A stretch of 64,000 nucleotides of DNA. It comes from Thiomicrorhabdus sp. Milos-T2 (GTDB lineage Bacteria; Pseudomonadota; Gammaproteobacteria; Thiomicrospirales; Thiomicrospiraceae). Both the position numbers and the translations under genes were made by a program. How positions within the stretch are numbered: the stretch's first letter is position 1; each line of letters begins with the position of its first letter. The notes beneath the pieces were generated by a model, which did not search any database, was not told the DNA's origin, and saw only the letters and a list, made by a program, of their open reading frames with translations. The DNA lies in assembly GCF_000702325.1 (NCBI RefSeq), contig NZ_KL370892.1, forward strand, positions 186,001 to 250,000. The letters are read 5' to 3'. This document shows positions 1 through 64,000 of the stretch, piece after piece.

Positions 1-1
1 T

Positions 2-751
<750 letters not shown>

Positions 752-762
752 GCCCATATTAA

Positions 763-848
763 GAGTCCTTTTCTTATGTCGGGAATCTAAAAAATAGTGA
801 ACAAATTGTAGCTTTTTTATACATTTATCGACTCTTGCAAAGAGTCTC
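763..848. repeat. MITE-like dispersed element, copy A
   Basis: An 86-bp copy of the dispersed element. The right arm reads TTTTTTATACATTTATCG followed by ACTCTTGCAAAGAGTCTC, and the degenerate left arm begins GAGTCC. The right arm matches the copies ending at 5877, 15636 and 52168. It fills the gmk-kdnA spacer. Confidence 0.6.
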
Positions 849-882
849 ACATTAATTAATACAACCCTTTTACCTACCCTAG

Positions 883-2079
<1,197 letters not shown>

Positions 2080-2128
2080 GAGTCTTTTCAAAAGCCTCAA
2101 TAAAATAAAGTTAGCTACTCGCTACTAG

Positions 2129-3226
<1,098 letters not shown>

Positions 3227-3246
3227 TTTTCGGTTCTCTTTGGCTC

Positions 3247-3310
3247 CCTAGCTTTGTTGGATTAATCGTCGTTTAGTAAACTAAACTTCCTCATAATCCG
3301 CCTTGCTAGG
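3247..3310. repeat. Nested intergenic palindrome
   Basis: Three nested inverted-repeat pairs share one centre: CCTAGC/GCTAGG outermost, GGATTA/TAATCC in the middle and GTTTAGT/ACTAAAC innermost, over 64 bp. It occupies the kdnB-kdsB spacer and could form a long hairpin in RNA. No T-run follows, so it is not a typical intrinsic terminator. Confidence 0.6.
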
Positions 3311-3371
3311 AAACCAAATAAAACCTACAAACATTTCTTCTATTCATTACAAAACATTCAGAGTCATCCTT

Positions 3372-4118
3372 ATGAATACTTATGTCTTTATTCCTGCCCG
3401 TTATGGTTCTTCTCGTTTACCTGGTAAGCCGTTAAAACTGATTGATGGTAAACCGATGATTCAACATGTCTATGAGCGAGTTTCTAAAGCTCAGGGTTTA
3501 GCAGGTGTTTATATTGCAACCGATGATAATCGCATTAAAGATGTAGTAGAAGCTTTTGGTGGAAAAATAGTAATGACGCCTATCGAAGCCGCTTCTGGTA
3601 CTGACCGTATTGCAGCCGCTGCTAAAGCTATTGGATTAAACGATGATGATTTAATCGTCAATGTACAAGGCGATCAACCTCTTGTACATCATCAATCTAT
3701 AGAAGATGTTATTGCTCCGTTTTTAACAGAAGATTACGATAAAAGCTTTGAAATGAGCACATTATCATTCAAAATCATCAATGAAGCAGAAATTACTAAT
3801 CCTAAAGACGTTAAATTGGTGACCGATATCAATGGTTTTGCACTATATTTTTCACGAGCCACCATCCCTTATGGGCGTGATTATTGGGATCATGATAGCT
3901 TCAAACATTTAGGCGTTTACGCTTATACCAAAGGTTTTGTCGACACGTTTAATGCGCTACCAATGGGCCGACTTGAAGATATTGAAAAACTTGAACAGCT
4001 GAGAGCATTAGAATTTGGCCATAAAATTAAAGTGGTTCAGAGTCAATATGATTCACCAGAAGTCGACTTACCCGGTGATATTGCCATTATGGAAGCCTTA
4101 TTACAGGCTGGACATTAA
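3372..4118 (+). CDS. kdsB: CMP-Kdo/Kdo8N cytidylyltransferase
   Basis: Activates the Kdo-type sugar as the CMP-sugar used for inner-core LPS assembly in the cytoplasm. The N-terminal nucleotide-binding signature [15 protein letters not shown] begins five residues from the start; [10 protein letters not shown] and the YAYTK...[16 protein letters not shown] region are typical of KdsB. The frame is open from 3303, but starting at 3372 (248 residues) gives family-normal length and N-terminus. In Shewanella the KdsB orthologue next to kdnAB uses Kdo8N rather than Kdo; here the neighbourhood suggests the same, but specificity cannot be read from sequence by eye. Confidence 0.95.
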
Positions 4119-4144
4119 ACTACCACACCCCGCAAGGGGGTATA

Positions 4145-4152
4145 CAGGCCTG
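4145..4152. repeat. CAGGCCTG palindrome, intergenic copy
   Basis: Copy of the dispersed palindrome in the kdsB-waaA spacer, as ACAGGCCTGGTA. Further copies start at 10334, 12781, 15535, 31318, 44198, 45118, 46894, 47555, 47988, 48093, 48706, 51500, 52517, 55884, 56424, 58921, 61010, 61939 and 62566. Confidence 0.75.
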
Positions 4153-4178
4153 GTAAATTTAAAATGAGTTAAAAATAA

Positions 4179-5399
4179 ATGCCTATTTATCAAATATTAA
4201 TTCGCTTACTTAGCCCGTTTATTTGGCTAATTGTGATTATTGAAGGATTAAAAACCCAAGCTGGCTGGGCATTTATCTCACAAAAGCTGGGATTACACTA
4301 CAGTAAACCTACTCAAAACTTTCAGCATCCTTACTGGATTCATTGTGCATCAGTAGGTGAAGTTAAAGCTGCAGAACCCCTTATTAGATATTTGATGTCT
4401 GAACATAAAATTCTATTAACTACCAACACCAAAACAAGTCAACAATTAGTTAAAGAACTCTTTGAACAACAGGTATGCCATCGTTATTTGCCGTTTGATT
4501 GGCCATTTGCTTTAAAACGATTCATTAAGACATACAAACCTAGTCGCCTGTTGATTGTTGAGACCGAAATATGGCCTAATTTGTTTAGAGTAGCTAACAA
4601 AAATGGCATTGAAATCTGCATTTTAAATGGTCGCTTAACCCAAAAAACCTTTCAATCTCCAAACTGGTTGCAAACTGCCTATCGCAACAGTTTACGCCGC
4701 GTTGACACAATCATCGCTCGTTCTGAAATCGATGCTCAGCTATTTAGCAAGTTAGGTGCAGATCCAAAGAAAATTCAAGTTTTAGGCAACCTCAAATATT
4801 CTGCTCAGCCCGAAATACAAAAACAAACTAGACCCATAGAGAGAGACTTTATCCTCGCCGCATCTACACATGATGATGAAGAATTAAATATTACTCAGCT
4901 TTGGCTGGAATTAAATCGACCAGAACTACTGGTGATTGTGCCTCGCCACCCAAAACGCAGCATTAAAATTCAAAAACAACTACAATTTTTAGGCTCAACG
5001 TTAAAAGTTGCAACCAAAAATGAATCCATTGAAGACGATACAAAGGTTTATTTAGATGACCGGATCGGCCGTTTATTACCGCTGTACGCATATGCAAAGA
5101 TTGTTATTATGGGCGGTAGCTATGTAGCAAAAGGCGGACATAATATCTTAGAACCCGCAGCCTTTAAAAAAGCAATTCTTACGGGTAACGATAGCTCTGA
5201 TTTTCAAGATGAGATGAATTTACTGAAAGCTGAAAATGGCATTATTCAAAATGACAATTACCGACAATTACAACACGATCTTATTACTTTACTTGACCAT
5301 CCAGACCAAGCACAGCAACTTGGTGAAAATGCCTACCAGGCCTTACAAAAACAAAAAAACACCCTACAAAACTACTTAACGGCCTTAAATATTCAGTAA
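4179..5399 (+). CDS. waaA: 3-deoxy-D-manno-octulosonic acid transferase
   Basis: Inner-membrane-associated glycosyltransferase (KdtA/WaaA, GT30) that transfers Kdo-type residues from CMP-sugar onto lipid IVA. The protein is 406 residues, with an N-terminal membrane anchor segment (LLSPFIWLIVIIEGL), the acceptor-side motif HCASVGEVKAAEPL and the C-terminal donor motif GGSYVAKGGHNILEPAAF, all characteristic. It lies 60 bp after kdsB in the same direction, completing an LPS inner-core cluster with kdnA-kdnB-kdsB. If the cluster makes Kdo8N, WaaA must accept CMP-Kdo8N. No obvious strong RBS is seen before the ATG. Confidence 0.95.
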   Translation: MPIYQILIRLLSPFIWLIVIIEGLKTQAGWAFISQKLGLHYSKPTQNFQHPYWIHCASVGEVKAAEPLIRYLMSEHKILLTTNTKTSQQLVKELFEQQVCHRYLPFDWPFALKRFIKTYKPSRLLIVETEIWPNLFRVANKNGIEICILNGRLTQKTFQSPNWLQTAYRNSLRRVDTIIARSEIDAQLFSKLGADPKKIQVLGNLKYSAQPEIQKQTRPIERDFILAASTHDDEELNITQLWLELNRPELLVIVPRHPKRSIKIQKQLQFLGSTLKVATKNESIEDDTKVYLDDRIGRLLPLYAYAKIVIMGGSYVAKGGHNILEPAAFKKAILTGNDSSDFQDEMNLLKAENGIIQNDNYRQLQHDLITLLDHPDQAQQLGENAYQALQKQKNTLQNYLTALNIQ

Positions 5400-5505
5400 T
5401 CATCCTTAAAACCTTGCATTTATTATAGATTTACATAGCCTCTTGGGTACAAATTAAGGTAAAATAACTCCTTACCTTTGAATTTTATGGGATAGGAACA
5501 AAATT

Positions 5506-5730
5506 ATGGCACGTGTCACAGTAGAAGATTGTTTAACGCAGGTTGAAAACCGTTTTGAGCTTGTTATTTTAAGTGCTAAACGCGCACGCCAACTAGCTAA
5601 CGGTGCTGAAGCAACATTAGAATGGGAAAAAGACAAGCCAACAGTGATGGCTTTACGCGAACTAGCTGAAAATACCATTGATGGAGAAGTCGTTATGGCT
5701 GATCCAGATACTCCTCCATTTTTTAGCTAA
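5506..5730 (+). CDS. rpoZ: RNA polymerase omega subunit
   Basis: Small (74 residues) subunit that helps fold and hold the beta-prime subunit of RNA polymerase. The sequence [20 protein letters not shown] and the following [15 protein letters not shown] are the family signature, with the usual acidic tail. The start follows GATAGGAAC. It lies upstream of spoT as in Escherichia coli, separated here by a 171-bp spacer that holds a copy of the MITE-like element. Length and sequence are normal. Confidence 0.97.
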
Positions 5731-5770
5731 TTAAACCTTTTTATTTAGAAATTTATTTTTATTTTTATTT

Positions 5771-5877
5771 GAGACTTTTAGACAAATCGAGGGATATAAA
5801 AAATAAAATAACTTTTTAGATTTAATCTAAAGAATTATCTCCTTTTTTATACATTCATCGACGCTTGAAACGGTCTT
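5771..5877. repeat. MITE-like dispersed element, copy B
   Basis: A 107-bp copy between rpoZ and spoT. The left end GAGACTTTTAGACAAATCGA, the internal inverted repeat around TTTTTAGATTTAATCTAAA and the right arm CCTTTTTTATACATTCATCG then GACGCTTGAAACGGTCTT match the copies at 29417 and 52008. The ends are degenerate. Confidence 0.65.
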
Positions 5878-5901
5878 TATTTAAAGGGTTTTTTTACATC
5901 T

Positions 5902-8043
5902 ATGCCAACACCAACTTCAATAGACGGTTTAATCAAGAAAGCCTCTGCTTATTTAAACCCTGAACAAGTAGAATTGGTTCAATCTGCCTATGAATTTGGT
6001 GCGCTTGCACACCAAGGTCAAACTCGTAAAGCGGGTGGTGACTATATCTGGCACCCTGTTGCCGTAGCCGAAATATTGGCAGAAATTCAACTCGACAAAG
6101 AGAGCTTAATTGCCGCTATTTTGCACGATGTAGTTGAAGACACCTCTTATACCAAACAAGACATCACTGAACGCTTTGGCGAAAACGTTGCTGAAATTGT
6201 GGATGGCGTTACCAAATTAGGTAAATTAGAGTTTGATAACCCTCAGGAAGCGCAAGCAGAAAACTTTCGCAAAATGATTTTAGCAATGGCTCGAGACATT
6301 CGAGTAATTCTTATTAAACTTGCTGACCGACTTCACAATATGCGTACTCTAGGCGTTATGCGTCCAGACAAACAACGCCGTATTGCCCGTGAAACGCTGG
6401 ATATTTTTGCCCCTATTGCCGGGCGATTAGGTATCAATGCGGTACGTATTGAACTTGAAGACCTAGGCTTTAGAGCCATGCATCCTACACGCTTTGCGGT
6501 TTTAGAAAGTGCGGTTAAAAAAGCACGCGGTAACCGAAAAGAAGTCATAGAACACATTTCAGAAACTTTCTACAACCGATTAGCCCAAGAAAAAATATCC
6601 TGCAAAGTAATTGGTCGAGAAAAACATTTATACAGTCTGTATAAAAAAATGAAACATAAGCGTCAAAATTTTAATGACATCTTAGATATTTTTGCCTTCA
6701 GAATTATTGTTAATTCTGCTGATGATTGTTACCGCACATTAGGCGCTGTGCATTCTATTTACAAACCGCTTCCTGGTCGCTTTAAAGACTATATTGCGAT
6801 TCCAAAACCGAATGGTTATCAGTCACTGCATACGGCCTTATTTGGTCCTTATGGTGTGCATTTAGAAGTGCAAATTCGTTCAGAAACTATGCATGAAGTC
6901 TCAGAACATGGTATTGCAGCGCATTGGCAATATAAGCAAGAACATACAGATGAAGAAAACTCAACTTCGCACGTTGATTTAAGAGCCCAAGAATGGGTTA
7001 AAAACCTCTTAGAAATTCAGCAAAGTGCAGGGAACTCACTAGACTTTTTAGAAAACGTTAAAATTGACCTTTTTCCAGATGTTATCTACGTATTCACCCC
7101 CAAAGGCGACATTATCACTCTGCCAACCGGTTCAACTCCGGTTGATTTTGCCTATGCGGTTCATACGAATATTGGGCATAGTACGGTCGGTTGTCGTATT
7201 GACAAAAAATTAGTACCGCTGCGTACACCGTTAGAAAGTGGTAAAACCATCAATATTATCAAAGGCTCTGAAGCTCAACCCAATCCTGCTTGGTTAAACT
7301 TTGTTAAAACGGCTAAGGCTCGCTCGCAAATACGTCATTACATGAAAAACCAACAGTCTGGAGAAGCTATTGCATTAGGTAAACGCATGCTAAGCAAATC
7401 TCTGCGTAAATTTAACATGGCTTATGATGGTCTAACTGATGAAATTAGAAACCATCTAATTCAGGAATTAAAACTGACTGACTGGGATCAGCTTTTATGT
7501 GAACTTGGTATAGGTAACAGAATGTCACCGCTTGTTGCTAAACAGGTTCATGACATTGTTTTAGGTTCAGAAGATACCGTAGCCCCTAAAAATGCTAATC
7601 TTGATATAGCATTACCTATTTCTGGAACAGAAGGCATGGTGGTACATTTTGCCAACTGCTGTCACCCGATTCCTGGAGATGAGATTATCGGTTTTGTCAG
7701 CACAGAAAAAGGCTTAGTAATCCACCGTGAGACCTGTCATAACATTAAAAACATTCGTAATCAGCCTGATAAATGTTTAGACGTTCAGTGGGAAGAAGCC
7801 TCTGATGCCACCTTCTTAGCTGAGCTCCAAGTTGAAGCTAAAAATGAACGAGGAACGCTCGCCACCATTGCGAATGCCATTGCTACAACCAACACAGACA
7901 TTGAACGGGTTCGTTCTGAAGATAAAGACGAATCCTACAGTTTAATGCAGTTTGTGATTAATGTTAGAGATCGTAACCAATTAGCAATGGTAATTAAACG
8001 TCTAAAACGCCTCCCCATTGTTGAGAAGGTGCAGCGTTTATAA
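5902..8043 (+). CDS. spoT: Bifunctional (p)ppGpp synthetase/hydrolase
   Basis: RelA/SpoT-family protein of 713 residues that makes and breaks the stringent-response alarmone (p)ppGpp. In order: an HD hydrolase domain with the intact AAILHDVVEDT motif (residues about 70-80), a synthetase domain with the bifunctional-type motif RFKDYIAIPKPNGYQSLHT (about residue 290), a TGS domain (FTPKGDIITLPTGSTPVDFA, about 395) and a C-terminal ACT domain. The intact HD residues and the RxKD loop mark it as SpoT/Rel rather than a hydrolase-dead RelA. ridA follows 67 bp downstream and may be cotranscribed. Confidence 0.97.
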   Translation: MPTPTSIDGLIKKASAYLNPEQVELVQSAYEFGALAHQGQTRKAGGDYIWHPVAVAEILAEIQLDKESLIAAILHDVVEDTSYTKQDITERFGENVAEIVDGVTKLGKLEFDNPQEAQAENFRKMILAMARDIRVILIKLADRLHNMRTLGVMRPDKQRRIARETLDIFAPIAGRLGINAVRIELEDLGFRAMHPTRFAVLESAVKKARGNRKEVIEHISETFYNRLAQEKISCKVIGREKHLYSLYKKMKHKRQNFNDILDIFAFRIIVNSADDCYRTLGAVHSIYKPLPGRFKDYIAIPKPNGYQSLHTALFGPYGVHLEVQIRSETMHEVSEHGIAAHWQYKQEHTDEENSTSHVDLRAQEWVKNLLEIQQSAGNSLDFLENVKIDLFPDVIYVFTPKGDIITLPTGSTPVDFAYAVHTNIGHSTVGCRIDKKLVPLRTPLESGKTINIIKGSEAQPNPAWLNFVKTAKARSQIRHYMKNQQSGEAIALGKRMLSKSLRKFNMAYDGLTDEIRNHLIQELKLTDWDQLLCELGIGNRMSPLVAKQVHDIVLGSEDTVAPKNANLDIALPISGTEGMVVHFANCCHPIPGDEIIGFVSTEKGLVIHRETCHNIKNIRNQPDKCLDVQWEEASDATFLAELQVEAKNERGTLATIANAIATTNTDIERVRSEDKDESYSLMQFVINVRDRNQLAMVIKRLKRLPIVEKVQRL

Positions 8044-8110
8044 AAACCCTCTACCTAGAAGATTATCTACTTAATCGATTTCTACCCTAATTTATCAATA
8101 AGGAATTAAC

Positions 8111-8497
8111 ATGCGCGAAACTATTGCTACTGACAACGCTCCCCAAGCTATTGGAACTTACTCTCAAGCCGTTCGTATTGGTAATACCGTTTACCTTTCT
8201 GGACAAATCGCCTTAATTCCTGAAACCATGGAATTAAGAGAAGGTGATATTTCTGAACGTATTAATCAGGTATTTAAAAACTTAAGTGCGGTTTGTGAAG
8301 CCGCTGGGGGTTCTTTACAAGATATTGCAAAACTTAATATCTTCTTAACCGATATGAGCCACTTTGCTACCGTAAATGAAATTATGGCGCAATATTTTCA
8401 ACAGCCTTACCCTGCTCGTGCCGCAGTTGCCGTAAAACAGTTACCTAAAGATACGGATGTTGAAATGGATGGCGTAATGGCGTTATCGTCTTATTAA
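8111..8497 (+). CDS. ridA: RidA family reactive-enamine deaminase
   Basis: Member of the YjgF/YER057c/UK114 family, 128 residues. It hydrolyses reactive 2-aminoacrylate-type enamines released by PLP enzymes, protecting other PLP enzymes from damage. Signature segments are [20 protein letters not shown] near the N-terminus and [20 protein letters not shown] near the C-terminus, including the substrate-binding arginine in ARAAV. An AAGGAATTAAC RBS region precedes the ATG. The position after spoT is common in gammaproteobacteria. Confidence 0.95.
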
Positions 8498-8510
8498 GAC
8501 TCTCCTGTAA

Positions 8511-8538
8511 GAGTTGACCTAGTTTATTAGGTCAACTC
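8511..8538 (+). terminator. Hairpin after ridA (possible terminator)
   Basis: A perfect 11-bp stem, GAGTTGACCTA paired with TAGGTCAACTC, with a six-base loop, 13 bp after the ridA stop. A T-run does not follow, so it may act as an attenuating hairpin or an RNA 3'-end stabiliser rather than a classic intrinsic terminator. Confidence 0.45.
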
Positions 8539-8700
8539 ACACAATAAAATACTTCACTACTTTAAAGTATTCACGACTCAATAAATTACTTTAGCGGTCG
8601 ATATAAAATTAGTAGTTTTTACTAAAAGAAGCTAATATTAACTACTAATTCAATCTAAACGTTTAAAACACAATCTTTTTAATTGTGATAAAGGAGTCTG

Positions 8701-9225
8701 ATGGTGTCAGATACGTATAAACCAGAGGCAGTCAACCCTGAAACCTTGCCAACCCCAGATTCGAATATGGCACAGGTTAAAAACCTGCTATTTGGAGCTG
8801 AAGTACAAGAGCTTAATCAAAAACGTGAGCGGCTTGAAAACGCTTTTAACGAGAGGTTAGCCGCATTAGAAAAAGACTTTAAGCATCAAATTAAAGCGCT
8901 TAACAGTGACTTTTCACAGCAATTAACCTCTGAAAAAAAGCACAGTCAGCAGGATCTTCAAGTCACCAAGCAACATTTTCAACAGGTTGAAGATCAGCTT
9001 GAAGCACTTACCCAGCAACAATCCAAAAACCACCAACAGCTTGAAGACCTTTTACACATAGAGATATCAGACTTAAACAAACAGATGAATGATCAGTTTG
9101 ATCAGCTCGAAACGCTTATTCAACAAAAGATCGATCAACTTCACGAGCGAAAAGTCAGCAAAGAGCAAATGGCTGATTTATTAATGACTCTCGCACAAGG
9201 CATTAAGCAGTCCTCTGCTGAATAA
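8701..9225 (+). CDS. Coiled-coil protein, first gene of the GTPase/HD-GYP operon
   Basis: 174-residue cytoplasmic protein of unknown function, with no signal peptide or membrane segment. Residues about 35-160 are rich in Q, E, K and L with heptad-like spacing, indicating a long coiled coil. Near residue 25 it carries VKNLLFGAEVQEL, which resembles two segments near the N-terminus of the next protein (KALLFNDAELAVL and RQLLFPKEALRQL), so the two may share a docking motif. The stop is followed after one base by the ATG of the OmpA-like gene, so translation is probably coupled. AAAGGAGTCTG precedes the start. The role is inferred only from the operon. Confidence 0.8.
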   Translation: MVSDTYKPEAVNPETLPTPDSNMAQVKNLLFGAEVQELNQKRERLENAFNERLAALEKDFKHQIKALNSDFSQQLTSEKKHSQQDLQVTKQHFQQVEDQLEALTQQQSKNHQQLEDLLHIEISDLNKQMNDQFDQLETLIQQKIDQLHERKVSKEQMADLLMTLAQGIKQSSAE

Positions 9226-9226
9226 T

Positions 9227-11170
9227 ATGAGCATGAGCCAAACGCCATCCTCTAACGCTTCAATTGAGCCGAAACTAAAAAGCCTGTCAGATAAGCAAGT
9301 TAAACAACTTAAGGCACTCCTTTTTAATGACGCTGAGTTGGCGGTGCTCGACGCCCCCGCTCCAACAATTGAAAAACTAGATGATCCTGAGTTAGAAAAA
9401 TTACGTCAGCTCCTGTTTCCAAAGGAAGCGTTACGTCAATTACTTCTTATTGAGGATTATCAAAAGCTACAAACCCTACTCGCGTGGCTTGAACAACATC
9501 AGCAAGACCCAAAAAAACTGGCCCAGGCTTTACCTCTGGCATTTGAGGAGCTTAATAAAAATAGCACCCGTTTAGCTGAGATTTTAGCGCCTCAAATCGA
9601 GAAAGGGTTACACCGTTCTGTCACTAAAAATCCTCAGCCCTTAATTGATTCATTGTTTCCCATTATTGGACCAATGATTCGCAAATCAATCTCTGAATCG
9701 CTGAGTGACATGCTCAAAAGCATTAACCAACTAGTTGATCAAAGCTTTTCCATTCAAGCTCTACGATGGCGGATAGAGGCTCAAAGAACCGGCAAAAGTT
9801 ATGCTGAAGTGGCTCTTTTGCGCAGTCTGGACTTTCAGGTAGACCAGGTGTTCTTAATTCACCAAGAAACTGGAATTTTACTCAAGCACCTGACCTCACC
9901 AGAAAGTCTGCACAAAGATGGCGACATGGTCTCTGGCATGCTAAGTGCGGTTCAAGACTTTGTGACCGACGCTTTTAATATTAGTGAGGGTAACTACCTA
10001 AGCGAGCTGAAACTGGGAGACTTTACCCTTATTCTTGAAAAAGGGCCTAAAGCTTCGATTGTTGCCGCTATTTTGGGAAAACCACCGGCGTCTATTCGAC
10101 TTGATTTACAACAACGACTTGAGTCGCTGCATTATGATTTGCATGATGAATTTGAAAGTTTCAACGGAGATACCCAAGCCTTTGATTCGGCAATCGAAGA
10201 CCTTGAAAGCCTATTAATTTGTAAGAAGCGTCCGCGTAAAAAACCCATCCTACGCTGGATAATTATAATCCTTATCTTATTGTCTTTACTGGGGTATGCC
10301 AGTTACAAAACTTGGCTTAACTTTCAAAGTCAACAGGCCTGGTCAAGCCTGATAACGTCCCTCAATCAACAGCCCGGGATTATCATTACCCATGCCGAAA
10401 AAAATAACCTACAAGGCTTGGCAGATCCTTTAATCGGTGATGTAAAAAACTACGTTAGCCAGCATAAGTTAATAGATAGCGAAGTCCTCCAAATTGAGGC
10501 TATTCAATGGCAGTTCAAGCCCTTCATTTCACTAGAGCCTGACGTCATTGAGAAGAGAATTAAACGTCATCTTAAGTTGCCACAAGGCGTTAATTATCAG
10601 TATACAAATGGCGTACTTTCTCTTCATGGCCAGACTACCCACGAATGGTTACAAAGCAACCAAGCAAAGCTTTATTCAATTCAAGGGGTGTTTGAGATTG
10701 AGCACTCTGCCTTAACCTTCACTGACTTAAAAGCCGAACAAATGCGTTTACAAAAGTTACAAGCTCAACACCTAGCCGAAGCGGCTCTCCAAGAGGCGAT
10801 TAACAAAGTGGAGAGCTTTGAAGTTTATTTTTCTATTAATAAGACTCAATTAAGCAGTGAAAGTAAGCAGATGTTGACTGACTTAAAACCGGCGTTAAAC
10901 GCCATTGTGCAATCGACTAAGCAATTAAATCAGCATGCCGAGCTCGTCGTCATTGCTAACATTGACAATGGTAATGGCACTCTAAAGTTAAATCAACAAC
11001 TCGCACAGAAGCGTGCCGATGCCGTTTTAACAGAGATAAAATCGCTAATTCAAAACGCCAATATAAAATTTTCTACCCGCTTAACCTCTACTGCGGTAAA
11101 ATCTATAGAATTAAATTCCAGTAATATACGTCATGTCACAATAAAGGTTAAGGTAGCTCCCAACTCATGA
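9227..11170 (+). CDS. Single-pass membrane protein with OmpA-like C-terminal domain
   Basis: 647 residues. The first ~340 residues are predicted cytoplasmic, with two LLF-E-L motifs near residues 25 and 65. One transmembrane segment follows (LRWIIIILILLSLLGYASY, about 343-362). A periplasmic region then contains a possible BON-like part (GVNYQYTNGVLSLHGQTTHE). An OmpA/MotB-like domain (about 525-647) begins FEVYFSINKTQLSSESKQML and ends with the paired-helix and arginine-containing segments of peptidoglycan-binding domains. The layout suggests a link from a cytoplasmic GTPase complex to the cell wall. It overlaps the GTPase gene by 4 bp. The OmpA match is reasonable but divergent; the N-terminal part is unrecognised. 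Confidence 0.8.
   Translation: MSMSQTPSSNASIEPKLKSLSDKQVKQLKALLFNDAELAVLDAPAPTIEKLDDPELEKLRQLLFPKEALRQLLLIEDYQKLQTLLAWLEQHQQDPKKLAQALPLAFEELNKNSTRLAEILAPQIEKGLHRSVTKNPQPLIDSLFPIIGPMIRKSISESLSDMLKSINQLVDQSFSIQALRWRIEAQRTGKSYAEVALLRSLDFQVDQVFLIHQETGILLKHLTSPESLHKDGDMVSGMLSAVQDFVTDAFNISEGNYLSELKLGDFTLILEKGPKASIVAAILGKPPASIRLDLQQRLESLHYDLHDEFESFNGDTQAFDSAIEDLESLLICKKRPRKKPILRWIIIILILLSLLGYASYKTWLNFQSQQAWSSLITSLNQQPGIIITHAEKNNLQGLADPLIGDVKNYVSQHKLIDSEVLQIEAIQWQFKPFISLEPDVIEKRIKRHLKLPQGVNYQYTNGVLSLHGQTTHEWLQSNQAKLYSIQGVFEIEHSALTFTDLKAEQMRLQKLQAQHLAEAALQEAINKVESFEVYFSINKTQLSSESKQMLTDLKPALNAIVQSTKQLNQHAELVVIANIDNGNGTLKLNQQLAQKRADAVLTEIKSLIQNANIKFSTRLTSTAVKSIELNSSNIRHVTIKVKVAPNS
10334..10341. repeat. 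CAGGCCTG palindrome, intragenic copy
   Basis: Copy of the dispersed palindrome inside the OmpA-like gene, as AACAGGCCTGGTC, just after the transmembrane-segment codons. Confidence 0.6.
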
Positions 11171-11664
11171 TTCAAAAAAAAATCTGTCTTATCGGTGCTT
11201 TTTCTGTTGGAAAGACCAGTCTTATCCGTCAATTTGTAGAAAGTATTTTTACTGAAAAATATCTAACGACCGTGGGCGTCAAAATTGATAAAAAAGTACT
11301 CGAGCTCGAAGAGGGCCCCATCAAGTTGATGATTTGGGATTTAGCGGGTGAAGATGACTATACCGAAATTCGCTTACCTTACCTTCGCGGAGCATCGGGT
11401 TTTATTTATGTGGCTGACGGAACCCGAGCAGAGACCTTAACTAAAATCGTTGATATTCAAGAGCACATTGATGCGGATTTTGGAAGACTTCCGTTTGTGC
11501 TTGCCATAAATAAGCATGACCTAATCGGAGAATGGGAAGTTAAGCAGAGTCATATTGATCACTTACATTGTAAAAGCTGGAGCATACACAAAACCAGTGC
11601 CTTAACAGGAGAATCTGTTGACCAACTTTTCACAGATTTAGCACAACAAATGGTAAAACCGTAA
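11167..11664 (+). CDS. Ras/Rab-like small GTPase
   Basis: 165-residue stand-alone small GTPase with all five G motifs: P-loop GAFSVGKTS (residues 10-18), switch I threonines in YLTTVG (34-35), G3 WDLAGED (57-63), G4 NKHD (115-118) and G5 TSA (143-145). This is the Ras-superfamily pattern rather than Era/Obg-type. The position equivalent to Ras Gln61 is Glu62, so intrinsic hydrolysis may be weak or need a partner. The start overlaps the OmpA-like gene in an ATGA junction and the stop overlaps the HD-GYP start. Bacterial Ras-like GTPases such as MglA act in polarity and motility; the role here is unknown. Confidence 0.9.
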   Translation: MIQKKICLIGAFSVGKTSLIRQFVESIFTEKYLTTVGVKIDKKVLELEEGPIKLMIWDLAGEDDYTEIRLPYLRGASGFIYVADGTRAETLTKIVDIQEHIDADFGRLPFVLAINKHDLIGEWEVKQSHIDHLHCKSWSIHKTSALTGESVDQLFTDLAQQMVKP

Positions 11665-12689
11665 TGCAAAGTATTTCTGAAACCCTTTTATATGAAATAA
11701 GTGCGGTCCTGCTTGAGTGTCAACCGGATGACAATTTAGTTAGAGTCACGCCAGAAACAGAATGGTTTGAATACCTATTCTCTGCCTCCAGCTTGATGGA
11801 TAAATACCACATTGATAAACATTTACCCTTTTTGAGTAATTTTTTAATTGATGCAAAAGAGCATTGGAAACAAGGTAAAGAGGGATGCATTAATTCAGGC
11901 CCGTGGGTGGAAATGTACCAAGGTCAAGAACTCGCATTGGAAGCCTTAGCACTTAACTTTTCACGAAAACACTTTATTTTAATTAAGAACTTGGGTGAAA
12001 CCTACCTTGAGTTAAGCAACACGTTACAAATTGCACGCGATAATCTGTTGACCGCTGAAAAGCTCGAAAAAGAACTTATAAAACGAAATGCAATGTTAAA
12101 ACACCGCGAAGAACAAATTGCTTTGCGATTATTGGCGGCTGCTGATTACCGAGATGAAGAAACCGGTGCGCACATTCAGCGCATAGGGCTTTATTCAAAA
12201 GCCATCGCAACCGCGCTCAACCTCAATCAAGATATTCTAGAAAATATTCAAATTGCCGCTTCGATGCATGATATTGGTAAAATTGCCATCCCAGATCATA
12301 TTTTGCTTAAACCTGGTTCATTTGAACCAGACGAACTCAAACAGATGCGTACGCATGCTGAACTCGGTGCCAAAATGCTTAAAGGTACCGATATTCCACT
12401 GTTAAACATGGGATACTCTATCGCCATGAATCACCACGAAAAGTGGGATGGCACTGGCTACCCCAACAACTTAAAAGGTGAGCAAATTCCAATCGAGGCT
12501 AGAATTGTGGCGATTGTCGATGTATACGATGCGATGTTAAGTGCACGTCCTTATAAAAAACCTTTCTCAGAAGATTTTGTCTTGCAACATATGACGGAAA
12601 ATAGAGGCCTTCATTTTGATCCCAATGTATTTGATACCTTCCTCTCAATTCTTCCAGAAATACGTCGGATTAGAAGTGAGGTCCAATAA
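11664..12689 (+). CDS. HD-GYP domain protein (putative c-di-GMP phosphodiesterase)
   Basis: 341 residues. The N-terminal ~140 residues are unrecognised and carry no receiver (REC) domain signature; a short helical linker follows (residues ~130-160). The HD-GYP domain has intact key motifs: the metal-site MHDIGKIAIPDHILLKPG (about residues 200-217), NHHEKWDGTGYPNNLKG (GYP motif) and IVAIVDVYDAMLSARPYKK. These are the residues of active c-di-GMP hydrolases. The gene starts at the last base of the GTPase stop codon, so expression is coupled. Inference: c-di-GMP turnover is an input to or output of the GTPase/OmpA complex. Confidence 0.9.
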   Translation: MQSISETLLYEISAVLLECQPDDNLVRVTPETEWFEYLFSASSLMDKYHIDKHLPFLSNFLIDAKEHWKQGKEGCINSGPWVEMYQGQELALEALALNFSRKHFILIKNLGETYLELSNTLQIARDNLLTAEKLEKELIKRNAMLKHREEQIALRLLAAADYRDEETGAHIQRIGLYSKAIATALNLNQDILENIQIAASMHDIGKIAIPDHILLKPGSFEPDELKQMRTHAELGAKMLKGTDIPLLNMGYSIAMNHHEKWDGTGYPNNLKGEQIPIEARIVAIVDVYDAMLSARPYKKPFSEDFVLQHMTENRGLHFDPNVFDTFLSILPEIRRIRSEVQ

Positions 12690-12780
12690 ACACCCATACC
12701 CATTCAAATCCCGTCTCTATAAATAGGGCTATCATCACGCCATGCCCATTTAAATTCACCTCTCAATTAAAGTACCGTAC

Positions 12781-12788
12781 CAGGCCTG
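12781..12788. repeat. CAGGCCTG palindrome, intergenic copy
   Basis: Copy of the dispersed palindrome, as GTACCAGGCCTGTT, in the 142-bp spacer upstream of recG. The right arm is degenerate. Confidence 0.65.
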
Positions 12789-12831
12789 TTGGATTTTGAT
12801 AAAATTCTATTCCTCTAATTAAGATTGAATT

Positions 12832-14904
12832 ATGCTATCTGAATACTCGCTCAACAACCTAAAAGGCGTTGGTCCTAAGCAACTTGAAAAGCTCCAAAAA
12901 CTGGGGCTTTTTGTCGTTGAAGATTTACTGTTTCACTTACCCCTTCGATATCAAGATAAAACCAAAGTTACCGCAATAGAAATGGCTCGCATTGGCAGTG
13001 AGGTGTTAATTGATGGTGAAATTTTTTCTCAAGCCTTAACGCGCGGTAAAAGAAACAGTTTACTGGTTAAAATACAGTCTCAAGAAGGCACCATTCTTAC
13101 CTTACGTTTTTTTCATTTTCATTATCGTCAGGCTCAACAGTTTACACGAGGTAAAAATTTACGCGTGTTTGGTGAACTGCGTTCAGGCCCTAATGGTCTT
13201 GAAATGGTACACCCAAGCTACCAATTCATTACTCCAAACAACCCTCCTGAACTTGAGAGCACCCTAACACCAACCTATCCCACTACTGAAGGCTTAGGCC
13301 AAGCATCTTTACTTAAACTAATTCAACAAGCTATTACCCTATTTAAGCAACATCCTTTGCAAGAGCTATTACCTCAACGCTTATTAAATGAACTCCAACT
13401 GCCTGACCTTAATAGTGCAATATTAACCCTGCATCAACCTCAGCCAGAGGATGACTTAGAGAAAATCAAACAATTTTCCCACCCCGCACAACAACGCCTT
13501 ATTGTTGAAGAATTAATCAGTCAACAAGCTGGCTTACAGCTATTAAGACAAACTGAGCAAAAACGCTCCGCACCTGCCTTGCCTCATAGCCAAGCTTGTA
13601 ATGCCCTTTTAGCTAGCCTCCCTTTTACACTCACTCAAGCCCAACAACGAGTTTTACAAGAGATACAAAAAGACTTAACCCTACCTCACCCAATGCAACG
13701 TTTAGTGCAAGGAGATGTGGGTTCAGGTAAAACGGTTATTGCCGCCTTAGCGGCAATACAAGCTGCTGATGCTGGCTACCAGGTAGCGGTAATGGCACCT
13801 ACAGAAATATTAGCTGAACAGCATTTAAATGCATTCTTAGAATGGTTAGAGCCGCTTAACATTAAAGTTGCTGCATTAAACGGACGAATGAAAACGGCTG
13901 AGAAACGATTTCAATTAGCACAAATTGAATCAGGAGAAGCCAAAGTTGTTATTGGTACCCACGCTCTGTTTCAAGATAGCGTTATCTTTAACCAACTCGG
14001 CCTGGTTGTCATTGATGAACAACATCGTTTTGGGGTTCATCAACGCTTAGCTCTGCATGAAAAAGGTCAAAACCAAGAGATTCATCCTCATCAACTGGTT
14101 ATGACTGCCACTCCGATTCCACGAACCTTAGCCATGACGGCTTATGGCGATTTGGATTTATCCGTTATTGATGAGCTTCCACCAGGAAGAAAACCAATTG
14201 AAACCGCGGTTTTAAGTAATGAAAAACGCGCCTCGGTAATGGAACACCTCTACGCAAAATGTAAACAAGGCATTCAAGCTTATTGGGTCTGTCCTTTAAT
14301 AGAAGAATCAGAGTTATTACATGCACAAGCTGCAGAAGTTACCGCCACCCAGTTTACCGATTATTGGCCTGACTTAAGAGTGGGGTTGGTTCATGGTCGC
14401 TTAAAAGGTGAACAAAAAGCCGCCGTCATGAATGCCTTTAAAAATCATGAATTAGATTTATTAGTCGCCACCACGGTAATAGAAGTAGGTGTCAACGTGC
14501 CTAATTCAAGCTTAATGATTATAGAAAATGCAGAACGGCTAGGTTTAGCTCAGCTTCACCAATTACGAGGTCGAGTGGGACGTGGTGACCTACAAAGTCA
14601 TTGCGTATTGCTCTATCAAGCTCCTCTTTCGGAAACTGGAAAAGCACGTTTAAATATTATGCGTGATACCACGGATGGGTTTAGAATTGCCGAGGAAGAT
14701 TTAAAAATTCGAGGCCCTGGAGAAATCCTTGGAACTAAACAAACCGGAGGTTTACAATTTCGTATTGCAGACCTCAAACGTGACAGTCAATGGATTCCAA
14801 CCGCGCAGCATTGGGCGCAAATCTTGGTAAAAGAAGATGCTAAAATCGTAGAAAAACTTCAAGCTCGCTGGGTTGGAGAAAAGATAGAGTATCAACATGC
14901 ATAA
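12832..14904 (+). CDS. recG: ATP-dependent DNA helicase RecG
   Basis: Branch-migration helicase that remodels stalled replication forks and Holliday junctions. The 690-residue protein has the N-terminal wedge/OB region (LKGVGPKQLEKLQKLGL at the start), Walker A GDVGSGKTVIAALA, the DEQH box VIDEQHRFG, motif III MTATPIPRTLAMTAYGDLD and the C-terminal GRVGRG and RGPGEILGTKQTG segments. All are intact and length is normal. recG is often near spoT in gammaproteobacteria; here the four-gene GTPase operon lies between them. ubiC follows 29 bp later on the same strand. Confidence 0.98.
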   Translation: MLSEYSLNNLKGVGPKQLEKLQKLGLFVVEDLLFHLPLRYQDKTKVTAIEMARIGSEVLIDGEIFSQALTRGKRNSLLVKIQSQEGTILTLRFFHFHYRQAQQFTRGKNLRVFGELRSGPNGLEMVHPSYQFITPNNPPELESTLTPTYPTTEGLGQASLLKLIQQAITLFKQHPLQELLPQRLLNELQLPDLNSAILTLHQPQPEDDLEKIKQFSHPAQQRLIVEELISQQAGLQLLRQTEQKRSAPALPHSQACNALLASLPFTLTQAQQRVLQEIQKDLTLPHPMQRLVQGDVGSGKTVIAALAAIQAADAGYQVAVMAPTEILAEQHLNAFLEWLEPLNIKVAALNGRMKTAEKRFQLAQIESGEAKVVIGTHALFQDSVIFNQLGLVVIDEQHRFGVHQRLALHEKGQNQEIHPHQLVMTATPIPRTLAMTAYGDLDLSVIDELPPGRKPIETAVLSNEKRASVMEHLYAKCKQGIQAYWVCPLIEESELLHAQAAEVTATQFTDYWPDLRVGLVHGRLKGEQKAAVMNAFKNHELDLLVATTVIEVGVNVPNSSLMIIENAERLGLAQLHQLRGRVGRGDLQSHCVLLYQAPLSETGKARLNIMRDTTDGFRIAEEDLKIRGPGEILGTKQTGGLQFRIADLKRDSQWIPTAQHWAQILVKEDAKIVEKLQARWVGEKIEYQHA

Positions 14905-14933
14905 AACAATAAAAGTGAATTTCTAGGTTTCTT

Positions 14934-15572
14934 ATGGCATCTACCCCCCCTTTAAATAGGCTTGCAAAAATTAAAGCACTAATGCAAGAAAAGCAAAAAG
15001 CCAATTCCTCCATAAAGCCACAATTTTGGAAGCCTTCTGGGTTATTATGCCGAATATCCCCGTCTAAAAAAATTCAATCCTGGCTTACAACGCCAACTTC
15101 ACTAACCGCAAAATTGCGAGTTTTATGCCCTAATCTATATGTAGTTGTATTATCAGAAAAATTTGAACTCCCGCTACTTTATGAAGCTCAAAAATTGGGA
15201 ATTGATAGAGATGAAGAAGTTTGGGTACGCTGTGTACTACTAAAATGTGACCAAAAAAATTGGGTATATGCGCGCACCATTATCCCCAATCTAACCGCTC
15301 AAAATCCATGGCACAACCTACAAAATTTAGGTAATAAACCTTTGGGTGAAATTTTATTTGAACTGCCAAGCATTCAGCGTTCAGGGTTTGAATTTTCTAA
15401 AGATACCTTAGCTTTTTGGCCCTACTTAACTGAACACTTAAGTGAAAAAAATGCGGAAAAACTTCCCGGCTTTGCCAGAAGATCTATTTTTAAGCAACAA
15501 AACGCCCCATTATTACTGACCGAAGTCTTTCTACCAGGCCTGGTAGATCCTTTGGCAGATCATGCAATTTAA
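14934..15572 (+). CDS. ubiC: Chorismate lyase
   Basis: Releases pyruvate from chorismate to give 4-hydroxybenzoate, the first committed step of ubiquinone synthesis; the product is prenylated by UbiA, encoded at 61 kb. The 212-residue protein matches UbiC: ARTIIP, KPLGEILFE, and the C-terminal FARRSIF followed by PLLLTEVFLPGL are conserved signatures. It is somewhat longer than typical UbiC (about 165-190) because of the N-terminal ~25 residues, so a downstream start is possible. The last codons overlap a perfect 16-bp copy of the dispersed palindrome. It is probably cotranscribed with recG. Confidence 0.9.
   Translation: MASTPPLNRLAKIKALMQEKQKANSSIKPQFWKPSGLLCRISPSKKIQSWLTTPTSLTAKLRVLCPNLYVVVLSEKFELPLLYEAQKLGIDRDEEVWVRCVLLKCDQKNWVYARTIIPNLTAQNPWHNLQNLGNKPLGEILFELPSIQRSGFEFSKDTLAFWPYLTEHLSEKNAEKLPGFARRSIFKQQNAPLLLTEVFLPGLVDPLADHAI
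15531..15546. repeat. CAGGCCTG palindrome, perfect 16-bp copy in ubiC
   Basis: CTACCAGGCCTGGTAG is a perfect 16-bp palindrome inside the last codons of ubiC, encoding LPGLV. It is the same dispersed sequence as at 31314 and 58918. Confidence 0.8.
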
Positions 15573-15599
15573 GCTACTTAATTAGATCCAAGAACTATA

Positions 15600-15636
15600 G
15601 CCTTTAATATACATTCATCGACTTATGCAAAGGTCT
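15600..15636. repeat. MITE-like dispersed element, right arm only (copy C)
   Basis: GCCTTTAATATACATTCATC followed by GACTTATGCAAAGGTCT matches the right arm of the copies at 5771 and 52008. No convincing left arm is seen. It lies between the convergent ubiC and lipoprotein genes. Confidence 0.5.
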
Positions 15637-15645
15637 GTTTTAGTT

Positions 15646-16197
15646 TTATTTATTTAAATAAGTTTGAGCAAACCATAACTCTAATTTTGTCTGTTCTCGA
15701 TACAAATCCATCATTGCTCTTACAGGCCCGGTATGCGCTAAGGATGGTGAAATATACTGCCAATGTTCATCATAATAAAAAAACCAATAGGGCTCATATT
15801 GACTCTCAAAAGCGGTGTCTGAATCTTCTGAAGGTTTTTGGACATTAACAACGGCCAATGCCCATCGCCCATTTTGTTTTATTTGTTCTACCGTCAGCTT
15901 TAAATTTCCCGCTTCAATATCCTTATGAACTTGACGAAATGATTTAATCAATTTTCCGCTTTTACGCCAGCTTAAGGGTTCGAAGTAGGTTTGTTTTAGC
16001 TGTGATTCATCTCCACTATGTAAAGCACTAAAATATTGATTTATCGTAGGTGATGCCGGCGTCGGTTCAACGGCAGGCTTGCCGCAACCGGTTAACCATA
16101 TAAATGAAAAAACTAAAGCTAACTGCCAAAGCAACGAGAGCCGTTTGTTTTTCATTTCCTTAAGGTTCATCCTTAATTCTTTTAAAAAAAATAACAT
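15646..16197 (-). CDS. Putative lipoprotein of the copper-delivery operon
   Basis: 183-residue (longest form) predicted lipoprotein. A basic N-terminus and hydrophobic stretch end in a lipobox-like IWLTGC, the Cys being followed by Gly-Lys-Pro. Downstream segments such as INQYFSALHSGDESQLKQTY and WQYISPSL suggest a small periplasmic NTF2-like fold, but I cannot assign a function. The first start overlaps the stop of the PCuAC gene by one base; internal ATGs at codons 10 and 15 would give more typical signal peptides. Position after PCuAC, SCO and the Cu-ATPase suggests a role in oxidase maturation. Confidence 0.75.
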   Translation of the reverse strand: MLFFLKELRMNLKEMKNKRLSLLWQLALVFSFIWLTGCGKPAVEPTPASPTINQYFSALHSGDESQLKQTYFEPLSWRKSGKLIKSFRQVHKDIEAGNLKLTVEQIKQNGRWALAVVNVQKPSEDSDTAFESQYEPYWFFYYDEHWQYISPSLAHTGPVRAMMDLYREQTKLELWFAQTYLNK

Positions 16198-16652
16198 CAG
16201 TGGTGCATGCCTTTACTCACTTTAAACTCGATGGTTTTGTGCGAATGGTCACTAAACACTAATGTGATTGGCAAGCTATCGCCTGGTTTGGGTTGGTGAT
16301 GAACGCCCATTAACATAATATGATAACTACCATGTTTCAATGCCACTTGGCCTTTGGCAGGAACGCGTAATTCCTTTATCTCAACCATGCGATGCATATT
16401 ATTTTTGTTAATGCTTTCATGCAGCTGAACACTGTCAAACCCACTGGCTTTTGCTTGTTGTATGACAATCGCTTCATCCGTTGGGTTTTTTAAAACCGCA
16501 AAGGCCCCTAAGGCAAGTGCGCCTGGCGGTGGTGCGCCGACCCACGGCATTTCAACAACAATATCATCTGATTGATCGGCCATGCTTAATGGCGAAAACA
16601 TCACCAGAGAAAGCCCTAAGAACAGCGTTGATAAAGTAACTATTTTTTTCAT
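16197..16652 (-). CDS. PCuAC-type periplasmic copper chaperone
   Basis: 151 residues with a clear signal peptide ending in MADQ. The family signature is present: His and Met ligands in VQLHESINKNNMHRMVEI followed at the usual distance by GSYHIMLMG (the H...M...HxM Cu(I) site), plus a His-rich C-terminus. PCuAC proteins deliver Cu(I) to the CuA or CuB site of haem-copper oxidases, often with SCO. Here SCO and the Cu-ATPase lie just upstream and the ba3-like oxidase genes follow the same strand order, consistent with that role. Confidence 0.92.
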   Translation of the reverse strand: MKKIVTLSTLFLGLSLVMFSPLSMADQSDDIVVEMPWVGAPPPGALALGAFAVLKNPTDEAIVIQQAKASGFDSVQLHESINKNNMHRMVEIKELRVPAKGQVALKHGSYHIMLMGVHHQPKPGDSLPITLVFSDHSHKTIEFKVSKGMHH

Positions 16653-16705
16653 AAGATTTCCTTCTTTTGCATCTTTTGATTGTTGGTCTAAAGAGCTATT
16701 ACTGA

Positions 16706-17398
16706 TTAATTAATTAATTGACTATAGGCTTCTGCCATTTTAGAAGAATCATGCGGGGCTGGGAAAAAACCTACCACTTTTCCTTCTGGGTTGACCATTA
16801 AAATGGTTGTAGAGTGAGAGATAAGATAATTCTTATCAGATGCTTCTGCTAGTATATTTGTATTTTTTTCTTTAAACCAAGCTATTCCTAAAGGATCGCC
16901 AAGCTCAGTCAACTGATCTGGCTTACCGGTTATACCAATAAAATTGGGATCAAAATAATGGGCATATTCCATCGCTCTTTTAGGGCTGTCACGCTTTGGA
17001 TCAATGGAAATAAACACCACTTGGGGCAGTTTTTCTTTGACTATTTTAGTCTCTAATTGCGCATACATATCATGGAGTGCGGTTAACTCTACCGGACAGA
17101 CATCAGGGCAAAATGTATAGCCGAAATAAAGTAAATGCCACTTGCCTTTAAAATCTTGAGTAGAGATATTTCCTTTTCCCGCCATTTCTAATGTGACGCC
17201 TGGCAAGGGTTTCTGGTCCGGCATAGCAAAATACAAATGCGGATCAATCGGCTTATCTGTTTTGGTTAAAAATTGAAAAACTTGAATACCGATCGTTAGA
17301 CTGGTTGCAAGAAATAAAATGGTAAACAGCGCTTTTGTAAAACGAGGCGCCTCATTTGAATTTTCAATGTTTTCCAAATCATTCTTGTTACTTGACAT
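16706..17398 (-). CDS. SCO1/SenC family copper chaperone
   Basis: 230-residue membrane-anchored thioredoxin-fold protein for CuA-site assembly. One N-terminal transmembrane segment (ALFTILFLATSLTIGIQVF) precedes the periplasmic domain. The copper ligands are present: CxxxC in YTFCPDVCPVEL and the distal His in LISHSTTILMV. The start overlaps the end of the Cu-ATPase gene by 11 bp. The partner is probably the subunit II encoded at 22.6-23.1 kb, which has a full CuA site. Confidence 0.94.
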   Translation of the reverse strand: MSSNKNDLENIENSNEAPRFTKALFTILFLATSLTIGIQVFQFLTKTDKPIDPHLYFAMPDQKPLPGVTLEMAGKGNISTQDFKGKWHLLYFGYTFCPDVCPVELTALHDMYAQLETKIVKEKLPQVVFISIDPKRDSPKRAMEYAHYFDPNFIGITGKPDQLTELGDPLGIAWFKEKNTNILAEASDKNYLISHSTTILMVNPEGKVVGFFPAPHDSSKMAEAYSQLIN

Positions 17399-20054
17399 TT
17401 TTTTCTCCCACTTTTAACCGTAATGAATTAGATATAACAATAAAAGAGCTTAAAGACATCCCTAGAGCGGCGCCCCATGGCGGAATTAACCCCAATGCAG
17501 CAAATGGGACCGCTGTAAAATTATAGCCAATTGCCCAGGTTAAATTCTGTAATATAATTCGACGCGTTCGTATGGCAATATTGCGCATTTCAGGTAAACG
17601 ATCCAGTTGTTGCGACAACAAAACAAAATCACTGTTTATTTGGGCGAGTTCAGTGGCTTCCGCAAAGGAAATTGAGACATTTGCGGCGGCTAATGTGGGG
17701 GCATCATTAATCCCATCTCCAACCATAATAATTTTATGCCCTTTCTTTTGATGCGCTTGAATCCAGTTTAATTTGCCTTCTGGCGTTTGGTGTCCATGAT
17801 ACTCTTTAATCCCGAGTTTGCTTGCAATTTGCTTTACGGAATCAGGATGATCACCACTTAGAATGATTATTTTATCCATGCCTTGTTTTTTTAGTGCGGC
17901 TAGCGTTTCCGTGACTTTTGGCCTTAGCGCATCTTCTAAAACAAACAATAATTTTAGGCTATTTTCTTTAGCGAGCCCAATCACAATATGGCCTTGATTG
18001 CGTGCAGCGTTAATGATTTCTTGCTGCTGAGAACCTAAACTGTCAATCGATTCTCCGCAAAAATCTAACTTACCAATACGCCAGGTGTTACCATCAATTT
18101 CACCTTTAATTCCCTCTCCGGGCAGATTCACCCGCTTTTCAACTTTAAAAGGCGCTGTATTATGATCTGTATTTTGATGTGTATTCCCTCTATGTAAATT
18201 GGTTTGTGAATTGGTTTGTGATTTAGTATGTAAATCGATATCTATATTTTTAACTGCTTGCGCGATGGGATGCTCAGAATGCCATTCTAAACTGGCAGCA
18301 ATCGCACAAAGATAACCAAAATCATTCTGTGTTTTGGCCTCTAAAAAACCGCCATCACTTGAGGGTTGCCATGCTTCTTTTAAGACAGGTTTACCTAAGG
18401 TTAAAGTGCCTGTTTTATCAAAGACAATGGTATCTGCACTGGTTAGCTCTTCAATCGCTGCCATCCTCATAGGCAAAATGCCTAAACGCGCAAAGTACCC
18501 TGAACTTAATGAAAGTGCTACGGGCGTCGCTAAAGCCAAGGCACAGGGACAGGTAATAATGAGAACAGACACCACAACGGGTAGAACGCGTTCAGGGTCT
18601 ATTTGCCACCAAACTATCATTGTTGTGGATGCAATTATTAACACCGCTAATACAAACCATTTAGCCGCTTGCTGCGCCAAAATAGCATAAATAGGTTTTG
18701 ACTCTATCCCCTTATCAAGCAGGGTTTTAATGTCATTTAGAGTGGATTTATTACTGTTACGCTCAACCTTAATCTTAACAGGTTGATCCACATTGCAGCT
18801 GCCACTGATAATTTGATCGCCAACACGACGAAGGACAGGCATTACTTCACCCGTGAGAAGTGATTCATCAAAACTACTATATCCTTCATACAATATACCA
18901 TCGACTGGCACCGTTTCTCCTGGATTAATCAGAATACAATCGCCTACATTCAGCTCGGTCACTAAAACCGTTTCAACACCATCTACGCCCTCTCGCGTCA
19001 CTTTTTTTGGAATAATCTTTAGCAACCTATCTAAAGAATTCCCGGCAATAATGCGTCCATTTAGCTCAAAATAACGTGCAATTAAAATCAGGACAATAAA
19101 CATGGCGATAGAATCGAAATAAACGTCATGCTGTTGGGTAAATGTGGCGATAACACTGCCGACGTAAGCCGTTGTTAAACCTAACACGATGGGGATATCC
19201 ATACCCAACTGCTTATTTTTCAGATCTCTCCATGCCGACTGATAAAAGTCAGCACCAGAATAGCCCAACATGACGGTCACAACAATTAAATCGGTATAGC
19301 GCCCTATAATTTCCCATAAGGCTAAATTACCATCCTCTTTAATCCCCCCCATCCAATAGGTTGCGATGGCATGTGCCATGACTTCCATCCCTAATAAAAC
19401 AGAAAATAATATTTTAGAAACACTTTTTCTTTTTTGTTCCTCAATCAATTTTTCACGCTGTGTAGGGTCAAAGGGATGGGCTTTATAGCCGATTGAAGCG
19501 ATTGTTTTTAATATCTCTGAAAGCGCAATAACATCAGGATCCCAAACCACTCTTGCTTGATGGGAGGTGTAATCCATATTGACATCCACAACCCCTTCAA
19601 GGGCGCGTAACTGCTGTTCATTCAACCAAACACAGGCAGCACATCGAATGTCTTCTAATATGAGATAAGCTTCTTGCAAGCCATCTTTTTTAGCGCGAAC
19701 AAAACTCTGCTGAACTTCAAGATTATCGTATACCGTTAGGTTCTTTAAAAACTCAGGTAAGCCCTCTGTGGGTCCTTGGCTGCCATCAACGGTTTCTCGG
19801 TGTTGGTAATAGCTTTCCATCCCACTTTCTACAATTGTTTTAGCGACCGCATGGCAACCATAACAACAGAAATAACGTTCTTTCCCTAAAACAGGGTAAC
19901 TTATGTCTAAATTGGGATTATTGGGCAAGCCACATTGATAACAAATAGAAGCGTCAGTAGAGTCAGAAAGGTCATCAGCCTGAGAGGCAATAACCGTAGA
20001 TGAGGTTGTGTCACTTTTAGAAAGGTCATCATCTTGAGAGGTCGTCATCACCAT
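17388..20054 (-). CDS. CcoI/FixI-like Cu(I)-exporting P1B-type ATPase
   Basis: 888 residues. The N-terminus has the Cys-rich region typical of CcoI/FixI (CYQCGLPNNPN and FCCYGCHAVAK), then a heavy-metal-associated domain with DIRCAACVWL, eight predicted membrane segments, the metal-transport motif TCPCALALATP, the phosphorylation site DKTGTLTLGKP, TGEVMP and the hinge MVGDGINDAP. CcoI proteins supply copper to haem-copper oxidases. Oddly, the nucleotide-binding domain holds a T/N/H/Q-rich insertion (about residues 605-635) with internal repetition. It heads a minus-strand operon with SCO, PCuAC and a lipoprotein. Confidence 0.93.
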   Translation of the reverse strand: MVMTTSQDDDLSKSDTTSSTVIASQADDLSDSTDASICYQCGLPNNPNLDISYPVLGKERYFCCYGCHAVAKTIVESGMESYYQHRETVDGSQGPTEGLPEFLKNLTVYDNLEVQQSFVRAKKDGLQEAYLILEDIRCAACVWLNEQQLRALEGVVDVNMDYTSHQARVVWDPDVIALSEILKTIASIGYKAHPFDPTQREKLIEEQKRKSVSKILFSVLLGMEVMAHAIATYWMGGIKEDGNLALWEIIGRYTDLIVVTVMLGYSGADFYQSAWRDLKNKQLGMDIPIVLGLTTAYVGSVIATFTQQHDVYFDSIAMFIVLILIARYFELNGRIIAGNSLDRLLKIIPKKVTREGVDGVETVLVTELNVGDCILINPGETVPVDGILYEGYSSFDESLLTGEVMPVLRRVGDQIISGSCNVDQPVKIKVERNSNKSTLNDIKTLLDKGIESKPIYAILAQQAAKWFVLAVLIIASTTMIVWWQIDPERVLPVVVSVLIITCPCALALATPVALSLSSGYFARLGILPMRMAAIEELTSADTIVFDKTGTLTLGKPVLKEAWQPSSDGGFLEAKTQNDFGYLCAIAASLEWHSEHPIAQAVKNIDIDLHTKSQTNSQTNLHRGNTHQNTDHNTAPFKVEKRVNLPGEGIKGEIDGNTWRIGKLDFCGESIDSLGSQQQEIINAARNQGHIVIGLAKENSLKLLFVLEDALRPKVTETLAALKKQGMDKIIILSGDHPDSVKQIASKLGIKEYHGHQTPEGKLNWIQAHQKKGHKIIMVGDGINDAPTLAAANVSISFAEATELAQINSDFVLLSQQLDRLPEMRNIAIRTRRIILQNLTWAIGYNFTAVPFAALGLIPPWGAALGMSLSSFIVISNSLRLKVGEKNVK

Positions 20055-20129
20055 ATTCAGATACTCAATAATTCAATTAAAAGGTTAAATAAAGTGACAA
20101 CAATAAATATTACAATCTATTGAAAGTAA

Positions 20130-20153
20130 AAGAGTAGCTAAAAAGCTACTCTT
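20130..20153 (-). terminator. Intrinsic terminator after the oxidase operon
   Basis: On the minus strand AAGAGTAGCT-TTTT-AGCTACTCTT is followed by TTACTTT: a perfect 10-bp stem, tetraloop and T-rich tail, 38 bp after the stop of the dihaem cytochrome gene. It separates the oxidase operon from the copper-delivery operon. Confidence 0.75.
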
Positions 20154-20190
20154 ATATGATTAGACATTGAAAAGAAAAACAGAAATCAGG

Positions 20191-20925
20191 TTATTCACCA
20201 TTCATATTGGCAAAGTATTGTGCCATGGCGTTAATTTCTTCATTTGTTAAGGCTTCAGAAATATAGCGCATACGACCATAAATATCGTTATGACGTTTAC
20301 CTGATCTATAATCTTCCATCGTTTTGCGGAAATAAGAAGGATGTTGGCCTGCTAGAGCCGGCATATCCGTTTTACCACCTTCTGCTTTCCAGCCATGGCA
20401 AGATAAGCAGGGTGCAATCATGCGCTTACCATCCCCTCTTTCCAACAGATTTTTAATATTTTTTTGCATCTCTGCAGAGGCAAAATTTTCGACTTTTGGA
20501 CTACTTGGAAGAGGAAAAGAAGCGTAATACTGTGATAAATCCGCCATATCCTGATCACTCAGTTTTTTGGACAAAGAAACCATCACACTTGAAGAAGTGG
20601 TTTCAACGCGTTTTTCATCTTTATAGTCTTTCAACATTTTAAAGGTGTAATTTGCTTGCTGCCCAGCTAAATGAGGCCAGTTTCGTCCTGTCGAAAACCC
20701 TTTTTCACCATGACATGTCATACATAACATGGTTTTATTAAGCTCTGCACCCTTTTTAGGGTCGCCGTTTCGTACAAATCTAATTTGTTCGATATCCCAA
20801 GCGACATTTGAAGAGGGTCCTTGAGAAGAATCCGCTGTCTTTTCCGATCCATAAGCAAACGTAGCACTGAATAAAAGGGCTGTCGTCAAAAACAGTTGGG
20901 GCTTTTTTGTTAGTGTAAACATCAA
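20191..20925 (-). CDS. Dihaem c-type cytochrome (c4-like)
   Basis: 244-residue exported protein with an N-terminal signal peptide (LFLTTALLFSATFAYGS) and two CxxCH haem sites, CMTCHGEKGF and CLSCHGWKAEGG, each followed by a methionine-containing segment. The two-domain layout is that of cytochrome c4, an electron donor to terminal oxidases. The gene starts two bases after the stop of oxidase subunit I and is therefore in the same operon, so it is the likely electron donor to, or a bound subunit of, the ba3-like oxidase. Confidence 0.9.
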   Translation of the reverse strand: MMFTLTKKPQLFLTTALLFSATFAYGSEKTADSSQGPSSNVAWDIEQIRFVRNGDPKKGAELNKTMLCMTCHGEKGFSTGRNWPHLAGQQANYTFKMLKDYKDEKRVETTSSSVMVSLSKKLSDQDMADLSQYYASFPLPSSPKVENFASAEMQKNIKNLLERGDGKRMIAPCLSCHGWKAEGGKTDMPALAGQHPSYFRKTMEDYRSGKRHNDIYGRMRYISEALTNEEINAMAQYFANMNGE

Positions 20926-20926
20926 A

Positions 20927-22603
20927 TTACTCTCCCCACAAAATAGATTCAGGCGTGCCGATTAAGAAAAACTGCAACACGGGATAACCATAACTAGCGA
21001 TAAGATAAAAGAACATTGCCCAGTTCCAAAAAGTCAGGCTATTGAGTAAGTTTGGCACTTTGAAAGGCTGATGAATCGCTTCAGCGTATTCAACCTCACG
21101 CTCAGCGCCATCTGCAACACGCCCTGACATGGTTGAGCGAATCAATAAATACACAAACAGTAAGCCAGAAAACAGCAATGTTAGGGCCCCTGCATTCATA
21201 ATCAACATTGAAAAGTCCCAAGAAGCCACTAACTCTGGCGCTTGTTGATAAGCCTGCAAAGTATCAACTCGGCGAGGTTGTCCAATAATACCTAAATAAT
21301 GCCAAGGTATGGTTGTCACCCACATGCCGATAAACCATGCCCATAACTGAACTCGAGCCATTCTAGGTGAGAAAAGGTGACGACCTGTAATTTTAGGCCA
21401 TAACCAATAGGCGGCTGCAAAATACATAATGACCGTTGTTCCACCATAAATCAGGTGAAAATGACCTGGAATCCATTGTGTATTGTGGATTAAGCTATCT
21501 AAAGCATATGAAGCGTTGATCACACCACCCCAACCACCAACAGTCAGCATAAGTAATGATAAACAACCCGCTAAAACAACTGGATTTTTGCAATCCATTG
21601 CTTTAATCCAACCAAATAAACCTTTACCGCCGCGTAATCTGCCTGCAATTTCCATTGAGGCAATCACTGTAAAACCTGTCAATAGTGTCGGGGCTGCAAC
21701 CAAGAAAGTCCCGAACATGTGCAATAATTTCCAGCCATCTGCTTGCATTGGATCCATATACAAATGGTGAAAACCAATCGGCACTGAGAAGATAAACAAC
21801 ATGACAAAAGCAACACGCGCCATCTCATCAGAAAATAATTTTCCACCCGCTTCTTTGGGCAGGATTGAATACATGACTAAATAAGCAGGGAATAACCAAA
21901 AATAAACAATCGCGTGCAAAGTTCCAGAGAAAAGGGTTCGCGCTAAACCAGGGTCTAAAGTGTCATTAAATCCAAGCGCAGCAGGGATTAATTGAAAAAC
22001 AACTTCTGAAGCCACCCATGCAGAGGTCCATAACCAAAGTAATGCGTTCATTACGGTACCAAACATAATGACGGGAACAGGCTTACCTGGGTTTTGTTTT
22101 TTCCAAAGCACCATTTGGACAATCATATCGACCGCCCAGAACCATGAGCCAACAACTAACAATGCCGCCCCAATATAGAATGTAGCATGCGCCATTTCAG
22201 GTGGATAAAACGTATATAAAACTGAGGCGTTACCAGTCAAAAGCGGAACCGCGGCTAAAGCAACACCAAATGTCGCAACACCAAAGCCTGTCCACGCAAA
22301 TTTTGGAGACCATAGTTTCATTTTTAAAGAGTGAATTGCCGTATGATAACCAAAGCCCATAATAAAAAAGGTACTAAGTACATAAGCCATCAACACCCCG
22401 TGCGAGGAGGTTGAAGCATAATAGACGGCTGCGTTATCAATCGCTGGAAAAAGCCCACTACGCTCTAGTACTTGATAAGCCCCCATAGGAAGCGCTAAAG
22501 CAAATGCCGCAAAGGCGACGAAAAAGTTCCAAAACGCTAATTTATTACCGGTATTAACCGTATCCGTTGAAATTTCATTTGCCGTATTTTGAGAGATTGC
22601 CAT
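20927..22603 (-). CDS. ba3-like haem-copper oxidase subunit I
   Basis: 558-residue polytopic protein, the catalytic subunit of a B-type haem-copper oxidase. The active-site helix is HAIVYFWLFPAYLV (CuB His and crosslinked Tyr), followed by the second CuB His pair in GFHHLYMDP and the haem ligands around IPGHFHLIYGG. About 13 hydrophobic segments are seen. The sequence is closer to the ba3/B family than to A-type aa3 or cbb3. It is encoded between subunit II and the dihaem cytochrome. Adjacent haem A synthesis genes and copper chaperones fit. Confidence 0.93.
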   Translation of the reverse strand: MAISQNTANEISTDTVNTGNKLAFWNFFVAFAAFALALPMGAYQVLERSGLFPAIDNAAVYYASTSSHGVLMAYVLSTFFIMGFGYHTAIHSLKMKLWSPKFAWTGFGVATFGVALAAVPLLTGNASVLYTFYPPEMAHATFYIGAALLVVGSWFWAVDMIVQMVLWKKQNPGKPVPVIMFGTVMNALLWLWTSAWVASEVVFQLIPAALGFNDTLDPGLARTLFSGTLHAIVYFWLFPAYLVMYSILPKEAGGKLFSDEMARVAFVMLFIFSVPIGFHHLYMDPMQADGWKLLHMFGTFLVAAPTLLTGFTVIASMEIAGRLRGGKGLFGWIKAMDCKNPVVLAGCLSLLMLTVGGWGGVINASYALDSLIHNTQWIPGHFHLIYGGTTVIMYFAAAYWLWPKITGRHLFSPRMARVQLWAWFIGMWVTTIPWHYLGIIGQPRRVDTLQAYQQAPELVASWDFSMLIMNAGALTLLFSGLLFVYLLIRSTMSGRVADGAEREVEYAEAIHQPFKVPNLLNSLTFWNWAMFFYLIASYGYPVLQFFLIGTPESILWGE

Positions 22604-22605
22604 GG

Positions 22606-23136
22606 TTATTTAACTCCCATTTTTGGTTTAAATTGATCCTTAGGAACAATATGAATCATACCGTACATGTAAGCATGTCCTTGTCCACAATATTCATGAC
22701 AAATAAGAGGAAAATCCCCTTCCTTGGTAAAATTTGTGGTAATTTCTGAAACATAGCCAGGAACGATCATCACGTTTAAGTTACTGAATGGCGCAAGCAC
22801 ACCATGCAACACATCAAAACTGGCCATACGGAATTTAATGGGAGTATTAACAGGTACGTCTACATGCAATGGATAAAAGCCATAACGTGCCGCAACCATT
22901 GTTACCGTTATATTTCCTTGAGCATCTTGTTTAACACCCAAGTTTTTTTCCATAAACTCGCCACCGCCAACACCACTAGCCAGATGAAGTTTAGAAGAAT
23001 CAATCACCTCAACGTTACTAGGCGGGCTCACATCATCGACAGCCGCATAATAGACAATAACTGCCCAGGTAATAATTAAAATCCCCCCAATAACGCTAAT
23101 CCAACGTTTCTCAAGAGGGTCAATATGTATAGACAT
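22606..23136 (-). CDS. ba3-like oxidase subunit II (CuA)
   Basis: 176 residues from the chosen start: one N-terminal membrane helix (VIGGILIITWAVIVYYAA) and a periplasmic cupredoxin domain. The CuA ligand motif CHEYCGQGHAYMYGM has the two Cys, His and Met in the required spacing. A start 18 bases upstream (TTG, 23154) is possible, but the ATG at 23136 has AGGAGT at an ideal distance. The single-helix, short form is typical of ba3-type oxidases. It is separated by two bases from subunit I. Confidence 0.94.
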   Translation of the reverse strand: MSIHIDPLEKRWISVIGGILIITWAVIVYYAAVDDVSPPSNVEVIDSSKLHLASGVGGGEFMEKNLGVKQDAQGNITVTMVAARYGFYPLHVDVPVNTPIKFRMASFDVLHGVLAPFSNLNVMIVPGYVSEITTNFTKEGDFPLICHEYCGQGHAYMYGMIHIVPKDQFKPKMGVK

Positions 23137-23160
23137 TTTACTGACTCCTAACAATCTTCT

Positions 23161-23313
23161 TTAATGGGTTAAGCCACGTGGAATATAAAGACCAAACCAA
23201 AAATAAAGCCAACCAGCGACAAACAGCACGGCATAAATCGCAAGAATAGCCCAGGTACCACGGGGTGAAGATTCTAAAATCTTCTTTTTCTCTTCATCGG
23301 TTAATTGATCCAT
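23161..23313 (-). CDS. Oxidase small subunit (subunit IIa-like, 50 residues)
   Basis: A 50-residue reading frame directly upstream of subunit II, starting MDQLTDEEKKKILESSPRG, followed by one hydrophobic helix (WAILAIYAVLFVAGWLYFWF) and a short tail ending GLTH. AGGAG lies 8 bases before the ATG. Single-helix polypeptides of this size upstream of subunit II are known in B-type oxidases (subunit IIa, CbaD), so this is probably the first gene of the oxidase operon. The assignment rests on size, topology and position rather than a sequence motif. Confidence 0.8.
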   Translation of the reverse strand: MDQLTDEEKKKILESSPRGTWAILAIYAVLFVAGWLYFWFGLYIPRGLTH

Positions 23314-23991
23314 ATTACAAATCTCCTAATTTCCACAAAGGAAGAAAACCAAAACAAGTTAAACGACTCTTTTAACTCTCTAATCCCCTTATTCATAAAA
23401 ATGATATCAAGGAGCCTAGGAACTGAAACAAAACGTTGCACAAGATTAATGTACATACAGAACGCTCAAAAAGATTTTTTTAACTCACTTATGTTTATCA
23501 CTTCCTTTTTATATAAAAACACACTTACTTTAAAATAATTAAAAGCCTAAATTAAAAGTCTTGATAAACCATCTCAAACTTTCAACAATGAATTTTTCTC
23601 CATTGAGCAGACATAGGATAGTCTTATAAAATTCTAGTAATTATTAAGCAATGCTTTAGTAATCATTCCTTAATTCTAACAAATACCTGGCAAACCAACG
23701 CATTTTATTTTTAAAAAAATTAATTTTATAATTTTGTTTTTAAAAAACTACAGATTCGACAATTAATTCATTATTAATTCATTATTAATTAACAAAAAAA
23801 TGTTTTAATAATTACATTAATATATTATTTACTGAGAATTTTATGTCTACCCAAACGATATTTGTAGTATAAAATTCAGTACCATGATTTGTTGTTTTGT
23901 TAAATCAATTAATTTCTAGAGATTTAGTTTATACAAATATGGTCAAATTACGTGCCTTTTTAAAGGTACATCTAATTTATGAGGAATAAAG
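23314..23991. other. AT-rich divergent intergenic region
   Basis: 678 bp between the leftward oxidase operon and the rightward fccAB genes. It is very AT-rich, with A/T runs between 23700 and 23830 including the direct repeat TTAATTCATTATTAATTCAT. It presumably holds both promoters. I find no convincing gene: the open frame at 23305-23538 overlaps the oxidase start region and looks like chance. No clear operator was identified. Confidence 0.6.
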
Positions 23992-24444
23992 ATGAAAAGA
24001 TATATTTTCCCATTTGCATTGGCTGTATTTATTATCTCCGGACTTCACAGTGGTCTAACTTTAGCAGATTCAAGTCCTTACGCATCCATGACTGGAGGTA
24101 TTTCGCTAGACGAAAGTCATGCTTTGGCAGAAAAATACCCGGCAACAGCTTGGAATTTAGCCAACACTTGTTCTGGGTGCCATGGCACATATGGCGCCGA
24201 GTTTAATGAAATCATTCCTCCTATAGCGGGCATCAATCGTGAAAAATTCATCTCTATAATGCAAAAATATAAAAAAGAAGATAACAATAACTTTGTTGTG
24301 ATGGGAATTGTCACTAAACCCTTAACGGATAAAGAAATCGAATTAATGGCGGATTATTTTGCCGCACAAAAACCCGTTCAATGGACCAAAGAAAACTGGC
24401 GTGATGACGTTGTTAATCCAGTTGCTGAAAAAGGGAAGGAGTAA
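23992..24444 (+). CDS. fccA: Flavocytochrome c sulfide dehydrogenase, cytochrome subunit
   Basis: 150-residue exported monohaem c-type cytochrome with a signal peptide (FPFALAVFIISGLHSGLTLA) and one CxxCH site in NTCSGCHGTYG. A distal methionine is in VVMGIVTKPLTDKE. It lies five bases before the FccB-type flavoprotein, and the pair forms the periplasmic sulfide:cytochrome c oxidoreductase of sulfur oxidisers, passing electrons from sulfide to cytochrome c. The monohaem form matches the shorter FccA type; some FccA are dihaem. A GAGGAATAAAG RBS precedes the start. Confidence 0.88.
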   Translation: MKRYIFPFALAVFIISGLHSGLTLADSSPYASMTGGISLDESHALAEKYPATAWNLANTCSGCHGTYGAEFNEIIPPIAGINREKFISIMQKYKKEDNNNFVVMGIVTKPLTDKEIELMADYFAAQKPVQWTKENWRDDVVNPVAEKGKE

Positions 24445-24449
24445 ACAAG

Positions 24450-25796
24450 ATGTCAAATACTAAATTCACTCAACAGGTTTTAAATTCTTCTCAAAAAAAA
24501 TCTGGATTATCACGTCGTCATTTTTTAAAAAACACTACTGCTGGACTTGCTGGATTAGGTTTTTGGGGCGCATCAAGTAGGGCTTTTTCAAAAAATGCCG
24601 CACACATCGTAATAATAGGTGGTGGTATCGGTGGTGCGGCGGCTGCAAAATATATGAGACTGCTAAATGCAGACGTCAAGATCACCGTTATTGAGCCAAA
24701 TACCCAATATATTTTCTGCCCTGGCAGTAATGAAGTGTTACCAGGATGGGAAACGTTAGAAGAATTAACGGTAACATATACCACTCTGAAAACACGCTAT
24801 AGCGTTAATGTCGTGCAAGACAAAGCAACGGACATCGATTATACCAATAAGCGCGTTAAAACCGCGAAAGGAGAGGTCATCTCCTATGACAAATTGATAG
24901 TTTCACCAGGCCCAACATTAGACTATGAAGCGATTGATGGATTCAATAAATCCTTGGCGGAAGGAGAATTTCCATCGGCTTGGCACGCAGGTGCTCAAAC
25001 CCTAAAACTTCGTGAGCAGGTACTGTCAATGAAGCAAGGTGGAACTGTTCTCATTTCTTCACCAAAAGATCCTTACCGCTGTCCTCCTGCACCTTATGAG
25101 CGTGCATCGTTTATTTTAACCATGCTTAAAGAGCACAATCCCACAGGTAAAGTTGTTATCTTGGATTCTAAAGACAGCTTTATTTTTGAAAATGTTTATC
25201 CTTATTATTGGAAAGAGCATTTTGGTTACGGCACAAACAATAGCATGATTGAATGGGTATCAAAATCTGACGGCGGTGACGTTATTAAATTAGACGCCAC
25301 AAATCATTCTGTCATCACAGCAAATGGTACCGTTCATAAAGGAGATGTTATTAACATCATCCCTCCTGAAAAAGCTGGTCAATTTGCATTACAAAATGAC
25401 TTAGCTGAGGGAGACTGGTGTCCTGTTAATTTCCGTGATTTCACATCAACAAAATTCACGGATGTGCATGTCATTGGTGACTCTATTGATGGTGATCCAA
25501 TGCCTAAAACAGGATATATTGCAAGCAACCAAGCTAAAGTGGTAGTACAAGCGATTAATGATGAATTACATGGTCGCGAAATTGCGAATCCGTTTATCAT
25601 TAATGACTGTGTTGCCATGGCAAGCAAAGACTTTGGAATGGTTCTAACAGAAACCTTCCGTTTTGCCGGTGACGGTAAACGTTTAGAAGAACGTTACAAT
25701 ATTCCTGGCGCCACAAATGACCCTGCTCGCCAGGTCATTCTTCAAAAAGTAGCTGAAAATTGGCAGCGTTCATTCCGTAAAGACATCTTTAGTTAA
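24450..25796 (+). CDS. fccB: Flavocytochrome c sulfide dehydrogenase, FAD subunit
   Basis: 448-residue periplasmic flavoprotein exported by Tat: LSRRHFLKNTTAGLAGLGF is a twin-arginine signal. A dinucleotide-binding motif (IVIIGGGIGGAAAAKYMRLL) follows. Redox cysteines appear in KDPYRCPPAPYERA and AEGDWCPVNF, matching the active-site disulfide of FCSD, and the C-terminal region (TDVHVIGDSIDGDPMPKTGY) is the FCSD flavin domain. With FccA it oxidises sulfide to sulfur or polysulfide in the periplasm. This is the strongest indication that the organism oxidises reduced sulfur. Confidence 0.93.
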   Translation: MSNTKFTQQVLNSSQKKSGLSRRHFLKNTTAGLAGLGFWGASSRAFSKNAAHIVIIGGGIGGAAAAKYMRLLNADVKITVIEPNTQYIFCPGSNEVLPGWETLEELTVTYTTLKTRYSVNVVQDKATDIDYTNKRVKTAKGEVISYDKLIVSPGPTLDYEAIDGFNKSLAEGEFPSAWHAGAQTLKLREQVLSMKQGGTVLISSPKDPYRCPPAPYERASFILTMLKEHNPTGKVVILDSKDSFIFENVYPYYWKEHFGYGTNNSMIEWVSKSDGGDVIKLDATNHSVITANGTVHKGDVINIIPPEKAGQFALQNDLAEGDWCPVNFRDFTSTKFTDVHVIGDSIDGDPMPKTGYIASNQAKVVVQAINDELHGREIANPFIINDCVAMASKDFGMVLTETFRFAGDGKRLEERYNIPGATNDPARQVILQKVAENWQRSFRKDIFS

Positions 25797-26080
25797 CCAA
25801 ACTAAAAGAATGCCTAGAAGAATTCTGAAAATTAATAGGTGACTAACCAAATAAAGCCTTTAAAAGACCAAGGGACTCATCTAAAACGCTTATCATGTTG
25901 CTTTGAATAGCTATATACTAACTATATGCTAAACGTTTTTAAAGAGGTTAGTCATCGTTATCCACTTGTCGTTCAACGACTAAAATTTCACTAATTTTAA
26001 TTGACCGCGTCTAGCAAGCTTAGCTGAAAACATCCAAATACTTAAACGCATTTTAATACAATATAGGTTTGAGGCATTCC

Positions 26081-27181
26081 ATGGCATCTCGCATACATAG
26101 TCACGACTCACCATCCAATGCTCACCCTTTAGATACAGAGAAACTTGAATCTAATAATGAAACGATAGAAAATTCTTTAGAAATGGAAGAACAAAACCTT
26201 TCTAAAAATCAAGAAGTTATTTCTAGAATACGCGCAGTATATGAACTAGGTAAACCAAAAGTAGTCTACCTCATCATGTTTACCGCCGTGGTAGGCATGA
26301 TTTTAGCTTTATCAGAACCCTTGACACTTCAAAATGTGGTTCAGATGGCTTGGGCGACTCTAGGTATCGGTTTAGTTTCTGCCTCTGGGGCGGCAGTTAA
26401 CCACATTATTGACCATAAAGTAGACGAAAAAATGGCTCGTACCGAAGGTCGTCCTCTCCCAACGGGGCGAGTCAGTATTTTATTTGCGATTTTTGTGGCG
26501 ATAACATGGTTAGTCTCAGGGGAAGCTATTTTACTTTGGCAAACCAATTTTCTAACCGCCCTGCTGACATTAATATCTATGTTTGGCTATGCATTTGTCT
26601 ATACCGTTTTTTTAAAACACACAACCCCTATGAATATTGTTTGGGGCGGGGCGGCGGGTGCAATGCCGCCTCTTTTGGGCTGGGTTGCGATGACGGGGCA
26701 AGTTTCTATTGAAGCCATCGTCTTATTTTTAATCATTTTCTTGTGGACCCCACCACATTTTTGGCCCTTGGCAATTTACCGCGTAGAAGAATATCGAAAA
26801 ACCCCCTACCCAATGCTACCGGTGACACATGGGATTCCATATACAAAAAATAGAATTGTTTTTTATACGGTCTTAATGTTCTTGATTACGTTGTTGCCTG
26901 CTTTTATTGGTATGAGTGGTCTAGCTTATTTTTTATCGGCACTTGGTTTAAATGTACTCTTTGCTTTTTATGTTTATCGTCTTTATTTTAATCAAGATGC
27001 CAAAGCGGATATTAAATTATTCGCTTATTCCATTATCTATTTAATGCTGATTTTTGCCTCTCTCTTAGGCGATCATTTTATAGATCATCAACCTAAGCTT
27101 CCAAATCTATTACCCATTAGCCAATCTGTAGCGAGTAATGATGTTCAACCTCCTTTTGTTTTAGTCAAACATTTAGGGTAA
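26081..27181 (+). CDS. cyoE: Protoheme IX farnesyltransferase (haem O synthase)
   Basis: Polytopic UbiA-superfamily prenyltransferase converting haem B to haem O. The first Asp-rich motif is NHIIDHKVDEKMARTEGRPL, and the second region includes WTPPHFWPLAIYRVEEYRKT, the CyoE/CtaB signature. The protein has about nine membrane segments and an unusual hydrophilic N-terminal extension of ~60 residues (Ser/Glu/Asn-rich) before them. The start at 26081 is chosen because GAGG precedes it at the right distance; a TTG at 26069 is the only longer option. It forms an operon with the PepSY protein and ctaA. Confidence 0.94.
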   Translation: MASRIHSHDSPSNAHPLDTEKLESNNETIENSLEMEEQNLSKNQEVISRIRAVYELGKPKVVYLIMFTAVVGMILALSEPLTLQNVVQMAWATLGIGLVSASGAAVNHIIDHKVDEKMARTEGRPLPTGRVSILFAIFVAITWLVSGEAILLWQTNFLTALLTLISMFGYAFVYTVFLKHTTPMNIVWGGAAGAMPPLLGWVAMTGQVSIEAIVLFLIIFLWTPPHFWPLAIYRVEEYRKTPYPMLPVTHGIPYTKNRIVFYTVLMFLITLLPAFIGMSGLAYFLSALGLNVLFAFYVYRLYFNQDAKADIKLFAYSIIYLMLIFASLLGDHFIDHQPKLPNLLPISQSVASNDVQPPFVLVKHLG

Positions 27182-27191
27182 AGAGCGGCTA

Positions 27192-28298
27192 ATGAAATTG
27201 AAATGGCGCCAACTACATTTGGCATTCGCCTTTTGTTTTGCTATCCCCTTGCTCTCATTGGCTATCAGTGGAGCTGGCCTTTCTTTTTCCAATGAAATTG
27301 ATCGTGCATTCAACCCAGACTTGCGTAACTGCGCACCTAGCCCAGGGAAAAATGCGCTTTCTTTAGATCAATTGATGACGCATATTTGGCAAGCATTACC
27401 TGCTGATAATCAGACCAGATTAGAAACCTTGTTTCCTGCAAGAACCCCGTTTGATACAACACGAGTTGATTATATCAATGCAGAAAACCAGCTGATTCAA
27501 GCCTTTTTCAATCCATACTCTGGCAAACTATTGGGAAAAAGACCCGCTAATGAAACATTAACGTCTTTTCTCACTCAATGGCATTATGACCTTTGGTCGC
27601 CCGTTTGGATGCATTGGCTTTTTGTTATCTCCTCTGTGGGTTTAATGGTTTTAATTTTGTCAGGTTTACCCAACTTTTTAAAAAAACCGAAACTCCTGCA
27701 CGCGAAAGTGGGCATTATTTTTTTTGGTATTTGGGGCATTATCACAATAAGCGCCCTTCTAATCAGTGTTTGGTCTAATGGTTTTTCTGCCCGGATTGCC
27801 TTAAACGCGAATGATTTAAAACCGACTCTTTTAAAATCACATTCACCCATTACTAAAAATACCCTCTCAGCCATTAGCAACTTGACACTTCCTTTGCCTT
27901 TACGCCCGTTAGAAACCAAAAATAATGTCTCGCTTTGCCCTAAAGAACAAGGAATTGCTAAGTTAAAATTGAATAGCATTTGGCAAGGTCAATCTGCAAT
28001 AGAGGCCGTATGTCAATCCAATGAAGATTATGGTGTCGTCTTTCAAACCCGATGGGCTTTACCTATTTTAAATAACCAAGTTCAAATGAATCAAAAAAGC
28101 CCTATCACTACAATAAACAACTTATCTACGAACACACATGGATGGTTATGGGGATTGCATTCAGGAGAGGTTTTTGGATTAATCGGTCGTATGCTTTGGA
28201 TGTGGGCATCCCTTCTGTTAATCTGGATGCTTTGGTCAGGTTTTAATCTATTTTTAATAAGGAAAACGAGTCATGTTAGAAAACCCAACAGACCCTAA
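27192..28298 (+). CDS. PepSY-associated membrane protein between cyoE and ctaA
   Basis: 368-residue inner-membrane protein with about four hydrophobic segments (FAFCFAIPLLSLAISGAGL at the N-terminus, then around residues 140, 180 and 340) and a large extracytoplasmic loop after the first, starting SFSNEIDRAFNPDLRNCAP. This layout, with HYDLWSPVWMHWLFVISS, matches the PepSY-associated TM (iron-regulated/flavoreductase-like) family. It sits 10 bp after cyoE and overlaps ctaA by 26 bp, so it is cotranscribed with haem A synthesis. Its role is unknown; haem or copper handling during oxidase assembly is a reasonable inference. Confidence 0.8.
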   Translation: MKLKWRQLHLAFAFCFAIPLLSLAISGAGLSFSNEIDRAFNPDLRNCAPSPGKNALSLDQLMTHIWQALPADNQTRLETLFPARTPFDTTRVDYINAENQLIQAFFNPYSGKLLGKRPANETLTSFLTQWHYDLWSPVWMHWLFVISSVGLMVLILSGLPNFLKKPKLLHAKVGIIFFGIWGIITISALLISVWSNGFSARIALNANDLKPTLLKSHSPITKNTLSAISNLTLPLPLRPLETKNNVSLCPKEQGIAKLKLNSIWQGQSAIEAVCQSNEDYGVVFQTRWALPILNNQVQMNQKSPITTINNLSTNTHGWLWGLHSGEVFGLIGRMLWMWASLLLIWMLWSGFNLFLIRKTSHVRKPNRP

Positions 28299-29316
28299 TC
28301 ATTTAAGTAACACTGAATTAGACGCGTTACTTCATAAAGAAAAAAAGCAATCTCGTCGCTACCGAAGAATGGCTCTTATTACAATACTGGCCGTGTTGTT
28401 TTTAATCTGGGTTGGTTCAATGGTTAGAGCTTTAGATGCGGGCATGGGCTGTCCCGATTGGCCAACGTGTTTTGGCCAAATGGTGCCGCCAACCAGTGTA
28501 AGTGAACTGCCTGCAGACTATAAAGAAATATATGCCAACAGGGGTTATGCCGAAGTCGATTTTGACCCATTTAAAACCTGGGTAGAATATCTAAACCGTT
28601 TAACTGGGACAACAATAGGCTTCTTAATTTTTCTAACCTTACTCTTCGCTTGGCCCTATCGTAAAAAAGATAAAATTGTGTGGAAGCTATCCATCGCAGC
28701 CTTTTTGTTGGTGGGCTTTAATGGATGGTTAGGTGCGGTTGTGGTTAGCTCTAATTTACACCCCGCAATCATTACGACACACATGTTGATGTCTTTATTT
28801 CTAGTGGGCGTCTTAGTTCTGGCATTAACAAGCTCGCAACGGCATCTCATCACAATAGATTCTGAAACCATTACACAGATTAAACCGTTACTTTATATCG
28901 CTATTTTTATCACATTGATTCAGGTCGTGTTAGGCACGCAAGTCCGAGAGCAAGTGGATCAAATTGCCGCACTCTCAACGCAGTATTACCAAAGAGAAGG
29001 ATGGATAGATCAATTAGGTTCAATTATAAATATTCATATCACTAATGCTATCTTGGTATTAGGGACTAATCTATTTTTAGCGCTAAAAACATTAAAAGCT
29101 TGTCAAAAACCTAGGGTTAAATTGATTGCTTATGGCTTAATGGCGAGTGTGATAATCACATTTATGATTGGTTTGATTTTATACAAATTTAATTTGCCGC
29201 ATCTTCTTCAACCTATGCACTTATTAATGGCATCAATAACCTTTAGTTTTCAGATATTTGTATTATCTTCACTTTATTATTCCAATAAACCCTCACCTTA
29301 CATAGTGGCTCAATAA
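28273..29316 (+). CDS. ctaA: Haem A synthase (COX15/CtaA)
   Basis: 347-residue, eight-helix membrane enzyme that oxidises the haem O methyl group to give haem A. The Cys pair motif GMGCPDWPTCFGQMVPP and the conserved EYLNRLTG and THMLMSLFLV histidine segments are present, typical of the alphaproteobacterial/mitochondrial COX15 type. AAGGAAA precedes the ATG, inside the end of the PepSY gene. With cyoE it implies that an A-haem oxidase is made, consistent with the ba3-like oxidase encoded upstream. Confidence 0.94.
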   Translation: MLENPTDPNHLSNTELDALLHKEKKQSRRYRRMALITILAVLFLIWVGSMVRALDAGMGCPDWPTCFGQMVPPTSVSELPADYKEIYANRGYAEVDFDPFKTWVEYLNRLTGTTIGFLIFLTLLFAWPYRKKDKIVWKLSIAAFLLVGFNGWLGAVVVSSNLHPAIITTHMLMSLFLVGVLVLALTSSQRHLITIDSETITQIKPLLYIAIFITLIQVVLGTQVREQVDQIAALSTQYYQREGWIDQLGSIINIHITNAILVLGTNLFLALKTLKACQKPRVKLIAYGLMASVIITFMIGLILYKFNLPHLLQPMHLLMASITFSFQIFVLSSLYYSNKPSPYIVAQ

Positions 29317-29416
29317 TTTTGATATCTTTATTTTGTGATTGATTCTTTATTTTTAAAAAATTAATCACGAAAACACGAAAGTAGGAAAGTTGATAGGTAA
29401 AATACAAAAACGATTT

Positions 29417-29593
29417 GAGACCTTTGCACGAGTCCGGGATGTAAGAAAAAAGTAAAAAGATTATTTAGATTTAGTCTAAAAAATACGGGTATTAGCTAGT
29501 AATAGCTAGCGCTTCGTATTGGGCGGATATTTTAGGCTAGAGATAGAGAATTAGAGCCTTATTTATACACGCATCTAATCTTGCAAAAGTCTC
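29417..29593. repeat. MITE-like dispersed element, copy D
   Basis: The clearest full copy: 177 bp, left end GAGACCTTTGCACGAGTC, right end CTTGCAAAAGTCTC (inverted). Internal features are GATTTAGTCTAAAAAATAC and the palindromic TAGCTAGTAATAGCTA. No open reading frame. The right end overlaps the TGA stop of the leftward outer-membrane protein gene. Confidence 0.75.
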
Positions 29594-30671
29594 AATAAGT
29601 GTAAAAATGCATTTCTAGCATCAATCTAACGCTATACTCTGGCTCTTTAAAACTATCCGTTTCACTCCATGTTGCTCTAGGTTCAAATTCACTATAAAGC
29701 CAATTATGGTAAAGCCTTTCCCGCCAATTCATCCCAAAAGCAACAGACTTAAACATGGCATCTTCATTATTAATATTCCAGTTACCATCTAAAAAATAAG
29801 CACGGGCTCTAATCGGTGAGACGGACTCAAATAAAATAGCCTTTTGATTCAACAAAATCTCAGAATCTTCTCGCCACCAAGTGGCAGAAGTTTGGCCTCT
29901 TGCTAACCATTTAGGATTCAACTTATAGTCAAAAACCTGCTGCCCTTCCCAAGCAAAACCACGCTCTCTTTCTAAATATAGATTTTGAGTTGTACGAGAC
30001 TCTACTTTATTTTCAAAATTATTTTTATAACGCACCTTATATTTAACAAACGGATTAGGCTCAATATAATTAATAAATTTCAACCCCATATCCATTTGAG
30101 CAATAATGCCTTTTGTAGATTCAAAAAGGTACCTACCCGCCAAGGTATTTTGTGTATCGTTGTCAACGGTATTTTGAGTATTTGATGGCTTAATGCCTGA
30201 TTGATTTAAGCTGTTTGAGTTTTGTTCTTCATCTCCTTCAAAAGAGGAAACCAAGACTTTCCAACGGTGATTTGTTCTAGGTAAATCAATTTGTGCTTTA
30301 AAATTTAAACTACTAACACTATCGCCATTATCATAATAAGTGAAAGGTGCATAGACAATTAGTCGACTACCTTTTTCAGAAACTTCGGATATATCAGTTC
30401 CAAAAAATCGGTCTATTGTTTCGCCCGTACTTTGCACATAACTCCCAACATAGGCTTGAGCCGAAGACAGCCCTGCAAGATAACTTTTAATGGTTGGATT
30501 TTCTACACGCTCTAAAATAGGCGTACTAAATTCTTTAGTGGCAACTTTCTGTTGATTTTGAAGCTCATTATTGGTTACTGAGCCAGGTAGAACCTTTTTT
30601 TCATTAGCAATAGTTTGTGATGAGAATAATACACTGCTAACGAGTAAAACTTTTATAATAGCATCTTGCAT
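29592..30671 (-). CDS. Predicted outer-membrane beta-barrel protein, function unknown
   Basis: 359 residues, with a signal peptide (IIKVLLVSSVLFSSQTIANE). The C-terminal two thirds alternate short amphipathic strands and turns rich in aromatic residues (RARAYFLDGNWNINNED, YSVRLMLEMHFYTY), and the last residue is an aromatic Tyr, as in outer-membrane barrels. The region after residue 160 has an N/Q/S/T-rich linker. I do not recognise a family. The gene is divergent from the next with only 43 bp between starts, and its stop codon lies in the end of the dispersed element at 29417-29593. Confidence 0.75.
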   Translation of the reverse strand: MQDAIIKVLLVSSVLFSSQTIANEKKVLPGSVTNNELQNQQKVATKEFSTPILERVENPTIKSYLAGLSSAQAYVGSYVQSTGETIDRFFGTDISEVSEKGSRLIVYAPFTYYDNGDSVSSLNFKAQIDLPRTNHRWKVLVSSFEGDEEQNSNSLNQSGIKPSNTQNTVDNDTQNTLAGRYLFESTKGIIAQMDMGLKFINYIEPNPFVKYKVRYKNNFENKVESRTTQNLYLERERGFAWEGQQVFDYKLNPKWLARGQTSATWWREDSEILLNQKAILFESVSPIRARAYFLDGNWNINNEDAMFKSVAFGMNWRERLYHNWLYSEFEPRATWSETDSFKEPEYSVRLMLEMHFYTY

Positions 30672-30714
30672 ATTAAGAAACCCAACGTCTTTAAAGACTA
30701 AAATTGAAGCCTAT

Positions 30715-31224
30715 ATGAGCGATAAAATAAACCAAATTCAAGCATCTTATAACCCTGCTGAAGACAGAATACTCTTAAATATAAAAACACTCAATGAACA
30801 AGTCTATCTAGCTTGGATTACTCGTCGTTTTATGAAAATCTTTATTCCTGTTCTACATGGTCAACATCCAACAAATGGGCAGGCTTTATTTGATGAAAAA
30901 AAATCACAAATTTCTGAGATTGAAAAACAGAAAACTCAGTTATTAGGTGATTATGAGAGTGAATATAAAAAACCTGAAAACCCAAATTATCCTCTTGGTG
31001 AATCACCGATTCTTTTAGCAAAAATAACCTTTAAAGAAATCTACAGCGAAAATGCCCAATTAGTACTAGAACCCGAATCAGGACAAGGCATTGTTTTGCC
31101 TTATCACTCTGATTTACTAGGGCCTTTAATAAAAATTTTCTCCCAAGCGTTAAATAGCTCAGATTGGTCATTAGATATTGACCCAATTCTTGAAGTCCCT
31201 AAAGAAACAACTCGTTTGCAATAG
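30715..31224 (+). CDS. Orphan protein with tail remnants elsewhere in the window
   Basis: 169 residues from the chosen ATG (the frame is open from 30571, which would overlap the divergent gene). No signal peptide or membrane segment. The C-terminal segment SDLLGPLIKIFSQALNSSDW and the ending DPILEVPKETTRLQ recur as gene remnants at 58776-58901 and 60771-60816, each followed, as here, by the CAGGCCTG palindrome or a spoiled copy. I do not recognise the family. The middle part (about 60-95) is rich in K, E and Q and may be helical. Confidence 0.75.
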   Translation: MSDKINQIQASYNPAEDRILLNIKTLNEQVYLAWITRRFMKIFIPVLHGQHPTNGQALFDEKKSQISEIEKQKTQLLGDYESEYKKPENPNYPLGESPILLAKITFKEIYSENAQLVLEPESGQGIVLPYHSDLLGPLIKIFSQALNSSDWSLDIDPILEVPKETTRLQ

Positions 31225-31313
31225 GTTTTAATAAAGGAGCCTTGCAAAGATAGCTATGCGAAAGAAAAATTTGATAAAAAATTTCTAATTTGAGCATAAA
31301 AACTTCAAATAAG

Positions 31314-31329
31314 TTACCAGGCCTGGTAA
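31314..31329. repeat. CAGGCCTG palindrome, perfect 16-bp intergenic copy
   Basis: TTACCAGGCCTGGTAA, a perfect 16-bp palindrome 90 bp after the orphan gene. The rest of the 31225-31625 spacer is AT-rich and holds a fragment related to the MITE-like element near 31234, but no gene that I can see. Confidence 0.8.
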
Positions 31330-31625
31330 AACTCCAAAAAATATCTTTTCAAAAAATGAAATGTCTTGTTTTCAAAAATCCGATAATTCACTCTTTAATA
31401 GAAACCTTTTCACGAAATACGCACGAAAGCAAAATACACGTTAGTAGACCTTGAATCTGAAAATTTACTTAATTAATACTGAAACTTGTGAAAGCTTTCT
31501 TACCCGCTTTATTACCCGTTTTATTCCCCCTCTTTATTTAGTTTTTTTAAAACTCTTTTTTAAAGACTACTTCGTTTTAATTTATATTTTTCAATAGATT
31601 GATATAAATTAACTTCACTTTTTAG

Positions 31626-31637
31626 TGCTATATAGCA
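31626..31637. promoter_or_regulatory. Candidate operator of the glucan regulon (transporter promoter)
   Basis: TGCTATATAGCA, a perfect 12-bp palindrome identical to the core of the site at 36106-36119. It lies where the -10/+1 region would be for a weak promoter candidate TTGATA-N16-TTTAGT (31599-31626). If so, the downstream ATG at 31639 would be nearly leaderless, which favours the later start at 31768 for the transporter. Confidence 0.6.
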
Positions 31638-31767
31638 TATGATTAAAAAGAGTTTTTTTAAACTTGTGTTACGAAGAAGTAATACTTTGAGACTTTTACG
31701 CGAAGCTATTCAAAGAAATAGTATTAGTAATAAGCTCTCAATCTTTAGCTATCATGTGGAGAAGCTT

Positions 31768-33183
31768 ATGCAGAAATCTCATCAACCTGACTTAATACCA
31801 ATGAGTCAAAAAATCGTTTTTGGGCTTGGAATGCTCGGTAATCAAATGTTCCCAGCGGCACTCGGTGTGTTTATGGTGGTACTCGTTCAAAGTTTAGGAA
31901 TTCACCCCGTTCTTTGGGGTTTACTTTTTTTTATTCCTCGCTTAGTCGATGCCATTACTGACCCTATTATGGGCTTTATATCAGATAACACAAAATCTCG
32001 TTGGGGCCGCCGCCGACCTTACGTTTTTGTTGGCGCTTTATTAGCTGGCTTCAGTTTTATAGCGATGTGGCAAATCTACCCCGAAAATGGTCAGATTTAT
32101 AATTTTTGGTACTTTTTAATCCTATCGCTATTTTTCTATTTTGGAATGACTCTCTTTTCGACACCTTATGTTGCTATGGGTTACGAGATGAGTTCAGATT
32201 ATCATGAAAGAACTCGTTTAATGGCGGTTGCTCAATGGCTTGGTCAATGGTCTTGGGTAATCGTTCCTTGGTTTTGGATGATAATATACAACCCGGACTG
32301 GTTTACCGGTGCTGCAGAAGGTGCTCGTGAATTAGCTTTTTGGGTTGGTATAGGCTGTTTATTATTATGTCTTGTACCTGCTGTTTTTGGTAAAACCCAG
32401 CCTTCTCCTGAAAAAGTTGAAGATATTTCTTTAAAGAATATAAAACAAAGCACCACTCATCTACTTGATGGACTTAAAGAAGTTCTTAAACATAAAGATT
32501 TTCGCCGAATTTGTATTGCGACCTTTCTAATATTTAATGCATTTAATACCGTTGCTGGGTTCTCTTTTTTTATTATTGTCTACTATATGAATGGCGGTGA
32601 TGTGCCTGCTGCTGGTAATTGGCCGGCATGGTTTGGATCATTAAGTGCACTTGCTACCTGTTTTTTAGTTATACCTATTGTGACTTTTTTATCACAACGT
32701 GTTGGAAAGCGTAAAACCTTTCTTATTACTCAGGGAATATCTCTAATTGGTTATGCTATGTTTTTATGGGCTTTTCAACCAGAAAATCCTTACTTAATGT
32801 TCTTACCGTTACCCTTATTTGCTTTTGGTATTGGAGGACTATTCACCTTAATGATGTCGATGACTGCAGATATTTGTGATTTGGATGAACAAAAATATGG
32901 TGTACGTAGAGAGGCAACTTTTGGTGCTGTATATTGGTGGATGGTTAAAGTTGGATTCGCTATTGCAGGAATGTTAAGTGGGTTTATCTTATGGTTAATC
33001 GGATTTGACCAAACAATAGCTCAACAAACGCCAGAAACACTTGAAGGCTTATTATTAGCTTACGTTTTAGTACCGAGTATTGGAACGATTCTCGCCATGT
33101 GGGTAATGAAAAACTACGGCTTAAGTGAAACTAAAGTTCATCAAATACGTGCTGAACTTGATCTACGCCATAAACTGGCATAA
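31768..33183 (+). CDS. GPH-family sugar:cation symporter (MFS)
   Basis: 471 residues and about 12 membrane segments. The glycoside-pentoside-hexuronide signature is clear: PRLVDAITDPIMGFISDNTK then SRWGRRRPYVF after the second helix. The homologue class imports oligosaccharides or glycosides with Na+ or H+ (MelB relatives). The frame is open from 31639, but the ATG at 31768 follows GTGGAGAAGCTT at a good distance and directly precedes the family-type N-terminus. A candidate operator at 31626 links it to the GH16 operon. The likely substrate is short beta-1,3-glucan oligosaccharides; this is inference from context. Confidence 0.88.
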   Translation: MQKSHQPDLIPMSQKIVFGLGMLGNQMFPAALGVFMVVLVQSLGIHPVLWGLLFFIPRLVDAITDPIMGFISDNTKSRWGRRRPYVFVGALLAGFSFIAMWQIYPENGQIYNFWYFLILSLFFYFGMTLFSTPYVAMGYEMSSDYHERTRLMAVAQWLGQWSWVIVPWFWMIIYNPDWFTGAAEGARELAFWVGIGCLLLCLVPAVFGKTQPSPEKVEDISLKNIKQSTTHLLDGLKEVLKHKDFRRICIATFLIFNAFNTVAGFSFFIIVYYMNGGDVPAAGNWPAWFGSLSALATCFLVIPIVTFLSQRVGKRKTFLITQGISLIGYAMFLWAFQPENPYLMFLPLPLFAFGIGGLFTLMMSMTADICDLDEQKYGVRREATFGAVYWWMVKVGFAIAGMLSGFILWLIGFDQTIAQQTPETLEGLLLAYVLVPSIGTILAMWVMKNYGLSETKVHQIRAELDLRHKLA

Positions 33184-33386
33184 AAACAAACTATTGAGCG
33201 TTTTGCACGAATCATCGTGCGAACGCAAAGTGCGTTAAGATTATTTGATTTAGACAAAAAATTAACCACCCCATGCAGGGTAAGAGAGAAAACAGTCAAC
33301 TTTTGACCTTACTTGATTGCCTATAACCTTCTACCAAGTTCTCTTCATAAAGAAGCGATTGTTCATCTTACAAATTAACTGGAGTT

Positions 33387-34382
33387 TTACTGGCTTTTTA
33401 AAGGCAAAGTAATTTTAGGTTTTCTATTTGAATAATAAACACCCCAATGCTTTTCAGCTTTGGCCTCAGCATTCACTCCATCATGGCCACCTTTCCAGTT
33501 TTCATCAAAAGCCTCAAAATAAAATGAAACAATCTTTTCTTTATTGATCCATTCATTATATTGCGTAAAAAACTTTTCTAAATTGGCAACATTTGCCTTG
33601 CCAATTAATCCACCTTCATAAGTGCCATCGTTATAAATTCGGCTGGTTGGCCAACCCGTTTCGCCTAAAACTATTTGCTTATTTGGGTAACGGCTTTGAA
33701 TATCTTTATAAATACCCTGCGTCCACTTCAAACTGCCTTTTAATGTTTTGTTGTTCCAAAAAGCATAGGCATGCAAGCCAATAAAATCGATTTCTTTTGC
33801 AATTTTTTTGGCCGCAGGTTTATTCCAAAAATTGTAGTCATCATTCACGGTAACAGGCTGTTGAATCGACCTTTTTGTTTGACGGATATAATTCACTATT
33901 GGCTTGAAATCATTAACCTTATGAGCGGACCAATCAACAAAAATCTCATTTCCAAGATTAACCGCTACAATTATATCTGGATAGGTATTTGCAAGCTTAA
34001 TCACTCTAGAGACTTCAGCATCATTTTGCTGCTGAGTCTGCTTACCTGAAATCCAAGCACCTTGCATCACTTTTATTTTTAGATCATTTTCATGAATGAC
34101 CTCCAGAACTCTTCTAGAGTTCTGACTAGTGTCATACAAACGAATCAAATTCCAATGTTTAGACAATATTTTAAGGTCTTCTAATATATTCTCTTTAGGT
34201 GTTAGACTCTTTTTATCTGGAGACTCACCATCGCGGTATGAGGAATAAGAAATGCCATTCCCAACCCAATTACCACCTATACTGGGGGCAAATACGGTAT
34301 TAGAACTGGCATAAACTAAGCTACCCTGAATTAATACCAAAAATACAGCTAAACTAACTAAGATGATTTTGCGCAGATTCAT
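33387..34382 (-). CDS. GH17 family beta-1,3-glucanase, exported
   Basis: 331 residues with a signal peptide (IILVSLAVFLVLIQGSLVYA). The GH17 fold is recognisable from RLYDTSQNSRRVLEVI, the acid/base Glu146 in VNLGNE and the nucleophile Glu241 in LGETGWPTS. GH17 enzymes cleave or transglycosylate beta-1,3-glucans. No lipobox or anchor is seen, so it is periplasmic or secreted; the gspC-N system encoded downstream is a possible route. It is convergent with the transporter gene and on the same strand as the regulator 300 bp upstream, with a MITE-like element between them. Confidence 0.9.
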   Translation of the reverse strand: MNLRKIILVSLAVFLVLIQGSLVYASSNTVFAPSIGGNWVGNGISYSSYRDGESPDKKSLTPKENILEDLKILSKHWNLIRLYDTSQNSRRVLEVIHENDLKIKVMQGAWISGKQTQQQNDAEVSRVIKLANTYPDIIVAVNLGNEIFVDWSAHKVNDFKPIVNYIRQTKRSIQQPVTVNDDYNFWNKPAAKKIAKEIDFIGLHAYAFWNNKTLKGSLKWTQGIYKDIQSRYPNKQIVLGETGWPTSRIYNDGTYEGGLIGKANVANLEKFFTQYNEWINKEKIVSFYFEAFDENWKGGHDGVNAEAKAEKHWGVYYSNRKPKITLPLKSQ

Positions 34383-34452
34383 AATAATCTCTCCCTAAAT
34401 AAAGGTCTCTGATAACAGTAAAATCAACAAGAGCCTTGTTAAAACAATTCAT

Positions 34453-34632
34453 TTAGAGACCTTTGCATGAGATAGGTGCGAAAGAAAAATGAGGGGAAAA
34501 TTGCCTGATTGCGGCGGAAAACGCAGGGAATAGCTAGCTATTCGCAAGTTGTCGCCCATCGGAAGTGTCCTTGGGGCACAACAAAAATCAGGTGAATTTT
34601 AACCATTTTTACTCGTGCATACTCTCGTGCCA
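34453..34632. repeat. MITE-like dispersed element, copy E (variant core)
   Basis: 180 bp with ends GAGACCTTTGCATGAG and CTCGTGCCAAGATCTC (inverted) and a second nested pair AAAATTGCCTGATT/AATCAGGTGAATTTT. It contains the palindrome GAATAGCTAGCTATTC. The core differs from the copies at 29417 and 52008, so it may be a subfamily. It fills most of the 300-bp spacer between GH17 and the regulator. Confidence 0.65.
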
Positions 34633-34683
34633 AGATCTCATTTAGGCTATGGGCTTAAATAATATGAGAACTTTTCAGTTTGG

Positions 34684-35736
34684 TTATGAGTCTCTCCTCG
34701 CACAGCTACCTCTAACAATAAGGTTAGCTGACAAAGAGACATGTTGAAAAGTTAAAGGTTTGTTATCAAGAATTTGCTTAAGCATACTAAATGCATGGTG
34801 TGCAATTTCTTGTGTTGGTACAGCAATAGTCGTTAACGCTGGAGTAACTTGACTAGCGACTTGAATATCATCAAAGCCAATGACACTAATATCGCCTGGT
34901 ATTCGAACATTAGCGGCTTTTAAACGCTGTATAGCACCCAAAGCCATAGAGTCATTAGAACAAATAATTGCTTGTGGTAATTCATCTTGCTGTAAAAAAT
35001 AATTGGCTCCATCAACCCCTGATTCAAACGAATAGTTTCCGTAAAAAACCAGGTCTTCACTATTTACCAAACCAAAATCAATAACTCCCTGTCTATAACC
35101 ATTTAAACGATTACGTCCTACATCTGAATTATTTAAACCTGTCATAAATGCCACTTTTTTATGACCTAATTTATTGAGATATTCAACTGTTGAATAATCA
35201 GCGGTAAAGTTATCAATGACTACAGAAGGAATTGTTTGATCTTTTGATGCATTATCTATAGCCAAAACAGGCAGCTGCTTTTTCATTTGCGCAATAATCG
35301 CTTCATTGTGTGGAAAACAAGTCGCAATCACGCCATCAACTTTTTTTAACACCTTACTTAGGCGCTCTGCATCAGCATCTGAAAAATAAATAACCGTAAA
35401 ATCATATTTTGCCGCCTCTTTTTCAATGGCGTTGTAAATCATCGAGTAATAAGGGCTAGATATACCCAACTTAATACGCTGATCAATAAAATAGCCAATT
35501 GTTGAATGCTTTACATTTTTTTCTTTATTAACGAACGTACCCTTCTTAGGCACTTTAAAAAGTACATTTTTATGAACAAGATTAGTGATTGCTTTTCTTA
35601 CCGTCATGTAAGAAAAACCAAACTCTTTAGCAAGCGTGCGTTCACCAGGTAACTTATGCTGAATTTGCTTATCCTGAATGGCTTTAATAATAGATTCTTC
35701 TACTATTTTATATTTTGGAGTGGTTTTTTTACTCAT
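34684..35736 (-). CDS. GntR/LacI-hybrid transcriptional regulator of the glucan locus
   Basis: 350 residues from the chosen start. Residues 1-70 form a GntR-type winged helix (LPGERTLAKEFGFSYMTVRK, then KKGTFV), and the rest is a LacI/GalR-type sugar-binding domain (IGYFID, GVIATCFPH, GRNRLNGYRQG, ISVIGFDDIQVASQVTP). This is the AraR-like architecture. The frame is open to 35841, but the start MSKKTTPKYK at 35736 fits the family. It is divergent from the GH16 operon, and two palindromic sites lie between them. It probably represses in the absence of a glucan oligosaccharide. Confidence 0.88.
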   Translation of the reverse strand: MSKKTTPKYKIVEESIIKAIQDKQIQHKLPGERTLAKEFGFSYMTVRKAITNLVHKNVLFKVPKKGTFVNKEKNVKHSTIGYFIDQRIKLGISSPYYSMIYNAIEKEAAKYDFTVIYFSDADAERLSKVLKKVDGVIATCFPHNEAIIAQMKKQLPVLAIDNASKDQTIPSVVIDNFTADYSTVEYLNKLGHKKVAFMTGLNNSDVGRNRLNGYRQGVIDFGLVNSEDLVFYGNYSFESGVDGANYFLQQDELPQAIICSNDSMALGAIQRLKAANVRIPGDISVIGFDDIQVASQVTPALTTIAVPTQEIAHHAFSMLKQILDNKPLTFQHVSLSANLIVRGSCARRDS

Positions 35737-35972
35737 AGTCAAACCAATAATAAAGTCCTCAAAAAAAGTTAATTTCGAACATTGCGCAAATGGGGATCGC
35801 AAAAAATGTGCAAAAATTTCTCGACTTAACCTCTCGGTCATCGAGTTTTTTGTTTATCTGATTTAGGCGAAAAATTCAGCCCATAATTAGTAGATACCTT
35901 TGCCAGAGTCACTAATTACTAATCTTAATGATTCTACTAAAGAGTGAACTTAAATTTCTGTATTTCTTTAAA

Positions 35973-35988
35973 ACTGCTACATAGCAGT
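35973..35988. promoter_or_regulatory. Candidate operator, variant site in the divergent spacer
   Basis: ACTGCTACATAGCAGT: seven-base arms ACTGCTA/TAGCAGT around CA. Its core TGCTACATAGCA differs by one base from the sites at 31626 and 36106. A further half-site, ATATAGCATT, lies near 36037. The position upstream of the regulator suggests autoregulation or cooperative binding. Confidence 0.5.
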
Positions 35989-36077
35989 AACTATAAAACA
36001 ATTAGCAGCAATTAATTATAAGTGTTTTTTATTCAATATAGCATTTACTAATGACCATAACTTATTGTTTTTAATGC

Positions 36078-36107
36078 TTGACTAGAGTATTTAAGCTTGT
36101 TTATCAT
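36078..36107 (+). promoter_or_regulatory. Sigma70-type promoter of the GH16 operon
   Basis: TTGACT (36078-36083) and TATCAT (36102-36107) separated by 18 bp, each one base from consensus. The -10 overlaps the palindrome at 36106-36119, the classic arrangement for repression by an operator covering the start of transcription. Confidence 0.6.
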
Positions 36108-36119
36108 GCTATATAGCAT
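36106..36119. promoter_or_regulatory. Candidate operator of the GH16 operon
   Basis: ATGCTATATAGCAT, a perfect 14-bp palindrome just downstream of and overlapping the -10 box. It shares the 12-bp core with the site at 31626, and the regulator gene is divergent next to it. Confidence 0.65.
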
Positions 36120-36183
36120 AGATAAATAAAAATTAAAATATTGTCAAAAATTGTATAAATAAGTCATGACACAGAGGAGTGAG

Positions 36184-39100
36184 ATGATGAAAAAATCTAG
36201 CCAAAGACGGCTTCTAGCCACATTAGCTTTAGCCATTGCTACTGGACTAGCTGGTTGTGGTAGCGGTGAAAAAATTACAGCTCCTACTTCTCTAGGTTTT
36301 TCAGCTATTGATGGATATCTTTCAGGGATGTTCTGTTATGCCGATATGAATAGCAATAAAGTTTATGACCAAAGCATAGATATTGCAGCAACAAGTTTGA
36401 CAGATGCAAAAGGTAATTTCACCATTACTGGCGTTGGTATTGAAAACACGTCTACAATTTGCCGAGCTGAAGCCAATTCAAGAGATCAAAGTACTGGGGA
36501 AACTTTTAGTGGTCAATTAAGTGCACCTCCAGGATCTAAACACGTCACTCCAGTCACTACTTTAATCATGGCGCTTGGTGGAGATAGTACTGCTGAAGCC
36601 TCAGTTAGATCTCTTTTAGGTTTAGATAATGCGATAGACCTTAAAGCCGACCCTCTTAGCAACCCTGCGCTTGCAAAAGCTGCCGCTAAAATTCAGGCAA
36701 TTGTTGCAGCGGTAACCAACGCAATTAGTCAACAGACCGGAGCTACTCAACCGAGTCAAAAAAATGCGATTGCGGCAGAAGCATTTAAAGCTATAGCCAA
36801 AAATGTAACGGGGCAATCAACACCTTTATCAGATACCGTATTTTTAAACAATATAATCAATGATACCACCGCGGCTACTACAGGATCTACAAGCAATGAT
36901 GAGTCTAACAATCTAGGCAATGCCTTGGTTGATATTATGAACAATATCGATAGCGAATATGATTCTGTTATTACTCAAGTACAAGCAGGAACTTTATCTG
37001 ATGACGAACTAGAAAATGCCCTTAATAATGCACAATCTAATAGCTCATCAAATAGTCAATTAGAGACTGCCTTTACAAATAATGGGGTCAACCTAACGAG
37101 TAACTCGCTTCAATTAAATGGTGACCTTAATATTGATGAATCTGATGCAACCATAGGAAGCCCTACAAAAGCTCTTTATTCAAGCAATGGTTATAATGAT
37201 CCCGAAACCTTTGCTGGTGAATTCCCTCTTTCAGCATTTGATAGCGGGGCTTCATTTGACGCTAGCGTAACAACTGACAATTCGTTTGATCGTGTTTTTT
37301 CTGTAGCAAGTGGCACGGGTTATGGCAAAAATATTGCCCTTGCAGCCTTTGTAAATTACTCGCCTGGTTTTTTGTCAGCTTATGACACTTTCAAAATTAA
37401 AGTAAAAGGGTCACCAAGCAATAAAGTTAAAATCGCATTTTTCACAAGAGAAGGCGTAACCAAAAGCCAAGAAAGCGCTGTAACTGTTGACCTAAGTACA
37501 TATGAAAATGCCAACGACATTGGTAATGGCTGGTATGAAGTTAGCATTCCTTTTTACAAATTCAGCAATAATTCTCAAGCGAACTTAGACTTACAAACCT
37601 CTTGGTACATTAGACCAACAGATGAATTGGATACCCCTTTCACCTTCTATTTTACGGACGTTGAATTGGCGTTTGAAGGCCAAGTAGAGCCAGTAACTCC
37701 TCCGTCAACCCTTTTAATTTCTAACGGAGATTTCTCAAATACCACCGCGGGTTGGTCTGGCAATGCATTTAATGTCGTTGATGGCGCTAACTTCGCTAAT
37801 GTGACTTCTGCAGGCAATCCTTATGATGTTAATTTAAGTAATGTCACAACTTTAGAACAAGGTCAAACTTATACCCTTTCATTCAAAGCGAAAGGGACTG
37901 CTGGCAGAACCATGATTGCTGGGGTTGGTTTAAATGAAAATCCTTATACCAGTGCGACTGAAACCACAACCTTGACCAGTGATTATCAAACCTTTACTTA
38001 TACTTTTTCAAATATCGCCTTTGGCGGCGCCAACAGTCGTGTTTTATTTGACTTAGGTGCGGATACCGGTGAAGTATTCATTGATGATGTTACTTTGGTT
38101 AAAGACGTTGCACAACCATCTTCTACTTACCAACTTGTCTGGTCAAACGAGTTTGACACTGACTCTCTTGCAAACTGGAACATTGAAACGGGTTATGGAC
38201 CAAACTCTGATGGTTGGGGAAATGATGAGAGCCAGCTTTATACTAACGATGCTGCAAATGTTAGTGTTGCAAATGGTGATTTAGTGATTACAGCAAAATG
38301 TGATTTAAATGTAGATGGAACTTGTGGCATAAGAAATGATGCAATTACCTCTGCACGCTTAAACACTAAAGATAAGGTTGAATTCCGTTATGGAAAAATC
38401 GAAGCACGAATTAAAGTGCCAGCAGGCATGTCTACCTGGCCAGCTTTTTGGATGCTTGGTGCAGCTTTTCCTGATACCCAATGGCCAGATGTTGGAGAAA
38501 TGGATATTATGGAAGTCTGGCAAACTGGAGGTGCAAGTTTAAACCAGTCCAACTCAACCATTCATTACTCTGAAAATGCCGGACATGTTATAGATTCAGG
38601 AGACCTTGTATTAACAGATTCTCTTGCGGATGATTATCATATCTGGGCTTTAGAATGGACAGAAACATCACTTGCCTTTTCTATTGATGGCCAAGCCTAT
38701 AAAACCATTGATATTTCAGATGCTAAGTACGCAGCTTTCAAACAACCTTTCTTCTTGTTGTTGAATATTGCCATTGATGGGACTCTAGGTGGCGCACCAG
38801 ATGCGATTATTAATACGCCCCAGAAAATGTTAGTGGATTACGTCAAGCTCTATCAAGACGCAAGTAACACAAATAATTTGTTTACAGAAGCCAATGCAAC
38901 CCCACAAGCATTAACCTTAACAGTAAAAGCGGATAATGCCTCTGCTGTTAGGATGACCGGACCTTTCTGGGGATGGGATCCAGCAGGTGGACCTGAAGCG
39001 ACTGACAATGGTGATGGTACTTGGACAGTGACTTTAGATCCTGCTCCAACTGCTGACATGGAATATTTATGGGTTGTTGATGGTGTTCAGGAAAATCTTA

Positions 39101-39855
39101 CTGACAACGCTAACCCAGATTATTCCTGTACTCCAATAACTGACAACGCCACTTATGCAAACCGTCAGTGGACCGTGGGATCAGCTAATGTCACTGATGA
39201 TATTTTTGACAGTTGCGCAATACCTTTAACCTTAACCGTGTCTGCGAACAATGCCTCTGCTGTTAGGATGACCGGACCTTTCTGGGGATGGGATCCAGCA
39301 GGTGGACCTGAAGCGACTGACAATGGTGATGGTACTTGGACAGTGACTTTAGATCCTGCTCCAACTGCTGACATGGAATATTTATGGGTTGTTGATGGTG
39401 TTCAGGAAAATCTTACTGACAACGCTAACCCAGATTATTCCTGTACTCCAATAACTGACAACGCCACTTATGCAAACCGTCAGTGGACCGTGGGATCAGC
39501 TAATGTCACTGATGATATTTTTGACAGTTGCGCAATACCTTTAACCTTAACCGTGTCTGCGAACAATGCCTCTGCTGTTAGGATGACCGGACCTTTCTGG
39601 GGATGGGATCCAGCAGGTGGACCTGAAGCGACTGACAATGGTGATGGTACTTGGACAGTGACTTTAGATCCTGCTCCAACTGCTGACATGGAATATTTAT
39701 GGGTTGTTGATGGTACACAGGAGAACTTACTCGATAACAGCCCTCAAGATTTATCATGTACGCCTGTTACCGATAACGCTAATTATGCGAACCGTCAGTG
39801 GCTGCTTGATTCACCAAATATAACCGGAGATGTGTATGACTCCTGTCAACCTTAA
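36184..39855 (+). CDS. GH16 beta-1,3-glucanase lipoprotein with CBM-like and tandem repeat domains
   Basis: About 1223 residues from the ATG at 36184, which follows AGAGGAGT. The signal ends in a lipobox-like GLAGC with Gly next, so it is predicted as an outer-membrane lipoprotein. In order: an Asn/Ser/Thr-rich N-terminal part with a carboxypeptidase-regulatory-like segment (YADMNSNKVYD), a galactose-binding-like domain (about 329-499), a CBM4/9-like module (about 508-643), a GH16 domain (about 647-890) with the catalytic GEMDIMEV (Glu772, Asp774, Glu777), and three 105-residue repeats starting near 910, 1015 and 1120. The repeats, with MTGPFWGWDPAGGPEATDNG, look like a carbohydrate-binding beta-sandwich. 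It is predicted to cut laminarin-type glucan at the cell surface. Confidence 0.9.
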   Translation: MMKKSSQRRLLATLALAIATGLAGCGSGEKITAPTSLGFSAIDGYLSGMFCYADMNSNKVYDQSIDIAATSLTDAKGNFTITGVGIENTSTICRAEANSRDQSTGETFSGQLSAPPGSKHVTPVTTLIMALGGDSTAEASVRSLLGLDNAIDLKADPLSNPALAKAAAKIQAIVAAVTNAISQQTGATQPSQKNAIAAEAFKAIAKNVTGQSTPLSDTVFLNNIINDTTAATTGSTSNDESNNLGNALVDIMNNIDSEYDSVITQVQAGTLSDDELENALNNAQSNSSSNSQLETAFTNNGVNLTSNSLQLNGDLNIDESDATIGSPTKALYSSNGYNDPETFAGEFPLSAFDSGASFDASVTTDNSFDRVFSVASGTGYGKNIALAAFVNYSPGFLSAYDTFKIKVKGSPSNKVKIAFFTREGVTKSQESAVTVDLSTYENANDIGNGWYEVSIPFYKFSNNSQANLDLQTSWYIRPTDELDTPFTFYFTDVELAFEGQVEPVTPPSTLLISNGDFSNTTAGWSGNAFNVVDGANFANVTSAGNPYDVNLSNVTTLEQGQTYTLSFKAKGTAGRTMIAGVGLNENPYTSATETTTLTSDYQTFTYTFSNIAFGGANSRVLFDLGADTGEVFIDDVTLVKDVAQPSSTYQLVWSNEFDTDSLANWNIETGYGPNSDGWGNDESQLYTNDAANVSVANGDLVITAKCDLNVDGTCGIRNDAITSARLNTKDKVEFRYGKIEARIKVPAGMSTWPAFWMLGAAFPDTQWPDVGEMDIMEVWQTGGASLNQSNSTIHYSENAGHVIDSGDLVLTDSLADDYHIWALEWTETSLAFSIDGQAYKTIDISDAKYAAFKQPFFLLLNIAIDGTLGGAPDAIINTPQKMLVDYVKLYQDASNTNNLFTEANATPQALTLTVKADNASAVRMTGPFWGWDPAGGPEATDNGDGTWTVTLDPAPTADMEYLWVVDGVQENLTDNANPDYSCTPITDNATYANRQWTVGSANVTDDIFDSCAIPLTLTVSANNASAVRMTGPFWGWDPAGGPEATDNGDGTWTVTLDPAPTADMEYLWVVDGVQENLTDNANPDYSCTPITDNATYANRQWTVGSANVTDDIFDSCAIPLTLTVSANNASAVRMTGPFWGWDPAGGPEATDNGDGTWTVTLDPAPTADMEYLWVVDGTQENLLDNSPQDLSCTPVTDNANYANRQWLLDSPNITGDVYDSCQP
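38911..39855 (+). repeat. Three 315-bp in-frame tandem repeats in the GH16 gene
   Basis: Units start at 38911, 39226 and 39541, each 315 bp or 105 codons. From about 38938 the units are identical over most of their length, the second and third over nearly 490 bp combined period; the last ~140 bp of unit three (after 39712) and the first ~27 bp of unit one differ. Silent sites are also identical, indicating recent duplication or gene conversion. Confidence 0.9.
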
Positions 39856-39906
39856 TGCAGGAAATTTAGCAGCAATTCAATATCGTAACAGGATTAGGGG
39901 ATAAAA

Positions 39907-42900
39907 ATGACATCCAACAAATCAATGAATAAAAGCAAACTAACCGTCTGCTCAATTTTTCTTTCTGCTGGTTTATTATTTACAAGTCAAGCCATTGCAA
40001 TGCACGATGTAAAACTCAATAGCGATGAGAAAGGCTCAAAACTTCAAGTAGACGGTAAGGACTTCTTTGTTAAAGGAGTTGTTTGGGGCTACAGTCCTAG
40101 AGATGAAAACTTTACTTATAATCTTTGGGGGCAACCTGAGGAAGATATCCGAGCAGTGCTTGATTATGACTTTGGATTAATGAAAAAAGCAGGGATTAAT
40201 GCCATTCGTACTTTTATGATGATTCCGCCTAAGTGGGTGGAATATGTCTATAAAAGATATGGCATTATGACAGCCGTTAACCCGCTCATGGGTCGTTACG
40301 GTGCAACCATTAATGGTACATGGGTTGAAAACACAGACTATTCTGACCCTGCTACCCGTAAAGCATTAAAACAGCAAGCACTCGACGTAGTAAGACGATA
40401 CAAAGATACACCGGGTGTTTTAATGTTTGCCTTCGGTAACGAAAGTAACTACGGATTAAGCTGGAAAAGCTTTGAGATTGAAAACCTACCAGTTGGTGAG
40501 CAAAACCATGCTAAAGCTGAATTCCTTTACTCTTTATTTGATGAAGTCATCGATGAAGGTAAAAAAATCTCCCCTAATCATCCTTTTACCATTGTCAATG
40601 GCGATATTCAATATTTAGATATCATCGCCAAAGAGGGTGATGACTGGGACTTATTAGGGGTTAACGCCTACCGAGGTAAAAGCTTTACTAAGCTTTGGAG
40701 TGATGTAAAGACTAAATACAATAAACCTGTTTTACTGTTTGAATTTGGTGCAGATGCCTTTAATGAAAAAGCATTTAAAGAAGACGAACGCTCTCAAGCT
40801 GAATACTTAAAAGCCCAATGGGAAGAAATGTATAGTCAAGCTTACGGTAATGGCGCAGAAGGCAATTCTTTAGGTGGCTTTATATTTGAGTGGCGTGACG
40901 AATGGTGGAAATATAAACAGACCGAAAACCTAGATAAACACGATAAACACGCGTCTTGGTCTAATGGAGGTTATAAGTACGACTTTCAAGAAAATGCTAA
41001 TAACATGAACGAAGAATGGTGGGGAATTAACCGTTTAGGTAAAGCCAATTCTGATGGCGTTTATGAGGCTGAAACCCGTTTAGCACTCGACGTATTAACT
41101 CAAGTTTGGAAAGTAAATCCTTACCAAAAAAGCAAGACCAGCAAAAAGAACGCTTCAATCGATATGGATGCTTTAGCAGATTATCGTTCAAAAAATGCTC
41201 AAAGAAGCGATGCCTTAATGGGTAATGACACTTTTAGATTGACCGGTGCTCGTATTAAAGTAGAAGGTATTAATAACGGATTGGGTGGCCCTATAGAAGA
41301 TAAAGGCATTAGTAGTGGCTCTAAAACAGACGGTGGAGTCATGGGCTTTACTGATTTTGAGTTTGAGCCTAATTCAAAGTTTAGAAGCGCTTTTACCCTC
41401 AACTACACGCCTAATGCTGCAGATAGTATCTTTGAATTTAGATATGGTGATCGAGTTAATGATGATAAAGACAATCAATTAGAAGTTTACAGTTTTGATG
41501 CTAACTACAATGCTGAGAATTATGATTTAGATCTTTTCTACCATGTGCCGCGTTATCACTGGGGTTATGAAGGAGACTTTTTTGGTTTGGTCAGAGAAAC
41601 CACTGATATGACAGGACCAAATGGCCAAGATATTTGGAATGCAAAAGCCCCTTACGGATTTCAATTTGATGGTAAAAAGGCTTTAAAAGGTTTTACATTA
41701 CTTGCTGGGCCTGAAGTCTACTGGGGAGCCAACCCTAAATTTATTGCAAAATATCGTTTTGGTGACCAGCAGCAGTATTCTATTATGCATTCACAAGATT
41801 TTGATAGAGCGGGTAGTGCGGATGGTGGTCAAGCGACTCAAAGAAAACAAGCTCAAACAACCGTACAAGGTGAATTTAATTTAAGTCCTGACACTAAATT
41901 ACAAATGGGTGCCATCGTTTCTGGGCGAGACAAAATTGGTGAAAAATACAAAAAAGTTAATAACGGCAGCCTAACCGAAAAGGAAATTGAATTTAAAGAC
42001 ACTCTGGGCATTAAGGCTAAAATCCAACACACACTAGCCAATAACGCAAAACTCATCGTAGCTGGGCAGTATGCTGGGCTTGTAGCAGATGCCGGAGACC
42101 CTTTAACGGAATTTGGAACCAATCTTCCCTACTCCGGATTAGGAAACAAAGCGGTTGCAGAAGTGGGAATGCAATTAAATTATGGTAATTTTATGCTATA
42201 CCCTCGTCTGTTTGCTCGAGATAACCTCATAGATTCTATGACATATCCTGGATCAACACCACGTGATACAGACAGTGACCCATTTGCTGTTTTGGGTAAC
42301 CGAAAAGTGCGAGCTGCTGAGTTTATGCTAACTTATGACCCAACACCGGCAACGCCTTTTTATAACTGGGACAATGATATGCGTGAAGATGCTAAATTAG
42401 CCTTCAACGTTGGGTTAACCTATATGGACTATGGCACCAAAACAGATGCTTACAGAGCTTATTTCTCAGATACTAATTTTCAAGGAGAAGCGGCATTTGC
42501 AAGTGGTTTAGATTCAGATCAACTTTGGCTGCTATCATCAAAAATTGTACTTAACCCAAGTAATCAATACCGTGCAATCATTCGCACAAGTATGGGTAAA
42601 GAGCAGACAACCGGCTCTCCAGTTCCTGCAACTAATTTTAGAAGCATAGATGCGAAACTGGTTTATAAAAATCGTCATATAATAACGGCATCTTTTGCTC
42701 AAGATAAATGGGGTCCATATGACTTCCAACGTCAATTTGGCATCGTTTATCCAGAACAATATAAGCTTTCCTATAGCTACTTACTTGATAAAGGCGTTAG
42801 AGAAGCAAATTCAAGCAAAGTTGGCATTAAATTGTTCTATCGAACTCTTGATAAAGATAGTCCAGAGTATCGTTTGAATCTAGCAAATGGCGATTATTAC

Positions 42901-42951
42901 ATCAACTCTGATATGTATGAAGTGCAGACCTTTATTGAATATCACTTTTAG
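39907..42951 (+). CDS. Glycoside hydrolase (clan GH-A) fused to a predicted outer-membrane barrel
   Basis: 1014 residues. A signal peptide ends near AIA (residue 31). Residues about 45-390 form a TIM-barrel like GH2/GH5 catalytic domains: FVKGVVWGYSP, INAIRTFMM, acid/base Glu179 in FAFGNES and nucleophile Glu279 in VLLFEFGAD. After a K/N-rich linker (about 400-430), the remaining ~580 residues alternate amphipathic strands and polar loops (FRSAFTLNYTPNAADSIFEF, MYEVQTFIEYHF) and end in Phe, as in outer-membrane barrels. I know no described family with this fusion. Context suggests beta-1,3-oligoglucan trimming at the outer membrane. The exact GH family is uncertain. Confidence 0.75.
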   Translation: MTSNKSMNKSKLTVCSIFLSAGLLFTSQAIAMHDVKLNSDEKGSKLQVDGKDFFVKGVVWGYSPRDENFTYNLWGQPEEDIRAVLDYDFGLMKKAGINAIRTFMMIPPKWVEYVYKRYGIMTAVNPLMGRYGATINGTWVENTDYSDPATRKALKQQALDVVRRYKDTPGVLMFAFGNESNYGLSWKSFEIENLPVGEQNHAKAEFLYSLFDEVIDEGKKISPNHPFTIVNGDIQYLDIIAKEGDDWDLLGVNAYRGKSFTKLWSDVKTKYNKPVLLFEFGADAFNEKAFKEDERSQAEYLKAQWEEMYSQAYGNGAEGNSLGGFIFEWRDEWWKYKQTENLDKHDKHASWSNGGYKYDFQENANNMNEEWWGINRLGKANSDGVYEAETRLALDVLTQVWKVNPYQKSKTSKKNASIDMDALADYRSKNAQRSDALMGNDTFRLTGARIKVEGINNGLGGPIEDKGISSGSKTDGGVMGFTDFEFEPNSKFRSAFTLNYTPNAADSIFEFRYGDRVNDDKDNQLEVYSFDANYNAENYDLDLFYHVPRYHWGYEGDFFGLVRETTDMTGPNGQDIWNAKAPYGFQFDGKKALKGFTLLAGPEVYWGANPKFIAKYRFGDQQQYSIMHSQDFDRAGSADGGQATQRKQAQTTVQGEFNLSPDTKLQMGAIVSGRDKIGEKYKKVNNGSLTEKEIEFKDTLGIKAKIQHTLANNAKLIVAGQYAGLVADAGDPLTEFGTNLPYSGLGNKAVAEVGMQLNYGNFMLYPRLFARDNLIDSMTYPGSTPRDTDSDPFAVLGNRKVRAAEFMLTYDPTPATPFYNWDNDMREDAKLAFNVGLTYMDYGTKTDAYRAYFSDTNFQGEAAFASGLDSDQLWLLSSKIVLNPSNQYRAIIRTSMGKEQTTGSPVPATNFRSIDAKLVYKNRHIITASFAQDKWGPYDFQRQFGIVYPEQYKLSYSYLLDKGVREANSSKVGIKLFYRTLDKDSPEYRLNLANGDYYINSDMYEVQTFIEYHF

Positions 42952-43005
42952 AGAAGCTTGCACGCCCGATAAGTTAAGAACCAATTATAGTTAAAGGAGC
43001 ATAAA

Positions 43006-46000
43006 TTGGATAACCTGATAAGTGAAAAAACAACCGGTAAGTTTGTTGAACTTAAAAATGAACGATATTACCTAATTGAAAACATCGACTCGATGCCTAA
43101 CTTTTTTATGAGCATAGTATCGCACAGTGATCATTGGTTGTTTATCTCATCAAATACAGGGTTAACTGCGGGTCGTGTATCTTCTGATTCTGCCTTATTT
43201 CCCTATGCCGCCGTAGACAAAATACAAGACAGCGCAGAACATAGTGGTAATAAAACGATATTAAGAGTTAAATCAAAAGACAGCACAGATAGCAAAGATA
43301 GCTGGGTCATTTGGGAACCTTTTAAACCTTTAACGACTCAACAAAAAGACTTAAAGCGAAACCTTTATAAGCATGTACTTGGAAACAAAATATGCTTTGA
43401 GGAGTTTAATGAGACTCTAAATATGACTTTTCGTTTTACTTGGAATGTTAGTGACGAATTTGGTTTTGTGGTTGAATCTGAAATTATTAATCATTCCACG
43501 CAAACATTAGAATTAGAAGTGATGGATGGGTTGCAAAATATTCTACCTGCTTCAGTACCAACAGAAGTACAGACCAACGCAAGTAATCTGGTTGATGCAT
43601 ATCGTTTCAACGAACAGGAGCATGAAACCGGTGTAGCCATATTTTCACTCTACTCTGGCATTACTGATAAGCCAGAACCTGTGGAAGTTCTAAAAGCCAA
43701 TACTGCTTTTCAAATAGGTTTAGATAACCCTCAAATACTTCTTAGCTCCAGGCAAATTAATGCATTTACATCAGGCAAAGACCTACAGCCTGAAGAAACC
43801 ATTCGCGGCATTCGGGGGGCATATTTTGTAATTTCAAGCTTACAATTACAGCCCGGCTGTAACAAAGAATGGAAAATCATTGCTAACGTCGAACAAAATC
43901 AAACAGAAATTGTTCAACTTATTTCAAGATTAAAACAAAACCCTACCTTACTCAATCAGGAACTAGAGAAAACCATTAAAAGCGGTTCTGAGAAATTAAA
44001 AGATTTAATTTCTCAGGCTGATGGCCATCAACTTACTGGCAGCGAAATGGATGATGTTCATCATTATTCTAATGTGCTATTCAATTCTATGCGTGGCGGA
44101 GTATTTGATGATCAATATTGGATTAACTCTAGTGAATTTGCTAAAAATATTGAACATTTCAATAAAGTTATTTTTGAAGAACATGCTAATTTTTTTACAG
44201 GCCTGCCAAAGCAAATATCGTTGCTTGAACTACGTGAAAAAATTGCTCTAGAAAATAACAGCCAATTAGAGCGATTATGTTCTGATTATTTACCTATTAC
44301 CTTTGGTAGAAGACATGGCGACCCAAGCCGACCTTGGAACCGATTCTCTATTAATATAAAAGATAATTCAGGCAATAGAATTCTGGCCTATGAAGGTAAT
44401 TGGCGTGATATTTTTCAAAATTGGGAAGCTCTTTTATTAAGCTATCCAGAGTTTATTGAAAACGTAATCTCCAAATTTGTAAACTCTAGCACAATAGATG
44501 GTTACAACCCCTATCGCATTACTAACAAGGGTATTGATTGGGAAATAGAAGACCCAAAAGATCCTTGGAGTTACATAGGCTATTGGGGTGATCATCAAAT
44601 TATCTATTTGCTTAAGCTTCTGGAATTATCCAACAAATATCATCCAAAAAAATTAGCTGAGATGCTTAGCAAGTCTATCTATTCTTATGCAAATGTACCT
44701 TATAGAATTGCGTCTTTTGACAAACTATTGCTCGATCCCAAAAACACGGTTAAATACGACGAAGATGAAGAGCAACTGATTCAGAAAAGAATAAAATCCA
44801 TGGGGGCTGACGGAAAGTTAGTTTTGAATTCTAATGGAGATGTCTATCAAGTTAACTTACTAGAAAAATTACTGGTGCCTCTATTATCTAAATTAAGTAA
44901 TTTTGTGCTTAGAGGTGGGATTTGGTTAAACACCCAGAGACCAGAATGGAATGATGCTAACAATGCATTAGTTGGGCAAGGACTCTCGATGGTGACTCTT
45001 TATTATATGAGACGCTATGTAGATTTTTTACAACAAATATTGCAAACTCAACAGAACCAAGCGGCGTGCTCCACCGAAGTCGTTACGTGGTTTTTAGAAA
45101 CCGCCAATAGCATAGAGCAGGCCTGTAAACATCTTAATGAGCATGGTGAATTTAGTGATGCTTATCGTTTTGAAATGCTCAGTTCTCTAGGGCAATCAGC
45201 TAGTGCTTATCGTCAAAAAATATATAAATCTAAATGTTTTTCAGGTAAAACAGAATTAGACATCAATCACTTAAAATCAATGCTTAGCAACGTAACTACA
45301 TTGTTAGACGACAGTATTAAATACAACCAAAGAACCGATAATCTTTATCATGCATACAATATATTAAGTATTGAAAAGCAATCGCTCTCAGTAGATTATT
45401 TATATGCTATGTTAGAAGGCCAGGTATCGGTGCTAAGCTCTGGCACACTTGAAAAAAATGATGTCATTACATTGTTAAAAAGCCTATTTAAGTCTGACCT
45501 GTTCCGTGAAGATCAAAAGACCTTTATGCTATATCCAGATGAACCGCAAAAACCTTTCTTGCAAAAAAATTCTATCTCTCTTGCTCAAATAGATGAGGAT
45601 AAAAATTTAAGTCAATTAGTCAAAGTTAATGATCAAATCATTATCGTTAAAGATGACATCCTCCAAATATATCGTTTTCATCATGAAATCATAAATTTAG
45701 AAATATTAAATAACAAATTAGATAGTTTAAAAACTCAATTAGGAACTCAATTTGAAATAGTTAAACTAGCCGTAGTCAATCTCTATAAAGACATTTTTAA
45801 TCACAAAGAGTTCACCGGACGGTCTCATGGAATGTTTGGTTTTGAGGGTCTTGGTTGTATTTATTGGCACATGGTATCTAAGTTACTTTTAGCCACACAA
45901 GAAAGTTTTTTTCACGCTATTGCAACCCATGCATCCACAAATGAAATTACCGAATTAGGACAACTCTACTATAGAATTAGAGAGGGTATCGGCTTTAATA

Positions 46001-46470
46001 AAACACCGGCTGAGTATGGTGCTTTCCCATATGATCCTTACTCACACACGCCCAAACATTCTGGCGCCCAACAACCAGGCATGACCGGCCAGGTTAAAGA
46101 GGAAGTATTAACTCGTTTTGGAGAACTTGGCATTCAAATTAAGAATGGTATTGTTCATTTTGCTACTGACCTTTTAAGAAAAACAGAATTTAATTCCGCC
46201 CAGAACAACTTTGAATATTTGGCTGTATCTGGTAAACGCCAGAATCTAATGCTGCCAGAAAATTCAATTGCTTTTACAGTTTGTCAGACACCCATAATTT
46301 ATAAATTAGTAAATAAGGACAGTTATTTAGTGATCAAATGGAGTGATGGTCGATTAGAAACACGTGATGAGTTAAATCTATCAGTTCAAGAAAGCGAAGA
46401 AATCTTTAAAAGAACAAATAAGATTATTAGTCTTGAAGTGGGTCTTGATGAATCTAAATTCAATTTTTAA
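43006..46470 (+). CDS. GH149-like beta-1,3-oligoglucan phosphorylase
   Basis: 1154 residues, no signal peptide, so cytoplasmic. The start is TTG, with AAAGGAGC five bases before it. The large N-terminal beta-rich region, the segment YEGNWRDIFQNWEALL and the catalytic-region motif RPEWNDANNALVGQG (candidate acid Asp650) resemble GH149/GH94-type inverting phosphorylases, and the size matches GH149 rather than the shorter GH94 laminaribiose enzymes. Such enzymes release glucose 1-phosphate from beta-1,3-oligoglucans using phosphate. It lies 54 bp after the GH-barrel fusion gene in the same operon. A related GH94/GH161 specificity cannot be excluded. Confidence 0.8.
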   Translation: MDNLISEKTTGKFVELKNERYYLIENIDSMPNFFMSIVSHSDHWLFISSNTGLTAGRVSSDSALFPYAAVDKIQDSAEHSGNKTILRVKSKDSTDSKDSWVIWEPFKPLTTQQKDLKRNLYKHVLGNKICFEEFNETLNMTFRFTWNVSDEFGFVVESEIINHSTQTLELEVMDGLQNILPASVPTEVQTNASNLVDAYRFNEQEHETGVAIFSLYSGITDKPEPVEVLKANTAFQIGLDNPQILLSSRQINAFTSGKDLQPEETIRGIRGAYFVISSLQLQPGCNKEWKIIANVEQNQTEIVQLISRLKQNPTLLNQELEKTIKSGSEKLKDLISQADGHQLTGSEMDDVHHYSNVLFNSMRGGVFDDQYWINSSEFAKNIEHFNKVIFEEHANFFTGLPKQISLLELREKIALENNSQLERLCSDYLPITFGRRHGDPSRPWNRFSINIKDNSGNRILAYEGNWRDIFQNWEALLLSYPEFIENVISKFVNSSTIDGYNPYRITNKGIDWEIEDPKDPWSYIGYWGDHQIIYLLKLLELSNKYHPKKLAEMLSKSIYSYANVPYRIASFDKLLLDPKNTVKYDEDEEQLIQKRIKSMGADGKLVLNSNGDVYQVNLLEKLLVPLLSKLSNFVLRGGIWLNTQRPEWNDANNALVGQGLSMVTLYYMRRYVDFLQQILQTQQNQAACSTEVVTWFLETANSIEQACKHLNEHGEFSDAYRFEMLSSLGQSASAYRQKIYKSKCFSGKTELDINHLKSMLSNVTTLLDDSIKYNQRTDNLYHAYNILSIEKQSLSVDYLYAMLEGQVSVLSSGTLEKNDVITLLKSLFKSDLFREDQKTFMLYPDEPQKPFLQKNSISLAQIDEDKNLSQLVKVNDQIIIVKDDILQIYRFHHEIINLEILNNKLDSLKTQLGTQFEIVKLAVVNLYKDIFNHKEFTGRSHGMFGFEGLGCIYWHMVSKLLLATQESFFHAIATHASTNEITELGQLYYRIREGIGFNKTPAEYGAFPYDPYSHTPKHSGAQQPGMTGQVKEEVLTRFGELGIQIKNGIVHFATDLLRKTEFNSAQNNFEYLAVSGKRQNLMLPENSIAFTVCQTPIIYKLVNKDSYLVIKWSDGRLETRDELNLSVQESEEIFKRTNKIISLEVGLDESKFNF
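44198..44205. repeat. CAGGCCTG palindrome in the phosphorylase gene
   Basis: Copy of the dispersed palindrome (ACAGGCCTGCC). A second lies at 45118-45125 in the same gene. Confidence 0.6.
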
Positions 46471-46517
46471 TCCACTCACGCTTTCAGATAATGTTAGCAA
46501 TATCTAAGTTACGCTAC

Positions 46518-46552
46518 GAGACCTTTTCATCCCTAACTCTTGCAAAGGTCTC
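46518..46552. terminator. Minimal copy of the dispersed element, hairpin between convergent genes
   Basis: GAGACCTTTTCA and TTGCAAAGGTCTC face each other over 35 bp with almost no core, between the convergent phosphorylase and gspN genes. It is the terminal sequence of the MITE-like family reduced to a hairpin (copy F) and could end transcription from both sides; no long T-run follows. Confidence 0.55.
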
Positions 46553-46554
46553 AA

Positions 46555-47457
46555 TTAAAATCTCCCCACAAATTTAGCGTTGTAGTTTGATTTTGATTTT
46601 TTATTCATCAAGTACGCCCAGTCTGGCAAATCCTTAGCATCCTTTGCGTTTACCGACAAATCTACCTGATAGCGCAATTGTTTGGTCAAACTGGCCTCTC
46701 CTGTTAATTTCCAATCTTTTGTTTGTCCATCAAGACTACTTAAAATTTGCGAATCTTTTAAATGACTCGTTAAACTAATGGGTGGAAATACATTGTTCAT
46801 GGCCTTAACATCCTTAAACTGAATATTAGCATCAAATGCACTAAACCAATTTAGCTGTGGCTTATATTCAAAGGTTAATTGTTTGATATTGACCAGGCCT
46901 GCTATGTTTTGAAACACAGCTGCTTGTTCTGGTTCTAATGCAATCAACTTGGAATCTAACGAGTCCAATTGCAGTTGCCCTTGTGAGGTTTGCCAAACAA
47001 GGGTTTGGTTTTGAGCACTTGATAACAAGCTTGTTGATAAATGACCTCTTAGTAAAGTCTTATCTGAGAAGGATTTGCTAGATCGTTCAGAAGAACTAGA
47101 TGCGTTATTTAATTGCCAATCAATATCAGCTGATAAATTAGCCCATAAAAGAGGTAATAAATTCAAATGAAATTGAATAATACCTAACGGCATGTTTTTT
47201 GGATTCGGTTTTGAAGTATTTGCAGAAATTTGATTGAAATGAGGATTTGTCACCAAACTGACATCAAGCTCACCTTGCCAAATTGTTCCACGTGAAGAAT
47301 TTATTTTAAGATGTTGGGATGCATTAATTTTAGATTCAAGCATCTGTTTAATTTGCGGTTTAGAGACTAGCCAATTTAAAGGAAGATTGATTAGAATAGA
47401 AACTAGAAAAGTCACCACAAATAAAATGGTCAATCCAATAATACGTTTGTTATTCAT
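46555..47457 (-). CDS. gspN: Type II secretion protein GspN
   Basis: 300 residues, last gene of the gspC-N operon. One N-terminal membrane segment (LTILFVVTFLVSILINLPL) is followed by a periplasmic domain with SRGTIWQGELDV and the segment VWQTSQGQLQLDSLDSKL, typical of GspN. GspN is accessory in many systems and its function is not well defined. It follows gspM by 61 bp. A CAGGCCTG palindrome lies inside (46894). Confidence 0.85.
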   Translation of the reverse strand: MNNKRIIGLTILFVVTFLVSILINLPLNWLVSKPQIKQMLESKINASQHLKINSSRGTIWQGELDVSLVTNPHFNQISANTSKPNPKNMPLGIIQFHLNLLPLLWANLSADIDWQLNNASSSSERSSKSFSDKTLLRGHLSTSLLSSAQNQTLVWQTSQGQLQLDSLDSKLIALEPEQAAVFQNIAGLVNIKQLTFEYKPQLNWFSAFDANIQFKDVKAMNNVFPPISLTSHLKDSQILSSLDGQTKDWKLTGEASLTKQLRYQVDLSVNAKDAKDLPDWAYLMNKKSKSNYNAKFVGRF

Positions 47458-47518
47458 GCCAAATAAATTCCGATTTTTAAAATTGCCATTAATTTAAACC
47501 CTTGCGTCTTGTTATTTC

Positions 47519-48013
47519 TTATCTGGTTAACTTAAATTGAATATCCGCTTTTACCAGGCCTGGTGTTAATGCTGTAATTGACACCTTATCAGGCACTAAA
47601 CCCTGCAATTCAAGCTGTTCTAACCACTTAAATAAGCGAGCTCCATTAACCGACTCAAAGGCAACTTTGCCACCTTGATTAATGCCTTGTATGGTTTTGA
47701 TATCTTTAAACAGATTTTGGCGTTTAAGGCTACGTTGTAACAACGTTATTAATTGTTCTTTACTCTTTAAAATACCGTTTGAATTTTGACGATTTTTAGG
47801 CAAATGATTTATGGCATTAACTTGTTCATTCAACCACTGCCACTCTTGTTGAGCCAGATATAATTGCTTCTGAGCATTTTGTTTATTTGAGGTTATTGGA
47901 GCCCAAATCAGCAAATACATAATCACCACAATCAAAAAAGCTAACAGCACTTTTAACAGAACCTGTTCACGGCTATCTAAAGTTGACCAGGCCTGGTTAA
48001 TTTGCATCAACAT
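47519..48013 (-). CDS. gspM: Type II secretion protein GspM
   Basis: 164 residues from the chosen start. One membrane segment near the N-terminus (VLLAFLIVVIMYLLIWAPI) is preceded by the short cytoplasmic W-rich segment INQAWSTLDSREQVLLKV typical of GspM. It forms the inner-membrane assembly platform with GspL, GspF and GspC. The frame is open to 48046, but the ATG at 48013 has AAGGAGT upstream and overlaps gspL by 17 bp. Two palindrome copies (47555 and 47988) lie in the gene. Confidence 0.9.
   Translation of the reverse strand: MLMQINQAWSTLDSREQVLLKVLLAFLIVVIMYLLIWAPITSNKQNAQKQLYLAQQEWQWLNEQVNAINHLPKNRQNSNGILKSKEQLITLLQRSLKRQNLFKDIKTIQGINQGGKVAFESVNGARLFKWLEQLELQGLVPDKVSITALTPGLVKADIQFKLTR
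47551..47566. repeat. CAGGCCTG palindrome, 12-mer copy in gspM
   Basis: TTACCAGGCCTGGTGT contains the full 12-mer ACCAGGCCTGGT, within gspM codons. A second full 12-mer is at 47986-47997, across the gspM start and gspL end, and a third at 48704-48715 in gspL. Confidence 0.75.
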
Positions 48014-49295
48014 AAATGACTCCTTGTGCCTGATTTGAACTGACATTTTTTAGGGTTAATCGCATAGAAACCTTGGTAAGTTCAGAGTCTACCAGGCCTG
48101 GCTTATTATTTGCCAAAGCGGGTTCTTTTTTAGATAACGCAATCACCTTTTGTAAATCCGCTGAACTGGGTGCGCTTACCTTAAAAGATAAGAGATTTGA
48201 CTTTGCGCTTCGCTGCCAAAGCATTTGCTCAACCTTGACATTTTTTACTTGATTAAACCAAGGTTCAACCTGCTTAATGATGGAAACTAATTTAGCATTA
48301 TCACCTGAGGCTAGATGATTCTGTTTTAGGTAAGTTAAGGTTTGCGATTTAATATTGACAATACGTTTAGTTTTAGGAAATAAGGTTTTAAACAATTCGG
48401 TTGTTTTCTTTTTGGTGTACGCCGTTTGTTGCTTAAGTTGTTGTGTTTGTAGCATGGTGGTCGCCAAAAATACGAATAGTATGGCTATACTAACGGCTCC
48501 AACCCAAGTGAATTGTTTCCAACTGCTACTAAGACTACTGGCGTTAGATTTGTAGTCAAACTGACTCAAACTCAGCTTTAGCACTTTGGGTAAAACTTGG
48601 CTATGGCTAGTCAATAAAGCAGATGAATTTACATCCTTTTCACTTAAGATTAAATTAATATCATCATGCGAACGATTCAACATTTTGCTTTTTAGGGTTT
48701 CATACCAGGCCTGGTTACAAGCAAAACCGTGGAACTTATCCACCCTTACCAAACAACGCTCATTCTCTAAAACTCTATTCCAGACGAGTTCCTTATCAAC
48801 ATTATCATTGTTAATGCTATCCGAGCTATTATGCTGACTTCTGGTTTCATCGATTCTAAAACAGTCTGCGACTAACTGCACATGCCCCAAGCCATAAGAT
48901 TCAACAATCCTTTTCCAGTTTTTCATATCATCATGACGGGTTATAGCCACTGAAACCATACCCTCTTCGGTACGCTGATATGGCACAAAATGATAATGTT
49001 CTACTGCTTCACTCAAACCTTCTTCAAGCGCAAAAGGTAATGCAGCCATCCACAATGCTTTACGTTTACCAGGAACAATTACATCAGTTATGACTACCTT
49101 TTCTGTGGGTACCCAAACAATGGCAATATCACGATTTAATTTTCGTTCAATCTTTAACTTTGCTATCACTTCTTCATTATTGAGCACGGTGCCGTCTAAG
49201 CGAGTTATATGTAACTCACCCTTTAAATCTATGCTTGCTACCAACGAACCCAAGTCTAAATTCTTGGTATGTTGTTTGCGTTTACTAAGCAACAC
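47997..49295 (-). CDS. gspL: Type II secretion protein GspL
   Basis: 432 residues. A cytoplasmic actin-like domain (residues 1-260; EKVVITDVIVPGKRKALWMA) that binds GspE is followed by one membrane helix (TWVGAVSIAILFVFLATTM, about 275) and a periplasmic ferredoxin-like domain. The start is GTG (49295), overlapping the end of gspK by 11 bp; no ATG nearby fits. Palindrome copies at 48093 and 48706 lie inside. Length is typical. Confidence 0.9.
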   Translation of the reverse strand: MLLSKRKQHTKNLDLGSLVASIDLKGELHITRLDGTVLNNEEVIAKLKIERKLNRDIAIVWVPTEKVVITDVIVPGKRKALWMAALPFALEEGLSEAVEHYHFVPYQRTEEGMVSVAITRHDDMKNWKRIVESYGLGHVQLVADCFRIDETRSQHNSSDSINNDNVDKELVWNRVLENERCLVRVDKFHGFACNQAWYETLKSKMLNRSHDDINLILSEKDVNSSALLTSHSQVLPKVLKLSLSQFDYKSNASSLSSSWKQFTWVGAVSIAILFVFLATTMLQTQQLKQQTAYTKKKTTELFKTLFPKTKRIVNIKSQTLTYLKQNHLASGDNAKLVSIIKQVEPWFNQVKNVKVEQMLWQRSAKSNLLSFKVSAPSSADLQKVIALSKKEPALANNKPGLVDSELTKVSMRLTLKNVSSNQAQGVIYVDAN

Positions 49296-50295
49296 TTAAC
49301 CACCTTTGAACTAACGTCACTTCACTTTTACTTTTTCGATTAAAGATAGAGAAAACCACCTGTTTAACCTCACCATAATCCACTTGTGCTTTTAATAAAA
49401 AAAATTGGGTATTGACCGAAAGAACGCCTGCAGGAATATCATTTGCGATTTCTTGAGCACTAAAACCAGTTTGTTCCTCTAAAAAATCTAAAAAGGTCTT
49501 AACCTCTTTAGCGGGTTCTTGCTTACGCACTTGGAGCCACTGTTTGGCAATATCTTCACTTAACCAATCACTTAATGCCATGATGACTGGCACATCAGCG
49601 GTATTAACATTAATTGTCGTTTCGGTAGGAAGAGCGCTAAAAGAATTGGCTAACAGATTAAACTGCCCAGGGTTTAAAACCTGCATACCTTGTAAGTTCT
49701 TTAGTTCAGAAACCATCACCATTGGTTGATTGGCGGTTCGATACGCGGGCTGATTCAACAAATAATGATCACTTTCCGCCCCCTTTTCTAAAGTCTCGTC
49801 ATCGGCATCAATCCAGTCTTCAAGAACATCTCCAAACCCAATAAATGAGGATTCAGGCAAACTTTGCTGAAGAGAACGTACTATCATTTTTTTCCAGAAC
49901 AAACGTTGAGCTTTGTCTGTCGACAAAACATTATTGACATTAATCTTAGCCTGTAAATCTGTCATTTCTCCACTCACCATACCGTCTGCAAATGCAACCG
50001 GTATTAAAGGTTGTGCCCACTGTTCAGCTAGGTGATCGATTTTATTATCTTCTAAATCCGCTTTTAAGCCTTTTTTAACCCAGTCTTCAAAACCAAATGC
50101 AACTGATACTGAATGTGCCTGATGAATCATATAACTACTGCGCTGAATATTTAATTGCTGGTCATATATCAACTGGCTAGAAACCATGCTGATTAAAGCA
50201 ACGACCAACAATACCGTTAACAAAGCAAAACCTTGTTGCGGTTTATTAAGTTTATTAGGCTTATTCGGTTTATTAGCAGAATAACCTTTTACCAT
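49285..50295 (-). CDS. gspK: Type II secretion minor pseudopilin GspK
   Basis: 336 residues, with the prepilin-type N-terminus QQGFALLTVLLVVALISMVS. As expected for GspK the Glu at position 5 of the mature protein is absent. The helix-hairpin-helix-like alpha-domain follows (DFLEEQTGFSAQEIANDIPA). GspK caps the pseudopilus tip with GspI and GspJ. The start overlaps the gspJ stop by one base and the preceding low-complexity leader is rich in NKPNK units. Confidence 0.92.
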   Translation of the reverse strand: MVKGYSANKPNKPNKLNKPQQGFALLTVLLVVALISMVSSQLIYDQQLNIQRSSYMIHQAHSVSVAFGFEDWVKKGLKADLEDNKIDHLAEQWAQPLIPVAFADGMVSGEMTDLQAKINVNNVLSTDKAQRLFWKKMIVRSLQQSLPESSFIGFGDVLEDWIDADDETLEKGAESDHYLLNQPAYRTANQPMVMVSELKNLQGMQVLNPGQFNLLANSFSALPTETTINVNTADVPVIMALSDWLSEDIAKQWLQVRKQEPAKEVKTFLDFLEEQTGFSAQEIANDIPAGVLSVNTQFFLLKAQVDYGEVKQVVFSIFNRKSKSEVTLVQRWLSVA

Positions 50296-50900
50296 TATTC
50301 CACCCCCATAAATAAACGGGTAATGGTGCCAAATGTTTTATGCTCAATAGTAACGCGGCTAATTGCGGGCAAAGTTGTTAATGGCTCGTTCTCTGCTGGC
50401 CACTCTTTTACCCATGCCTTCTTCGCCGTTAACAACTCAATATCAAACCGTACAATATTACTAAGTAACTTGACCTTTGTAGGTTTAGTATCTTGTGCTC
50501 TATCTAAAACAGGCCAGGTTAAACGATATAAATTGCCGTTATCCAATTGATAACCCACTCTTAACAAACCACCACTTGCATTTGGTGTGACATATTGCGC
50601 AATTCTAGTAAACTCTACGCCCGTATCCTGCCGATATTGAAAGGTGGCTTGTGCTGAACCTAATTTATCTTGAATTGGGCGTGGTGCGAGTTGAATAAAA
50701 TCTTGTTCCATCCACCACATAGCATGTTGAATTTTTTCATTTTCAGCACCGTGTTGCTCAACGGATGATTTTACATTAACCATACTATTAATCGATTGAT
50801 AAGCCAGCACAGCAATAACCGCTGACACTCCTAAAGCAATTAATAACTCAATTAAGGTAAATCCCCTTTGAGCCTGATACTGATGAATGGGATTACTCAT
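50295..50900 (-). CDS. gspJ: Type II secretion minor pseudopilin GspJ
   Basis: 201 residues with the prepilin peptidase site and helix QRGFTLIELLIALGVSAVIA. The conserved AMWWMEQDFIQLAPRP segment follows. It is part of the tip complex of the pseudopilus with GspI and GspK. It overlaps gspI by 4 bp and gspK by 1 bp, so translation is coupled. Confidence 0.94.
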   Translation of the reverse strand: MSNPIHQYQAQRGFTLIELLIALGVSAVIAVLAYQSINSMVNVKSSVEQHGAENEKIQHAMWWMEQDFIQLAPRPIQDKLGSAQATFQYRQDTGVEFTRIAQYVTPNASGGLLRVGYQLDNGNLYRLTWPVLDRAQDTKPTKVKLLSNIVRFDIELLTAKKAWVKEWPAENEPLTTLPAISRVTIEHKTFGTITRLFMGVE

Positions 50901-51343
50901 TCTGAGCCAACAACACTATATAAATTGGCGGAAACAGAGTCCGAACCTTTTTCAGAAACCTTTACGGACAATTTGTATATCTCTGGAATAAACGTGGGCT
51001 CTACTGCATACTCAATAGTCCAATCACGGTTAAGCATTCTTGCCGACTGTTGGCTTTCTGAGGAAGTATTACCCAGCACCTGCCGTTCAACAATGGCATT
51101 CTCCGCTAACCAAGTTGCCACCACTCTAGACTCTAAATGAGATTGATTAGAAACGGTTACCCCTAAACTTCGGCTTACGGCTGACAAAGCAATCGCAATA
51201 ATTGCCAAGGCCACCATAACCTCAATTAAGGTAAAACCTTGCATGCGAATAAGTCGCGAAATATGCGTTTTAAGTAAAGGCTTAGTCAGTAACTTATCAA
51301 ACCATGTTGTATTTAGCTGAGCAAAGGACTCATTGAGTTGCAT
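50897..51343 (-). CDS. gspI: Type II secretion minor pseudopilin GspI
   Basis: 148 residues from the first start, with the prepilin motif MQGFTLIEVMVALAIIAIA at residue 34. The 35-residue leader from the ATG at 51343 is long for a class III leader; a start at the methionine directly before QG would leave almost none, so the true start is uncertain. Conserved WLAENAIVERQ segment present. It overlaps gspJ by 4 bp. Confidence 0.9.
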   Translation of the reverse strand: MQLNESFAQLNTTWFDKLLTKPLLKTHISRLIRMQGFTLIEVMVALAIIAIALSAVSRSLGVTVSNQSHLESRVVATWLAENAIVERQVLGNTSSESQQSARMLNRDWTIEYAVEPTFIPEIYKLSVKVSEKGSDSVSANLYSVVGSE

Positions 51344-51362
51344 AATAAAGATTCGCTTTGTA

Positions 51363-51869
51363 TTACTCGTTAAATTCTAAAACCTCATTCCACTTTAAGG
51401 TCACCTCAGTCTTTTTTTCCAAATCACCTGCACTCGTATCTATACTCTTTAAGGTTATTTGGCCTTTTAGCGCTTCTCCACTTGGCCAAAACACCCAACC
51501 AGGCCTGGGTAGTTGCTGTTGTTTGGCAAAGGTCTCATTTAATTGCCAACTTACGTTAAAACCATCAAGCCAACCATAAATAGGCACTTGTTTAGCTTGT
51601 AACCATTGACTATTGACATAGTTAAAGACCGTTAACCCATCTTGATCAGGAGCAATTAAATACATCTTTTGTGTAAATACCGCCTGATCTGCAACCTGCT
51701 TTATGTAGCTTTGTATTTTAGCTCGTTGATTACTTAGAATATCTTGGCTATAACTGCCTAATGACATTACCCCAACCAAAACCACAATACTCATAATGAC
51801 CACAACCACCATAAGCTCAATCATGGTAAAACCTGATTGTCTATGTAAGCGCTGAGAACGGTTAGTCAT
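51363..51869 (-). CDS. gspH: Type II secretion pseudopilin GspH
   Basis: 168 residues with the prepilin motif [20 protein letters not shown] after a short basic leader (MTNRSQRLHR). The globular domain carries the GEALKGQITLKS and Ig-like beta strand segments typical of GspH. It is separated from gspG by a 302-bp spacer that contains a MITE-like element, unlike the rest of the operon where genes overlap. Confidence 0.9.
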   Translation of the reverse strand: MTNRSQRLHRQSGFTMIELMVVVVIMSIVVLVGVMSLGSYSQDILSNQRAKIQSYIKQVADQAVFTQKMYLIAPDQDGLTVFNYVNSQWLQAKQVPIYGWLDGFNVSWQLNETFAKQQQLPRPGWVFWPSGEALKGQITLKSIDTSAGDLEKKTEVTLKWNEVLEFNE

Positions 51870-52007
51870 AATTTAGTAACCTGTTATTATCCAATTATTA
51901 TCCTGTCGCGCTTTCAAGTATTAACCTGCCAGTTTCCTGTACTAATAACCAAGGCCTAACAGAGCACTAAAAATCATAAGATGAACATCATATTTCTTAG
52001 ATTACTT

Positions 52008-52168
52008 GAAACCTTTGCACGAGTCTGGGATGTCAGAAAAAAGTAAAAGAACCCTTTAGATTCAGCCTAAAAAATACAAATAATAGCTAGCTATTGAGCG
52101 ATTTTTCTAGGTTGAAGATAGAGGATTATGGCCTTTTTTAAGTATTCATCGACTCTTGCAAAGGTCTC
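52008..52168. repeat. MITE-like dispersed element, copy G, inside the gsp operon
   Basis: 161 bp between gspG and gspH: left end GAAACCTTTGCACGAGTC, right end GACTCTTGCAAAGGTCTC, core with TTTAGATTCAGCCTAAAAAA and ATAGCTAGCTAT. Good match to copy D at 29417 in both arms and core. It ends three bases before the gspG stop codon. Confidence 0.75.
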
Positions 52169-52171
52169 TAC

Positions 52172-52651
52172 CTACTTTATATTCCATTGGCCAATGGTAG
52201 CATTAACGCCTTCTCCACCGTCTACTCCATCAGCTCCATAGGTAAACAAATCAAAAGCACCATGTTCACCAGGAGAAAGGTATAAATAAGGATTACCCCA
52301 TGGATCAACCGGCACAGTATCTAATAAACTCTTCCAATTTTTAGGCACAGGTTCATCGGTTGGCTGAGTGACTAATGCTTCTAATCCTTGGTCTGTGGTT
52401 GGGTAACTAAAGTTGTCTAACTTATAAAGCTTTAATGCTGATGAAACCGCAGAAATATCCTGTTTAGCTTTTACAATGCGGGCTTCATCGGGTTTATCCA
52501 TTAAATTAGGAACCACCAGGCCTGCTAATACCGCTAAAATAACAACCACCACCATTAATTCAATTAAGGTAAATCCTTGTTGATCCTTACTACTGCTTCT
52601 GCTTACGATATTTGACTGTTTTTGTAAGTTTAGATTTTTCATGTTGTACAC
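52172..52651 (-). CDS. gspG: Type II secretion major pseudopilin GspG
   Basis: 159 residues (longest form). The prepilin site and helix are [20 protein letters not shown], and the conserved [20 protein letters not shown] segment with the calcium-site loop follows. GspG is the main building block of the pseudopilus. The leader is about 25 residues; an ATG at codon 4 is equally likely. It contains a palindrome copy at 52517. Confidence 0.95.
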
Positions 52652-52729
52652 TCTGCCTTTTTGTACGTTTTAATATTTTGCATAAAACCTTGAATTGCAT
52701 TAATTTCAACTAATTTGAAGTTGCTTAAA

Positions 52730-53953
52730 CTAAGTTCCCACCATCTGATTCATTTCAAAGATAGGCATCATAATCGCTAAAACCACGGTTAAGACTACCC
52801 CTCCCATAATAATAATTAAAATCGGTTCTAAGACACTCACTAAGGTATTCGCAGAAGTCTCTACCGAGAACTCATAGTGTTCTGCACCCTTAAGCAACAT
52901 AGCATCTAATTGACCTTTACCTTCCCCCGTTCTAACTAGGTTTAATAACAATGGAGGGAAAAACCCCGCTTTAACCATTGCTTGGCCAACCGTTTCACCT
53001 TCTCGTACATCATTGACCATAATTAATACTGCTTTTTTCAACGGGGCTGATGTTACGACTTCGGCAGAGATTTTAAGTGCATCTTGTATTGCCACCCCAC
53101 TTGAAATCAACACGCCCAATGTTCGGGCCCAGCGTGCGGCAGAAGAATAAATTAAAAACCGTTTTAAACCAGGTATTTTCAATAAAAAAGCATCCACTTT
53201 ATAACGCCCTTTTGGTTGGCGTAACAGCCAAATAAAACCCAACCAAATGACAATAAAACAACCTAACAACCAACCCCACTGGTTTTGAATAAAATCACTA
53301 AAGCTCACTAGTCCTTCAGTTAAGGGCGGTAGGTCTTGTTTCATATTGTCAAAGACTTTTACTACTTTAGGCACCACATAAACCATTAAAAAGAACACAA
53401 TAAAAATGGCAACAACGACCATTAAGATTGGATAAATCAAGGCGGTTTTCATTTTTTTATTTAACTGATCCCGCTGTTCAATCGATTCGGCCAAACGCGA
53501 CAATACCTTATCTAAGTAACCACTTTCTTCGCCTGCTTGAATGGTGGCAACCACATCAGTTGGTACTTTATAGGGCGCTTGATTCATTGCACTTGCTAAG
53601 CTATATCCTTCTGCAACCTTGGTATGCAAGCTGGTAACAAAACGTTTCATCTGCTTACTTTCAGCTTGTTGCGACATCGCCTTTAATGCTTCATTAAGCG
53701 TTGTTCCTGCATCTAGTAAAGTATAAAGTTCGCGAGTAAACAGTGAGAGTTCTGCCGTGTTAACTTGAGGAATAAATAGTACCGTATTAACACCGGGAGT
53801 ATTTTTTACTCTTTTATTGATTGGCTCAATTGAGGTTGGGATCAATCCTTTATCACGTAACTGTTGCCTTATTTGTTTTTCAGAATCGCCCTCAAGCAAA
53901 CCTTTTTTTAGTTTGCCGGATGCACTTAACGCTTTGTATTCAAAAGCGGGCAT
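52730..53953 (-). CDS. gspF: Type II secretion inner-membrane platform protein GspF
   Basis: 407 residues with three membrane segments (about 170, 225 and 380) and two GspF domains: the duplicated motif is seen as SLFTRELYTLLDAGTTLNEAL and ARWARTLGVLISSGVAIQDAL (split in the text at 20 residues). It forms the platform that works with the GspE ATPase. Length and order are typical. Confidence 0.95.
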   Translation of the reverse strand: MPAFEYKALSASGKLKKGLLEGDSEKQIRQQLRDKGLIPTSIEPINKRVKNTPGVNTVLFIPQVNTAELSLFTRELYTLLDAGTTLNEALKAMSQQAESKQMKRFVTSLHTKVAEGYSLASAMNQAPYKVPTDVVATIQAGEESGYLDKVLSRLAESIEQRDQLNKKMKTALIYPILMVVVAIFIVFFLMVYVVPKVVKVFDNMKQDLPPLTEGLVSFSDFIQNQWGWLLGCFIVIWLGFIWLLRQPKGRYKVDAFLLKIPGLKRFLIYSSAARWARTLGVLISSGVAIQDALKISAEVVTSAPLKKAVLIMVNDVREGETVGQAMVKAGFFPPLLLNLVRTGEGKGQLDAMLLKGAEHYEFSVETSANTLVSVLEPILIIIMGGVVLTVVLAIMMPIFEMNQMVGT

Positions 53954-54038
53954 AAAGGTTCTCCATAAACAACGCGATTAATCGGTTCTTCATAAAAAGA
54001 TTCATTTGGATATTCATTATAAATTCGTCATCATTTTA

Positions 54039-55490
54039 CTAACGCTGAGTCACTCGCTGAACTTCAGATAAATCAGTTTGGCCTTTTAATACCGCATGAT
54101 AACCATTATCTGAAAGCGAATTTGACTGCTTTCGTACCACCTTTTCAATCTCTTCTTCAGGCACATTAGAATAAATCATGGAACGTAATTCATCATCCAT
54201 CAAAAACAGTTCATACAAGCCCATTCGACCTTTATAGCCGGTAAATTGACATTTTTCACAACCATTAGAGCGGTAAATCGTTGCTTCTTTAACACCTAAT
54301 ACTTTACATTCGGCAGCATCTGCTTGGTGAGGGGTTTTGCAATCACACAACTCACGAACTAAACGCTGAGCTAAGACCCCAACAATACTTGACGATAATA
54401 AAAAGGGTTCGACCTTCATATCGCGTAATCGAGTTACGGCGCCGATGGCTGAATTGGTATGCAAAGTAGACAAAACTAAATGTCCTGTTAAGGAAGCTTG
54501 GACAGCAATATTGGCGGTTTCAGAATCTCGAATCTCCCCCACCATCACCACATCTGGATCCTGGCGCAAGATAGCACGTAAACCTTTCGCAAAAGTCATA
54601 TCGGCTTTAGAGTTAACTTGAGTTTGATTAATTCCATCAATGTTATACTCAATAGGGTCTTCAACAGTCATAATATTGCGTTGCGCATTATTTAACTGAG
54701 CCAACCCCGCATAAAGCGTAGTGGTTTTACCTGAACCCGTTGGCCCCGTGACCAAAAAAATTCCATGCGATTTAGACAACGCACTTTGGATTCCATTCTC
54801 GACCTTTTCTGGCAATTTTAGTTCTTTTAGATTTAAACGCCCTGCACTCTTATCCAACAAACGCAAAACAACACGCTCTCCAAAACTAGAAGGAATGGTG
54901 GACACCCTTAAATCAACCGCTCGCCCGCCTAATTTCAAAGAAATTCGTCCATCTTGTGGTAAACGTTTCTCTGCAATATCTAATCGTGCCATAACCTTAA
55001 TACGAGACACTAACATATTGGCTAGAGCCACTTTTGGCGTTAATACGGTTTTTAAAATTCCATCAACTCTAAAGCGAATACGTAATTCATTTTCAAAGGG
55101 CTCTATATGAATATCCGAAGCACGCGAGCGAATGGCTTCGCTTAAAATCGCATTTAATAACTTAATAATGGGGGCTTCATCTTCACTATCCAACAAATCC
55201 TCAGGCTCACCGACTTCTGCAAAGACCGAAGCAAGATCCTCCGTTTCAATCGAACCAATCGCTTCCATTGACTCGGTTCCGTGGCTTGAATAGCTAGACT
55301 GAATCTGCACATCAAATGCAGTTTTATCGAGTCTTTGAAGCACAATATGAGAGCTTACATATTGTCGCTGCAACTCCAATAAGGCACTTGCTGGCGTTTC
55401 CTCAGTAAAGCGTAAAAGTAAACCGTTGTCCGTGTCACTTAATAACACCTTATTCTTATTGGCAAAGCTAAACGAAAGCGCAATATTCAT
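54039..55490 (-). CDS. gspE: Type II secretion ATPase GspE
   Basis: 483 residues, cytoplasmic hexameric ATPase that drives pseudopilus assembly. Walker A is GPTGSGKTTTLYAG, the Asp box TVEDPIEYNIDGINQTQV, Walker B DVVMVGEIRDSETA, followed by the His box. The zinc-binding loop has ELCDCKTPHQ and GCEKCQFTGYKG; the first pair is Cys-x-Cys rather than the usual Cys-x2-Cys. The rest of the sequence is conventional. Confidence 0.95.
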   Translation of the reverse strand: MNIALSFSFANKNKVLLSDTDNGLLLRFTEETPASALLELQRQYVSSHIVLQRLDKTAFDVQIQSSYSSHGTESMEAIGSIETEDLASVFAEVGEPEDLLDSEDEAPIIKLLNAILSEAIRSRASDIHIEPFENELRIRFRVDGILKTVLTPKVALANMLVSRIKVMARLDIAEKRLPQDGRISLKLGGRAVDLRVSTIPSSFGERVVLRLLDKSAGRLNLKELKLPEKVENGIQSALSKSHGIFLVTGPTGSGKTTTLYAGLAQLNNAQRNIMTVEDPIEYNIDGINQTQVNSKADMTFAKGLRAILRQDPDVVMVGEIRDSETANIAVQASLTGHLVLSTLHTNSAIGAVTRLRDMKVEPFLLSSSIVGVLAQRLVRELCDCKTPHQADAAECKVLGVKEATIYRSNGCEKCQFTGYKGRMGLYELFLMDDELRSMIYSNVPEEEIEKVVRKQSNSLSDNGYHAVLKGQTDLSEVQRVTQR

Positions 55491-55523
55491 AAATATAAAT
55501 CCTTAAGGCTGCTCATGTAAAAC

Positions 55524-57674
55524 TTAAAAATCTAGCAACTCATCAGTGGTTGATTCATAAATCAATTTATCATCATCATTCTGCTTTTTAGTTTGCTCTT
55601 TTGCCTCTTTTTTAAGCGTTTCTTCAATAGGCTTTGCTGACTGGCCTTTTGTCCATTCATCGACAGTCGGTAAGCGCGGGCGCAATCCATTTAGCAGAGA
55701 GACATCATTGGCACGTAGCATGGCATCTTGTTCTTGATATACAGAGCGGTATTTTTTATTACTGTAATAACTACTCATTGAATTATTTCGGATAATCACC
55801 GGACGCAAAAAAACCATTAAATTAACTCTTTCACGAGAATCTTGTTCTGAACTAAATAAATTACCAAATAAAGGTAAATCCCCCAGGCCTGGTACTTTTG
55901 ACTTAGAATTGGTTTGTTTCTCATTGATTAAACCTCCTAATACCACCATTTGTCCGTCACCCACAATCACACGAGTTTTAATCTGACGTTTAGACGTTTG
56001 AAGATCTACCGCTTGCCCTTTATCAATAACATCCGAAACTTCTTGGTCAATATCCAGATAAACTTCATTACCTTCATTAATCTGAGGTTTAACTTTAAGC
56101 TTTAAACCTACATTTTTACGCTCAATGGTAGTAAAAGGATTAGATACTGATGAAGAGGTACTGGCGTAAGAACCGGTTTGGAAAGGCACTTCTCTACCTA
56201 CTAAAATTTCAGCTTCTTCATTATCTAATGTCAAAATAGACGGAGTGGCTAAAATATTAGAGGCCGAATTGGTATTTAAAGCACGTATTAAAGCACCCCA
56301 ACCAGTGCTATCTGAATTAAGTTCACCACCCCCCAAAGTGATACCTCGCCCAATCGCTTGCGATTGCGCTAGAAGATCACCTGAATTACCAATAATTGAA
56401 GGGATTGCCCCTGAGAAATTCACCAGGCCTGCTCCGCTTGATCCTGCTAAACCCCATTCCACACCCAACTCTGCGGCCTTATCCTCTGAAATCTCAACAA
56501 AAATGGCTTCAATTAATACTTGAGCACGACGAATATCTAACTGCTTTATGACACTTTTAAGCCCTTTTACCACCGCCGTTGGTGCGCTGATAATCAAAGC
56601 ATTCATCCTTTCATCTGCTTCAATGCTAATCTTTTCTTTTAGTTCTACTTTGTTTAATGCAGCCGTATTTAGACCTGTGTTTTTTGGAGGCAACTCATTT
56701 TTAGAGTTTTTTACCTTTTCTAAAACAGGCTTATCCTGTGGTAACTCATCCTGAATTTGAATAGTTTCATTGCCCGCAATCTTTTGTAAAATAGGGGCAA
56801 TATCCGCTGCTTTGGCGTAGCGTAAATAAATCACTTGCACACCGCCTTCAGCATCAACTTTTACATCCAAATCGGCTATTAACGCTCTGAGCATCATGCG
56901 TTTAAATTCATCCCCACTCAAAATAATTCGGTTAGAACGAGCATCAAAACCAATCGTAACATCTACGCCACCTTGTCCTTTTGGCATCACACTCTTAAGC
57001 GTTTTGGCCAAATCTACTGCAGAGGTAAACTTAATTGGAATGACTTCATATGCGCCTTTAACATCAACATCAACGCGCTTTAAAATGCTTTTTAAACGCT
57101 TAATGTTAGAAACCGTATCTGACACAATCAGTTTATTACTCTCAGATAATGCTACTAAATGCCCCTCTTTGGCGACTAAAGGACGTAAAACAGCAACTAA
57201 CTTTGTTGCTTTTACATTCCGTATCGAAATCACTTCAGTTACCCAATCCTCATCATCCTCATTCCAAGAACGGTATGGAATTTGGTCTCTAGCAATGTTC
57301 GCTGGTACGACTTTAATCGCTCCATCTGTTGGCACGGCGACATACCCATAAACATTTAATATTGCTAATAATGACTCATACAGTTCGTTGGGGTTCATAC
57401 CTTCTGGAGCAATGAATGTCACGTTACCTTTAACACGAGGGTCAATAATAAAATTCTTACCTGAAATTTTAGCCACAGCCTCAATCACGGTTTTAATATC
57501 GGCCTGTTTAAAATTCTGTTTTAAGGTTCCTTCTGCTTTAGCCTGTTGCAAGCCAACTAAAAAAAGAGTGCTTGCCAAAAATAAAACGCCAAATGAACTC
57601 AATATCCAACTTAACACACTACGATTTTCTCGCACTTTACTCTCACTCTTATTACTAACAAACAATTGCATCAT
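55524..57674 (-). CDS. gspD: Type II secretion secretin GspD
   Basis: 716 residues, with a signal peptide (residues about 22-48) and then N0-N3 domains (FKQADIKTVIEAVAKISGKN at N0). The secretin domain carries GADLLA-like and VPGLGDLPLFGNLFSSE motifs, and a K/E/Q-rich C-terminal tail follows. It forms the outer-membrane channel. An N3 insertion (about 280-320) is rich in K, E and P. Two palindromes (55884 and 56424) lie in the gene. The start abuts the gspC stop. Confidence 0.95.
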   Translation of the reverse strand: MMQLFVSNKSESKVRENRSVLSWILSSFGVLFLASTLFLVGLQQAKAEGTLKQNFKQADIKTVIEAVAKISGKNFIIDPRVKGNVTFIAPEGMNPNELYESLLAILNVYGYVAVPTDGAIKVVPANIARDQIPYRSWNEDDEDWVTEVISIRNVKATKLVAVLRPLVAKEGHLVALSESNKLIVSDTVSNIKRLKSILKRVDVDVKGAYEVIPIKFTSAVDLAKTLKSVMPKGQGGVDVTIGFDARSNRIILSGDEFKRMMLRALIADLDVKVDAEGGVQVIYLRYAKAADIAPILQKIAGNETIQIQDELPQDKPVLEKVKNSKNELPPKNTGLNTAALNKVELKEKISIEADERMNALIISAPTAVVKGLKSVIKQLDIRRAQVLIEAIFVEISEDKAAELGVEWGLAGSSGAGLVNFSGAIPSIIGNSGDLLAQSQAIGRGITLGGGELNSDSTGWGALIRALNTNSASNILATPSILTLDNEEAEILVGREVPFQTGSYASTSSSVSNPFTTIERKNVGLKLKVKPQINEGNEVYLDIDQEVSDVIDKGQAVDLQTSKRQIKTRVIVGDGQMVVLGGLINEKQTNSKSKVPGLGDLPLFGNLFSSEQDSRERVNLMVFLRPVIIRNNSMSSYYSNKKYRSVYQEQDAMLRANDVSLLNGLRPRLPTVDEWTKGQSAKPIEETLKKEAKEQTKKQNDDDKLIYESTTDELLDF

Positions 57675-58493
57675 CTAATTATCCAGTTGAACCAAAATAT
57701 TCTGCGTTTGACCATTTCGTTCAATGATTAAGTCTAAATTGGTTTTCTTAAGTAACGTTTGCCAAAGCGTTGGCGATTTAGCCAAATCCTCAACTGAATA
57801 GCCACTTACGTTTTTAAGTAAATCACCAGGCTTAAAACCTAGGGATTCAAAAATTGATTTTTCAGTTCTTGGCCAAACCTTAACCGCAGAAATTTTGCCA
57901 TCTTTTTGTATCATCTGAAAACGCAAATATCGCATAATCGAAACAGGATTTTTTAAAGCGTTATCTTTAACAGTTTTTAAGGTTTTAAACTGCTGTTCAG
58001 TTAATTCTGAACCAGAATCGTGATTCGTAAAAATATCTTGATCTTGAACCATTTCAAGCTTCTCTAACAATCCATTATGAGTAATGACCACATAATCAGA
58101 ATGAACATCTTTAAGGACAACACCTCTTTGAATCTTTTCACCTAAACTAAAGCTATAATCCTTGCCCCCTTTTTCAATAATCGCCAGACTTCCATTAGGG
58201 GCAATCAAGACACCAAGTAATTTGAGACTCAAGCGAGTTTTCTGAACATCCTTAGCGACAATCAAAGGTTTAGATTGAGTGGCCGGTGCTCTCCCAAACA
58301 AATAAATTGGACTAGACATAGAAGCAGAATTCATTGATTGTTTTTCTGATTGGATATTCATTGACGGTAAAATCAAATCTGGCTGCGGGTTAACATAAAA
58401 TGCCAAAAACATTTTACCCAACATCCAAGCTAGCAATATAAATAACAATATAAAAACAGATGTGATAATTTTATTTTGATTTAAACGATTCAA
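57675..58493 (-). CDS. gspC: Type II secretion protein GspC
   Basis: 272 residues: one membrane segment near the N-terminus (VFILLFILLAWMLGKMFLAF), a homology region (LLGVLIAPNGSLAIIEKGGK, about 95-115) that contacts GspD N0, and a C-terminal PDZ-like domain (ESLGFKPGDLLKNVSGYSVE). It links the secretin to the platform. It is the first gene of the operon; no clear promoter was identified in the AT-rich region upstream. Confidence 0.93.
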   Translation of the reverse strand: MNRLNQNKIITSVFILLFILLAWMLGKMFLAFYVNPQPDLILPSMNIQSEKQSMNSASMSSPIYLFGRAPATQSKPLIVAKDVQKTRLSLKLLGVLIAPNGSLAIIEKGGKDYSFSLGEKIQRGVVLKDVHSDYVVITHNGLLEKLEMVQDQDIFTNHDSGSELTEQQFKTLKTVKDNALKNPVSIMRYLRFQMIQKDGKISAVKVWPRTEKSIFESLGFKPGDLLKNVSGYSVEDLAKSPTLWQTLLKKTNLDLIIERNGQTQNILVQLDN

Positions 58494-58775
58494 AAAACTC
58501 TCTCATTTTGTATCCTGAAATATTCCTAAGGTTCTCCATGTCTATAAAAGTCTTTAATAGAGAACGATATTTATTAATGCCGAAGTCATTGATTAACCCC
58601 CAAATTTGGCATACCTAAGAATACCGTTCATAAATAAAAAACGCTATCAATTTTATAAAATATTTAGGAAATTTTTCGTATAAGTGCAATATAAAGCAGA
58701 AAGTTAATCGTGCATAAGAGGAACCCGTTCCGTTTGAACGATTTCCAACGACAGCGACAACATGATTTATTTATC

Positions 58776-58901
58776 TTTTTGCCTTATTACGCTGACTTAC
58801 TAGTGGCTTTAATTAAAATTTTCTCACAAGCGATAAACTGCTCTGATTTGTCAGTAAATCTTGACCCTATTCTTTATGTACCCAACAAACAACTCATTTA
58901 A
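58776..58901 (+). pseudogene. Remnant of the 30715-type orphan gene, copy 2
   Basis: Forty codons matching the C-terminus of the protein encoded at 30715: YADLLVALIKIFSQAINCS and the ending DPILYVPNKQLI, compared with SDLLGPLIKIFSQALNSSD and DPILEVPKETTRLQ. The upstream part is not recognisable and nothing else is seen in the preceding 58494-58775 spacer. It is followed by the perfect palindrome at 58918, as is the intact gene. Confidence 0.7.
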
Positions 58902-58917
58902 ACAAATTAAATTAATA

Positions 58918-58931
58918 TACCAGGCCTGGTA
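58918..58931. repeat. CAGGCCTG palindrome, perfect copy at a duplicated junction
   Basis: TACCAGGCCTGGTA, perfect. Its counterpart in the second copy of this junction, at 60829-60841, is spoiled by one base (ACCAGGGCTGGT). Confidence 0.75.
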
Positions 58932-58951
58932 AGTTATTAAGGTTATGTGAA

Positions 58952-59020
58952 TTAATTTTTATTGCTAAGTCTAGGGCAATAAAAACTAAAATAATGAATC
59001 CAATCCAATGGTTTTGAATA
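58952..59020 (-). pseudogene. ubiA: Duplicate of the ubiA 3' end
   Basis: On the minus strand this encodes IQNHWIGFIILVFIALDLAI and three more residues before a stop, nearly identical to the last residues of UbiA encoded at 60869-60930. The DNA match covers about 100 bp including the spacer next to the palindrome. It is a partial copy left on the far side of the IS30/toxin-antitoxin insertion. Confidence 0.8.
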
Positions 59021-59053
59021 ACGCGGATTCAAGTAATAACCGCAATTTTTAAA

Positions 59054-59440
59054 TTATGCTGCAAGTAAATCTACCTGCAGCCCCATAAATAATTCATTGG
59101 GTGCTTTACCACCTCGTGTTTTTCGAGGACGATTATTTAATCTGTCCATCACAAATTGAACTTGCTCTTGAGTGATGCCTCTCAGATCCGTGCCTTTAGG
59201 AAAATACTGCCGTATCAATCCATTCGTATTTTCGTTTATGCCTCTTTCCCATGAGGCATAAGGGTGGGCAAAAAACACTTGTGCGTCCAATGCCTCTGCC
59301 ATGGCCTTATGTTCTGCAAACTCTTTGCCATTATCATAAGTTATCGTATGTACACGCTCTTTGAGTGGTTCTAATACAGCAATAACGGCTTCTTTGAGCT
59401 TGTCTGCGAACTTACCCTGTAATGGCACAATAATGAAACA
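59054..59440 (-). mobile_element. IS30-family transposase remnant (C-terminal part)
   Basis: About 128 residues of the catalytic (DDE) domain: HTITYDNGKEFAEHKAMAEA, FFAHPYASWERGINENTNG with the catalytic Glu, and RLNNRPRKTRGGKAPNELF are the IS30 signature. The N-terminal half with the helix-turn-helix and first Asp is missing; homology stops at about 59440, where the left 45-bp inverted repeat begins, so insertion of that repeat probably truncated it. It is not expected to be active. Confidence 0.88.
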
Positions 59441-59476
59441 AAGGGGACGTTATGAGGTTCCCCCAAAAAACTGGAC
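59432..59476. repeat. Left 45-bp inverted repeat flanking the toxin-antitoxin pair
   Basis: Contains GACGTTATGAGGTTCCCCC and AACTGGAC, and matches 60607-60651 in inverted orientation at 39 of 45 positions. The CCAGTT...GGGGG pattern recalls ends of IS3-like elements, but no such transposase is seen. Confidence 0.8.
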
Positions 59477-59584
59477 ACTAAATATTACTATTTGTAGTCT
59501 TACCTATCGATTTCGACCCCGAGCACAAAACCTTTATCATGATTAAAAATTTTTATTGACTAAATGGTCAGCAAGGAATTAATG

Positions 59585-59605
59585 TGTATATACATTGCAT
59601 ATACA
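59585..59605. promoter_or_regulatory. Candidate antitoxin operator
   Basis: TGTATAT and ATATACA form an inverted repeat with a seven-base spacer, 45 bp upstream of the DUF1778 antitoxin gene. Ribbon-helix-helix antitoxins of this class bind such sites to autorepress. TACAAT (59602-59607) could be the -10 box. Confidence 0.55.
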
Positions 59606-59649
59606 ATATTTTGTTAGTAGTGTAATGACAATAATTAGGAGTAAGGAAA

Positions 59650-59916
59650 ATGGCTAGGACAGCACAAATTAATATGCGTGTTGAACCAGAACAGCAAGCG
59701 ATTATTAGTCGAGCTGCTCAATTACAACACATGGATAGAACGACTTTTATCGTTAATGCCGCTTATGAAAAAGCCAAGAACGTCTTGTTAGATCAAACTT
59801 TTTTTCAATTAGATGAGAAAGAGTTTACTGATTTTAATCAAGCTTTAAACATGCCTGTGCGTAAAAATAATCGCTTAAAAGAATTGTTTAAGGAAAAATC
59901 GCCTTGGGAAAAATAA
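59650..59916 (+). CDS. DUF1778 (TacA-like) ribbon-helix-helix antitoxin
   Basis: 88 residues. The N-terminal ribbon-helix-helix begins with ARTAQINMRVEPEQQAIISR and continues with MDRTTFIVNAAYEKAKNVL, the DUF1778 pattern. The flexible C-terminus (KEKSPWEK) would wrap the toxin. AGGAGTAAGGAAA precedes the start. It overlaps the toxin gene by 13 bp, the usual arrangement of TacAT-type modules. Confidence 0.92.
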   Translation: MARTAQINMRVEPEQQAIISRAAQLQHMDRTTFIVNAAYEKAKNVLLDQTFFQLDEKEFTDFNQALNMPVRKNNRLKELFKEKSPWEK

Positions 59917-60419
59917 CAGAACCAACTGGCTTAAATGCGGAACATGATATTTCTTCCTTTGACTGTGGCTATGAGGCTTTAAAGGAATGGCTACAAGAGA
60001 AAGCATTAAAAAATCACCGTGGTGATGCCAGTAGATGTTTTGTTATTTGCGATAACAATAAAGTCGTTGGTTATTACGCATTTTCTAATGGTTCTGTTGA
60101 ACACAACGAAACGCCTGGTGCGTTAAAAAGAAATATGCCCAACCCTATCCCTGTATTAGTCATGGGGCGATTAGCGATTGATAAAAATTACCAAGGACAG
60201 TCTTTTGGTAAACACCTGTTGAAAGATTGCCTTTTGCGTTCAATCGCCGTTTCTGAACACGTTGCATTCAAAGCATTAATGATACATGCGATAGATGAAA
60301 AGGCTAAAGAATACTACCTGAATTTGGGGTTTGCTGAATCACCAACAAACGATCTCACCGTGTTTTTGCCAATGAAGCAGATTCGTAATGATTACGAAGA
60401 TTCTTTTAAAGAGGATTAG
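59904..60419 (+). CDS. GNAT-family acetyltransferase toxin (TacT-like)
   Basis: 171 residues. It acetylates aminoacyl-tRNA in known TacT family members, blocking translation. The GNAT core is visible: LVMGRLAIDKNYQGQSFGKH (acetyl-CoA binding; the Q/RxxGxG/A variant reads QGQSFG) and the C-terminal KEYYLNLGFAES. FDCGYEALKEWLQEKALKNH is the TacT N-terminus. The start is TTG (59904) with AAGGAAA upstream. The module is bracketed by inverted repeats and lies in a scar region, consistent with a mobile cassette. Confidence 0.9.
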   Translation: MGKITEPTGLNAEHDISSFDCGYEALKEWLQEKALKNHRGDASRCFVICDNNKVVGYYAFSNGSVEHNETPGALKRNMPNPIPVLVMGRLAIDKNYQGQSFGKHLLKDCLLRSIAVSEHVAFKALMIHAIDEKAKEYYLNLGFAESPTNDLTVFLPMKQIRNDYEDSFKED

Positions 60420-60770
60420 ACCCTTTGATCTATTCGTTTTGAACCTATTCCCCCCTTCAAGACTAACCAACTGGTAATAAAAAGCCTTGCATTAGTAGCA
60501 TCTTCCAATACATGGAAGTCTTTTACAATAAAATAAGAAGACATTCTTATCTCGATTATTAATCGCCTTTAAGTTACGAAATGGCTTTTTATGATAAAGT
60601 CTAACCGTCCAGTTTATTGGGGGAACTTCATAACGTCCTCTTTTACTCATTATTAAAGCACTCCCAGCCCTCCAAATTATTTCGTTATTTTTGAACTTTA
60701 TCAATTGGTGAATTCAAGTTCTAAGTGCAACACACTTAATCAGAATGTGAGCATCGTTCTGTTTTGTATT
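60420..60770. other. Non-coding spacer after the toxin gene
   Basis: 351 bp with no convincing gene. It contains the right inverted repeat (60607-60651). An open frame on the minus strand (60492-60704) runs through the repeat and looks fortuitous or a remnant of the element that provided it. Confidence 0.6.
60607..60651. repeat. Right 45-bp inverted repeat flanking the toxin-antitoxin pair
   Basis: Inverted copy of 59432-59476, 39 of 45 positions identical. The reverse strand could encode the peptide RGRYEVPP, as does the left copy, suggesting both derive from one coding element. Confidence 0.8.
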
Positions 60771-60816
60771 TACCCAGATTCTTGAAGTTCCAAAAGAAAC
60801 GACTCGTTTACTGTAA
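60771..60816 (+). pseudogene. Remnant of the 30715-type orphan gene, copy 3
   Basis: The codons read QILEVPKETTRLL and stop, almost the same as the last residues (PILEVPKETTRLQ) of the protein encoded at 30715. Nothing upstream is recognisable. A spoiled CAGGCCTG palindrome follows at 60829, then ubiA. It probably marks the original gene end next to ubiA. Confidence 0.7.
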
Positions 60817-60868
60817 ATTTCAATAAGCTACCAGGGCTGGTTATTTATGAAGATTATGTGAATTAAGT

Positions 60869-61720
60869 CTATATTGCTAGGTCTAAGGCAATACTAACTA
60901 AAACAATGAATCCAATCCAATGGTTTTGAATAAACACTTTAAAGGCTAATTTGTCATCATGCTGTGATAGTCGTTTTAAATCATAAATAAACCAAACTGC
61001 GACAGTTACCAGGCCTGTAAAAAAGATAAACCCAAGATCAAATATCAGGCCAACCCAAATCAACAGCGCAAGCATAATCCCCTGAAATAATCCAATAGCT
61101 GGAACAAGCTTGTCTGCAAATAAAATGGCGGTGGATTTTACGCCAATTTTTAAATCGTCTTTCATATCACCCACTGCATAGGCGGTATCGTAAATAAGGG
61201 ACCAAACCATAGTGGCCGCAAAGATTGGCCAAACTTGCCAAGGCACTTCATTTTGAACCGCTGCAAATGCCATTGGGATTGCCCAGGCAAACGCTGCACC
61301 TAAAAAGGCTTGCGGCCAATAGGTATGGCGTTTCATAAAGGGGTATAAAGCGGCTAAAAAGAGTGCTCCAAAAGAAAGGTAGACGGTAAGACTGTTAAGC
61401 GTTAACACTAAACCAAAGGCAATTACACAAAGCACACCAAAAAACAGCAATGCGCCTTTGGCTGAGATCTCACCCGAGGCTAGCGGACGATTACAGGTAC
61501 GTTCCACGTGGCCATCAATATTTCGATCGGCAAAGTCATTAATAACACAACCAGCCGAACGCATTAAAATCGCACCAAATACAAACACCACTAGTAAATA
61601 GATAGAAGGCATTCCGCCAGAGGCTAACCAGAGTGCCCATAAAGCTGGCCACAAAACTAAATAGATGCCTACTGGCCGATTTAGTCTGGTTAGGGAAATG
61701 TAGGAGCGGAGTTTATTCAT
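60869..61720 (-). CDS. ubiA: 4-hydroxybenzoate octaprenyltransferase
   Basis: 283-residue inner-membrane prenyltransferase joining 4-hydroxybenzoate to the polyprenyl chain in ubiquinone synthesis; UbiC encoded at 15 kb makes the substrate. The two Asp-rich motifs are NDFADRNIDGHVERTCNRPL and YDTAYAVGDMKDDLKIG. About eight membrane segments are seen. Its 3' end is duplicated at 58952-59020. A palindrome lies in the gene (61010). Confidence 0.95.
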   Translation of the reverse strand: MNKLRSYISLTRLNRPVGIYLVLWPALWALWLASGGMPSIYLLVVFVFGAILMRSAGCVINDFADRNIDGHVERTCNRPLASGEISAKGALLFFGVLCVIAFGLVLTLNSLTVYLSFGALFLAALYPFMKRHTYWPQAFLGAAFAWAIPMAFAAVQNEVPWQVWPIFAATMVWSLIYDTAYAVGDMKDDLKIGVKSTAILFADKLVPAIGLFQGIMLALLIWVGLIFDLGFIFFTGLVTVAVWFIYDLKRLSQHDDKLAFKVFIQNHWIGFIVLVSIALDLAI

Positions 61721-61751
61721 AAAAAGCTATGATGCTGGGAAAATAAATGAA

Positions 61752-62006
61752 TTAAGATAATTCATTAACAGTGGTTATAATCTCATCATAGACAGCAGGG
61801 GAGATTTCTAAATTAGCCTGTACCTGACCTTGTCGGTCTGCATATTGCATTAATACTTTATGACCCTCTTTTTCCCATGCGATGACATAGCCATAAGCCA
61901 ATAATTCGGTTTGTCCTACATCTTGATGAGTAATTTGCCAGGCCTGGTCTGCCATTGCTTTTTTAAACGGTTCGCAATCTTTATCAGCGATTTCATAATG
62001 CTTCAT
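61752..62006 (-). CDS. Small protein of unknown function
   Basis: 84 residues, no signal peptide or membrane segment, acidic overall. The sequence contains ELLAYGYVIAWEKEGHKVLM and the aromatic residues suggest a compact alpha/beta domain. It lies 41 bp after glmU and 31 bp before ubiA on the same strand, so it is probably cotranscribed. I do not recognise the family. A palindrome copy lies at 61939. Confidence 0.65.
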   Translation of the reverse strand: MKHYEIADKDCEPFKKAMADQAWQITHQDVGQTELLAYGYVIAWEKEGHKVLMQYADRQGQVQANLEISPAVYDEIITTVNELS

Positions 62007-62046
62007 AAATCATTATCACTCTTTTTTATAAATCTTATTTTTAACT

Positions 62047-63411
62047 CTAACTTTTAGTTGGTTTTTGCCAATTTGAAATCGTTATCTGCTTGGCGCGAGA
62101 CAAAGTTAATTTTGCTTCAGGGGTATCTTTGGTAATAGTCGAACCTGCACCGATGGTCGCGTCATCACCAACTTGTACTGGTGCAACTAATTGACTATCA
62201 GAACCCACAAATACTCTATCACCAATAATGGTTTTGTGTTTATTTACACCATCATAGTTGCAAGTAATGGTACCCGCTCCAATATTAACGTCTTTACCCA
62301 TATCAGTATCACCAATATAGCTTAAATGATTGACCTTAGAGCCTTCGCCAATAATGGCCTTTTTGGTTTCTACAAAGTTACCAATTTTAGCTTCATTGCC
62401 CAGTTCTGTACCGGGGCGTAAACGGGCATAAGGGCCAATAATACAATTTTGACCAACTACACAATCTTCAAGATGACTAAACGGGTGAATGACCGAACCA
62501 TCTGCAACTGTCACATTCTTTAAAATACAGTTAGCACCAATTGAAACGTTCTCACCTAGGGTTACCAGGCCTGCTAGAATGCAATTAACGTCAATTTGAA
62601 CATCTGCCTTAGCATTTACTTGGCCACGAATATCAATTCGATTCGCATCCAGTAAAGTAACACCCGCTTGCATCAACTGTACTGCCTGTTGTTTTTGAAA
62701 GCGACGTTCTAAATCTTGTAATTGAACCTTATCATTTACCCCTAACACTTCAATTTCTGAATGTGGTTGAGTAGTCTGCACAGTAAATCCATCTGCAACA
62801 GCCATAGCGATAATATCCGTTAAATAATATTCACCTTGCGCATTATCGCTGCTTAAATTCGATAACCAATAATTTAGTTGTTGGCCTTTAACTGCCATAA
62901 TGCCGGTATTAACTTCTGAAATCAGTAGTTGTTCATCAGAGGCATCTTTCTGCTCGACGATAGCCTGAACAACAAGATGCTGGTCACGAACAATACGGCC
63001 ATATCCTGTGGGATTATCGAGATTAATAGTTAACAAGCCTAAAGGATATTCATTTGATACTAAAGATAATAAATCTTGTAAAGTTTCTAAAGAGGTTAGT
63101 GGGACATCGCCATACAAAATCAACACCGTATCATCAGCATTGACTAACGGTGTCGCCATTTGCACAGCGTGCCCTGTACCCAATTGTTGTTCTTGCATAA
63201 CAAAGCTTAGATTATCACCTGCAACTCTCTGCTCTACTAATTCAGCACCATGACCTATCACTGTAATAACAGAGTCTGAATTAAGAGATTCAGCGGTATC
63301 AATCACATGCTGTAAAAGTGACTTATGAGCTAAAGGTTGCAAAACCTTAGGCAGCTTAGAACGCATACGAGTACCTTTACCCGCTGCCAGAATAACAACT
63401 TTTAAAGCCAT
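62047..63411 (-). CDS. glmU: Bifunctional GlmU (N-acetylglucosamine-1-phosphate uridyltransferase)
   Basis: 454 residues, two activities of the UDP-GlcNAc pathway. The N-terminal pyrophosphorylase domain has LAAGKGTRMRSKLPKVLQPL, QLGTGHAVQMA and LYGDVPL; the C-terminal left-handed beta-helix acetyltransferase has GPYARLRPGTELGNEAKIGN and HLSYIGDTDMGKDVNIGAGT. UDP-GlcNAc feeds peptidoglycan and lipid A. Order next to atpC is common in gammaproteobacteria. A palindrome lies at 62566. Confidence 0.97.
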   Translation of the reverse strand: MALKVVILAAGKGTRMRSKLPKVLQPLAHKSLLQHVIDTAESLNSDSVITVIGHGAELVEQRVAGDNLSFVMQEQQLGTGHAVQMATPLVNADDTVLILYGDVPLTSLETLQDLLSLVSNEYPLGLLTINLDNPTGYGRIVRDQHLVVQAIVEQKDASDEQLLISEVNTGIMAVKGQQLNYWLSNLSSDNAQGEYYLTDIIAMAVADGFTVQTTQPHSEIEVLGVNDKVQLQDLERRFQKQQAVQLMQAGVTLLDANRIDIRGQVNAKADVQIDVNCILAGLVTLGENVSIGANCILKNVTVADGSVIHPFSHLEDCVVGQNCIIGPYARLRPGTELGNEAKIGNFVETKKAIIGEGSKVNHLSYIGDTDMGKDVNIGAGTITCNYDGVNKHKTIIGDRVFVGSDSQLVAPVQVGDDATIGAGSTITKDTPEAKLTLSRAKQITISNWQKPTKS

Positions 63412-63487
63412 AGCTTTATTCCTTTAAATAAAAACAATTAGATAAAATTAAAGTTTACATAATTATTCTTCAATGAAAATGGAAATA

Positions 63488-63610
63488 CTTTGTTAGATTA
63501 GTGGTTTCGATTGTGGAGCAAGGTCAAGGAAACGTAAGTGAGTGTAGTTAACTACACGACTCGTCGTTGACAAAGAGATTGCCCGCAAGCGGTACAACTA
63601 ATCAACAAAG
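63488..63610. repeat. 123-bp imperfect palindrome between atpC and glmU
   Basis: Outer arms CTTTGTTAGATTAGT and ACTAATCAACAAAG, with inner pairing through AAGGTCAA/TTGACAAAG to the perfect central palindrome GTGTAGTTAACTACAC (63543-63558). It lies directly downstream of the atpC terminator. No gene is visible in it. It resembles a short REP-like or MITE-type element. Confidence 0.7.
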
Positions 63611-63636
63611 AAAAAAAAAGCGCCCTTAGGCGCTCT
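63611..63636 (-). terminator. Intrinsic terminator of the atp operon
   Basis: On the minus strand AGAGCGCC-TAAG-GGCGCT is followed by a run of nine T, 17 bp after the atpC stop. It is a strong Rho-independent terminator. Confidence 0.9.
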
Positions 63637-63652
63637 TTTACAAGGGTAACAA

Positions 63653-64000
63653 TTAAGCCAACCCAGTTTTATGCAAACTATCACGTAATTTACTGATTGC
63701 TTGTATTTGAGCTACGGCTTCTGCTAACTCAACCTGAGCTCTTGCGATATCAGTTTCAGTTTTTGCATTATCCATAGCTTCTTCAGCACGCTGTTTTGCA
63801 GCTATTGCTTCAGCTTCATCTAAATCATTAGCACGAATGGCTGTATCTGCTAACACAGTGACCACACTTGGCTGAATTTCGATGATGCCGCCGCTAATGT
63901 AGAAATGATCTTCTTCATCACCACTAACAACACGTACTGTTCCAGGCTTCAATGAGCTTAGAAACTGGGTGTGGTGAGGCATAATACCAACCTCACCGTC
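63653..64000 (-). CDS. atpC: ATP synthase epsilon subunit, partial
   Basis: The visible 115 residues are the C-terminal part of AtpC: the reading frame is open through the right edge (DGEVGIMPHHTQFL continues beyond 64000), so about 25 N-terminal residues are outside the window. The beta-sandwich (SLKPGTVRVVSGDEEDHFYI, GGIIEIQPSVVTVLADTAI) and the helical hairpin (EAIAAKQRAEEAMDNA and on) are typical. It is the rotor-shaft subunit that regulates F1 ATPase. It is last in the atp operon and ends before a strong terminator. Confidence 0.95.
   Translation of the reverse strand, partial: DGEVGIMPHHTQFLSSLKPGTVRVVSGDEEDHFYISGGIIEIQPSVVTVLADTAIRANDLDEAEAIAAKQRAEEAMDNAKTETDIARAQVELAEAVAQIQAISKLRDSLHKTGLA

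Follow-up and report, generated by a model that had tools for sequence, protein, structure and literature searches.

The window, the whole stretch of 64,000 nucleotides analysed here, encodes a protein of 1014 amino acids in which a glycoside hydrolase domain of clan GH-A is joined to an outer-membrane beta-barrel. The fusion is real, is conserved, occurs in several phyla and is undescribed as far as searched. Its presence together with genes for beta-glucan digestion in several phyla suggests a little-studied route for the uptake of algal sugar. On balance we favour the view that the protein is a hydrolase and barrel serving the uptake of beta-1,3-glucan of the laminarin type, with the enzyme cutting chains as they leave the pore. 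The computed support consists of a GH158-like GH-A domain, a short variable linker, a barrel of about 24 strands, joint inheritance of the two halves and a location in beta-glucan catabolic loci. The PMC articles cited below are cited for extracts of their text.

Architecture of the fusion protein

The reading frame starts with ATG and the protein ends in ...YEVQTFIEYHF. The copy in the genome, G000:C2:225907-228948, has no internal stops. For comparison, 71 near-full-length relatives were aligned with the window's protein, giving 72 rows (the truncated members L027, L029, L039, L043 and L049 were excluded). An AlphaFold2 model of the whole protein has a pLDDT of 84.6, and the order of domains is signal peptide, GH-A domain, helical linker, about 24 antiparallel strands and a terminal Phe:

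39907..42951, + strand, fusion gene for a GH-A domain and an outer-membrane barrel, 1014 aa (open reading frame, intact in the genome)
39907..40002, + strand, signal peptide region, residues 1-32 (helix 8-26 in the model; similar hydrophobic N-termini)
40003..41121, + strand, clan GH-A catalytic domain, residues 33-405 (GH158 nearest by sequence)
40441..40443, + strand, E179, predicted acid/base (invariant in 72/72; aligns with the NE of BuGH158)
40741..40743, + strand, E279, predicted nucleophile (invariant in 72/72; aligns with the TEWG glutamate of BuGH158)
41122..41232, + strand, helical linker, residues 406-442 (helix 420-438 in the model)
41233..42951, + strand, outer-membrane beta-barrel of about 24 strands, residues 443-1014, and stop codon (model, fold matches)

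Judged by eye, the signal peptide is probably cleaved after AIA. Hydrophobic N-termini resembling that of the window's protein recur in most of the relatives inspected, which were every third row of the alignment. The original prediction of a glycoside hydrolase fused to an outer-membrane barrel is borne out by the intact reading frame, the GH-A active site, and the barrel model with its fold matches. The architecture, a GH-A active site and an outer-membrane barrel in one protein, is well supported.

The catalytic half

Glu179 and Glu279 had been named as the catalytic pair of a GH-A enzyme, and these positions are correct: both are invariant in all 72 aligned sequences, window included. In a profile alignment N178-E179 and E279 are in register with the GNE and TEWG motifs of BuGH158. 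In that enzyme N136, E137 and E220 are essential, with E137 as the acid/base and E220 as the TEWG glutamate (PMC7157763, extract).

When a profile of the 72 N-terminal halves was compared with PDB sequences, the best matches were BuGH158 (6.1e-10) and GH158(Pro) (1.2e-7), aligned over partial stretches, followed by beta-galactosidases from 6e-6. Fold comparison gave Z scores of 29.2 for GH157, 28.7 for GH158, 26.4 for BuGH158 and 28.0 for human beta-glucuronidase (GH2 fold); those of GH157, GH158 and beta-glucuronidase are nearly level, so that fold alone singles out no family. The GH157 and GH158 structures among the fold matches include, by title, complexes with laminaritriose and laminaritetraose. 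The GH half thus appears closest to the GH158 endo-beta-1,3-glucanases by sequence and about as close to GH2-type glucuronidases by fold, and sequence and context together predict beta-1,3-glucan as its substrate.

The only Pfam model that matches the window's protein, at gathering score and at E 1, is the GH2 TIM-barrel model PF02836 (E 1.7e-8, residues 84-293). Among the GH halves of the 72 members, GH2_C was matched in 66/72 and GH72 in 15/72. A search of NCBIfam with the window's protein rendered only matches below cut-off, mostly beta-galactosidases and one beta-glucuronidase. In GH2 enzymes, sandwich and Ig-like domains precede the TIM barrel. The window's protein lacks this layout: its model passes from the signal peptide almost directly into the TIM domain, and PF02836 stands alone in Pfam at E 1.

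The barrel half

The C-terminal part had been described as a porin-type barrel of about 580 residues. It does model as a barrel, of about 570 residues and ending in Phe, but it starts near residue 443 and its approximately 24 strands exceed the 16-18 of ordinary porins. The number 24, and its evenness, comes from manual merging of DSSP segments with a possible error of two. The barrel was folded separately, as the 50 VIA matches listed for the full protein were filled by the TIM domain with no barrel among them. Modelled alone with AlphaFold2, it has a pLDDT of 86 and a pTM of 0.84.

The 50 Foldseek matches listed for the barrel alone (381 have an E of 0.001 or lower) are all outer-membrane barrels: TonB receptors, AlgE, OprD/Occ porins, OmpF, chitoporin, ushers and the Mtr complex. 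Their query-normalised TM-scores of 0.24-0.41 mean that the matches give a class of fold and not a relative. Among the 50 matches listed by VIA, those covering the whole barrel model (about 38-610) are mainly the ushers PapC and FimD, with Z scores of 12.3-15.0 over 335-374 residues and an rmsd of 4.5-7.5. AlgE and Occ porins reach a Z of about 14 over part of the barrel, and VDAC and TOM barrels are also listed. The predicted structure is accordingly a transmembrane-type barrel, on which Foldseek and VIA agree. A soluble carbohydrate-binding module or beta-helix at the C-terminus was rejected on the barrel-alone model and its matches, which are transmembrane barrels.

The alternation of hydrophobic and polar residues over the 24 strands is 2.21 compared with 1.29 (sd 0.20) in shuffles, and none of 2000 within-strand shuffles reaches 2.21. 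Conservation is lower on the hydrophobic side of the barrel (0.47) than on the polar side (0.59). The terminal residue is F in 29 of the 72 members, including the window, W in 6 and another in 37. The features of outer-membrane barrels that were seen are a signal peptide, an even number of amphipathic strands, short inner turns and the barrel fold.

No Pfam model matches the window's barrel half at E 0.1, and a profile of the 72 barrel halves has zero matches among PDB sequences at E 10. The weak Pfam matches among the 72 halves (DUF6882 in 6/72; CBM60, FAST_1 and DUF5893 in 1/72 each) have E values of 0.0085 or weaker and were judged to be chance. The barrel could serve as a marker of such loci, because none of the models searched in Pfam and NCBIfam names the fusion family or covers the barrel. 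A TonB-dependent receptor or SusC was rejected because PF07715 and PF00593 are absent from the window's protein (E 1) and from the 72 C-terminal halves (E 0.1). The barrel of classical autotransporters has 12 strands and belongs to PF03797; the fusion family departs from this in its approximately 24 strands and in having no PF03797 match among the 72 C-terminal halves in Pfam.

Topology, loops and linker

Segments following odd strands have a mean length of 22.4 residues and those following even strands 6.1, and in all 72 sequences four of these short segments have only 2 or 3 residues. The short-turn side of outer-membrane barrels is the periplasm. An even number of strands together with short inner turns therefore puts both ends of the barrel in the periplasm. 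The original prediction, a hydrolase that also forms the pore, is changed in one respect. With both ends placed by the loop lengths, the model suggests that the GH domain probably sits on the periplasmic side, beneath the pore.

Of the 572 barrel residues, 241 lie in the outer loops, among them 21 of the 33 that are invariant. Some of these loops are nearly fixed in length: 34-37 aa between strands 5 and 6, 7 between strands 7 and 8, and 11 between strands 21 and 22. Such fixed lengths would suit a zone of binding or constriction, but the conserved outer loops could instead shut the barrel. On the inner side, segment 811-830 is well conserved and keeps a length of 20 residues in 72/72; it may be a docking site for the enzyme. 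The linker is 31-45 aa long and has a mean conservation of 0.34, compared with 0.67 for the GH domain and 0.55 for the barrel.

These observations bear on an alternative in which the barrel is an anchor, or a device for self-export like that of an autotransporter, and the GH domain leaves through the lumen and cuts laminarin outside the cell. The order of signal peptide, enzyme, helix and C-terminal barrel is that of classical autotransporters and the strand parity is compatible, but with approximately 24 strands instead of 12 and with ushers (PapC/FimD) as the main whole-length fold matches, the barrel itself differs from theirs. In the Flavobacterium order, two GH relatives that stand alone resemble lipoproteins, which fits an enzyme at the surface; against this, the linker is variable in length and poorly conserved, unlike a helix lodged in a pore, and most invariant barrel residues lie in the outer loops. 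Overall we find such a surface-anchored enzyme unlikely.

Distribution and inheritance

Within the genus, one of 31 other genomes, several of which are incomplete, carries a full-length copy that is 75% identical. In a sample of the class the C-terminal half was matched in 4/369 genomes, the window's own included, with one gene cut by a contig start. In a sample of the order of Flavobacterium, 6/196 genomes matched, each time in a frame of 1042-1082 aa. When named genomes were scanned with patterns taken from the barrel, at least 537 related loci came up. The best 80 were retained, the remaining 457 being known by these patterns alone. By title the 80 come from Gammaproteobacteria, Mariprofundus, Geobacter/Geomonas, Cloacimonadota, Gemmatimonadota, Bacteroidota, Ignavibacteria, Eisenbacteria, Zixibacteria and KSB1. 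Cultured environmental bacteria among the carriers are Leucothrix arctica, Flavobacterium aquatile and Geomonas limicola. The fusion suspected from a single genome is thus found in many others from several phyla, and since many carriers are Bacteroidota it is not exclusive to bacteria outside that phylum. No relatives were found in the viral collection with either the single protein or the alignment as query.

The fusion gene was called in 76 of the 80 retained loci; it was uncalled in L047, L078, L088 and L091, which are outside all neighbour counts, probably because the ORF picker favours long antisense frames in GC-rich DNA. In the loci read, a profile of the barrel matched nothing but fusion genes: 77 when the window's is counted, some of them truncated at contig ends, and five in the Flavobacterium-order stretches. 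No barrel without a GH domain was found in the loci read, except copies cut by contig or fetch ends. A GH domain without barrel does occur, as a separate relative of 585-632 aa in nine loci, and two Flavobacterium-order loci have short lipoprotein-like GH relatives adjoining GH149 and GH17 genes. The window's genome had no match to this small lipoprotein family in a search run without a positive control. Pairwise identities of the GH half and the barrel half are correlated (r 0.86; reached in 0/999 permutations), which makes the fusion look old and stable.

The protein could also be a large glucan porin working by passive diffusion, in which the fusion only co-localises pore and enzyme. A variable linker and barrel-less GH relatives in the same kind of locus agree with such loose coupling. 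It is harder to reconcile with a barrel that, cut copies aside, always comes with the GH domain in the loci read, or with the conserved 20-residue segment 811-830 if that is a docking site, and we regard it as improbable.

Association with beta-glucan genes

The neighbours of the fusion gene in the window are as follows:

31639..33183, + strand, GPH-type sugar symporter (TIGR00792 203 bits, below the cut-off of 231; MFS_2 E 1.8e-69)
33387..34382, - strand, GH17 enzyme with a signal peptide by eye (Pfam PF00332, E 1.8e-8)
34684..35841, - strand, regulator with GntR and LacI-type sugar-binding domains (Pfam)
36166..39855, + strand, GH16 protein with CBM_4_9 and C-terminal CBM48-like repeats (Pfam)
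43006..46470, + strand, GH149 beta-1,3-glucan phosphorylase (NF058639 1621 bits, cut-off 1150)

The GH149 gene starts 54 bp downstream of the fusion gene and has no signal peptide by eye. The GH16 protein has an N-terminus resembling a lipobox by eye, and its gene contains a 315-bp tandem repeat.

A census of neighbours was made with home-made jackhmmer searches in the 52 loci, the window's among them, that are 17 kb or longer. GH16 was found in 47 loci, GPH relatives in 36, GH149 in 35, GH17 in 29, GH30 in 28 and GH3 in 16. All 52 loci have at least one of GH16, GH149, GH17, GH30 and GH3, and 48 have at least two. The next gene shares the strand of the fusion gene in 69/73. Across genomes, GH149 was found in 5/369 of the class sample (one partial and below cut-off), covering all four barrel carriers, and in 17/196 of the Flavobacterium order sample, covering five of six. 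Fisher tests of this co-occurrence give P values of 7e-9 (class) and 1.5e-5 (order); leaving out the genome at the centre of each sample changes them to 5e-7 and 1.5e-4. All of these values overstate the association because related genomes are not independent. The link is one-way in that 12 genomes of the order sample have GH149 without the fusion.

The gene content bears on whether the protein instead exports or remodels a beta-glucan made by the cell itself, in the manner of PelA-PelB or PgaB-PgaA. The geometry is that of a periplasmic hydrolase at an export pore (PMC5933820, extract), the alginate transporter AlgE is among the fold matches listed, and phosphorylases of the GH149 kind are reversible (PMC5827456, extract). 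Against this, the recurrent neighbour families identified (from ten representatives scanned and the window's own genes) are mostly hydrolases, a phosphorylase, sugar symporters and regulators, and do not include a glucan synthase. An export function seems very improbable.

TonB receptors and SusC/D

Uptake of laminarin in Bacteroidota is usually attributed to the TonB-dependent SusC/D. The original prediction held that the locus encodes no TonB receptor, and this stands: the TonB plug domain is matched three times in the window's genome, each time on a contig other than the window's. Among host genomes of the 80 loci, 30 of the 32 tested have plug matches, 2 to 100 each; the other two, both MAGs that may be incomplete, also lack PF00593. 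Within the loci a home-made profile found plug domains in 4/77, all four proteins being among the eight seeds of the profile, whose sensitivity is unproven. Hosts are thus usually able to make TonB receptors, and few fusion loci showed one to this profile. Given the plug matches elsewhere in 30/32 hosts, unlinked receptors could carry the sugar.

In the 17 GH149 loci of the Flavobacterium order (stretches of 14-20 kb), a plug domain or SusD was matched in 0/5 with the fusion and 2/12 without it. With no such linked match in 10/12 of the fusion-free loci either, there is no real contrast, and a replacement of SusC/D by the fusion is no more than a possibility.

Proposed mechanism and significance

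For the fusion protein we infer the periplasmic side, a conducting pore, the substrate and uptake pulled by hydrolysis. Laminarin would be shortened outside the cell by GH16, and its glucan chains would pass into the barrel after binding to the conserved loops on the outer side. On emergence each chain would be cut by the enzyme tethered at the periplasmic mouth, which in this proposal prevents diffusion back. GH17 would trim the pieces further, the GPH symporter would take them into the cytoplasm and GH149 would produce glucose-1-phosphate. Import would be pulled by hydrolysis and not by TonB. A more general and more tentative possibility, which we would not put forward as the probable one, is that the proteins form a widespread, as yet unstudied class of TonB-independent outer-membrane glycan importers: an enzyme built onto the periplasmic opening of an approximately 24-stranded pore would hydrolyse beta-1,3-glucan chains and so make their uptake one-way.

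Laminarin is reported to account for more than 10% of annual carbon dioxide fixation (PMC11345257, extract). If the mechanism is true, there would be a second route for its uptake alongside SusC/D in several phyla, probably annotated as GH2. It would also provide a simple system for asking whether a polymer can be pulled through a membrane by hydrolysis.

Comparison with known systems

No description of a fusion between a glycoside hydrolase and an outer-membrane barrel was found among the open-licence PMC papers listed in literature searches, judged by title and start of abstract. The GH158 enzymes BuGH158 (PDB 6pal) and GH158(Pro) (PDB 9oro) share with the fusion the clan GH-A fold, an aligned NE acid/base and nucleophile, and the beta-1,3-glucan context, although their sequences align only over partial stretches. 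With chains of 407 and 424 aa they are, unlike the fusion, too short for a membrane barrel, and BuGH158 has an Ig-like domain instead of a barrel (PMC7157763, extract).

The gene set of laminarin loci in Muricauda, with LuxR, GH2, one or two GH16, GH149, GH17, GH30 and MFS, equals that of fusion-bearing loci in Flavobacteriia such as L083 (PMC13188888, extract). The 'GH2 beta-glycosidase' of these loci, elsewhere termed a GH2 beta-1,6-glucosidase by the same authors in the extract, is probably the fusion gene, judging from the gene set alone; 'outer membrane' and 'TonB' have zero occurrences in the main text of that article. The 'GH0' of laminarin loci from the North Sea might also be a candidate member of the family (PMC10108472, extract).

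The MFS-GH17 protein of Formosa is, like the fusion, a transporter joined to a hydrolase in a laminarin locus, but the extract of PMC6246565 describes a transporter of 12 membrane helices and no outer-membrane barrel. The laminarin enzymes of Formosa are, in the same extract, close to TonB receptors and SusD, in contrast to the fusion loci. SusCD utilisomes resemble the fusion in keeping an enzyme at an outer-membrane glycan transporter, with separate lipoproteins outside a TonB-dependent SusC (PMC7618045, extract). The fusion differs in being a single polypeptide with no plug match and with the enzyme probably inside.

The PelA-PelB and PgaB-PgaA systems likewise place a periplasmic glycoside hydrolase beside an outer-membrane pore, and PgaA, in which a periplasmic TPR domain at the N-terminus precedes a C-terminal porin, is a precedent for the layout of the fusion. 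In the extract of PMC5933820 each of these systems consists of two proteins that serve export, whereas the fusion is one protein in a locus of catabolic type.

Neighbours of the fusion gene

A family of small lipoprotein-like proteins is encoded in 30 of the 77 loci, and in all 30 the gene lies directly 3' of the fusion gene, as in these two loci:

L018:7184-7897, small lipoprotein-like family
L014:13034-13708, small lipoprotein-like family

The proteins measure 192-268 amino acids in 28 of the 30, the remaining two having 385 and 446, and a Pfam scan of one member gave no match. It is possible that this family is a partner of the fusion barrel. The fusion gene of the window has no adjoining gene of this kind, and a search of its host genome, made without a positive control, gave no match to the family.

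Upstream of the symporter gene lies a gene for a secreted-looking protein:

29592-30671 (-), 359-amino acid protein

It has no Pfam match, its sole hit being a weak one to OmpW (E 0.0074), far below the cut-off; it is possibly a further outer-membrane protein.

The GH16 protein contains a 315-bp tandem repeat (window 38935-39714; 2.5 copies, 100% matches) that encodes CBM48-like domains according to Pfam and is probably of recent origin.

Host and related loci

The host is a probable autotroph carrying a laminarin-type locus, which was not seen in 30 of 31 other genomes of the genus. The RuBisCO large subunit has two matches in the host genome, both on contig C1 of G000 (L095, L096), and cytochrome oxidase-like and sulfide-dehydrogenase flavoprotein-like genes were recognised by eye in the window. 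In a same-genus relative (L012:9007-14414, same record as L011) two large proteins are encoded 3' of the locus; by eye, they resemble mobile-element recombinases.

Short lipoprotein-like relatives of the GH half stand alone, without a barrel, in two Flavobacterium-order loci:

L103:5305-6348, adjoining GH17 and GH149
L104:12815-13819, adjoining GH17 and GH149

Searched with the GH profile, one of this pair reaches 69 bits, compared with 42 for the endo-beta-1,3-glucanase BuGH158.
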